Shown here: in pieces, positions 1-39,894 of the stretch
How the letters are laid out: every line of letters begins with the position of its first letter
Numbering within the stretch: the stretch's first letter is position 1
Source of the DNA: Verrucomicrobiota bacterium
GTDB taxonomy: Bacteria; Verrucomicrobiota; Verrucomicrobiia; Chthoniobacterales; UBA10450
Assembly (NCBI GenBank): GCA_003218305.1
Contig: QHMY01000104.1
Coordinates: 1 to 39,894, forward strand
DNA length: 39,894 bases
Direction: 5' to 3'
Position numbers and translations under genes: made by a program
The notes under the pieces: generated by a model
The model's database searches: none
What the model was told of the DNA's origin: nothing
The model's input: only the letters and a program-made list of their open reading frames with translations

Positions 1-569
1 GGGCGTTCGGGGTCCGGCGGGTTTTTGCCGCGAGCTATCAAGCTGTCTCCGGGAGCGGCGCACGCGCGATCCACGAATTGCGAGCCCAAGTTGAAGCGGC
101 GGCGACGAAGCAAGCTCCGGTGGCCGAAGTCTATCCCCATCCGATCGCGTTCAATGTTCTTCCGCAGGTCGATTCCTTTCTATCGAGCGGCTATACCAAG
201 GAAGAAATGAAGATGCAGAACGAAGGGCAGCGGATCATGCATCTCCCAGGCTTTCGCGCTTCGGTTACGTGCGTTCGAGTCCCTGTCTACCGCGCCCATT
301 CCGTCGCGGTCAGCGCTGAATTCGAGCGCCCTGTTTCCGTGGCGGAGGCGCATGAGATATTGGCGAAGGCACCGGGACTTGAGCTGGTCGACGAGCCGCA
401 AAAAAGCCGCTACCCCATGCCTCTTTTTACGGCAGGCAAGGATAATTGCGAGGTCGGACGCGTCCGCTTGGATTGCGCCCTTGAGAATGGCCTCTCTTTC
501 TGGGTCTCTGGCGATCAACTGCTTAAAGGCGCGGCTCTGAACGCCGTTCAAATCGCAGAATTGCTCTAG
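1..569 (+). CDS. asd: aspartate-semialdehyde dehydrogenase, C-terminal part (5' end outside window)
   Basis: This is the NADPH-dependent enzyme that reduces aspartyl phosphate to aspartate semialdehyde, feeding lysine/diaminopimelate, threonine and methionine synthesis in the cytoplasm. The reading frame is open from base 3 and runs without interruption to the TAG at 567-569. The first visible residues (FAASYQAVSGSGARAIHEL) match the conserved stretch after the catalytic cysteine, which lies off the left edge. The segment CVRVPVYRAHS (roughly bases 270-302) carries the Arg and His of the dimerisation/catalytic domain, and the end matches the usual C-terminal helix (SGDQLLKGAALNAVQIAELL). About 188 of roughly 340 residues are present. 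A TTG at 78 is only an internal codon. The gene converges on the DUF6600 gene. Confidence 0.95.
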   Translation, partial: AFGVRRVFAASYQAVSGSGARAIHELRAQVEAAATKQAPVAEVYPHPIAFNVLPQVDSFLSSGYTKEEMKMQNEGQRIMHLPGFRASVTCVRVPVYRAHSVAVSAEFERPVSVAEAHEILAKAPGLELVDEPQKSRYPMPLFTAGKDNCEVGRVRLDCALENGLSFWVSGDQLLKGAALNAVQIAELL

Positions 570-620
570 CGCGCTGGGAGCCCCCACAACGATCGCCGGC
601 GACCCAACAAAGCGGCCCTA

Positions 621-655
621 AAGCAAAACGGCACCGAGATGATTCGAGGCCGTTT
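621..655 (-). terminator. intrinsic terminator between convergent asd and DUF6600 genes
   Basis: Perfect 7-bp arms AAACGGC (626-632) and GCCGTTT (649-655) flank an inner CGA/TCG pair. Read on the minus strand the stem is followed by a T-rich tail (GCCGTTTTGCTTT), so it should mainly end the DUF6600 transcript. It may also act on asd, where the tail is weaker. Confidence 0.45.
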
Positions 656-675
656 GAACCCAAATCAGGTGCTGG

Positions 676-2397
676 TTACGGCCCCGGCGAAGGAGCGGGC
701 CCCTTCGTGTTCTTGTCTGGGCCTTTGGTGTGGGGCGCTTCAGCTTTAGCCGGTTCATTCGCTGGAGGGGCCGGAGGAGGCGCCGTCCGCTGCTTTGGAG
801 GCATTTCAGCAGGCGGCTGCTTATGCGGCGCCTCTGGAGGCGCTTCTCGCTTCGGAGGAGCCATTTGCTGTGGCGGCGGCTCGGGCCGCTTGGTCTGGGC
901 CTCCGGCTGACTCTGCCGATCAGGCGGCGCCAGCGTAGGCTCGGTCTTCGGTTTTCGAGGCGCCTTTTCGGTTGGTGGCGCGGGCGGTTGCCGCGTCGGC
1001 GGCATGGTTTCCGGAGCTTCACTCTTCGGCTGCCGCGGCGCCTTCTCAGTCTTCGGCTCGTTGGGCTGGCGCGTAGGAGGCATCATGTCAGGAGCCTTTT
1101 CTGTCTGCTTCTGATCATGCTTCTCCGGCCCGCGGAAGGGCGTGCCGTCCGGCGACGTAGCCAAGCTCGATGGTTTTGTTCGCTGATGATCGCTCGGCTT
1201 CGCGGGGGTCGGCGCCGAGGTGTTGCCCGGAGCAGTTATCGGTGGACTCGCCGCCCGTTTGTCACCCTGCTCATTCTTCGATTTTGCGGGAGGAGTCGTT
1301 CCTGGGGCAACCGGCACCGGGGAAGCGTTCTCCGTACGCTTATCGTTACCCTTGCCCTGGTCAGGATTCATCGCCGGGGTGGCACCCGCAGCGGGCATGG
1401 TTGCCGGGGCAACCGCTCCGGGCCCGGGACTCTGGGCGGCCGGCGCATTTTCATTAGGCTTGATGCTTGGCGGAGGAACATTGTTGGGATCCTCGCTCTT
1501 CATCTTTTGCTTCAAATCCGCTTGTGCCTTCGGATCCCCATTCCAGCCGTGCTCAACCGTTGGCTGGTCGATTTTCTCCTTCACCATTTTGGGGGCAACC
1601 GGTTTTGGAGGTTTCTCAAACTTGAGCGGCGCGGCGACGATCAATTTGTCGCCCTGAACTCTGGTCAAACCTCTCGATTGAGCAGCCACGCTTAGCTCGA
1701 CATTGCTGTCGCGCTCCAGCGTCATTCGCCGAATTGGTCTCGTGGAATAGCGACTCAGCATGTCGTAATCGGGCCCGTGATTGTAGACCACCGAGTTGGT
1801 ATAGGTGATGTTGGTCACGTTCACGGTGTGGGAGATATAAGTGATGTTCAGGCTCGGTTGAACAATCCGTTCACGCAGGACCGGCTCCCCGATGTAGCGC
1901 ACGTCGACGAAGTTGTAATAATCGGGTCCGATATCGAACTCCACATCCACCTGCCCGCTGATCGGACGTTCATCATAATCGATGTCGTCCCGACCGCGCG
2001 GAGGTAGCGGCGCCCAACCGACGTAGTCGCCGCCCGTGCGCCAGGAAACCCAGGCCGGTCCCCATTCGCGACCCGGCACCCAGAACCAGCCTCGATCGCG
2101 CAGCCGCGTCCAGCGCCCGTAGTGATACGTGGCCCATCCGAAATCCTCGTAGGATACCCACGTCCAACCCACATCGGTATAGGCCCAATAGCCGTCCGAG
2201 TAAGGTCGCCACTTGGTATTGCTCACCGCTATGCTTGGCTGCCAGCAATAGCCGTAATCGGCCACCTCGACCCAGTTACCGTCCGATCCGATGTTATCGT
2301 AAAAGAAATCAATCGAGACATCGACCCTTGCTTCCGCCTGACGCAAGGCCGGCAGAACCAGGACCAACATCATTACCGCAAGAAGTATTCGTTTCAT
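676..2397 (-). CDS. DUF6600 domain secreted protein with long Pro-rich tail
   Basis: A 573-residue exported protein of unknown function. A signal peptide is visible at residues 1-23 (hydrophobic MLVLVLPAL, Ala-x-Ala-like cleavage near QAEA). Residues ~35-140 are Trp/Tyr-rich with the repeated pattern of DUF6600: WVEVADYGYCWQPS, WRPYSDGYWAYTD, GWTWVSYEDFGWATYHYGRW, GWFWVPG, WGPAWVSW and YVGWAPLPP. From about residue 265 to the end the chain is disordered, rich in Pro, Lys, Glu and Thr. It includes imperfect tandem units of the form MPPTRQPxxPxTEKAPRxPK at about 430-490. The location is periplasmic or outer surface by inference. It lies 135 bp downstream of the htrA-type protease gene on the same strand. 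No enzymatic motif was recognised. Confidence 0.85.
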   Translation of the reverse strand: MKRILLAVMMLVLVLPALRQAEARVDVSIDFFYDNIGSDGNWVEVADYGYCWQPSIAVSNTKWRPYSDGYWAYTDVGWTWVSYEDFGWATYHYGRWTRLRDRGWFWVPGREWGPAWVSWRTGGDYVGWAPLPPRGRDDIDYDERPISGQVDVEFDIGPDYYNFVDVRYIGEPVLRERIVQPSLNITYISHTVNVTNITYTNSVVYNHGPDYDMLSRYSTRPIRRMTLERDSNVELSVAAQSRGLTRVQGDKLIVAAPLKFEKPPKPVAPKMVKEKIDQPTVEHGWNGDPKAQADLKQKMKSEDPNNVPPPSIKPNENAPAAQSPGPGAVAPATMPAAGATPAMNPDQGKGNDKRTENASPVPVAPGTTPPAKSKNEQGDKRAASPPITAPGNTSAPTPAKPSDHQRTKPSSLATSPDGTPFRGPEKHDQKQTEKAPDMMPPTRQPNEPKTEKAPRQPKSEAPETMPPTRQPPAPPTEKAPRKPKTEPTLAPPDRQSQPEAQTKRPEPPPQQMAPPKREAPPEAPHKQPPAEMPPKQRTAPPPAPPANEPAKAEAPHTKGPDKNTKGPAPSPGP

Positions 2398-2424
2398 AAG
2401 TTGAGCATTATTGAGAGGTTAGAC

Positions 2425-2516
2425 CGCCGCGCTGCGGCGATTATTCACCTCCGCTCTGAATCGAAGTCCAGGTGACCGGCCCGTGCTTCCTCGGCGGCGG
2501 CCACCGGGAGCCGAGG
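2425..2516. repeat. two inverted repeats in the htrA-DUF6600 gap
   Basis: CCTCGGC (2489-2495) pairs with GCCGAGG (2510-2516), and CGCCGC (2425-2430) pairs with GCGGCG (2434-2439). Both sit between the htrA stop and the DUF6600 start. Neither has a T tract on the minus strand, so a terminator, processing site or mRNA structure are all possible. Confidence 0.35.
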
Positions 2517-2532
2517 CAGGTGCCGCCCCTGG

Positions 2533-4056
2533 CTACTTGGGACGCAACACGACGAACGAACGGGTGCGATGCCGGCAAACCGAGAGCACCTGGGTCTCGT
2601 TGGGGTCGATTGAGCTGACGACCCTCTTGTATTCGGCTACCGACGTGACCGCTTGTTGATTAACCTCTTCGATCACGTCTCCGGTGCGCAGTTCGCTTTC
2701 GTCGTCGCTAACTTTTGTTACCATCACGCCTTTCACCCCTCGCGGGAGATCGAGGCGACGCGCCATATCCTGAGTGAGTTCGCCGACTTCGATCGAGGCC
2801 AGAGCACCTGCGTCGTCCGCGTCATCCGATTGATCGTCAGGCTCATTCGGAGTCTGCCGCCGAGGAGGAGCCGGCGATTCGCGAGGATTGACGCGCGTGG
2901 TCTTGTAATCCACCGGCTGTTCCTTGATTGCCGCCGTCAACTTGAGGGGCTTGCCACCGCGTTCCACTTCGATTTCCACCTTCTTGTTTAGTTCGACCTG
3001 CGTCACCAGAGTCTTCAGTTCATTGAAGGTTCTCACTTCGTGGCCATCGAGCTTCCGAATCACATCGCCCTTTTTCATTCCCGCTTCTGAGGCCGGCGAA
3101 TCCGGAATGATGTCATCCACGATCACTCCCGCAGTCCCGCTGACACCCGGCCCCACATTCCGTGACAGAATGCCGAGGTACCCCCGGATAATGCGCCCGT
3201 TCTTGAGCAAGCTTTCCAAGGCCACGCGAACGGAATTCGAAGGAATGGCAAAGCCAATCCCCGCGGAGCTGCCGCTCTTCGAAATGATCGCGGTATTGAT
3301 CCCTATGATCTCCCCTCGGAGATTTACCAACGGTCCACCGCTATTCCCGGGGTTGATCGCGGCGTTGGTCTGTAAATAATCGCCGAAACCATCGAGACGA
3401 TTCGGACGCCCCTTCGAGCTAATGATTCCATCTGTGACCGTTTCCTCGAATCCAAACGGATTGCCGATGGCGAGAACGAAATCGCCGGTTTGCATGGCAT
3501 CCGAATCGCCAAACTTGAGCGCCCTCAGGCCGGGCTCGTCGATTTTCAAAACCGCGAGATCAACTGTTGCATCCGCACCCACCAGCCGCGCCTTTTTCGA
3601 CCGGCCATCACTCAATTGCACTTCGATCTGGTCCACCTGCTCGATCACGTGATTGTTCGTGATGATATGCCCTTCCGCGGAAACGATAACCCCTGAGCCC
3701 AGGGAGTTCTGGACCATCTCCTCTTCGTTTGGATTTCGGAATTGGCGCGGGTTGCGGTTATAAAACTCGGACGGATCGAGTCCGTACGTCCGCCGGCTCA
3801 CCACTTTCTTGGATGTCTTGATGCTGACTACTGCCGGAAGGATGGCGTTGACCAGCGTGCGCCGCTCCTTGTTCAGGTTTTCCAGGCCCATGACCTCTTT
3901 CGGATCGACGCTGGGCGCGGTGGACAGCGTGTATTTGTCCGCGCCTGCTTGCGCCAGGAGCGTCAAACCGCCGTGCTTGAAACGGTAATCATAGAGCGCG
4001 GAGATAGCGGCACTAACGAGTAATACGAAAAGAAGAAATTTGAGTATGTTTTTCAT
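2533..4056 (-). CDS. HtrA/DegP-family serine protease with two PDZ domains (Do-type)
   Basis: An envelope quality-control protease (trypsin-like, MEROPS S1C type). An N-terminal hydrophobic segment (residues ~5-20) acts as signal peptide or membrane anchor. The triad is visible: His136 in NNHVIEQ, Asp166 in TVDLAVLKID and Ser239 in NPGNSGGPL. A first PDZ lies at about 290-375 (GYLGI start, then DSPASEAGMKKGDVI). A linker rich in Pro and Asp (~385-420) leads to a second, more divergent PDZ at ~420-500. At 507 residues the length is usual for DegP/DegQ/MucD. The start ATG overlaps the recG stop as TAATG, so translation is probably coupled. Which paralogue (DegP, DegQ or MucD-like) cannot be decided from sequence alone. 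Confidence 0.93.
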   Translation of the reverse strand: MKNILKFLLFVLLVSAAISALYDYRFKHGGLTLLAQAGADKYTLSTAPSVDPKEVMGLENLNKERRTLVNAILPAVVSIKTSKKVVSRRTYGLDPSEFYNRNPRQFRNPNEEEMVQNSLGSGVIVSAEGHIITNNHVIEQVDQIEVQLSDGRSKKARLVGADATVDLAVLKIDEPGLRALKFGDSDAMQTGDFVLAIGNPFGFEETVTDGIISSKGRPNRLDGFGDYLQTNAAINPGNSGGPLVNLRGEIIGINTAIISKSGSSAGIGFAIPSNSVRVALESLLKNGRIIRGYLGILSRNVGPGVSGTAGVIVDDIIPDSPASEAGMKKGDVIRKLDGHEVRTFNELKTLVTQVELNKKVEIEVERGGKPLKLTAAIKEQPVDYKTTRVNPRESPAPPRRQTPNEPDDQSDDADDAGALASIEVGELTQDMARRLDLPRGVKGVMVTKVSDDESELRTGDVIEEVNQQAVTSVAEYKRVVSSIDPNETQVLSVCRHRTRSFVVLRPK

Positions 4057-6176
4057 TAGCTAACGTTTGAGAAGGTACGTCCCCGTTCTTCGACAATCAA
4101 TCTTCGAAAACGTTGATTGTCCGGCGCCTCAAGCCCCGGATCCTTTTCCAAAATCGCGACGGCAGCAGCCCGCGCCTGCCTCATGATTTGCGAGTCTGTC
4201 TTCAGGTTGCCCAGCTTCAATTCAGGCAGACCACTCTGGGCCGTCCCCAGGAGATCGCCGGGCCCGCGCATATCCCAGTCCGCTTCCGCCACTTGAAATC
4301 CGTCGCTAGTTTTCTCAAGAACCGCAAGTTTCGCCACCGTCTCGGGCGATTTTTCCGCGCTCAGGAGGATGCAATACGACTTGTGTTCCCCCCGGCCAAT
4401 CCGGCCCCGGAGTTGGTGCAATTGGGCCAGCCCAAAACGCTCCGCGTTCTCGATTAACATGATCGTGGCGTTGGGCACGTCGACCCCCACTTCGATGACG
4501 CTCGTGGCGATGAGCGCGCTGGTTTGTCCTCGCCGGAACCGCTCCATCACCGCCTGTTTCTCGGGACCCGGAACCCGGCCGTGCAACAGCTCACAGGAAA
4601 AGGGGCGCAACCGCTCCCGCCATGCTTCGAACTCCGCCGCGGCCGCCTTGGATTCGAGTTTTTCACTTTCGTCGATGAGGGGATAAACAATATAGGCCTG
4701 TCGCCCGGCCTCGAGCCGTTCGCGCATGAAAGAAAGCACCTCGCCGAGTTTCGACGGATCCCGTACCGCCGTGACAATCTTCCCGCGATTCGACGGCATC
4801 TCATCGATGATCGACACGTCGAGATCGCCGTAAACGGTCATGGTGAGCGTGCGGGGAATCGGCGTGGCCGTCATGACGAGAACATCGGGCGCCGGCTCCC
4901 GCGCCGTTAGCCTGGCTCGCTGCGACACGCCAAATTTGTGCTGCTCATCGATGACGACGAGGCCCAGATTTTCAAATGAAACGCCCTCGTAAAGCAACGC
5001 ATGCGTTCCGATGACGATGTGCGCCGTGTCCGACCGGCTGCCGGATACGGCAAGCTGGGAGACCGCGCTCCGCGGCTTCCGTTTCAGTGATTGATCAAAC
5101 AACGGCAGCGCACCGCTTTCTTCCTGGCGTGTAGCCGTCCGCAACGCCAGTCGGACGCCTAACGGTTCGAGCCAGCGGCACAGAACGGCGTAATGCTGTT
5201 CGGCCAAAATCTGGGTCGGCGCCATGAGGGCGCTCTGGAAGCCTGCCTCGACGGCGAGTAGCATGGCCGCGATCGCCACCACGGTCTTTCCGGACCCCAC
5301 GTCACCCTGGAGCAAGCGATTCATCGGGTGCCGGCTGGCCAGATCGCGGCGCAATTCCTCGATCACGCGGGCTTGCGCATCCGTTAAATCGAACGCTAAC
5401 CCACGCCGGAATTTCTCAAGCAGCTCTCCCGGGCCGCAATGGGCCTGCCCACTCCGCGAAGAAGCAGCCGACCGCCGCGAAGCGATCAGCATCTGCATGC
5501 CGAAGAATTCAGCGAAAACAAGGTGTTGGCGGGCAGCCTCGCGCTCCGCCTGACTGGTCGGAAAATGGATTTCGTGCAACGCGTGCTCGCGCGTTCCGAG
5601 ATTCACCCCTTTCGGCAACAGCGTGGGCACTGAATCGAGCGCGAGCTCCTCCAGCACGCGATAAATCAAACTCCGAAAGACGCGCTGGGGAAGTCCTTCC
5701 GTTGCCGGATAGATCGGAGTGATCCGGCGGAAGTGCACTGAAATGTCGTCGTCGTTTTCGATCACTTCGAATTCCGGATGCTCCATGCAGAGCCGCTTTC
5801 CCCGCAACCTTGGTTTTCCGAAGACCACCAGTCGCTGGCCGGTAGCGATCATTTTTTGCACGTAATGCAGATTGAACCAGCGGAGAACCAACGGCTGGCT
5901 CAGCGCATTCGAATTCGCATCTTGCAACGTCGCCTCGAAAATCTTCTTCCAACCGCCGAACCGGACCAGGCGTGTATTGACGACTTCGCCGCAAAGAAGA
6001 ATTGGCAGCTCACTTTCCTCGCGCGGAAACGGGGCAAACTCGGAGCGATCCTCGTAGCGACGCGGAAAATGGGTCAGGAGATCCTCAGCAGTTTCGATCT
6101 CCAGACGGCGCAGCGCAGTCAGTTTCGCGCGCGGAATCCAGTCCAGTTCGGCCAGAGGTTGCGACAGAGAAATCAT
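4056..6176 (-). CDS. recG: ATP-dependent DNA helicase RecG
   Basis: A superfamily 2 helicase that reverses stalled forks and branch-migrates Holliday junctions. The N-terminal wedge/OB region covers about residues 1-200. The helicase core shows Walker A GDVGSGKT at 291-298, the DEQH box (VVIDEQHKFG) near 408-415, motif III TATPIPRT near 437 and motif VI QLRGRIGRG. The 706-residue length is close to E. coli RecG (693). A stretch at about 352-385 (SLKRKPRSAVSQLAVSGSRS), before the HIVIGTHALL motif, looks longer than usual. The start overlaps the recJ stop as ATGA and the stop overlaps the htrA start, so the three genes are tightly packed. Confidence 0.97.
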   Translation of the reverse strand: MISLSQPLAELDWIPRAKLTALRRLEIETAEDLLTHFPRRYEDRSEFAPFPREESELPILLCGEVVNTRLVRFGGWKKIFEATLQDANSNALSQPLVLRWFNLHYVQKMIATGQRLVVFGKPRLRGKRLCMEHPEFEVIENDDDISVHFRRITPIYPATEGLPQRVFRSLIYRVLEELALDSVPTLLPKGVNLGTREHALHEIHFPTSQAEREAARQHLVFAEFFGMQMLIASRRSAASSRSGQAHCGPGELLEKFRRGLAFDLTDAQARVIEELRRDLASRHPMNRLLQGDVGSGKTVVAIAAMLLAVEAGFQSALMAPTQILAEQHYAVLCRWLEPLGVRLALRTATRQEESGALPLFDQSLKRKPRSAVSQLAVSGSRSDTAHIVIGTHALLYEGVSFENLGLVVIDEQHKFGVSQRARLTAREPAPDVLVMTATPIPRTLTMTVYGDLDVSIIDEMPSNRGKIVTAVRDPSKLGEVLSFMRERLEAGRQAYIVYPLIDESEKLESKAAAAEFEAWRERLRPFSCELLHGRVPGPEKQAVMERFRRGQTSALIATSVIEVGVDVPNATIMLIENAERFGLAQLHQLRGRIGRGEHKSYCILLSAEKSPETVAKLAVLEKTSDGFQVAEADWDMRGPGDLLGTAQSGLPELKLGNLKTDSQIMRQARAAAVAILEKDPGLEAPDNQRFRRLIVEERGRTFSNVS

Positions 6177-7867
6177 TCGATCGGCGCTGATGCGCGCAGC
6201 GCCTCAACCTGAATCTGTAATCGCGTTTCCCCTTCATACTCGTCCGCGCTCAGACGGAAAGCCATGTCCCATGGCGCGGGGGGCAAAGGGGAAGAAGCGC
6301 CATCAAAAAAAATTGCGCGCCGAAAATGATTCTTCTGGCGCAGGCGAAGAACCAGATGTTTTTCCTTCAGGACCTGTGGCGCGACGGCGGGCTCCACCCC
6401 GCGCGCGAGAAACATTGGTTGCAGATTGCCATTGCCGAAGGGCTGAAGCGCCTGATGCCATCGCAGCAAGTCACCGTTCAGCTCCGAAAAGCCAAGTTCG
6501 TGATCGAGATGGAGGCGCGGCTCGAACGCTTCCGCTGAAAGAAGCTCGCGCGCCGCCTGGCGAAAGGCCTCCGCAAACGCCGGGAAGTTCTCCTCCCGCA
6601 TTGTCAATCCGGCCGCCATTTCGTGGCCACCGAATTTTTCAAGCCATTTCTCGCAACGACCGAGCGCCTCGACCAGCGAAAGGCCTTTGATGCTCCGGCC
6701 GCTCCCCTTCCCCAAGCCGTCAGCCTCAAAACCGACGACGATCGTCGGTCGATGATATTTTCGCGTCAGGCGTGAGGCGACAATCCCGAGGACGCCGGGA
6801 TGCCAATCGCGCGCTCCCAGGACGATGGCCGTTGCCGGATCGACGTTTTTCGACAGCTCCTCTTCCGCCTCGCCGAAAATCTTTTTCTCGACGCCTTGCC
6901 TGTCGCGATTTTGAGCATCGAGTAATTGCGCGAGGACCTTGGCTTCTGCTTCGTCTTTCGTAAGCAGAAGTTGCAGCGCGCTCTCTGCTGTGGCTAACCG
7001 TCCCGCGGCATTGAGGCGCGGGCCGAGACGAAAAGCGATATCCTCGGCCGCGATGGGTGAACGCACTGCCGCGACCTCGATCAGTTTTCGCAGGCCCGGA
7101 CGTTGTGTTTTCGCCATCTCGATCATTCCTCTCCGGACGAAGATGCGATTTTCATTTTCCAAGGGAACGATGTCCGCAACGGTCCCTAGCGCGACGAGGT
7201 CCAGGTTGGCCTTCAAATCGAAATTCGTCGGGCGCGTCTTAAGCAACGCGTGGCAAAGTTTGAAGACGATCCCGACACTGCACAGGTATTGAAACACGCA
7301 GGTCGCCTCCGCTTTTGGATTCACGACCGCAACGCAATCGGGCAAGGCGGACTTCGGCTCGTGATGATCGAGCACAATGACATCCACCCCCCGACGTTTC
7401 AGTTCGGCGATCTCATCGATCGACGATGTGCCGCAATCAACGGCGATGAGAAGCTGGGGCCGATGTTGTTCGAGACAACGATCGACGCTCTCCCGGCTCA
7501 GACCATATCCCTCCTCCATCCGCAGGGGCAGGAATAATTCTGGCGCCGCGCCATAGCTTCGGAGCATTTCCGCGAGCAGCGCTAGTGAAGTCACCCCGTC
7601 GACGTCGTAGTCGCCGAAAAGCACCACGCGTTCGCGATCATCTATAGCGCGGAGAATGCGCGCCACAGCAGCTGTCATGTTCGGAAGCAGAAATGGATCG
7701 CGCAACGAACCGAGCCGTGGTTGAAGGAAAGCTGTCACTTCTTCCATGGTCACAAAGCCTTTTCGTTTCAGCAAAGCGAGAATGCAGGGCATGTCGCAAA
7801 CATCCGTCCAGCGAATGGCGTGATCCGGCAACTTCTCGACCGGAGCGATAATCCAACGTTTTTCCAC
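6173..7867 (-). CDS. recJ: single-stranded-DNA-specific exonuclease RecJ
   Basis: A 5'-3' ssDNA exonuclease of the DHH superfamily, acting in recombination and mismatch repair. Visible motifs are DYDVDG at residues 86-91 (motif I, metal binding), AVDCGT near 142-147, the DHH triplet at 167-169 in VLDHHEP, GPRLNAAGRL in the DHH domain, and GGHEMAAGLT in the DHHA1 domain. A C-terminal OB-like region follows. The 564-residue length is usual for RecJ. The start is GTG at 7867. No convincing Shine-Dalgarno sequence precedes it, so the start is the least certain part. It overlaps recG by 4 bp and follows mqnA by 77 bp. Confidence 0.96.
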   Translation of the reverse strand: MEKRWIIAPVEKLPDHAIRWTDVCDMPCILALLKRKGFVTMEEVTAFLQPRLGSLRDPFLLPNMTAAVARILRAIDDRERVVLFGDYDVDGVTSLALLAEMLRSYGAAPELFLPLRMEEGYGLSRESVDRCLEQHRPQLLIAVDCGTSSIDEIAELKRRGVDVIVLDHHEPKSALPDCVAVVNPKAEATCVFQYLCSVGIVFKLCHALLKTRPTNFDLKANLDLVALGTVADIVPLENENRIFVRRGMIEMAKTQRPGLRKLIEVAAVRSPIAAEDIAFRLGPRLNAAGRLATAESALQLLLTKDEAEAKVLAQLLDAQNRDRQGVEKKIFGEAEEELSKNVDPATAIVLGARDWHPGVLGIVASRLTRKYHRPTIVVGFEADGLGKGSGRSIKGLSLVEALGRCEKWLEKFGGHEMAAGLTMREENFPAFAEAFRQAARELLSAEAFEPRLHLDHELGFSELNGDLLRWHQALQPFGNGNLQPMFLARGVEPAVAPQVLKEKHLVLRLRQKNHFRRAIFFDGASSPLPPAPWDMAFRLSADEYEGETRLQIQVEALRASAPIE

Positions 7868-7944
7868 AGGACAGACTATTTCGGCAATACGCTCAAATTC
7901 CAGTGAGCAAGCCGCTCAGTCCCGGCCAGCCTTCGGCACGATCA

Positions 7945-8721
7945 TCACAGGACCAAACTCGAATCGGGCAGCAGAATGCCCTGTTTTTCGCATAGCTTTC
8001 GGAACATCGACAACCCCTCCCTTTCAGGCTTTCCGAAGTGATACCCCAGACATTCGCGGAGATAATATTCGCAAAATTGCGGGCTAAATTCCTTTTGCGC
8101 GGTAATGACCAAATCAAGGTCCCGCACGTTGTTGTCGCGATGCGCCCGCAGATGGTCGGCGATGGGCTTTGGGTTAGGAATCTCGGGGCGAATGAGCCAG
8201 AGCGCATACACAAATGGAAGATGGGTGAGCTTTTCCCAAGCTTCTCCGAGATCCCAGAAGCGCAACGCCCCCGCACTGCGCTCGCGAAAACGGATGGCTT
8301 GATCGCCGATAAAGAACTTGGCCAGTCGCGGCGTAACGGCTCTCTGAATGAGCGGCGTCCGAGCCACCAATCGCGGCGTTAATCCGGCTTCGGCCAACAG
8401 GCAACGCAGTAGGTTGACGGAAGTCTGCGACGCCGGGTCGACTTCGATTTCCTGGATTTCCGTCAGTTCGCCGCTGTAGGCGAGAAAGACGCTATAGACC
8501 GGCCCATGTGAGGAGACGCAAATCCCATCCACCAGGACATAGATCGGGTTCCGAAGAAATTCGAAACTTGAGACAAGCGCGACGTCGAGTTCGCCTTCAG
8601 CCAATTGTTGGCAAAGTTTCGTCGGATGGTCGAAGACGACTTTATCCGGCCATCCGTAGATGAGTGGCTGCGCGTTGAGATACTTAACGCACCCGATGCG
8701 GATCAGGCTGGCGGCAGACAC
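7945..8721 (-). CDS. mqnA: chorismate dehydratase MqnA (futalosine menaquinone pathway)
   Basis: MqnA dehydrates chorismate to 3-enolpyruvylbenzoate, the first committed step of the futalosine route to menaquinone. The protein is a periplasmic-binding-protein-like fold without a signal peptide. The N-terminus RIGCVKYLNAQPLIYGW, the LAEGELDVALVSSFEFLRN segment, and the pair SSHGPVYSVFLAY and SQTSVNLLRCLLAEAG match the family. The length, 258 residues, is slightly below typical (~270-290). The GTG start at 8721 lies 3 bp after the mqnE stop, consistent with co-translation of two enzymes that act one after the other. Confidence 0.93.
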   Translation of the reverse strand: MSAASLIRIGCVKYLNAQPLIYGWPDKVVFDHPTKLCQQLAEGELDVALVSSFEFLRNPIYVLVDGICVSSHGPVYSVFLAYSGELTEIQEIEVDPASQTSVNLLRCLLAEAGLTPRLVARTPLIQRAVTPRLAKFFIGDQAIRFRERSAGALRFWDLGEAWEKLTHLPFVYALWLIRPEIPNPKPIADHLRAHRDNNVRDLDLVITAQKEFSPQFCEYYLRECLGYHFGKPEREGLSMFRKLCEKQGILLPDSSLVL

Positions 8722-8724
8722 GCG

Positions 8725-9864
8725 TTAAACGCAAACAAGTTCGGGCTCGGGCGCCGTCGGAGCGGAAGGAGGCTGCGGTAGATGGCGGTAATAGCTGTCC
8801 CGCTGCATCGGTTCCCGGCCGGCCTCGCGAATGACGTCTTCCAGCGTCTTGACCGTTTGTTCCTGTGGAGTCTTCGCACCCGCCATGTGAAAGATTTTTT
8901 CTTCCATGATCGTGCCGTGCAAATCGTCCACTCCGAAGCTGAGAGAAACCTGCGCCAGCGGCAATCCCATCGAGACCCAGTACGCGGTCAGATGGTCGAA
9001 ATTGTCGAGATAAATGCGGCTCACCGCCAGGTTGCGAAGTTGTTCCACCGCGGACGCCGGTTTGACGTGAGCAAGGATGGTTGTCTGCGGTTCGAAAGCG
9101 AATGGCACGAAAGCCGTGAAGCCGCCTGTATCGTCCTGCAGTTCGCGCAGTTGACGAAGGTGGTCCACGCGTTGTTCCAGCGTCTCGATGTGGCCATAAA
9201 GCATCGTGCAGGTGCTCCGGCCCCCCATCTGGTGCCAGGTTCGGTGGACTTCGAGCCATTCCTCCGCGCTTTCCTTTCCGCGGCAGAGCTCGTCCCGCAC
9301 GCCGGCATCGAAAATCTCCGCCCCGCCACCGGTGAGGGCACCGAGACCAGCGCCGCGCAAAATTGCGAGCGTCTCTGGGATGGGAAGCTTGAAGATTCGA
9401 TGGGCCAAATGCCGGATCTCAATGGCGGTGAAGGCCTTGATGATCAGGTTCGGATCGAGCGCGCGCAGCCGTTGCAACAGCTCGAGATACCAATCCTTTT
9501 TCAATGTTGGGTGGAGGCCTCCCACCATATGGACCTCCGTAATCCCCAGGGCCAGTGACTCCTGCACTACGCCGATAATGTCGTCGATCGCGCGCTCGAA
9601 AGCGTGGGCATCTCGCTTTTTGGCCGCAAAAGCGCAAAACTGGCAGGAGAGAATGCAGACGTTCGAATAATTAATGTAACGATTCAGAATGTAGGTCGCG
9701 ACGTTCCCGTTCTTCTGTTCGCGGACCGCACTGGCCATGACCCCGAGGGCATTTAGATCCTTGGAACGGTAGAGCTGTAGTGCTTCCGCCTCCGAAATGC
9801 GCTGCCGGCTTTCGACCTTCTCGGCAATCGGTTGAAGGTCGGCAGGAATAAGAGATAGATTCAT
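8725..9864 (-). CDS. mqnE: aminofutalosine synthase MqnE (radical SAM)
   Basis: MqnE joins 3-enolpyruvylbenzoate to the adenosyl group of SAM to give 6-amino-6-deoxyfutalosine, the step after MqnA. The radical-SAM cluster cysteines are Cys70, Cys74 and Cys77 (CILSCQFC). The segments MVGGLHP, IKAFTAIEI, LTGGGAEIF and TMLYGHIET are those of MqnE rather than of the related MqnC. The QDDTGGFTAFVPFAF segment also fits. The protein is 379 residues. The gene precedes mqnA by 3 bp. A possible 57-codon ORF ends within its start codon (ATGA overlap). mqnB, mqnC and mqnD are not in the window. Confidence 0.94.
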   Translation of the reverse strand: MNLSLIPADLQPIAEKVESRQRISEAEALQLYRSKDLNALGVMASAVREQKNGNVATYILNRYINYSNVCILSCQFCAFAAKKRDAHAFERAIDDIIGVVQESLALGITEVHMVGGLHPTLKKDWYLELLQRLRALDPNLIIKAFTAIEIRHLAHRIFKLPIPETLAILRGAGLGALTGGGAEIFDAGVRDELCRGKESAEEWLEVHRTWHQMGGRSTCTMLYGHIETLEQRVDHLRQLRELQDDTGGFTAFVPFAFEPQTTILAHVKPASAVEQLRNLAVSRIYLDNFDHLTAYWVSMGLPLAQVSLSFGVDDLHGTIMEEKIFHMAGAKTPQEQTVKTLEDVIREAGREPMQRDSYYRHLPQPPSAPTAPEPELVCV

Positions 9865-10034
9865 CGAGATATCTGGCGCGACTGCGGATTTTCGAACTCA
9901 TGATGCACATACTCCGGGCCGGTTGCAAACGAAAGCACCCAGGCACTCACCGCGGGCAATCGGACGAAACCTTTCCGGTATTGCCGGGTTAATTCTGAAA
10001 CGGTAGCTCTGGCCGACGCGTCTACTCTCACCAT
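9861..10034 (-). CDS. possible small protein upstream of mqnE
   Basis: An ORF of about 57 codons (MVRVDASARATVSELTRQYR...) starts at the ATG at 10034 and ends in an ATGA overlap with mqnE. It fills most of the space between mqnE and the divergent sigma-factor gene, where the promoters should be. I recognise no family. Third-position GC is only moderate, about 58% by eye. The stop/start overlap is the main reason to keep it; it could be chance. Confidence 0.25.
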   Translation of the reverse strand: MVRVDASARATVSELTRQYRKGFVRLPAVSAWVLSFATGPEYVHHEFENPQSRQISR

Positions 10035-10638
10035 GTCCCGCAACGAACCGAACCCCGCGGGAGCCTCAGACGAGAATGCCGAAGACGTCCGGTTGATGCT
10101 GCTCGTGAGCGCCGGGGATACCGCCGCCTTCGAGGAACTGGTGGAACGCCATCAGCGGCTTGTGGTGGGAACTGTCGCCCGGATGCTGGGGAACAATTCC
10201 GAGGTCGAAGACATCTCCCAGCAGGTCTTTGTCCGGGTTTGGAGGAGTGCCAAACGGTATGTGCCGCGGGCAAAGTTCACGACCTGGTTGCTGAAGATCA
10301 CCCGCAATCTCGTCTTCAACGAACTGCGCCGCCGCTCTCGCCATGCCCAGACTTCGCTCCAGCCCGAAACAGAGGAGTCGGAGCGGCCGATCCGGGACGA
10401 GCGCGCAATCGCGCCAGATGCCGCGTTGCTTGAGCAGGAATTGCAAGAGGCGGTCGAAGCCGCTATCGCGCGGTTACCCGAAACGCAGCGAATGGCGGTG
10501 GTGCTGCGGCGCTACGACGAGCTGAGCTACGAGGAAATCGCGGAGATCCTGGATCAATCGGTTCCCGCCGTGAAAAGCCTCCTCTTTCGCGCACGCACCG
10601 AATTGCGCGCTCGCCTGAGCCGATATCTCACAAGTTAG
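10033..10638 (+). CDS. ECF-type RNA polymerase sigma factor (sigma-70 family)
   Basis: A 201-residue alternative sigma factor. Region 2 is at about residues 30-95: AAFEELVERHQRLVVGTVARM, then SEVEDISQQVFVRVWRSAKRY with the core-binding DISQQVF motif. It is followed by FTTWLLKITRNLVFNELRRRSR. Region 4 is at about 140-198: LPETQRMAVVLRRYDELSYEEIAEIL and VPAVKSLLFRARTELRARL, the helix-turn-helix for -35 recognition. The architecture is that of the RpoE/SigW-like ECF group. No anti-sigma gene with a membrane segment follows, since the next gene is convergent; the partner may be elsewhere. It is read divergently from mqnE. Confidence 0.93.
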   Translation: MSRNEPNPAGASDENAEDVRLMLLVSAGDTAAFEELVERHQRLVVGTVARMLGNNSEVEDISQQVFVRVWRSAKRYVPRAKFTTWLLKITRNLVFNELRRRSRHAQTSLQPETEESERPIRDERAIAPDAALLEQELQEAVEAAIARLPETQRMAVVLRRYDELSYEEIAEILDQSVPAVKSLLFRARTELRARLSRYLTS

Positions 10639-10690
10639 CCCCAGAAAGACAAAGAGGGCGGACCTCTTGCGAGAATCCGCCCCCTCTCAA
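10639..10690 (-). terminator. intrinsic terminator for the secretin gene
   Basis: A hairpin at 10654-10686 separates the convergent sigma-factor and secretin genes. Read on the minus strand the stem GAGGGGGCGGA/TCCGCCCTC (2-base bulge) closes through CTC-GCAA-GAG, a GNRA tetraloop. It is followed by TTTGTCTTTC. The plus-strand side lacks a T tract, so it mainly serves the secretin gene. Confidence 0.6.
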
Positions 10691-10709
10691 CCCCACATTC
10701 TAAAATTTC

Positions 10710-12554
10710 TTAGTAGCCGCGATCGCTCGCCGTGCTCATGAATTGCACCTTGTCCTCCGTAACCCTTGAGGTGGTAGAACGCTTCGCCGGAGCCGGCGGA
10801 ATGCCCGGTTTCGGGTAATCCGCGGCATTCTGGCGATTCGAGGTAGGCACCAGCCTTACCGCGCCCTTGGCGTTATTTCTCCAACCGTTGGGGTCCGCGT
10901 ATTCCTCGCCGGTATGATGGACACCGCTCACCTGGTCTTCCAAGCCGGTGCCATAATGTTGATCGATGATTGTCGGCGTCACGAATACCAGCAGGTTCCG
11001 CTTTGTCCGGACATTGGCTTTGCTCTGAAACAAATAGCCCAAGACCGGTATGTCGCCCATGATCGGGACCTTGGTGCGGGATTTTGTGACTTCATCTTGG
11101 AGAAGGCCGCCAATCGCGAGGGTATCGCCGCTCTTGATCAAGACGTTTGAGTCAAGCGAGCGCGTGTCGATGATTGGGCTCAGGACCGGTTGGGTGGCGC
11201 CCGGAGGGAAGAACGGCAGGTCGCCCACCTTGTTACTGATTTCCGGCTTAACTTTTAATGTGATGAAGTCGTCTTTGTTAACCGAAGGAGTCACGATCAG
11301 GGTATTTCCAAATTTCTTCTCGTCAAAACCGCTGAATTCGGCCGTGGCGGTCTGTTCGTTGAAGTTGAGTTTGGGCACCGGCTGATTTCGAATGATTTCG
11401 ATCTTGGCCTGCATATTGTCCGCAGTTACCACGCGTGGATTCGCCAGAAACTCCGCGTCGGAGTCCTCGTTCAGGAGTGCCATCGTGACAGACATTTGGG
11501 GGGCGGAAAGAATGGCAAACTGTTCTCCGATCGGCTTAAGAAATTTGTCGAAGAAGAAATCGGCGCCAATCAGTTTTCCCGTTTGTGGATCGTACTTCCC
11601 CTGTGCCGGATCTCCAGGTATTAGCTCGCCGGTGAGGGGGTTGACAGTTGGAGGTTTAGCCGGTTGGCTGCCAGCGAACTTGAGCGTCTGCGGGGCACTG
11701 GCTGATCCAACCACTCCGGCCCAGTTGATTCCATAAGCTTGCCTTGGGTTAGCGGTCACCTCCACCAACCGCGCCTCAATCATGACCTGCTTTGTGGGCC
11801 GATCGACCTGGGCCAGAAGCTTGCGAATATTGTCGATATTGCTGCGCGTCTCGCGGAAGAAAAGCGTGTTGGTCCGTTCGTCGACTTGAGCCGCCTCTTT
11901 GCTCGACAATTGGGGAGCAATGAGCACCGCCACATCTTTGGCGCGGGCATAACTGAACTGGAAATTATCGCTCTCGGTGGGCTCGGCAGTCCGTTCCGTG
12001 GCTGTCTTGATGTAATAGACGTTATCGATCCTATCCATGAAAAGCCCCTTGGCCTTCACGATGATCGCCACTGCCTGAATCGCGGTAACGTCTTCTAGTC
12101 GCATCGTCACCGTGCCCACAACCGCTTCGCTTACCACCATGTTGATCTTCGCCTGCCGGGCAAGGAGCCGGAGAACCTGACCTACGTCATCTCCTTGAAA
12201 TTCACGAACACCGACTCCGCCGTTGTCGGTCGCGCCATCGGCTTCCGCTGGATCGACGGTCGTTCCAGGGCCGGGAGCTTTCGTGGTCGTGTTCGGGGCC
12301 GGGGCCGTGACCGTTGTCGAGGCTTGGACGAGCGTTAACGGAGCATTATCGCCTGTTTTGGTGCTCGGGGCTGAAGGCAGTGAAGGCGAGCTGGACTGCT
12401 TGACAGGTGAATCTGTGCTTGGAGCCGACTGGAGCGTGCTGGCGGCGAGGGCGCTTGAGGACGGGGTGGGCGAGCCGACCTGCGCGTGGGACAGCGTAAC
12501 GGCACCGAGCAATGCCGCCGTCCCGCAGATGAGGTTTTTGAGGCGATTAAACAT
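10710..12554 (-). CDS. secretin-family outer-membrane protein (GspD/PilQ-like)
   Basis: A 614-residue exported protein predicted to form a gated outer-membrane pore ring. A signal peptide spans about residues 1-25 (TAALLGAVTLSHA then Q). A Ser/Pro/Thr-rich linker runs to about 110. An STN/N0-like domain follows (VREFQGDDVGQVLRLLARQAKINMVV), then an N1-like segment (FQFSYARAKDVAVLIAPQLS, NTLFFRETRSNIDNIRKLLAQVD). The secretin barrel starts near VMIEARLVEVTANPRQAYGINW and contains FLANPRVVTADN, VLIKSGDTLAIGGLL, TKVPIMGDIPVLGYLF and LLVFVTPTIID, which are secretin signatures. No pilotin, pilin or secretion ATPase lies nearby. It could serve type II secretion or type IV pili; context does not decide. 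Confidence 0.9.
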   Translation of the reverse strand: MFNRLKNLICGTAALLGAVTLSHAQVGSPTPSSSALAASTLQSAPSTDSPVKQSSSPSLPSAPSTKTGDNAPLTLVQASTTVTAPAPNTTTKAPGPGTTVDPAEADGATDNGGVGVREFQGDDVGQVLRLLARQAKINMVVSEAVVGTVTMRLEDVTAIQAVAIIVKAKGLFMDRIDNVYYIKTATERTAEPTESDNFQFSYARAKDVAVLIAPQLSSKEAAQVDERTNTLFFRETRSNIDNIRKLLAQVDRPTKQVMIEARLVEVTANPRQAYGINWAGVVGSASAPQTLKFAGSQPAKPPTVNPLTGELIPGDPAQGKYDPQTGKLIGADFFFDKFLKPIGEQFAILSAPQMSVTMALLNEDSDAEFLANPRVVTADNMQAKIEIIRNQPVPKLNFNEQTATAEFSGFDEKKFGNTLIVTPSVNKDDFITLKVKPEISNKVGDLPFFPPGATQPVLSPIIDTRSLDSNVLIKSGDTLAIGGLLQDEVTKSRTKVPIMGDIPVLGYLFQSKANVRTKRNLLVFVTPTIIDQHYGTGLEDQVSGVHHTGEEYADPNGWRNNAKGAVRLVPTSNRQNAADYPKPGIPPAPAKRSTTSRVTEDKVQFMSTASDRGY

Positions 12555-12609
12555 AGGATTGAATGGAAGTTGAAGAGTGCGGAAGCGTTTAAAGCAGAAA
12601 GCAGACCAG

Positions 12610-12714
12610 CCCCAGATATTGGGGAAGGAAGGGTTCCCTGCGGGGTGAAGCCGGATAAATCCAGCGATCCGGACGGAAATGTCCGGAACCCGACGTTCAG
12701 GGCGCCCGCGCCCT
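12610..12714. repeat. cluster of inverted repeats between Anbu and secretin genes
   Basis: The 158-bp gap (12555-12712) holds three small palindromes. They are TCCGGAC/GTCCGGA (12668-12687, 6-base loop), AGGGCGC/GCGCCCT (12699-12714, abutting the Anbu stop) and CCCCA/TGGGG (12610-12624). The first is a plausible minus-strand terminator for the Anbu operon, although no T tract follows. The secretin promoter must also lie here but I cannot place it. Confidence 0.35.
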
Positions 12715-13483
12715 ACGCGGCCGTGGCAAATCCCAGCGCCGGCTTGCTGAAATCCGGTGCTGGCATCTCGTTAACGAGCTTCACGATCCCGTCCTGCCAT
12801 CTGCGCCCAATTTCCAGCAGGTAAGGATCGTCTTCCTCCAGGTGCGATCGGAGCTTCGCTTGGAGCGAATCACTCTCGTAGCAAAGGATGTCGATCGGCG
12901 GACCAACCGCTACGTTGCTCGTCATTGTCGCATCAATGGAAATGATCCCGACCTTCACGGCATCGCTCAGACTCGTTCCATAACTGAATCCCCGATCCAG
13001 GATGGGTTTGCCATACTTCCGCTCGCCAATCTGTAGAAACGGACAATCGGGGGTGGCGTGGATGCTGTTGCCCTGCGGGTAGACTAGATGAACCTCGGGC
13101 GCGAAACCGGCGATTTGGCCGCCCACGATCAGGTGAATATTAAAATCGAAGCCGTCAGCCTCCAGCGCTGCGCGATCTCGTTTTTCCACCTCCCGCACCT
13201 TGGTTCCGACATACCGCACCGTTTCGTAGAGAGTCTGCCGGTTGGTGATCTGCTCCCGGCTGGGGTCATCGATACCCAGATGCAGGTCCTCGTCGATCAA
13301 CGCAATGGTTGCCTGGGTGAGAGACAAATTGCCGGAACTCAGGATGCAAATGACGCGATCGCCCGCTTTTTCATAGACTCGCATCTTGCTGCACATCGTG
13401 ATGTTGTCCATTCCCGCGCTCGTCCTTGAGTCGGATAAAAAGACCGCGCCAGTGCGGCAGAGCATTCCGAGGCAATAAGTCAT
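12713..13483 (-). CDS. Anbu-type proteasome-family peptidase (bacterial 20S-like homologue)
   Basis: A 256-residue Ntn-hydrolase of the Anbu (ancestral beta subunit) family. The start MTYCLGMLCRTG places Thr2 as the presumed nucleophile once Met is removed. The following segment VFLSDSRTSAGMDNI is the family hallmark, corresponding to the Asp/Arg region of proteasome beta subunits. The body (GDRVICILSSGNLSLTQATIALI, IHLIVGGQIAG, QIGERKYGKPILDR, AVKVGIISIDATMTSNVAVGPPIDIL) also matches. In many bacteria Anbu is encoded with ATP-grasp, alpha-E and transglutaminase-like genes. Here those are absent, and it overlaps a PF04020 membrane-protein gene by ATGA instead. Substrates are unknown for the family. 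The functional assignment as a peptidase is by homology only. Confidence 0.88.
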   Translation of the reverse strand: MTYCLGMLCRTGAVFLSDSRTSAGMDNITMCSKMRVYEKAGDRVICILSSGNLSLTQATIALIDEDLHLGIDDPSREQITNRQTLYETVRYVGTKVREVEKRDRAALEADGFDFNIHLIVGGQIAGFAPEVHLVYPQGNSIHATPDCPFLQIGERKYGKPILDRGFSYGTSLSDAVKVGIISIDATMTSNVAVGPPIDILCYESDSLQAKLRSHLEEDDPYLLEIGRRWQDGIVKLVNEMPAPDFSKPALGFATAA

Positions 13484-13998
13484 TTTGTTCCCCCGTTCAT
13501 CGGTTCGATCACGCGGCCCTCGACGCTCTTGATCCGCGCGTGGTGCGTCAAAACGTGAACCCGACCATCGCTGCCACGGAAAAACGCGCTCAGAATCCAG
13601 CTAATGATGCTGATGAGGAGCGCGCCCCAGAAGGCGCTCCCAAAATTATCGACGTGAAATCCGATCACCACGTTCGGCACAAAACGCAACAGGAAGGCGT
13701 TCACAATCAAGATAAAAAAACCAAGCGTTACCAAAATCAACGGCGCGCTCAGGATCAACAACACCGGGCGCACGAATGCATTTAAGATGCCAAGCAGAAG
13801 CGCGGCACCGATCAACGACCCCGCGTTATCGTAGCGGATGCCACTGATGAAGGCTGGCACAATCATCACGGCGACCGTGGTGATCATCCAGCGTAAGACA
13901 AAGTGCCGCATGCCTTCACGGTAGGCGAAGTTCCGCTCTTCACGCAACCGGTTTGCAAAATCCGCTTGCAAGACCGGCCTCGTCGGTAGATTTGGCAC
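13480..13998 (-). CDS. PF04020 (phage-holin-4 superfamily, YvlD-like) membrane protein
   Basis: A small polytopic inner-membrane protein of up to 172 residues with four hydrophobic segments. They lie at about 33-50 (LRWMITTVAVMIVPAFISG), 57-75 (NAGSLIGAALLLGILNAFV), 79-105 (LLILSAPLILVTLGFFILIVNAF) and 120-138 (AFWGALLISIISWILSAFF). The pattern ILNAFVRPVLLILSAPLILVTLG is typical of PF04020. Despite the family name it is a chromosomal protein here, with no phage context. The GTG start at 13998 follows an AGG and leaves only 21 bp to the divergent gene; an internal ATG at 13911 is an alternative. Its stop overlaps the Anbu start (ATGA), so the two are probably made together. Confidence 0.85.
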   Translation of the reverse strand: MPNLPTRPVLQADFANRLREERNFAYREGMRHFVLRWMITTVAVMIVPAFISGIRYDNAGSLIGAALLLGILNAFVRPVLLILSAPLILVTLGFFILIVNAFLLRFVPNVVIGFHVDNFGSAFWGALLISIISWILSAFFRGSDGRVHVLTHHARIKSVEGRVIEPMNGGTK

Positions 13999-14019
13999 TC
14001 AACCTGGAGACAGCAAGAA

Positions 14020-14358
14020 GTGGCCAAAAAATCGAAAATCGAAACAAAAAAAGCGGACAAGAAAGCATCGCAAGCAACTCCACGCCCGGCGGACGCCCAG
14101 GGGTCAGACGCTGGCGCCGCCACGAAGCCTGCCCGAAAAACGGCGGCTTCCCGGAAAAAGACCACAGGCACCCCCAAAACGGCCAGCCCAAAAGCCTCCT
14201 CTGCTCCGACTTACGAGCCGACGGATGACGAAATTCGGACACGCGCTTATTTCATCGCGGAACGGCGGCTCCAGCTTTCCCTGCAAGGCGACTCCGCCCA
14301 CGACTGGATTGAGGCCAAACGCCAGTTGATCGAGGAAGCTGGCTCGTCCCGCGCCTAG
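14020..14358 (+). CDS. DUF2934 domain protein with basic N-terminal tail
   Basis: A 112-residue protein. Residues 1-65 are Lys/Ala/Pro/Thr-rich and disordered. Residues ~70-108 (PTDDEIRTRAYFIAERRLQL through HDWIEAKRQLIEEA) match the short helical DUF2934 motif of unknown function. The start is GTG at 14020, supported by GGAGA at 14006-14010. The basic tail could bind nucleic acid, but that is inference. The gene is divergent from the PF04020 gene and converges on the response regulator. Confidence 0.75.
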   Translation: MAKKSKIETKKADKKASQATPRPADAQGSDAGAATKPARKTAASRKKTTGTPKTASPKASSAPTYEPTDDEIRTRAYFIAERRLQLSLQGDSAHDWIEAKRQLIEEAGSSRA

Positions 14359-14377
14359 CTCAGACTCGGCGAGACTT

Positions 14378-14447
14378 CGGTAGGGCGAGACTCTGTCGAG
14401 CCTCCAGCGGAATCCTCGAGCCAACTCGACCGGGTCTCGTCCTATCG
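14378..14447. repeat. imperfect inverted-repeat element (23-bp arms)
   Basis: The arms are 14378-14400 and 14425-14447, matching at 19 of 23 positions with a 24-base spacer. The core is GGCGAGACTC/CGAGACCC. GGCGAGACT occurs twice in the left part as a direct repeat. The element fills the gap between convergent genes, so it may be a REP-type repeat or act as a bidirectional terminator. Confidence 0.5.
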
Positions 14448-14476
14448 AGTATTGAGACCCCGTTGGATCGTCCAAC

Positions 14477-14893
14477 CTAGACGGCTAGCTCGATCCCGGG
14501 CACACAGTCCTTTACCTTTTCAATCAGCCGATTGATCACGAACGGTTTCGCGACCAATCCGCGCACCCCAGCTTCTTGCAAGAGTTCCTGCGCCCGTTTC
14601 TCATCGCCCCTCCCCGTTACGAGCAGCAGCGGAGGCACAATGCGCGGCGGCTGGGCATGGTTATAGGCCTTTCCGATGAGGAAGAAGAGCATCGCGCCGT
14701 CAATCATTGGCATCGAAAAATCGAAGATCAGCAGGTCGTACGTTTTCGTTAAAGCCAGCTCGAAACCGTATTCAGGATTTGGCGAAGAATCGACCTCGCA
14801 CCGCAAATAGGAGAGGAGGGCTTCCCGCATCACTCGCGTGAGGCCGACATCGTCGTCGACGATCAGGATCTTTTTTACGGGGACAGCGGTCAT
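14477..14893 (-). CDS. single-domain response regulator (CheY-like receiver)
   Basis: A 138-residue stand-alone receiver domain. The acidic pocket is Asp13-Asp15 (ILIVDDD), the phospho-acceptor is Asp58 (LIFDFSMPMIDG), the Thr of the LLLVTGRG strand is present, and the conserved Lys is in GLVAKPF. No output domain follows. The longer frame up to 15199 is rejected because the CheY fold begins directly after the ATG at 14893 and the extra N-terminal part resembles no known domain. No histidine kinase is in the window, so the partner is unknown. Confidence 0.9.
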   Translation of the reverse strand: MTAVPVKKILIVDDDVGLTRVMREALLSYLRCEVDSSPNPEYGFELALTKTYDLLIFDFSMPMIDGAMLFFLIGKAYNHAQPPRIVPPLLLVTGRGDEKRAQELLQEAGVRGLVAKPFVINRLIEKVKDCVPGIELAV

Positions 14894-14938
14894 GAATGGA
14901 CGCTTGCGCGAAAGCGCACGGCGTTTCAAGCTTTTCCG

Positions 14939-15175
14939 ATGGAAAAAAATCTCACCGAGCTGGCCGCGGCCCTGCGCGACCGTCTGGCCATCATCGCCGA
15001 TGAAGAAAGCCGGCGCGATCCGGCCCGGCATACCGCTCGTCTCCGCGACGTTTCCGAAAGAATCGAGCGACTCGAACAATCGTTGCCCGCCGCCATTGAC
15101 CCCGAGCTTCGCCATTTCCTCCAACGCCGCAGTTACAGCAAGGCGCTCGAGCTGCTCACCGCAAAGCAACGGTAA
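14939..15175 (+). CDS. small helical hypothetical protein (78 aa)
   Basis: A 78-residue, charged, probably all-helical protein (MEKNLTELAAALRDRLAIIA at the start; IDPELRHFLQRRSYSKALEL near the end). The regular Leu/Ile spacing and the DPELRHFLQR-SYSKAL segment look like a genuine small domain rather than a shadow frame. I recognise no named family. It is divergent from the response regulator (45 bp) and convergent with the next gene. No clear ribosome-binding site precedes the ATG. Confidence 0.6.
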   Translation: MEKNLTELAAALRDRLAIIADEESRRDPARHTARLRDVSERIERLEQSLPAAIDPELRHFLQRRSYSKALELLTAKQR

Positions 15176-15195
15176 TTCAAAGCGTCTGTCTGCGA

Positions 15196-15924
15196 TCAAT
15201 AATCATTGTGGTCCTGCATCTTCCGGATCGCGTCGACCGTATAATGCCCCCAATTGTGTGCGCCCACAGCCTGGGCCGAGCCTTCTTCAATCCAGCGACC
15301 CGGAAGATTGGTGCCAATTTCTGGTGGGAGCCAAATCATTTTCTTCGCGTTTCGGACCAGGCTGGGGGCGATCACACCCTTCAAAGGGGCGCCGGAAAGC
15401 GTTTCTATCCCAAACGACACGCCGTCCGCAAAATAGCGCCCTTGGAGAACCTTGTCGGCGCCGCGAGAATTAGTTCCGGCGATCTTGATCACGAACGACC
15501 TATCCTTTACGGCGGACACGGACTGCGCGCGAAAGTCCAGGGTGTAGGCACCGGCCGGAAATGTTCCGACCGTGAAGAATCCGTTCGCATCGCTCTGCAC
15601 TTGCTTGACGATCTGGCCCCCCCTGCGCCTCAGAGTGATCTGAACTGTGGGATTGCGCGCCTCATCGGCGGTGGGATAAGCCCCCGCTCTCAGCTTTGCT
15701 TTTCGGGATTCGAGCAGGGCACGTTGTTCTTCGCACCATGTTTGCTCGGCAGCGGAAGAGGTGGTCGTGCAGCGCCGGTTCCACGCGGCAACATCCGCAT
15801 TGAATTTCTCAAACGCCTCTTTAACGCCGGGGCCCGCTGGCGGACCGCCGACTGGTATGGTATCGGAATAGGTAAGACTTGCGATCGACGAGAGGAAGAG
15901 GGCGGTCAGGAGGATTGGCTTCAT
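15196..15924 (-). CDS. secreted hypothetical protein with CarboxypepD_reg-like domain
   Basis: A 242-residue exported protein. The signal peptide is MKPILLTALFLSSIASLTYS. The ATG at 15924 is preferred because GAGG lies about 9-12 bases upstream; GTG at 15939 and ATG at 15933 are alternatives. A short helical segment with two Cys (CTTTSSAAEQTWCEEQRALL) is followed by a beta-rich region at about 90-140. There VQITLRRRGGQIVKQVQSD then GFFTVGTFPAGAYTLDF has the pattern of carboxypeptidase regulatory-like folds. The C-terminal part (KKMIWLPPEIGTNLPGRWIE) is unrecognised. It follows rpsD on the same strand by about 90 bp, but shows no functional link to it. Confidence 0.75.
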   Translation of the reverse strand: MKPILLTALFLSSIASLTYSDTIPVGGPPAGPGVKEAFEKFNADVAAWNRRCTTTSSAAEQTWCEEQRALLESRKAKLRAGAYPTADEARNPTVQITLRRRGGQIVKQVQSDANGFFTVGTFPAGAYTLDFRAQSVSAVKDRSFVIKIAGTNSRGADKVLQGRYFADGVSFGIETLSGAPLKGVIAPSLVRNAKKMIWLPPEIGTNLPGRWIEEGSAQAVGAHNWGHYTVDAIRKMQDHNDY

Positions 15925-16015
15925 AATAGCCATCCTCACAGCAAAACGAACGAATCGTCAATGCATTTACGCTGCCACCGTAGTTTGTGCGGCGGGCGTC
16001 ACGAAGCGAACCTCG

Positions 16016-16627
16016 TTATCGCGAGTACAACTCAACGATCAACTGCTCGTTGACCATCGGCTGCATTTCGTCCCGTGTCGGGATGCGAGAGACTTTGCCG
16101 CTGAGCGCATCGCGATTTGCGATGAGCCAATCCGGAACCGGCGCGATTTGCGTGAGTTCCAGATTCCGCAACGCGAGCTGACGGGACTTCGGTTTATCTT
16201 TCACGGTGACTTCGTCGCCCGCTTTCACATTGTAGGAGGCGATATTCACGTTGCGACCGTTCACCTGAACGTGTCCGTGCGAAACCAGCTGGCGGGCCGC
16301 ACTCCGGGTATTGGCAAGGCCGAGGCGAAAAACGACGTTATCGAGGCGCGTCTCCAACAGCTGGAGCAGCGTTTCGCCCGTGACGCCGCGCTTGCGGAGC
16401 GCCGTCTGAAAAATCCGGCGGAATTGCTTCTCGAGGAGACCATACTGGTAACGAAGCTTCTGCTTTTCGCCCAAAGCGATCGCGTAATCGGATTGCTTGC
16501 GGCGCGAGCCTTTCGGCCCATGCATGCCGGGCGGATAATTTTTCCGCTCGAGCGCTTTCGATGGCCCAAAGAGCGGCACTCCGTAACGGCGGCTGACTTT
16601 GGTTTTTGGTCCGGTATATCTGCCCAT
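16016..16627 (-). CDS. rpsD: 30S ribosomal protein S4
   Basis: A primary 16S rRNA binder that nucleates 30S assembly, 203 residues. The N-terminus MGRYTGPKTKVSRRYG, the LEKQFRRIFQTALRKRGVTG segment and the S4 RNA-binding domain at about 94-155 (LETRLDNVVFRLGLANTRSAARQLVSHGHVQVNG) are clear. The N-terminal zinc cysteines are absent, so it is the zinc-free (C-) form. It is the last gene of the ribosomal cluster; the usual rpoA and rplQ do not follow. Confidence 0.98.
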   Translation of the reverse strand: MGRYTGPKTKVSRRYGVPLFGPSKALERKNYPPGMHGPKGSRRKQSDYAIALGEKQKLRYQYGLLEKQFRRIFQTALRKRGVTGETLLQLLETRLDNVVFRLGLANTRSAARQLVSHGHVQVNGRNVNIASYNVKAGDEVTVKDKPKSRQLALRNLELTQIAPVPDWLIANRDALSGKVSRIPTRDEMQPMVNEQLIVELYSR

Positions 16628-16666
16628 GAAAAAGTTAAAAGTAAGAATTAAGAAGGAGGAAAGCCT

Positions 16667-17356
16667 CTAGACCCGCCGCTGTTTTGGTGGGCGGCAACCG
16701 TTGTGTGGAACTGGCGTTACGTCGCGGATGACCGTGAGGTCGAGGCCGATCGCCTGCAATGCGCGAACAGCCGATTCGCGGCCTGCGCCTGGCCCTCGGA
16801 CGAGGACCTCCACTTCCTTGAGGCCATGTCCCATGGCCTGACGTGATGCGTCCTGGGCGACCATTTGCGCTGCGTAGGCGGTGCTTTTGCGTGACCCCTT
16901 GAATCCGACCTTCCCCGCGCTGGACCAGCCAATCACATTCCCTCGCAGGTCGGTAATGGTCACGATCGTGTTGTTGAAAGTTGAGAGGACATGAGCGATG
17001 CCGGTGTGGACGTTCTTGCTGCCCTTCGCCTTGATGATTTTCGGTTTCTCGATGTCATCCGGGTTGAGCGAAAGGTTCTCCTTGGGCGGCTCGGCCACGG
17101 GAGCTTCCTCTTTTTTCGCTTTGGGGGCCTTCTTGGCCGGTTTGGCGGCCGGTTCCGCACTCGCGCTCACAGGCGCGGAAGGCGCGGCTGCGGCTTCTTC
17201 CGGGGTCGCCGCTGGAGACTCCGACACGGGAGCAGAAACCTCGGCTGCGGGCGTTTCGGCCGCGGCATCCGTGCTCTTCGCTTTTGACGCCTTGGTCTTT
17301 GGTTTGTCGGTCCCGGCTGTTTTGGCGGGTTTTTGTTGCTCTTCTGAATCTGCCAT
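16667..17356 (-). CDS. rpsK: 30S ribosomal protein S11 with ~100-residue N-terminal extension
   Basis: The S11 core, which binds 16S rRNA on the platform, occupies about residues 108-229 ([58 protein letters not shown]). Ordinary bacterial S11 is about 125-130 residues. Here an N-terminal tail of about 105 residues, rich in Ala, Lys, Pro, Glu and Ser, precedes it. The tail is in the same frame, starts at an ATG 18 bp after the rpsM stop, and has no internal ATG near the core boundary. It is therefore probably translated. It looks disordered and may be solvent-exposed. Confidence 0.95.
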
Positions 17357-17374
17357 GGTGAATCCTAAAGTGTA

Positions 17375-17770
17375 CTAAACCTTGCCCGCCTTTGCGTCCT
17401 TGTTGCGAATGACGCCAACGGTCTTGCGCGGCCCTTTGCGGGTGCGCGCGTTCGTGGAAGTGCGCTGGCCTCGGACGGGCAGCCCGCGACGATGACGGAT
17501 GCCACGATAACAATTGATCGCCTGCAGCCGCTTCAGATTACTCTGCACTTCGCGGCGAAGATCGCCCTCAATCAGCATCTTGTTGCCGGTGATTGTCTGG
17601 ATAATCTCGTTGATCTGATGAGGAGTCAGGTCTTTGGCGCGCAGGTTCGGATCGATATTGGTCTGTTCCAGGACGCGTTTCGCCGCGCTCGGCCCAATTC
17701 CATAAATGTAGGTCAAGGACGCTTCGATGCGTTTATCGGCCGGAATCTCAACTCCTAATAGTCTTGGCAT
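17375..17770 (-). CDS. rpsM: 30S ribosomal protein S13
   Basis: S13 sits in the 30S head and contacts the 50S subunit and P-site tRNA. The 131-residue protein shows [20 protein letters not shown], the helix-two-turn-helix ([15 protein letters not shown]) and the basic C-terminal tail ([20 protein letters not shown]). It lies between rpmJ and rpsK in the alpha-operon order. Confidence 0.98.
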
Positions 17771-17800
17771 ATCAGATTAGTAAATCACTACCTCGATAAA

Positions 17801-17914
17801 TCAGCCCTGGCGCTGTTTGTGCCGGGGATTCTTGCAGATGACGCGGACAACATTCTTCCGTTTCACGATTTTACACGCTTCACAAAGTCTTTTTACTGAT
17901 GGTCGCACTTTCAT
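17801..17914 (-). CDS. rpmJ: 50S ribosomal protein L36
   Basis: A 37-residue protein read from ATG at 17914 to TGA at 17801. It begins [20 protein letters not shown] and ends [10 protein letters not shown]. The zinc-ribbon ligands (CEAC, then Cys and His in VICKNPRH) are all present, so this is the zinc-binding (C+) form. It lies 49 bp after infA, with an intrinsic terminator in that gap, and 30 bp before rpsM. Confidence 0.96.
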
Positions 17915-17934
17915 AACTCAAGGATTCGGCGAGA

Positions 17935-17962
17935 CGAAAAACGCGGAAATCAGCTCCGCGTT
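17935..17962 (-). terminator. intrinsic terminator between infA and rpmJ
   Basis: On the minus strand AACGCGGA pairs perfectly with TCCGCGTT across a 7-base loop, followed by TTTTTCGTC. It begins two bases after the infA stop. It splits the spc part from the alpha part of the cluster and would reduce readthrough into rpmJ-rpsM-rpsK-rpsD. Confidence 0.7.
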
Positions 17963-17963
17963 G

Positions 17964-18182
17964 TCACTTCTGGCGAAACGTGATCCGCCCCTTCGACAAA
18001 TCGTAGGGGGAAACTTCTAGCATAACTTTGTCTCCTGGCAAGATACGAATGAAGTGCAGGCGCATCTTTCCCGAAATATGGGCCAGGAGACGATGGCCAT
18101 TGGGCAATTTCACGCGGAACATAGTATTGGGTAAGAGCTCGATGACCGTGCCCTCTACTTCAATTGCGTCTTTCCGCGCCAT
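17964..18182 (-). CDS. infA: translation initiation factor IF-1
   Basis: A 72-residue S1-fold protein that binds the 30S A site during initiation. The sequence is typical: [40 protein letters not shown] and [13 protein letters not shown]. The ATG at 18182 lies inside the end of map (28-bp overlap), so initiation may be coupled to map translation. A strong terminator follows the stop. Confidence 0.98.
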
Positions 18183-18931
18183 GTCAGGATTTCAGGCTCA
18201 TCCTTGGTGATTAAGATCGTGTGTTCGAAGTGCGCGGAGGGCTTCCCGTCCGCCGTGCATACCGTCCAACCGTCATCCCGTAGTCTGACGGAGGCGGTTC
18301 CTGAATTAATCATCGGTTCTATCGCCAGCGTCATTCCCGCCTTCAATTTCGGGCCGCTTCCGCGCTTGCCGTAATTCGGCACCTGAGGTTCCTCATGGAG
18401 CTTTCGGCCCACTCCGTGTCCCACAAACTCGCGGACGACACTGAACCCATCGCGCACGGCCGTTTCTTCGATGGATGCGCAAACATCGCCCAGTCGCACC
18501 CCTTCGGAGGCAATCCCAATCGCCTCCCGCAAGGCGGTTTCCGTAACCCGAAGCAATCGCTCCGTCCGCTCGTCAATCATTCCCGCCGGCACCGTAGAGG
18601 CCGTGTCCCCCACCCAGCCATCCTCAATCACGCCGATGTCGAGTTTTACGATATCCCCGTATTGAATCCGCCGCGCGCCGCCGATTCCATGCACAATCTC
18701 GTCATTTAGGGAGATACAAATGTTCCCAGGAAACACGCGGTGCCCGATCCGGTACCCAAGAAACGCGCTGCGCACGCCAGCATCCTGCATGAGGTCGGCG
18801 GCGGCCTGGTCCACTTCCTTGGTCGAAATACCGGGACGGATCAGCTCGCTTAGCTGATCAAGAATATCGCTGGCCGTCCGGCAGGCCTGCCGCATTTTTT
18901 CGATCTCTTTCCCGGTCTTGATCGGAATCAT
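18155..18931 (-). CDS. map: methionine aminopeptidase, type I
   Basis: It removes the N-terminal Met from nascent proteins. The 258-residue protein is the short type Ia form. Metal ligands are visible in sequence: Asp in [11 protein letters not shown], Asp in GWVGDTAST, His in [19 protein letters not shown], Glu in LAIEPMI and Glu in HFEHTILIT. It overlaps adk by ATGA and infA by 28 bp, the usual secY-adk-map-infA arrangement. Confidence 0.97.
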
Positions 18932-19581
18932 GCCGCTTGCTCGATGAGACCCGAGATGTCACTGAAGACGGCGTCCCGGTCGCGATTTCCGTCAATCTTT
19001 CTCAAGGCCCCGGATTTCTCATACCAGGCCGTGAGCGGCTGCGTTTTCGCCTCAAATTCCTCCAGCCGTTTTTTCAAGACCTCGGCGTCGTCGTCATTCC
19101 GCCGGATGAGAGGGCCATCGCAATAGGGGCAGATCGGGCGCTCGGCAAAGGTTGCGCTGCTCAAACTAGTCGTGAAACCGCAACCCTGGCATTGCAGACG
19201 ACTGGCGATGCGGTCGCCGACCGTTTGCGCAGAGACGTCGAGCCAGATAGCCAGGTCGAGCGGCGTCCGATGGCGTTGAAGAATGCTTTGCAGGCTTTCC
19301 GCCTGCGGGATCGTGCGAGGAAATCCGTCGAAAACAAATCCATGCCCGCCGTGGAGCCTCAGCCAGTCTTCGATGAGTTCGACGATGATCTTGTCCGAAA
19401 CGAGCCCGCCGTGTTGGGTGGTATCAGCCGTCTCCAACCCGAGAGGCGTGCCCAGATCGTGTTCGCGGCGAAGAATGGCTCCGGGTGAGGTTACCGGAAT
19501 ACCGAACTGCCTCGTGATCATTTCGGCTTGAGTTCCCTTTCCGGAACCCGGCGCGCCCAAAAGCACCAATCGCCTTTTCAC
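18928..19581 (-). CDS. adk: adenylate kinase, zinc-LID form
   Basis: It interconverts ATP + AMP and 2 ADP. The P-loop GAPGSGKG is at residues 9-16, the AMP-binding segment is FDGFPRT near 84-90, and the LID carries four cysteines (131, 134, 151, 154; CQGCG and CPYC). These give a structural zinc site as in Gram-positive enzymes. The usual STGD motif of the AMP site reads TSPG here, a mild deviation. GTG at 19581 follows the secY TAA directly. 217 residues is normal. Confidence 0.96.
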   Translation of the reverse strand: MKRRLVLLGAPGSGKGTQAEMITRQFGIPVTSPGAILRREHDLGTPLGLETADTTQHGGLVSDKIIVELIEDWLRLHGGHGFVFDGFPRTIPQAESLQSILQRHRTPLDLAIWLDVSAQTVGDRIASRLQCQGCGFTTSLSSATFAERPICPYCDGPLIRRNDDDAEVLKKRLEEFEAKTQPLTAWYEKSGALRKIDGNRDRDAVFSDISGLIEQAA

Positions 19582-21090
19582 TTAGTGCCCGTAGAGAAAG
19601 ACCGCCACGCCGCCGATGGCAATAATCGCGATGGCAACATAGAGCCACATCAAAGTGCTCCCGCGAGCTGCCTCCCCGCGGGCATAGCTGGCCCGGTCGA
19701 AACGGGCGCCACGGATCCGGCCTTTCCGCAAAAATCCGTCGTAATGCCGTTGGATAAGATGGGTTTCCACCTGACGCATCGTGTCGAGGATGACGCCCAC
19801 GATAATCAGCAAACTGGTGCCGCCGAAAAACTGGGCGGTGATGACGGGGACACTCAGCCATTGACTCATGAGACTCGGCAAAATCGCGATCATCGTGAGA
19901 AAAATGGCCCCCGCGAAGGTCAGCCGAGTCATGGTGTAATCAAGGAACTCCGCCGTCGGTTTTCCGGGACGAACGCCGGGGATGTACCCCCCATATTTCT
20001 TCAGATCGTCGGCGATTTGGGCCGGTTGGAATTGCGTGGCCACCCAAAAATAACTGAAGAAGAAAATCATCGCCGCCAGCACGGCGTAGTGCAGCCAGCC
20101 ATTCGAAAGCATGTTGGAAATAGTCTGCGCCGTCCTGTTATTCTTAAAGGCCAGGCCAACGATGGTCGCCGGGAAAAGCAGCAAGGCCCAGGCGAAGATG
20201 ATTGGCATGACGCCGGCGTAATTCACCTTCAGCGGCATATACTGCGTCTGCCCGCCGTACATTTTCCGGCCCACCACCCGCTTCGCATACTGCACCGTGA
20301 TCTTTCTTACGCCCTGAGTGACCGCAATGACCGCGGCGATGACGATGAACAGGAACGCCACCATCAGGACAAGAATCGCGGGATTAACCTGACTCGTGCC
20401 GGTCGCAGCCGATGGCACAAACGTCTTCCACGCCTGCGCCAGGGCTGCGGGCAGGCGCGCTACGATGCCTATCGTAATGATTAGCGAGATACCGTTTCCG
20501 ATCCCGCGTTCCGTGATTTGATCGCCCAGCCACATCAGAAAGAGCGTTCCTGTCGTGAGAGACAACACCGTGACAATGCGGAAAGTAATCCCCAGATCTT
20601 CCACCAGTGGGATTCCCAGCTTGGCCACCGTCTCGGTAATGCCCGGCAGCATCGTGTGGTACGACTCCGGGTGTTGGAACGAAACGGCCAGCAGGTAGCC
20701 CTGCACCAAACAGAGGGCCACCGTCGCGTATCGCGTAAACTGCATGATTTTTTGGCGTCCACCATCTTCCTTGGCCAGCCGCCCCAGCTTCGGAATGACC
20801 GCCGTCAGCAGCTGCATCATGATCGATGCGCTGATGTAGGGCATGATCCCGAGCGAAAAAATCGCGCAGTTCTCGAGCGCCCCGCCACTGAACAAATTGA
20901 ACAGCGCCGCAACGTTCCCACCTTGATTTTCCGTCAACGACGTCCGGAACCATTCCTGGATCACCGCCGAATTTACGCCCGGCGTCGTGATCGCGGCTCC
21001 CAGGCGCACGATGACGATTACGGCCAGCGTGAACAGAATCCGCCGCCGCAGCTCCGGTATCTTAACCGAGTTTAGGAACGCCGAAACCAT
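19582..21090 (-). CDS. secY: preprotein translocase subunit SecY with extra C-terminal hydrophobic segment
   Basis: The central pore of the Sec translocon, 502 residues against about 435-445 in E. coli. Conserved parts include the plug/TM2 region (LGIMPYISASIMMQLL), GIGNGISLII, the cytoplasmic C5 loop (KKYGGYIPGVRPG) and the final RHYDGFLRKGRIRG, where most SecY proteins end. Here about 40 more residues follow, with a strongly hydrophobic stretch at 479-500 that could be an eleventh transmembrane helix. The first periplasmic loop (EWFRTSLTENQGGNVAALFN) is also long. The gene lies between rplO and adk. Confidence 0.97.
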   Translation of the reverse strand: MVSAFLNSVKIPELRRRILFTLAVIVIVRLGAAITTPGVNSAVIQEWFRTSLTENQGGNVAALFNLFSGGALENCAIFSLGIMPYISASIMMQLLTAVIPKLGRLAKEDGGRQKIMQFTRYATVALCLVQGYLLAVSFQHPESYHTMLPGITETVAKLGIPLVEDLGITFRIVTVLSLTTGTLFLMWLGDQITERGIGNGISLIITIGIVARLPAALAQAWKTFVPSAATGTSQVNPAILVLMVAFLFIVIAAVIAVTQGVRKITVQYAKRVVGRKMYGGQTQYMPLKVNYAGVMPIIFAWALLLFPATIVGLAFKNNRTAQTISNMLSNGWLHYAVLAAMIFFFSYFWVATQFQPAQIADDLKKYGGYIPGVRPGKPTAEFLDYTMTRLTFAGAIFLTMIAILPSLMSQWLSVPVITAQFFGGTSLLIIVGVILDTMRQVETHLIQRHYDGFLRKGRIRGARFDRASYARGEAARGSTLMWLYVAIAIIAIGGVAVFLYGH

Positions 21091-21119
21091 CGACTAGAAT
21101 CTTGTGGTCACCGGGAAGG

Positions 21120-21734
21120 CTAGCGCTTTCCCGCTGATTTTTTCTTCGATGCAGCCTTGGCCGGCGCTTTCTTTTTCGAAGATGGTTTTTTAGTTGCAGC
21201 CTTCTTTTTTGAAGAAGCCTTGGCCTCGGATTCGCCCTCTGCCGGCGCCGTCTCCTGGACGACGCGGGGTCCCTGTGCGGCCCTCTTTTCTCGCAGCGTT
21301 ACGGTCCCGCCCGCCTTCTCGATTTTCTCACGAGCCGAAGCACTGATCTTGTCAGCCTCGACGGTGAGACCGTGTTTCAATTCACCGCCACCGAGAATCT
21401 TGAGCCCGGCACCGTTGCCACGGATCAATTTCGATTCGCGCAACATCTGTTCGTTTACGACGGTGCCTTCCTTGAAAGCACTCAAGTCGCTCAGATTCAC
21501 GATCATGTAATTCTTGTGAAAGGCCGCGTTATTGAAACCGCGTTTGGGCAAGCGCCGGATCAGCGGCATCTGGCCGCCTTCGAACCCGAGCCGAAGACTC
21601 CCGCCGGAACGCGCCTTTTGCCCCTTGTGTCCCTTGCCACTGGTCTTGCCGTGACCGGAGCTTTCCCCGGAACCAAGCCTCTTCACGCGATGCGTGGAGC
21701 CCGGCCGCGGCCGCATATTATGGAGCCGGATCAT
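21120..21734 (-). CDS. rplO: 50S ribosomal protein L15 with Lys/Ala-rich C-terminal tail
   Basis: L15 is a 23S rRNA binder of late 50S assembly. The core, about residues 1-150, has [37 protein letters not shown] and [17 protein letters not shown]. Residues ~165-204 form an added low-complexity tail of Lys, Ala and Ser repeats ([20 protein letters not shown]), giving 204 residues instead of about 145. The start overlaps the rpsE stop by 4 bp, leaving no room for rpmD (L30). Confidence 0.97.
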
Positions 21735-22285
21735 GACTGTTCGGCCTTTCCGTCGTTCAGGCGAATCCCGCGCACCTTCAAAATTTCATCACGCCGGCGC
21801 AAAGAGCGCAGCGCCGCAATGGTGGCCTTGACGACATTCGAATGATTGCTGGAGCCAAGCGACTTCGCGAGCACGTCGCGAATCCCGACCGCCTCCACCA
21901 CCGCGCGAACACCGCCGCCCGCGATCACGCCGGTCCCCGGCGAGGCCGGGCGCAGCAGCACGCGGCCACCGCCAAATTCGCCGATCGCCTCATGCGGAAT
22001 CGTATTCTCGTGCAACGACATTTTTTCCATCGATTTGCGCGCGGCTTCGGATGCTTTCCGGATCGCCTCGGCCACTTCGTTCGCCTTACCAAAGCCGACG
22101 CCGACTTTGCCATCGTGGTCGCCCGCGACAATCAGGGCGCTGAAGCTGAAACGCCGGCCGCCTTTGACGACCTTCGCGCAACGATTGATGAACACTACCT
22201 TCTCGGTCGTGTCTCCCCTTGCCGCTGAGCTCTTGTCCGTCTGGCGTTCCTGCCGTCTGCCGCCGCCGCTATGTGGTTGTGCCAT
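21731..22285 (-). CDS. rpsE: 30S ribosomal protein S5
   Basis: S5 lies at the mRNA entry and decoding fidelity region. The 184-residue protein has the S5 N-terminal dsRBD-like domain ([44 protein letters not shown]) and the C-terminal half ([21 protein letters not shown]). The first ~25 residues (Gly/Arg/Gln-rich) are a short extra tail. It lies 6 bp after rplR and overlaps rplO. Confidence 0.97.
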
Positions 22286-22291
22286 GGTGTT

Positions 22292-22657
22292 CTAAAATTT
22301 GAGTCCGCCTTCGCGCGCCGCATCCGCCAGGGCCTTCACTTTTCCGTGATAAAGAAACCCACCCCGGTCAAAAATGACCTTGTCGACTTTCTTTGAGAGC
22401 AGGCGTTCGGCGATCGCCTTGCCAACCTTTTCTGCGGATGCCCGATTTGCCCCCGACTTGGTTTTGCCTACTACCTTTTCCTCGGTCGTCGCGGCTGCCA
22501 CCAGCGTGCGCCCGGCATCGTCGTCGATAACCTGCGCATAAACATGCTTACCCGAAAAATGAACGGCGAGACGGGGACGCTCCGCCGTACCGCTGACGCG
22601 TTTTCTGATCCGCGTATGGATGCGGTGCCTGATTTCCTTACGATCCCTGGCGGCCAT
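22292..22657 (-). CDS. rplR: 50S ribosomal protein L18
   Basis: L18 binds 5S rRNA in the central protuberance. The 121-residue protein shows the basic N-terminus ([20 protein letters not shown]), [20 protein letters not shown] and the C-terminal [20 protein letters not shown]. It sits 2 bp after rplF and 6 bp before rpsE. Confidence 0.97.
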
Positions 22658-22659
22658 AA

Positions 22660-23199
22660 TTATTGAACGGTCTTCCCTTCCTTACGGCGAACGATTTCGC
22701 CTGCGTATCGCACACCCTTGCCCTTGTACGGCTCCGGCGGGTAATACCGGCGGATATCCGCTGCAACCTGCCCCACCACCTTCTTGTCGATCCCGACAAT
22801 GGCGATCTTGGTGTTATCGGTCACGGTGATCTTAATTTCCTTGGGAATCGGAAACAGAATCGGATGGGATTTTCCGAGACTCAAATTCAGGTTGGACCCC
22901 TGGACCGCCGCCTTAAACCCGACTCCTTCGATCTCGAGTTGCTTGGTAAATCCTTCGCTCACGCCCAGCACCATGTTATTCACGAGGCTTCGCGACAGGC
23001 CATGCAGCGCTTTGACGCCGCGGGTTTCGGCTTCGCGGACAATCGAAATGCGGTTGTCCTTAACGCTGCCTTTGATGCTACGCGGCAGGTTCCAGCTCAA
23101 TTTCCCCTTCGGCCCCTCGACGGCCACAGCGCCATCAGCGGCGATGTTCACCTTCACCTTGTCGGGAATCTCGACGATTTTGTTTCCAATCCGTGACAT
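22660..23199 (-). CDS. rplF: 50S ribosomal protein L6
   Basis: L6 is near the factor-binding site at the base of the L7/L12 stalk. The 179-residue protein has both L6 repeats. The first begins [19 protein letters not shown]. The second contains [20 protein letters not shown], and the family signature [14 protein letters not shown] is near the C-terminus. It lies between rpsH and rplR. Confidence 0.98.
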
Positions 23200-23214
23200 A
23201 AAATCAAAGCCCGC

Positions 23215-23613
23215 CTACCAGATGTAGGCTAGCAGCTCGCCTCCCACGTTTTGTTTCTTCGCTTCCCGTCCGGAAAGGATGCCGCGGGGCGTGGAAAGAA
23301 TCGACACCCCCATGCCGCCCAACACGCGAGGAATCTCCTGCGCTCCGACATAACGGCGCAGACCCGGCCGGCTGACGCGTTTCAGGCCGGTGATCGCACT
23401 GGTGCGGTTGGCAATCTTGTTCGTGATCTTGATCCGCGGATGCGCCGCTTCGGTATCCATCGAGTAATCGGTGATGTAGCCCTCTTCCTTCAAAATCCGC
23501 ACGATCTCGGCCTTGATTTTGGAGTACGGGACAAACATCTCAGTCTTCTGCGCATTCGCGGCATTGCGCACGCGTGCGAGAAGGTCGGCAATAGGATCGG
23601 TAACTGTGCTCAT
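23215..23613 (-). CDS. rpsH: 30S ribosomal protein S8
   Basis: S8 binds 16S helix 21 and in E. coli represses the spc operon. The 132-residue protein begins MSTVTDPIADLLARVRNAAN and ends with STPRGILSGREAKKQNVGGE and LLAYIW. It follows rplE by 8 bp. The rpsN gene usually found between rplE and rpsH is absent. Confidence 0.98.
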   Translation of the reverse strand: MSTVTDPIADLLARVRNAANAQKTEMFVPYSKIKAEIVRILKEEGYITDYSMDTEAAHPRIKITNKIANRTSAITGLKRVSRPGLRRYVGAQEIPRVLGGMGVSILSTPRGILSGREAKKQNVGGELLAYIW

Positions 23614-23621
23614 GTAATTAT

Positions 23622-24197
23622 TCAGGCCGGCTGGGCCGCGGCCGGCTTCTTCGCCCGGTCGCTGAACGGCATCCCCATCTCGCTCAAGAGCGATTTTGCT
23701 TCTTCGTTCGTCCGCGCGGTGGTGACGATGGTAACATCAAATCCGATGTTGCGCTTGATTTTATCCAGCTCAACCTCAGGGAAAATTGCCTGGTCCGAAA
23801 CACCGAGCGTGTAATTGCCGTTGCCGTCGAAACCCTTCGGCGAGACGCCGCGGAAGTCGCGAATGCGGGGCAGAGAGGCCTTGATCAGCCGCTCCAGAAA
23901 TTCATACATGTGCTCGCCGCGCAGGGTGACCTTCGCGCCGATGGCCTGGGCCTGGCGGAGTTTGAAATTCGCGATGCTCTTCTTCGCCCGAGTCTCGGAA
24001 GGCTTCTGGCCCGTAATTAAGGCCAGCTCGGCCTTCGCGTCTTCCAGCGCCTGCTTTACGTCCGACTGAGAACCGACGGAAGTGTTGATCACAACCTTCT
24101 CCACCTTCGGGACCTGATGCGGGTTTTTGTAGCCGTGCGTCTTTTGCAACGCCGGCATCACGCGCTCTTTATAATGCTGATAAAATTCGTTCTTCAT
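23622..24197 (-). CDS. rplE: 50S ribosomal protein L5
   Basis: L5 binds 5S rRNA and contacts P-site tRNA. The 191-residue protein shows [78 protein letters not shown] and [21 protein letters not shown] short Ala/Pro-rich tail (KKPAAAQPA) ends it. It lies between rplX and rpsH. Confidence 0.98.
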
Positions 24198-24206
24198 GCG
24201 CCGGGC

Positions 24207-24539
24207 CTATTCCTGCTTCGGTTCCTTCTCTTTCGAGCCCTTGCTCTTGGGAGCCTTTTCCTTCTTTGTTTTTCCCTTGCCCTTCCCTTTCGCGGCGCGT
24301 TCGCCGCGTTCGAGCACTTTCACATTCGAGATGTGAATGGGACCCTCACGCTCCGAGATTTTGCCTTGCGGATTATCCTGAGACTTTTTCAGATGCTTCT
24401 TGATCATCCGCACGCCCTCGACCAGCACGCGCTGTTTGCGTGCGATCACTTCGAGCACCTTGCCGGAGGAACCTTTGAAATTCCCGGAGATGACTTCGAC
24501 GTTGTCGCCTTTGTGGACGTGGAGCTTGATGCGGTTCAT
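24207..24539 (-). CDS. rplX: 50S ribosomal protein L24 with Lys-rich C-terminal tail
   Basis: L24 is an assembly-initiator protein. The KOW motif is at about residues 7-35 ([20 protein letters not shown]), followed by [20 protein letters not shown] and [10 protein letters not shown]. Residues ~80-110 are an added tail of Lys, Gly and Glu ([19 protein letters not shown]). The start overlaps the rplN stop by 4 bp. Confidence 0.96.
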
Positions 24540-24904
24540 AAAACCTCCGGAGCGAGCGAAACAATTTTCATGAAATTGCGCTCGCGCAACTCACGCGCGA
24601 CCGGCCCGAAAATACGGGTGCCGCGCGGATTCAAATCCTTGTCGATAATCACGATGGCGTTGTTGTCGAAACGGAGCACCGAACCGTCTCCCCGCTTGAT
24701 CGGCTGCCGCGTCCGCACCAGGACCGCTCGAACGACCTCGCCTTTCTTCACGGTCCCCGTGGCGCTGGCTTCCTTGACGTTCGCCACAATCACGTCGCCG
24801 ATCCCAGCCGACTGCGCCGTCCCCTTGCCGATCACGCCAATCATCGTCGCCATGCGGGCGCCGCTGTTGTCGGCCACGTCGAGTCTGGATCTCAGGTAAA
24901 CCAT
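24536..24904 (-). CDS. rplN: 50S ribosomal protein L14
   Basis: L14 forms an intersubunit bridge to 16S helix 14. The 122-residue protein is typical: [60 protein letters not shown] and [20 protein letters not shown]. An AAGGAAAG lies about 7 bases upstream of the ATG as ribosome-binding site. Confidence 0.98.
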
Positions 24905-24916
24905 AAAAATCTTTCC

Positions 24917-25210
24917 TTACTTCTGCACGACCTCGACCAGCCGCCACCGCTTCAATTTGCTTAGCGGCCGCGTCTCCATGATCCGGACGGTGTCGCCGGC
25001 CTTGGCCTTGTTCTCTTCGTCGTGGGCGTAAAATTTCCGCATCTGCTTCACGATCTTGCCGAACTTGGCGTGGGGCACCCGCGTGACCGTGCGAACGACA
25101 ATGGTCTTGTTCATCCCGCTGGAAATCACCTCGCCGGTCCGCGTCTTACGCGCACCGCGGCTTGTCGCCGGATTGCTCTCCGCGCTTGGTTGATCGTTTT
25201 CTTCTGCCAT
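24917..25210 (-). CDS. rpsQ: 30S ribosomal protein S17
   Basis: S17 is a primary 16S rRNA binder with an OB fold. Start ATG at 25210 ([14 protein letters not shown]) is chosen because it lies 1 bp past the rpmC stop; the frame is open 9 codons further upstream. After an acidic, disordered 25-residue N-terminal tail the core reads [40 protein letters not shown] and [20 protein letters not shown]. The length is 97 residues against about 85 usual. Confidence 0.96.
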
Positions 25211-25211
25211 A

Positions 25212-25415
25212 TTATTTCTTTTCCGCCTTGGCCGCACGCTGCGTGAGGACCGTTTCCAACCGCGCCACGTCCCGGCGAATGAGCCGCAACCGGCTCGGCT
25301 GTTCCAGCTGTCCGCTCTGTTGCTGCAAGCGCAGGTGCAGGCTTTCCTGACGCAAATCTCGCTTCTTCGTCAGCAATTCGTCGGAACTCATTTCCGATAT
25401 TTCTTTAAATTTCAT
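25212..25415 (-). CDS. rpmC: 50S ribosomal protein L29
   Basis: L29 lies beside L23 at the polypeptide exit tunnel. It is a 67-residue two-helix protein: [20 protein letters not shown], then [20 protein letters not shown] and the conserved [12 protein letters not shown] end. It lies between rplP (6 bp) and rpsQ. Confidence 0.96.
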
Positions 25416-25421
25416 AACTCG

Positions 25422-25847
25422 TTAGGCTGCTGCCACGTGGTGCCGGGTCAGGAACTTTGTCCGGACCGGTAATTTATCCGCAGCCAGGCGAAGGGATTCG
25501 CGAGCGACGGATTCCGTCACGCCATCAAGTTCGAACAGAATATTGCCCGGCCGGACCGTGGCCACCCAATATTCCGGCTGGCCTTTGCCCTTACCCATTC
25601 GAGTTTCGGGCGGACGTGAAGTCACCGACTTGTCCGGAAAAATCCGGATCCAGAGCTTGCCTTTGCGCTTCATGCTCCGCGTCAACGCTACGCGCGCCGC
25701 CTCGATCTGCGTGTTCGTGATCCAGGCCCGTTCCAGCGTCTGCAAGCCAAACTCGCCGAAGTCAATTCGCAGATTGCGCGAGGCCGTCCCCTTGCGGCTT
25801 CCCCGCTGGGTCTTCCGGTACTTCACGCGTTTTGGCATCAATGGCAT
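25422..25847 (-). CDS. rplP: 50S ribosomal protein L16
   Basis: L16 stabilises A-site tRNA in the 50S subunit. The 141-residue protein shows [79 protein letters not shown] and the usual [13 protein letters not shown] end. A second ATG (25838) could serve as start. Confidence 0.97.
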
Positions 25848-25864
25848 ATCGGTCTCCTAAAATC

Positions 25865-26548
25865 TTAAGCTTCGACTGGTTCCGGTGGCGGGGCCGGAGC
25901 GGCCGCAGCCGCCTCAACCGCCGGTTCTTCCTTTTTGCAGAGCCAGCATTTGACCCCGATCTTTCCATAGACGGTATTCGCTTCGGCAAATCCGTAATCA
26001 ATCGGTGTTCGCAGCGTGTGTAGCGGGACCTTGCCTTCGCGATACCACTCCGAGCGTGAGATTTCCGCGCCGTTCAACCGGCCCGAGCTGCGCAACCGAA
26101 TGCCCTGCGCGCCAAAATCCATCGCCACCTGCACCGCTTTCTTCATCGCCCGGCGATAGGCAATTCGGCGCTCGATCTGGAGCGCCACGTTTTCCGCCAC
26201 CAGCTGGGCATCCAGCTCCGGGGTCTTGATTTCCTGAATGTCGATTTTGATCTGTTTACCCTGGGCCATTTTCGAGATCTCTTCCGTCATTTTCTCGATC
26301 TCGGCGCCTTTGCGGCCAATGACGATGCCCGGCCGCGCGGTGTAGATCGTCACCCGAATGCTGTTCCAGGCCCGCTCAATCACGATCTTCGAGACGGCGG
26401 CGAACTGCAGTTTCTTCTTCACGTAGCTGCGAATCTCCAGATCGCTGTGAAGAAACGCCGGCATTTCCTGAGGTGAGGCGTACCACTTCGAACGCCAGTC
26501 CTTGTTGACCGCGAGACGAAAACCAACTGGATTAACTTTTTGTCCCAT
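25865..26548 (-). CDS. rpsC: 30S ribosomal protein S3
   Basis: S3 forms part of the mRNA entry tunnel. The 227-residue protein has [20 protein letters not shown], a KH domain around [20 protein letters not shown], and the C-terminal domain ([60 protein letters not shown]). It ends with an Ala/Pro/Glu-rich tail of about 22 residues. The CWLC pair just before the tail is an odd local feature. Confidence 0.98.
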
Positions 26549-26551
26549 AAG

Positions 26552-27073
26552 TTACTCTTTCACTTCTTCAAGCGGTGCTTCTTCAGTCGGCGCCTCTTCA
26601 ATGGGCGCCTCCACCTTCTCCGGGGCAGCCTCCGATTTTATCTCGGGCTTCTCCTCGACGATGGGCTCCTCTTTTTTCTTAGCGATCGCCTTTTTGGGCT
26701 TTTTCTTCTGCTGTTTCTTCTTCTCGCGGGTCTTGATTTCGATCTCGTCCGTCAAAATGATCCGGATGTGGCTGCTCCGTTTCAGGATCCGGCTCCCGCT
26801 TCCGCGTGCGCGGGGCATCATCCGCTTCTGGGTTGGCCCCTCGCCCACCGTGGCCTCTTTCACCACCAAGCCCTCCACGCGAAGGTTGGCGTTGTTCTCG
26901 GCGTTTGCCACCGCGCTCTTTAGCGTCTTGGCGATCAGGCCGGCGGCCTTCTTCGGGCTGAACGCGACGAGATCCAGCGCAGCCGAAACCGGCAGCCCCT
27001 GAATCGCGCGCGTGACTTCGCGCACCTTGAATGCCGAAATCTTTGCGTACCGTAATGTCGAACTAACTTGCAT
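26552..27073 (-). CDS. rplV: 50S ribosomal protein L22 with ~55-residue acidic/basic C-terminal tail
   Basis: L22 lines the exit tunnel. The core is about residues 1-112: RYAKISAFKVREVTRAIQGL, KTLKSAVANAENNANLRVEG, and the tunnel beta-hairpin and end around MMPRARGSGSRILKRSSHIR. Residues ~113-173 form an added tail, first Lys-rich (KKKQQKKKPKKAIAKKKEEP) then Glu/Ala/Pro-rich. Its neighbour upstream is not rpsS but an envelope-protein gene, an unusual break in S10-operon order. Confidence 0.97.
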   Translation of the reverse strand: MQVSSTLRYAKISAFKVREVTRAIQGLPVSAALDLVAFSPKKAAGLIAKTLKSAVANAENNANLRVEGLVVKEATVGEGPTQKRMMPRARGSGSRILKRSSHIRIILTDEIEIKTREKKKQQKKKPKKAIAKKKEEPIVEEKPEIKSEAAPEKVEAPIEEAPTEEAPLEEVKE

Positions 27074-27091
27074 TTATTTTCCTGTTTAAAC

Positions 27092-27892
27092 TCACATTTG
27101 GCGGGCGTCCGCCTGGAGGCGATCACCCACCTTAATTTTTTCAGAACCCATTTCTTGAATCACCGCGCCGCAAATTCTCTGGCGCACATCGACCACTCGG
27201 AGCGTCGCAATCAATTTGTCCGCCCGCATCACTCGCATCGGCATCCCCATCTTCACTCCCTGGTTCTGCCCGATGTTGGCCACCACCAGCGACCACTCCT
27301 CCTTGACGCTGATCACCCTGGCATCCATCAACGTCGCCATTTCCTCCGGCGCCTTCGGCTGCTTCGTCGCCAGCTCACTCGCCCCGCGCAACTGCGCTTC
27401 CACTTCCATTCTGGCCAGCGCATCGCCACCCGTGGAAGTCTTGAGCAGGTGGATCACCGCCTCGCTCAACCCCAGCATCTGGTCGCGGTATTTCTCCCGC
27501 TCCTTCTCCGTCAAGCGCAGATCTGAAACCGCGCTCAGCAAACGCTGCTCGAGCTTCGCTCGATCTTTGTTCGCCGAATCGAGCCCGAGCGCTTCCAAGC
27601 GCAATTGCAGGTCGGAATATTTCCGGCGGAACGTTTCCGCCTCCACATTCGCTGCGGCCAGGCTCTCGGTCAATGTCTTGACCGACTCCCGCACAAGCGA
27701 GAGCTGCCTCTGCAATTCTTCATTTTGCGAAGGCAGAGCCGGGGCGGTCACTTTCGTGTCCGCATTTTCAATTTTGGATTCTGACAAAGAACTATTCCCC
27801 TCTGCCGCAAGGCAGACCGTTGAGAGTACCAAGCTGAGAGTTGAGAGAATCGTCTTCTCCCTGGCTCCCGAACTTTTTCTCTCAACTCTCAA
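27092..27892 (-). CDS. exported coiled-coil protein inserted in the S10 operon (unknown function)
   Basis: A protein of up to 266 residues between rpsS and rplV, where bacteria normally have no gene. A hydrophobic stretch (TILSTLSLVLSTVCLAAEG, residues ~14-32) looks like a signal peptide. Residues ~55-150 are charged and heptad-like (EELQRQLSLVRESVKTLTES; LRLTEKEREKYRDQMLGLSE), a coiled coil. Residues ~190-262 form a beta-rich domain (EEWSLVVANIGQNQGVKMGM; VDVRQRICGAVIQEM) reminiscent of the MreC/OB-like fold of envelope proteins. No ATG is available; TTG at 27892 is the best start, preceded by GAGAG, and it lies inside a 15-bp inverted repeat. By inference it is a periplasmic or envelope structural protein. 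The start is uncertain. Confidence 0.75.
   Translation of the reverse strand: MRVERKSSGAREKTILSTLSLVLSTVCLAAEGNSSLSESKIENADTKVTAPALPSQNEELQRQLSLVRESVKTLTESLAAANVEAETFRRKYSDLQLRLEALGLDSANKDRAKLEQRLLSAVSDLRLTEKEREKYRDQMLGLSEAVIHLLKTSTGGDALARMEVEAQLRGASELATKQPKAPEEMATLMDARVISVKEEWSLVVANIGQNQGVKMGMPMRVMRADKLIATLRVVDVRQRICGAVIQEMGSEKIKVGDRLQADARQM
27835..27891. repeat. perfect 15-bp inverted repeat over the start of the coiled-coil gene
   Basis: TGAGAGTTGAGAGAA (27835-27849) and its exact complement (27877-27891) flank 27 bases. The TTGAGAG word recurs nearby (27819, 27841 and, on the minus strand, up to 27908). The right arm covers the TTG start codon of the coiled-coil gene, 15 bp after the rpsS stop. 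Confidence 0.8.
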
Positions 27893-27906
27893 CTCAAAAC
27901 TCTCAA

Positions 27907-28185
27907 CTATTTCGTCACCTTCGCGGTGTGCGAACCGTGCTTCTTAAAGATACGCGTCGGCGAAAACTCGCCGAGCTTATGGCCGACCATATTTTCGGTC
28001 ACAAACACCGAGATAAACGTCTTGCCGTTGTGAACCATGAACGTGTGGCCGACAAAATCCGGCGTGACCATTGAGCGGCGCGCCCACGTTTTCACCGGCT
28101 TCTTCACGCCCGAAGTGTTCATCTTGTCGATCTTTTCGAGGAGATGAGGCGCCACGAACGGTCCTTTTTTTAAAGATCTGGCCAT
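27907..28185 (-). CDS. rpsS: 30S ribosomal protein S19
   Basis: S19 sits in the 30S head with S13. The 92-residue protein is typical: [40 protein letters not shown] and [20 protein letters not shown], ending with [18 protein letters not shown]. It follows rplB by 11 bp. Confidence 0.98.
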
Positions 28186-28196
28186 ATATCAAAAAT

Positions 28197-29036
28197 TTAT
28201 TTCTTCCGGCGGTCCTGCATGATGAACCGATCGCTCGGCTTGTGCTTCGCGCGGGTCTTGAAACCCTTCGCCAGCTGACCCCACGGACTCACCGGGTGGT
28301 GGCGTCCACCGCCGCCCTTCGATTTGCCCTGGCCGCCACCCATCGGGTGATCGATCGGGTTCATGACCATGCCGCGCACGTGCGGACGCCGGCCCTGCCA
28401 GCGGGTGCGACCGGCCTTGCCGCTCGCCACGTTCATGTGATCGACGTTGCCGACCTGGCCGATGGTCGCAAAACAGGTCTCGTGGATCCGGCGAATCTCG
28501 CCCGAAGGAAGCTTGACCAGCGCATAACCGGCTTCCCGGTTGCTCAGCGTGGCCTGCTGCCCGGCGCTGCGCGCGATTTGTCCACCACGGCCCGGAGCGA
28601 TTTCAATGTTATGAATGCTGGAACCCAGCGGGATCGTGCTGAGCGGCAACGAATTCCCCAGGTCGGGCGGAGCCTCGTTTCCGGACATGACTTTCGCGCC
28701 TGCCGTCAAACCGTCTGGCGCGAGGATGTAGCTCATTTCGCCGTCCGCGTACTTAATAAGAGCGATACGCGCCGAGCGATTCGGATCGTACTCGATGCCG
28801 ACTACCTCCGCGACGACACCGTGTTTGCGTCGCTTGAAGTCGACCTTGCGGTACTTCTGTTTATGTCCGCCGCCGATGTGCCGCGAGGTCAACCGGCCAT
28901 TATTGTTCCGGCCGCCACTCCGCTTCTTGACCTCGATGAGGCTTTTATGCGGCTTCGATTTGGTGATCTCGGTAAAAGCCGGAAGCGACTTGAAACGAAG
29001 CGTGGGTGTAAGTGGGCGAAAACTTTTGAGAGCCAT
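28197..29036 (-). CDS. rplB: 50S ribosomal protein L2
   Basis: L2 is a primary 23S rRNA binder near the peptidyl-transferase centre. The 279-residue protein shows [40 protein letters not shown] and the SH3-like centre ([20 protein letters not shown]). The conserved C-terminal loop [20 protein letters not shown], with HHPVSPWGQ, holds the His near the catalytic centre. It lies between rplW (6 bp) and rpsS. Confidence 0.98.
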
Positions 29037-29042
29037 AATCAG

Positions 29043-29327
29043 TTAGACGAGGTCGATCTTCTCGCCTTCCTTCAAGGTCACGATGGCTTTTTTCCAGTGC
29101 GGTTTGCGGCCGAAATCGGCGCGGCGTTCGCGCTTCTTTTTCCCGGCGTAGTTGCACGTGTTCACCGCCACGACCTTCTTGTTAAAAAGTTTCTCGATCG
29201 CGTGCTTGATCTGAATCTTGTTAGCGCGCGGCGACACCCGAAAAACGTACTTGTTCAGCTTCTCACTGAGCAGGGAAGCCTTCTCGGTCAGCCGAACGGT
29301 TTGGATGAGATCGTATGGTTCGTTCAT
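29043..29327 (-). CDS. rplW: 50S ribosomal protein L23
   Basis: L23 is the docking site for trigger factor and SRP at the exit tunnel. The 94-residue protein has LIQTVRLTEKASLLSEKLNK, YVFRVSPRANKIQIKHAIEK and VVAVNTCNYAGKKKRERRAD, with a conserved KKAIVTLKEGEKIDL end. The start overlaps the rplD stop by 4 bp, with AAGGA upstream. Confidence 0.97.
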   Translation of the reverse strand: MNEPYDLIQTVRLTEKASLLSEKLNKYVFRVSPRANKIQIKHAIEKLFNKKVVAVNTCNYAGKKKRERRADFGRKPHWKKAIVTLKEGEKIDLV

Positions 29328-29938
29328 TCCCGGTTCATCCTTTCGGCCAGTTGTTCTAACGCCGATGGCGTGACTAAAATCTTGTCGAAAGCGAGCAATT
29401 GCTCGGCGTTTACGTTCGCCGCCGTTGCGAGCAGGACTGGCTTCACATTCCGAGCGGACCGAAACGTGTTATCATCGAACGAGTCGGAAACGATCAGGAC
29501 TTTCCGCGCATCGGTCTGCTTCTTTACGAGGGCGATAAATAATTTCGTCTTGGTCTCCGCCACGGCGAATTTCTCGACGGTCAACACGTCGCCCGCCTTG
29601 ATCCGTTCGCTCAGTGCCTTCTGAAAGGCGAGACGCTTGGTTGTCTTGGAAACTTTTTTCGTGTAATCGCGCGGCTTTGGCCCGAAGACCACGCCACCGC
29701 CCCGCCAGATCACGGACGATTTGTATCCGGCTCGCGCTCGGCCCGTTCCTTTTTGCCGCCATGGTTTCGCGCCGGAGAGATTCACATCGGCCTTCGTCTT
29801 CGTGTTGGCCGAACCGGAACGACGCGCCGCGCGCATCGCTACGATCGTGTCGTGCAGCGCCTGCGTTCCACGTCCCGTCTCGATCAACTCGATCTTTGCC
29901 TCCTTGGCGGCCGCTGCTGTTAAAACTTTCGCGCTCAT
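29324..29938 (-). CDS. rplD: 50S ribosomal protein L4
   Basis: L4 lines the exit tunnel and in E. coli represses the S10 operon through its leader. The 204-residue protein has the tunnel loop ADVNLSGAKPWRQKGTGRAR, AGYKSSVIWRGGGVVFGPKP and the helical FQKALSERIKAGDVLTVEKF. Whether it regulates this operon is unknown; no S10-type leader lies before rpsJ, which overlaps fusA. It overlaps rplC and rplW by 4 bp each. Confidence 0.98.
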   Translation of the reverse strand: MSAKVLTAAAAKEAKIELIETGRGTQALHDTIVAMRAARRSGSANTKTKADVNLSGAKPWRQKGTGRARAGYKSSVIWRGGGVVFGPKPRDYTKKVSKTTKRLAFQKALSERIKAGDVLTVEKFAVAETKTKLFIALVKKQTDARKVLIVSDSFDDNTFRSARNVKPVLLATAANVNAEQLLAFDKILVTPSALEQLAERMNRE

Positions 29939-30585
29939 TTCTTGGCCGCCTCGCTTGCGGGTTTCTTGATGGCCGGCCGGATGACGACGTAGCTCCCATT
30001 CGATCCCGGAACCGCGCCACTGATCAAAATCACTTTCTCCGTTTCGCGCACCTGCATGACCTGCAGGTTCTGCACGGTGACGCGTTCGTCACCCATGTGG
30101 CCGGGCATGCCCATGTTTTTCCAGATGCGTCCGGGGGTCGAGCGATTGCCGACGGCGCCGTTGCGACGATGCGTTTTGGAACCGTGCGCCGCGCCCTGGC
30201 CCTGGAAGTTATGCTTCTTCATCACGCCCTGAAAACCTTTGCCTTTCGAGCGGCCGATCACATCGACCCAATCGCCCGGCTGGAATTGAGTCACGCTCAA
30301 ATCGACGTCTCCCTCGGGCGCGTCGGCCTCGAGGCGAAATTCTTTCATGAGTTTCTTGGGCTCAGAGCCGGCCTTGGTGAATTCCCCGAGGCGCGCCTTG
30401 GTCACCCGCGACTCTTTCTGCGCGCCGAACCCGACCTTGACCGCGGAGTAACCATCCTTCTCCGCAGTGATCCGGCGCAGGAGCACGTTATCGCCCGCCG
30501 CGATGACGGTTACCGGACGCATCCGGCCGTTCGCGTCGTAAACGCTGGTCATGCCGATTTTTTGTCCTAGTAAACCGATGCTCAT
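29935..30585 (-). CDS. rplC: 50S ribosomal protein L3
   Basis: L3 is an early assembly protein reaching toward the peptidyl-transferase centre. The 216-residue protein shows GLLGQKIGMTSVYDANGRMR, KGFQGVMKKHNFQGQGAAHG (including the region of the methylated Gln in E. coli L3) and GKTHRR-like HGSKTHRRNGAVGNRSTPGR, with GMPGHMGDERVTVQNLQVM. A basic KKPASEAAKK tail ends it. It lies 35 bp after rpsJ. Confidence 0.98.
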   Translation of the reverse strand: MSIGLLGQKIGMTSVYDANGRMRPVTVIAAGDNVLLRRITAEKDGYSAVKVGFGAQKESRVTKARLGEFTKAGSEPKKLMKEFRLEADAPEGDVDLSVTQFQPGDWVDVIGRSKGKGFQGVMKKHNFQGQGAAHGSKTHRRNGAVGNRSTPGRIWKNMGMPGHMGDERVTVQNLQVMQVRETEKVILISGAVPGSNGSYVVIRPAIKKPASEAAKK

Positions 30586-30620
30586 GATCGTTGGTTTGCA
30601 AATTGTTCGAAGCTAGACCG

Positions 30621-30932
30621 CTAAATCTTGATCGTAATATCCACGCCCGCCGGCAGGTTTAGTTTTTTCAACTCATCGACCGTTTTCGCGGTTGGTTCGA
30701 TGATGTCGAGCAGGCGTTTGTGCGTGCGAATTTCAAATTGATCCATCGACTTCTTGTCGACGTGGGGTGAACGATTCACCGTAAATTTTTCGATCAGCGT
30801 CGGCAGCGGAATCGGACCCGCCACGCGCGCACCGGTGCGCTTCGCCGTCTCCACAATGTCGATCGCGGACTGATCGAGCATGCGGTGGTCGAATGCTTTC
30901 AACCGGATGCGGATGCGTTGGCCGTTCGTCAT
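30621..30932 (-). CDS. rpsJ: 30S ribosomal protein S10
   Basis: S10 belongs to the 30S head and is NusE in transcription antitermination. The 103-residue protein has [40 protein letters not shown] and the signature [20 protein letters not shown]. Its start overlaps the fusA stop (ATGA), with AAGGA 6 bases upstream, so str and S10 parts are joined without a promoter gap and tuf is absent. Confidence 0.98.
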
Positions 30933-33106
30933 TTGGTTTCCTTCTGATCAAGAACGGCCGCGACGAGCTGTGCCGGCACCTGTTCGAAATGGGATGGCTC
31001 CATCGAGTAACTCGAACGGCCTTTTGAAAGTGAGCGGATGGCAGTGGCGTAACCGAACATTTCCGCGAGGGGAACCTCCGCGTTGATCATCATCAGGTTC
31101 CCTTTGGACTCCATGCTTCCGATCTTGCCGCGGCGGCGCTGTAAATCGCCCATGATATCACCCTGGTATTCCTCCGGAGTCGCATTCTCGACCTTCATGA
31201 TTGGCTCGAGCAGAATCGGCTTTGCTTTCTTGAAAGCGTCTTTCACCGCAAAAATCGCGGCCAATTTGAAGGCCATTTCGTTCGAATCGACGTCGTGATA
31301 CGACCCGTCGACAATATCAACATTGGCGTCGATCACCTCGTAACCACCAACCACGCCGTTGCGCATGGCCTCTTCGATCCCCTTCTTGCAAGCCGGGATG
31401 TATTCCTTCGGGATATTTCCGCCAACGACTTTGTTCTCAACCGTAATGCCTTTGCCACGCTCGTTCGGCTGCACCTTAATAATGACGTGGCCATACTGAC
31501 CGCGGCCGCCTGATTGCTTGATCAGCTTGCCCTCGCCATCCGCCGGCGCGGTAATCGTCTCGCGATAGGCGATCTGCGGCTTGCCCGCGTTCGCGTCCAC
31601 TTTGAATTCGCGGAGCATCCGGTCGCGGATGATCTCGAGGTGGAGTTCGCCCATGCCCGCGATGATCGTCTGGCCGGTATCTTCGTGGGTGAAAACTTTG
31701 AAAGTTGGATCTTCCTCGGAGAGCCGCTGAAGCGCGACGCCCATCTTCTCCTGGTCCTGCTTGGTCTTTGGCTCGATCGCCATCGATATAACCGGATCAG
31801 GAAACGAAGGTGGCTCGAGCAGGATTGGAAAATCTTCGTCGCAGAGCGTGTCGCCCGTGGTGATGTTCTTGATGCCAACAATCGCCGCGATGTCTCCCGA
31901 GAAGCAGGTGTCGATATCTTCGCGTTTGTCCGCCTGAATTTGAATCAAACGGCTGATCCGCTCGCGCTTGTTGGTGCGCGGGTTGTAAACGTTGTCGCCC
32001 TTGCTCAGTTTTCCGGAATAGACGCGGAAGAAAACCAGTTTCCCAACGAATGGGTCGCTCCACAGTTTGAAAGCGAGGGAACAGAACTTCCCCTTGTCGT
32101 CAGTCGGCGCTTCCATCTTCTCGTGGGTGTCCGGCTCCATCCCAACCGCGGGCGGAATGTCGAGAGGGCCCGGCAGATAATCGACCACGGCGTCGACGAG
32201 GTATTGCACTCCCTTGTTCTTGAACGCAGAACCTCCCACCACCGGCACGAACTTATTGGCAATCGTCTGGCGGCGGATGCCGGCCTTCAGCATTTGCGGC
32301 GTAATCGGCTTCTCTTCCAGGACGGCTTCGGCCACCTCGTCGTCAATATTGGAGATAGCCTCAACTAAATCAGCATAGGCCTTGTCTACCTGAGCCTTGT
32401 TCTCTTCCGGAATGTCCCGCACTTCGTAGACAGAACCCATCGAGTCGTCATCGAGATAGAACACGGCCTTGCGGTTCACCACGTCGAGCTGACCCTTGAG
32501 ATAATCTTCTTTTCCAAGAGGGATGAGAATCGGCCAGGCATTTGCGCCGAGTTTTTTGCGCATCGAGTCGATCGACATGTCGAAGTCGGCACCGACGCGA
32601 TCCATCTTATTAATAAAGGCAATACGCGGGACGAGGTACTTGTTCGCCTGGCGCCAGACGGTCTCCGATTGCGGCTGAACTCCGGCCACGGCATCAAAAA
32701 CGGCGATCGCACCATCTAGAACGCGCAATGACCGCTCCACCTCCGCGGTGAAATCCACGTGCCCGGGTGTATCGATGATGTTCACGCGCATTTTAATGCC
32801 CTCGAACATCTTGTAGACACCCTCTTCGGGCTTCTGCATCCAGGCGCAGGTCGTGGCCGCGGACGTAATCGTGATGCCGCGCTCGCGTTCCTGCTCCATC
32901 CAGTCGGTCACGGTGGTGCCTTCGTGCACCTCACCGATCTTGTGGATCATGCCAGTGTAAAAAAGAATGCGCTCGGTTAGCGTGGTCTTGCCGGCGTCAA
33001 TGTGCGCCGCGATGCCAATGTTCCGCGTCCGTTCGAGCGGAAACTTGCGGTCGGGCGAATTCGGATTCGTCGGAGCGGCGGATTTTTGTTCGAGCGTGGC
33101 GGGCAT
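30929..33106 (-). CDS. fusA: elongation factor G
   Basis: The translocation GTPase, 725 residues. The G domain shows [20 protein letters not shown] (P-loop), REGITIT-like [16 protein letters not shown] (switch I), [20 protein letters not shown] (G3) and INKMDR (G4). Domains II-V follow with [20 protein letters not shown] and [14 protein letters not shown] (domain IV), ending in [17 protein letters not shown] 20-residue extra N-terminus ([20 protein letters not shown]) precedes the G domain. It follows rpsG by 13 bp and overlaps rpsJ. Confidence 0.98.
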
Positions 33107-33119
33107 AACGAGAAAAGGG

Positions 33120-33593
33120 TTACCAGCGGAAATGGGCGAAGGCGCGGTTGGCTTGGGCCATTTTGTGGGTGTCGTCGCGTTTCTTGATCGCGTTGCCCTG
33201 GCCGGCCGCGGCGTCTTTCAATTCGGCGGCGAGCGCCTCGGCCATCGGCAGACCGCGGCGGTTATCCGCGTATTGGACGATCCAGCGCATCGCGAGAGAA
33301 ACCTGGCGCGCGGGGGTGACTTCCATCGGCACCTGATAGGTCGCGCCACCGACGCGGCGTGATTTTACTTCGAGGCGGGGGCGCACATTTTCCAGCGCCT
33401 TGTTGACGATTTCGAGAGGATCAACTGCGTCCGAGCCTTCGCGGGATTTATCGATCGCCGTGTAAACGATCCGTTCGGCGAGTGATTTCTTGCCCCGTTT
33501 CATCACGGTGGAAATGAGGCGCGCGACCGCCGGACTGCCGTAACGCGAGTCGAGCTTCTCCTCTTTTTTGTAAACTTTCCGCCGCCGAGACAT
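33120..33593 (-). CDS. rpsG: 30S ribosomal protein S7
   Basis: S7 nucleates the 30S head and contacts E-site tRNA; in E. coli it represses the str operon. The 157-residue protein has [60 protein letters not shown] and the end [14 protein letters not shown]. It lies between rpsL (34 bp) and fusA (13 bp). Confidence 0.98.
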
Positions 33594-33627
33594 GTGATTC
33601 TGTTTCCGTACTTATTAGAGTGCTAAA

Positions 33628-34026
33628 TTATTTCTTGGCCGCCGCGTCGCCTCCTGCTTTCGGACGCTTCGCTCCGTATTTCGAACGGCTGCGCCGGCGC
33701 CCGTCAACCCCGAGGCTATCGAGCGTTCCCCGCACAATGTGGTAACGCACGCCCGGCAAATCTTTCACGCGTCCGCCTCGCACGAGCACGATTGAGTGCT
33801 CCTGGAGATTGTGTCCTTCGCCGGGAATGTAGGCAATCACTTCCTGGCCATTCGTCAACCGCACTTTTGCCACTTTTCGCAGCGCGGAATTCGGCTTCTT
33901 CGGCGTCCGCGTCATGACCTGGGTGCAGACGCCGCGCCGTTGCGGACAATTCTTCAGCGCCGGTGATTTCGATTTCACCGAGACCTTCTTTCGTCCCTTG
34001 CGAATAAGCTGATTAATTGTTGGCAT
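33628..34026 (-). CDS. rpsL: 30S ribosomal protein S12
   Basis: S12 shapes the decoding centre. From the ATG at 34026 the 132-residue protein reads [20 protein letters not shown], with [12 protein letters not shown] and [19 protein letters not shown]. The lysines altered in streptomycin-resistant E. coli (Lys43, Lys88 equivalents) are both wild type. The open frame continues to 34350 but that part has no S12 homology and covers the promoter region. A short Ala/Lys tail (GGDAAAKK) is present. It is the first gene of the cluster and no clear Shine-Dalgarno precedes it. Confidence 0.98.
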
Positions 34027-34033
34027 CGTCGTT

Positions 34034-34068
34034 AAATTAAAAGCCGCCCGATCTACGTAATCCGGGCG
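34034..34068 (-). terminator. second leader hairpin before rpsL (terminator-like)
   Basis: On the minus strand CGCCCG pairs with CGGGCG (34045-34050 with 34063-34068, plus a bulged AT/AT extension). GCTTTTAATTT follows. It ends 8 bases before the rpsL start, so it could terminate transcription or affect initiation. Confidence 0.5.
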
Positions 34069-34070
34069 AC

Positions 34071-34116
34071 AAAAAAACCGCACAGGCCGCGTTTTGCTCC
34101 CACGCACCTGATGCGG
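34071..34116 (-). terminator. leader intrinsic terminator / candidate attenuator upstream of rpsL
   Basis: On the minus strand CCGCA-U-CAGG pairs with CCTGTGCGG (one bulged base). Inner GCGT/ACGC pairs continue the stem, and seven T residues (34071-34077) follow. No minus-strand gene lies upstream for it to terminate, because the neighbour is divergent, so it must act on the rpsL transcript itself. This points to attenuation. Confidence 0.7.
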
Positions 34117-34125
34117 AGAGCCGGC

Positions 34126-34153
34126 AATATAGGAACGATTCGAGACGCTGCAA
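34126..34153 (-). promoter_or_regulatory. putative promoter of the ribosomal superoperon
   Basis: Minus strand: a TATATT -10 box (34131-34126) with TTGCAG 16 bases upstream (34153-34148). The expected start, near 34119, would be just before the leader terminator. The -35 match is weak. Confidence 0.45.
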
Positions 34154-34221
34154 CAATATTTTCGACAATTTAGGGCGGTGCAGTGAACCGCCGCGTTCCA
34201 CCCGAAGCGCCCAAAACGCAT

Positions 34222-34263
34222 TTGACACGCCAACTTATTTCTATTATTTCTGTTTAGACAGAA
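34222..34263 (+). promoter_or_regulatory. putative promoter and operator of the GbsR-type regulator
   Basis: TTGACA at 34222-34227 is followed by TATTAT (34242-34247, short 14-base spacing) or TATTTC (34245-34250, 17 bases). The perfect palindrome TTCTGT-TTAG-ACAGAA (34248-34263) overlaps the -10/start region, 13 bases before the ATG, a fitting place for autorepression. Confidence 0.4.
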
Positions 34264-34276
34264 CAGACTGACATTT

Positions 34277-34810
34277 ATGGCTAACCTCAATCCCGTCGCC
34301 CAAAAGTTCATTCTGCACTGGGGAGAAATGGGCACCCGTTGGGGCATCAACCGGACCGTCGCGCAAGTTCACGCCCTCCTCGTCCTTTCCGAGAAGCCTC
34401 TGCCTGCGGATGAGATCGCCGAGACGCTGGGTATCGCCCGTTCGAATACCAGCACCAGCCTTCGGGAACTCCAAAACTGGGGCATCGTAAAAATCGTTCA
34501 TGTCCTGGGCGATCGGCGCGATCACTTCGCTTCGCTCCAAGATGTGTTCGCCATGTTCCGGACGATCGCGCATCAGCGAAAAAAGCGGGAGATTGACCCG
34601 ACGGTCCATGTCCTGCGGGATTGCCTTGCGGAAGCCGACAAGACCAAAACCACCAACCCGCATATCCGCAGCCGACTATCGGAGCTGCTGGAGTTTTTCG
34701 AACTGGCTGGGAGCGCCTACGAGCGGCTGGAGAAATTGCCCACGCCCGCCGTGCTCAAGATCGCAAGGCTGGGCGACAGAGCGCTCAAGCTGGTTGGCGT
34801 CGCCAAATAA
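34277..34810 (+). CDS. GbsR/MarR-family transcriptional regulator
   Basis: A 177-residue winged-helix regulator. The N-terminus [37 protein letters not shown] and the HTH ([22 protein letters not shown], residues ~38-62), then the wing [19 protein letters not shown], follow the GbsR (choline/glycine-betaine regulator) pattern. The helical C-terminal part mediates dimerisation in relatives. The ligand is unknown, and no choline or betaine genes are nearby. It lies 12 bp before the DUF2071 gene, probably in one transcript, and a palindrome sits in its promoter. Confidence 0.85.
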
Positions 34811-34822
34811 CCGGGAAGCACG

Positions 34823-35587
34823 GTGACGACCGCGACCGCCTCGATCGCCTTAAGCGAAGCGGGTAAACGCCGGATGCTTTCCCGCGCGGGCGAGCCGCTC
34901 TTTTTCGCCCGTTGGGACCGCGCTATTTTCATTCATTACGAGGTGGATCCCGTTGTCTTGCAGCGGGAAGTTCCATTTCCGCTCGATCTGCGCGAAGGGC
35001 GCGCGTACGTCAGCCTGGTCGCGTTCACCCTGCGGCGGATGCGTCCGCGCCGCGGAGGCCGTCTGGCTGAATGGCTTTTCAAGCCAATCGCCTCCCACGA
35101 ATTCCTCAACGTTCGCACTTACGTGAGGCACGCCGGCGAGCCCGGGATTTTTTTCCTGGCCGAATGGCTTTCCAACCCCTTGAGCGTTCGCCTTGGCCCG
35201 CGCAGCTTCGGGTTGCCGTATCGCTTCGGCCGCCTGCGATACGCGCACGACGAGGAAGGCGAAATATTCGGAAGCGTGACGGCCAACGAAGGGCGGCTAA
35301 CCTATCGCGCCACGATGCCGTCCCCCAGCTGGGCTCCGTGCGAAAGCGCCTCGGAGCTCGAGTTCTTGCTGGAGCGCTACACCGCCTTCACCTGCCAACG
35401 AGGGCGTCGGCGCCTTTTCCGGGTGTGGCACGAGCCGTGGCCCCAGGTGCCAATCGAAATCGAAGTCACGGCAGACGATTTACTCGCCGCAAGCGGACGC
35501 TGGTGGCGCAGCGCCGAATACGTGGGTGCAAACTTTTCTCCCGGGGTCGAGGTCTGGATGGGCCGGCCGCACCGAATTCGCGCCTGA
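34823..35587 (+). CDS. DUF2071 (YqjF-like) protein
   Basis: A 254-residue cytoplasmic protein of unknown function. Family features are an early ARWDRAIFIHYEVDPVVLQREVP segment, VSLVAFTLRRMRPR, HEFLNVRTYVRH, GIFFLAEWLSNPLSVRLGPRSFGLPYR and the aromatic LLERYTAFTCQRGRRRLFRVWHEPW. The fold belongs to the acetoacetate-decarboxylase-like group, but no catalytic lysine could be assigned here. GTG start at 34823 is supported by GGGAAG at 34813-34818. It is coupled to the GbsR-type regulator upstream and converges on the ABC-F gene. Confidence 0.85.
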   Translation: MTTATASIALSEAGKRRMLSRAGEPLFFARWDRAIFIHYEVDPVVLQREVPFPLDLREGRAYVSLVAFTLRRMRPRRGGRLAEWLFKPIASHEFLNVRTYVRHAGEPGIFFLAEWLSNPLSVRLGPRSFGLPYRFGRLRYAHDEEGEIFGSVTANEGRLTYRATMPSPSWAPCESASELEFLLERYTAFTCQRGRRRLFRVWHEPWPQVPIEIEVTADDLLAASGRWWRSAEYVGANFSPGVEVWMGRPHRIRA

Positions 35588-35604
35588 CATCCCGCTTTGT
35601 TCGA

Positions 35605-37482
35605 TCACCGGGCCGCACTCGACAATTCGCCGAGCTCGGCCCATCGCGCGTAAAGACGCGCGACCTCGTCGCGAGCGGCGCGCAGCTTCGTTTCAAACGC
35701 GGCCAGGTCGGCCGCATGCGTCACGTAGAAATCCGGTTCGGCAAAAAGGGCTTCGATTCGCGCGACTTCGTTTTCTGCGGCGAGGATCGCGGCTTCCATT
35801 CCTTCGAGCTCCCGCTCTTCCTTCCATTTCAGTTTGCGCGGCTTTGCCGCCGGGCGCGGCGAAGCGTCGGTCTTTACCGGCTCGAGAGCCTTTGCCTTCT
35901 CCGATCGTTTCTCGAGGTAGTAATCGTAATTGCCTACCGTATAGCGAATGATCCCATCCCCCTCGAAGGCAAGGATCGCCGTGCAAACACGATTGAGAAA
36001 ATAACGATCGTGACTTACCACCACCACACTCCCGCCAAAAGCGACGAGCGCTTCCTCCAGCAATCGCAACGTGCCGAGATCGAGATCGTTGGTTGGTTCG
36101 TCGAGAATGAGAACGTTGCCGCCGCGCTTGAGAATCTTGGCCAGCAAGACCCGGCTCCGTTCGCCTCCGCTGAGCTGGTCGATCTTCGTGTTGATCCGCT
36201 CCTCGGTGAAGAGGAACCGCCGGAGATACCCGCGCAACGTAATGTTTTCTTCGCCAAGCCGAACGTATTCGCTCCCCTCCCCCACTTCCTCCCAGACGGT
36301 CTTCGTGTCGTCGAGCAGAAGCCGGTTCTGATCGACGTAATTGATCTCGGTCCGCGAACCGACCTCCACCACACCGCTGGTGGGTTCCATTTGTTGCAGC
36401 ATGATCCTGAGCAGCGTCGATTTCCCGAGACCGTTTCGCCCGACGATCCCGAGCCGCTCTCCCGCCGCGAGGTTCAGCGAAACATTCTGGAAGAGTGAAC
36501 GGCCCCCGAGATCCATTCCTATTTCCCGCAGCTCGATCACGCGGTTTGCCAGCTTGGGCGCGGGCGGGATAATGAGATCGACGTCGAGCTCTGCTTCGGG
36601 CGGGCCCTGCCGCGCCATCTCGAAGTAACGTTCCACCCGGTCTACTGATTTTGTCCGTCGCGCCCGAGGCGCTTTCCGCACCCATTCGAGCTCGCGCTTC
36701 AGGAATTTCTGGCGCTTGTGCTCCTGCATTTCCTCTACCGCCTGCCGCTCCGCGCGAGCCAGCAGGTAATCGGTGTAATTGCCTTCGTAGCTGTAAAACT
36801 TTCCGCGCGAAAGCTCGACCACGCGCGTCGCAATGCGATCGAGAAAATAACGATCGTGGGTCACGAAAAGGCAGGTGCCGGCATAGCGCGCCAGAAAATC
36901 CTCGAGCCATTCGATCGAGCCGGTATCGAGGTGATTGGTCGGTTCGTCGAGAATCAGGAAATCGGGGCGCGCGAGCAGGGCCCGGCAAAGCGCGACCCGG
37001 CGCTTTTCACCTCCGGATAGACTCGCGACGATTCTTTCCGGATCGGGCGCATGAAGATTCGTGATCAGACTCTTAATCCGATGCTCGAGATTCCAGCCGT
37101 CGAAGTGAGCAATCTGATCGAGGAGGATGCCGCTCCGCGCGCTTTCGGCTGGCGCGCTTTCGTACTCCGCAATCAAATCCAGAACGCGCTGAGCGCCGGA
37201 GAGGACACTGGCATGGACCGTCGCCTTCTCATCGAGTTCGAACATCTGCGGCATGTAGCCGACCACGAGATCTCGTCGTGGATTGAATTCGCCCGCGTCC
37301 GGTTTCATCACGCCCGCCGCAATCTGGAGAAACGTCGATTTGCCAGAGCCATTGCGGCCGACCAAACCAACTCGCTCGCCTTCCAGAATGGTAATGGTGG
37401 CGTGATCGAGCACAGTCTGATTGCCAAACCGCACCACGAGTTCGGTGGCGCTGGCAATGGCGTTTAGGACTGGTTCGGACAT
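35605..37482 (-). CDS. ABC-F family ATPase, Uup-like
   Basis: A cytoplasmic ATPase with two ABC domains and no membrane part; ABC-F proteins act on ribosomes or, for Uup, are linked to transposon-excision and branched-DNA phenotypes. Domain 1 has Walker A GRNGSGKST, signature LSGGEKRRVALCRALL and LILDEPTNHLD. Domain 2 has GRNGLGKST, LSGGERSRVLLAKIL and LILDEPTNDLD. The ABC-F linker (HKRQKFLKRELEWVRKAPRARRTK) lies between. The C-terminal coiled coil (KWKEERELEGMEAAILAAEN and onward) fits Uup. ATG at 37482 (MSEPVLNAIA) is preferred over TTG at 37512, giving 625 residues. Confidence 0.9.
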   Translation of the reverse strand: MSEPVLNAIASATELVVRFGNQTVLDHATITILEGERVGLVGRNGSGKSTFLQIAAGVMKPDAGEFNPRRDLVVGYMPQMFELDEKATVHASVLSGAQRVLDLIAEYESAPAESARSGILLDQIAHFDGWNLEHRIKSLITNLHAPDPERIVASLSGGEKRRVALCRALLARPDFLILDEPTNHLDTGSIEWLEDFLARYAGTCLFVTHDRYFLDRIATRVVELSRGKFYSYEGNYTDYLLARAERQAVEEMQEHKRQKFLKRELEWVRKAPRARRTKSVDRVERYFEMARQGPPEAELDVDLIIPPAPKLANRVIELREIGMDLGGRSLFQNVSLNLAAGERLGIVGRNGLGKSTLLRIMLQQMEPTSGVVEVGSRTEINYVDQNRLLLDDTKTVWEEVGEGSEYVRLGEENITLRGYLRRFLFTEERINTKIDQLSGGERSRVLLAKILKRGGNVLILDEPTNDLDLGTLRLLEEALVAFGGSVVVVSHDRYFLNRVCTAILAFEGDGIIRYTVGNYDYYLEKRSEKAKALEPVKTDASPRPAAKPRKLKWKEERELEGMEAAILAAENEVARIEALFAEPDFYVTHAADLAAFETKLRAARDEVARLYARWAELGELSSAAR

Positions 37483-37527
37483 CTTTTCAGATAGCACACT
37501 GTCCGCCAGCAATCAGCGATCACCCAT

Positions 37528-39894
<2,367 letters not shown>

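Follow-up and report, generated by a model that had tools for sequence, protein, structure and literature searches.

The window, by which we mean the whole stretch of 39,894 nucleotides analysed here, carries on its minus strand a ribosomal protein cluster in which the str genes are fused to those of S10 and spc, and whose gene naming extends down to position 21731. It belongs to a genome of 3.6 Mb in 285 contigs. The genes of the cluster and the elements of the leader ahead of it are the following.

33628..34026, minus strand: rpsL (S12), first gene of the cluster
33120..33593, minus strand: rpsG (S7), TIGR01029
30929..33106, minus strand: fusA (EF-G), TIGR00484
30621..30932, minus strand: rpsJ (S10), TIGR01049, overlapping the end of fusA
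within 21731..30585, minus strand: rest of the fused S10-spc part, with rplC, rplD, rplW, rplB, rpsS, rplV, rpsC, rplP, rpsQ, rplN, rplX, rplE, rpsH, rplF, rplR and rpsE
34148..34153, minus strand: -35 element TTGCAG, its TTGC/TTGA position kept across the family leaders
34126..34131, minus strand: -10 element TATATT, assigned from its sequence
34078..34116, minus strand: hairpin I, a terminator-like stem of -20.3 kcal/mol
34071..34077, minus strand: U7 tract abutting the 3' end of hairpin I, a U-rich tail in 65/65 leaders
34065..34070, minus strand: GUCGCC box, 5' arm of hairpin II, GUCNCC-like across families
34043..34070, minus strand: hairpin II, its pairing conserved and its U-tail variable

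With a gap of 34 nt between rpsL and rpsG and an overlap of fusA and rpsJ, no control point other than the leader is obvious upstream of the S10 genes. Farther into the cluster, about 830 nt between rpsS and rplV hold a 266-codon frame (27092-27892, minus strand) without a Pfam or NCBIfam match. On the other side of the leader, a MarR-like regulator gene (34277-34810; PF12802, with a weak CudC match) begins at 34277 on the plus strand and is thus divergent from the cluster, as the first-pass annotation of this DNA had noted.

In hairpin I the arm CCGCA-U-CAGG (34116-34107) pairs with CCTGTGCGG, which ends at 34078, and GCGT/ACGC form the inner pairs. Hairpin II is followed by TTTTAATTT, and the rpsL ATG (34026-34024, minus strand) stands 16 nt past it. 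The -10 element, the stem with its inner GCGT/ACGC, the seven T and the second hairpin had already been pointed out in the first pass, and each lies where it had been placed on this strand. From the position of the promoter, transcription is predicted to start at about 34119 (+-2), and hairpin I begins about 3 nt past this predicted start.

A match to rpsL was found in 65 of the 83 genomes of the window's family, covering 12 of its 14 genera. Sixty-four family leaders were readable and a sixty-fifth (L216) was added later; L112, on a contig shared with L032, and L118, whose leader is truncated at a contig end with a visible portion that agrees with the layout, were left out of the 64. Three genomes (G024, G054 and G065) show two rpsL leaders each, possibly because they are mixed bins. 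The succession of promoter, hairpin I, U-run and GUCGCC-like box is common to all 64 readable leaders and to the 12 genera, with the qualification that a -10 of the form TATA[GT]T was itself a criterion for selecting them. The -35 is kept in all 64, as a TTGC/TTGA lying 16 nt (61 leaders) or 17 nt (3 leaders) upstream of the -10; such a tetramer is present in 114 of 409 other stretches of equal size. Between the 12 genera, mean pairwise identity reaches 0.74 from the -10 through the U-run, 0.69 in the promoter and 0.66 from the U-run to the ATG, and stands at 0.63 for the third codon positions of rpsL and 0.51 for the 100 nt upstream of the -35, where the shuffled baseline is 0.48. It is this conservation between 12 genera that gives the predicted leader elements their decisive support. 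Hairpin I had been expected to prove part of the transcript, its start site lying upstream; the conserved position of the promoter speaks for this, at the level of sequence. Several relatives from the same genus also carry a TCTGTCTAGACAGAA-like palindrome upstream of rpsL.

Hairpin I is markedly stable for its composition, at -20.3 kcal/mol against -12.8 +- 2.5 in dinucleotide shuffles, of which 0.8% out of 1000 are as stable. For the whole leader stretch of 106 nt the excess in stability is more modest, at z -1.71, and is equalled by 10 of 200 shuffles. Over 33000-35000, a generic scan for consensus terminators, which admits loops of 3-8 only, returned 3 sites where 3.1 were expected and included neither hairpin; such a scan is not discriminating. 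Across the 64 leaders the hairpin always ends at most 2 nt before a run of U5-U8, with a mean stem energy of -22.5 kcal/mol (range -29.2 to -13.7), and in all 65 leaders at least 6 of the 8 nt after stem I are U. One of the weaker stems, that of L012, has -15.2 kcal/mol and is equalled by 4.5% of its shuffles. Stem I is moreover conserved beyond its pairing, which exceeds the need of a plain terminator.

Behind the U-run, the box reads GTCGCC in 56 of 64 leaders, GTCGTC in 6, and GTCGGC and GTTGTC in one each. This conservation is left unexplained by the reading in which an RNA of 45-50 nt, released at the U-run, acts in trans as a small RNA and rpsL is attenuated as a side effect; the conservation of stem I beyond pairing would fit such a role, which we nevertheless hold to be highly improbable. 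Hairpin II itself is paired in 87.5% of its alignment cells. Of the 65 leaders, 49 have at least 5 U among the 8 nt of its tail, but in 58 the longest U run is at most 4; the count drops to 1-3 U in five leaders from genus g12. Since this tail is rarely an unbroken U run and is U-poor in g12, hairpin II is not counted as a second conserved terminator, and the tandem terminators proposed in the first pass do not hold as a conserved design: the second tail is shorter, interrupted and, in that one genus, missing. In the window hairpin II is followed by UUUUAAUU, and given this tail it may terminate weakly.

The pairing of both stems was followed in an alignment of 65 leaders (A2) that was fitted to a covariance model, R1, and is hence biased towards the structure of that model; four leaders with long loops had been left out before an earlier alignment, A1. 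Standard pairs fill 92.1% of the A2 cells, against 30.0-52.4% when the structure is slid along the alignment. Changes on both sides occur at 8 of the 20 pairs, where shuffles give 3.3 +- 1.1 and 1 in 500 is as high; 3 of the 20 pairs are invariant, and further pair types show no excess in A2 over shuffles (142/500). On the raw MAFFT alignment, RNAalifold recovered part of both stems, at -6.8 kcal/mol. The candidate attenuator of the first pass, inside the transcribed leader, is thus supported in being both conserved and covarying among relatives.

Model R1, built from 60 of the 65 family loci, matches all 65, including L005, L007, L009, L018 and L216 outside the build; across the genome of the window, a single match reaches E<=0.001. 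Among 63 rpsL loci from the order's other families, 31 have a match (E<0.2) in the orientation of rpsL that begins 72-136 nt upstream of the ATG; three of these loci (L207, L208 and L210) had been chosen because of an R1 match. These counts rest on 35 of 43 match rows, the other 8 having been left out (six loci with matches off rpsL, and the second matches of L210 and L221); among the rows kept, L221, L241 and one match of L236 lie farther upstream and another match of L236 lies on the opposite strand. None of 26 further loci (two f13 genomes, six named contigs and 18 genomes of the class from outside this order) has a match below E 0.7. Matches off rpsL occur in L209 and L211-L215 and score up to 29 bits; of these six, the two inspected, in L209 between two genes and in L214 inside a gene, were taken for chance from their places.

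A simpler signature, U4 or longer followed after 0-2 nt by [GA]TCnC, occurs in 36 of the 63 rpsL upstream regions from the order's other families (shuffles 2.2 +- 1.3, maximum 7); outside the order, 1 of 18 regions has it. The 27 regions that lack it belong to f2, f3, f6, f10 and f12, to most of f11, to 8 of 20 in f4 and to 1 of 9 in f9, and two further f13 regions lack it as well. As read from these regions, several lineages have either lost the signature or never had it.

The stem changes between families. Those of f4, f5 and f9 retain CCCGC/GCGGG at the base and differ in the inner stem. In f7, f8, f11 (g38) and L258 of f13, the terminator stem has a wholly different sequence and the 5' CCCGCA sits in a separate hairpin. 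Yet the replaced stems keep a hairpin followed by U7, and few shuffles are as stable: 0.1-0.2% in f7, 0.8% in f8, 0-1.4% in f11 (g38) and 2.8% in L258. Hairpin and U-run are kept while the sequence of the stem is replaced, and this is our main argument for reading hairpin I as an intrinsic terminator. It also bears on a reading without a terminator, in which hairpin I stabilises the 5' end and the U-run serves as a standby site or enhancer of translation. Hairpins at the extreme 5' end are known stabilisers, and there is no obvious Shine-Dalgarno sequence ahead of the window's ATG; but the stem abuts the U-run in 64/64 leaders and in the replaced stems too, and in 12 representatives 42-45 nt, including hairpin II, separate the U-run from the ATG. 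We regard this reading as unlikely.

Other features of these leaders deserve mention. A 5' hairpin, CCCGCACAnnGnCGGGG, stands ahead of the terminator in L241-L243, L247, L251 and L258 (f8, f7, f11 and f13). By eye, alternative pairing is possible in f7 and f8, and in f8 a GGUU..AACC pairing could hold the 5' arm of the terminator as a possible antiterminator. Other-family leaders share by eye a motif before the rpsL ATG, TATCGG..GC[AG]GC.CCGGAWAA, which is carried by L037, L055, L282, L287, L288, L290, L293 and L297; these loci come from f15, f33, f64 and f70 of the class and from two named contigs, Prosthecobacter and Roseibacillus. It may represent a second, unrelated ribosomal protein leader; L288 and L290 have no Rfam match at E<=0.5.

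Hairpin, U-run, conservation and covariation are directly observed, as is the promoter as a conserved sequence. Taking them together, we consider it likely that the leader is a promoter-proximal transcription attenuator of the fused str-S10-spc operon, and its hairpin and U-run would probably brake ribosome production. RNA polymerase would start a few nucleotides ahead of hairpin I, which would fold in the nascent RNA. At the U7 tract, part of the polymerases would release a leader RNA of about 45-50 nt, and the remainder would continue through the GUCGCC box and hairpin II into rpsL and the fused cluster. From the same elements we infer termination in the cell, regulation of the terminated share and the kind of regulator. 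That share would be set by a factor touching the nascent stem or the polymerase: mean pair probabilities over the 65 family leaders revealed no competing antiterminator helix, all alternatives above a mean probability of 0.12 being extensions or shifts inside the two hairpins, and hairpin I, so close to the predicted start, leaves no room for a competing antiterminator upstream. A switch, if the leader has one, would thus have to act on the stem or on the enzyme. By analogy with known ribosomal protein leaders, the regulator would most likely be an excess ribosomal protein of the operon, with S7 as first suspect, from its role in E. coli, and L4 as second.

A more specific form of the attenuator was followed in the sequences: the leader would mimic the 16S site of S7, the product of the cluster's second gene, and S7 bound to it would raise termination. 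In f7, f8, f11 (g38) and L258, the CCCGCACAnnGnCGGGG hairpin shares CCCGCACA or CCCGCACAA with 16S positions 940-948 of the window's genome, which we take to lie in the S7 region; we assigned to this region, by assumption, the stretches 931-990 and 1355-1412 (7.6% of the 16S). This short match was spotted post hoc. In local alignments of 46 segments to 16S, 2 reached p<0.05 (300 shuffles), as by chance, and 6 of the 46 best matches fell within 931-990 or 1355-1412. Mimicry of 16S was hence rejected as evidence of an S7 site, by a test of sequence that is weak against purely structural mimicry. S7 is the autogenous repressor of str in E. coli and uses the same determinants to bind rRNA and mRNA, according to a 2024 review (PMC10931766), and on balance we consider this form of the attenuator rather doubtful.

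Antitermination offers another route to autoregulation, for the cluster encodes S10: hairpin and boxA would together form a nut-like site for NusB-S10. Nus-factor genes are known to be autoregulated through boxA, and a putative boxA precedes some rpsJ operons, as described in PMC5725501. In the window's family, GATCTTTGA occurs in 8 of 9 rrn leaders, no farther than 420 nt from 16S; it is conserved about 300-400 nt before 16S in L147-L155 and is likely the boxA of the family's rrn leaders. Among the 64 rpsL leaders, the closest approach to GATCTTTGA has 2 mismatches, in 4 leaders, and 10 shuffled leaders have 2 or fewer. A NusB/boxA site in the leader was rejected, its matches being no better than those of shuffles, and we give this reading very little credence.

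A leader peptide was also discarded, an ATG lying between the promoter and the rpsL ATG in 10 of 64 leaders and leader lengths falling in all three phases (25, 23 and 16). The element was also sought ahead of a second gene, among 20 sites of U6-GTCGCC away from rpsL, chosen from 99 listed rows. Eighteen fall in stop-free frames of 150 codons or longer, which is weak evidence of coding because the rpsL leader site itself lies in one of 246. The extended form GCGGC-U6-GTCGCC recurs in several genomes (including G058), where the opposite strand is free of stops over 453-486 codons; 8 of the 20 sites (L300-L305, L307 and, to judge by the length of its frame, possibly L318) seem to represent a single recurrent coding site read on that strand.

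Going beyond the family, an order-wide feedback attenuator without an RNA switch could be envisaged, in which the 5' stem of the terminator is the regulator's binding site, GUCNCC tunes release against read-through, and output from the entire cluster depends on this one device across a large verrucomicrobial group. We put this forward tentatively, as possible and still short of probable.

Several known systems come close to the attenuator proposed here. Attenuators upstream of rpsL were predicted in Listeria, Xanthomonas, Pseudomonas and Rickettsia (Naville and Gautheret 2010, PMC2965389), and the same article reports that Merino and Yanofsky found such attenuators in 24 species. As described there, they likewise consist of a predicted intrinsic terminator in the rpsL 5' untranslated region, and a terminator-like hairpin with a U-run between promoter and rpsL is present in 64/64 family leaders. 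Distant species share no common feature among them, and the same is true here. Each of those cases is given a possible antiterminator, whereas none was found in the window's family, and the leader described here differs by its GUCNCC-like box after the U-run and by its phylum. The Pelagibacter rpsL motif (Meyer et al. 2009, PMC2704228) is likewise a structured leader heading a fused str-spc-S10 cluster; by its description, in 'Candidatus Pelagibacter ubique' a bulged stem leads to a three-stem junction, whereas two consecutive hairpins are found here, and according to PMC2965389 that motif fails the criteria for a terminator. The different design claimed in the first pass was therefore overstated.

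Among the classical systems covered by the 2024 review (PMC10931766), the S10 leader of E. coli, subject to L4-dependent attenuation, also contains an intrinsic termination site in a ribosomal protein operon leader. It is a long leader before rpsJ, whereas the present one extends about 93 nt before rpsL and no leader directly precedes rpsJ, which overlaps fusA. The str operon of E. coli has the same three first genes as the window's cluster; its S7 operator lies between rpsL and rpsG, where the window has a gap of 34 nt, and acts on translation. This review notes that, beyond a few named cases, studies of str control by S7 are lacking. The L10(L12)4 attenuator of B. subtilis rplJL also exerts feedback by a ribosomal protein through transcription attenuation (PMC10931766, PMC4538822), and does so with antiterminator and anti-antiterminator structures (PMC10931766).

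At the gathering score, Rfam 15 has 0 matches in the window, the best in the leader being isrK at E 0.55; the 5 matches at E<=0.5 obtained across 14 related loci fall outside the leaders. The table of 20 r-leader candidates in PMC7247131 contains no rpsL leader, and the open-access literature, to which our search was confined to the exclusion of subscription papers, names no such leader in Verrucomicrobiota. Attenuation of rpsL is thus known elsewhere, and what is new here is an element without an Rfam 15 match and with an unusually simple layout. If termination occurs as predicted, the synthesis of many ribosomal proteins would, in a group of Verrucomicrobiota, be under the control of one short leader. 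A conserved element of about 50 nt with no competing fold in the family also poses the question of how a terminator without an antiterminator is switched, which can be addressed in vitro.
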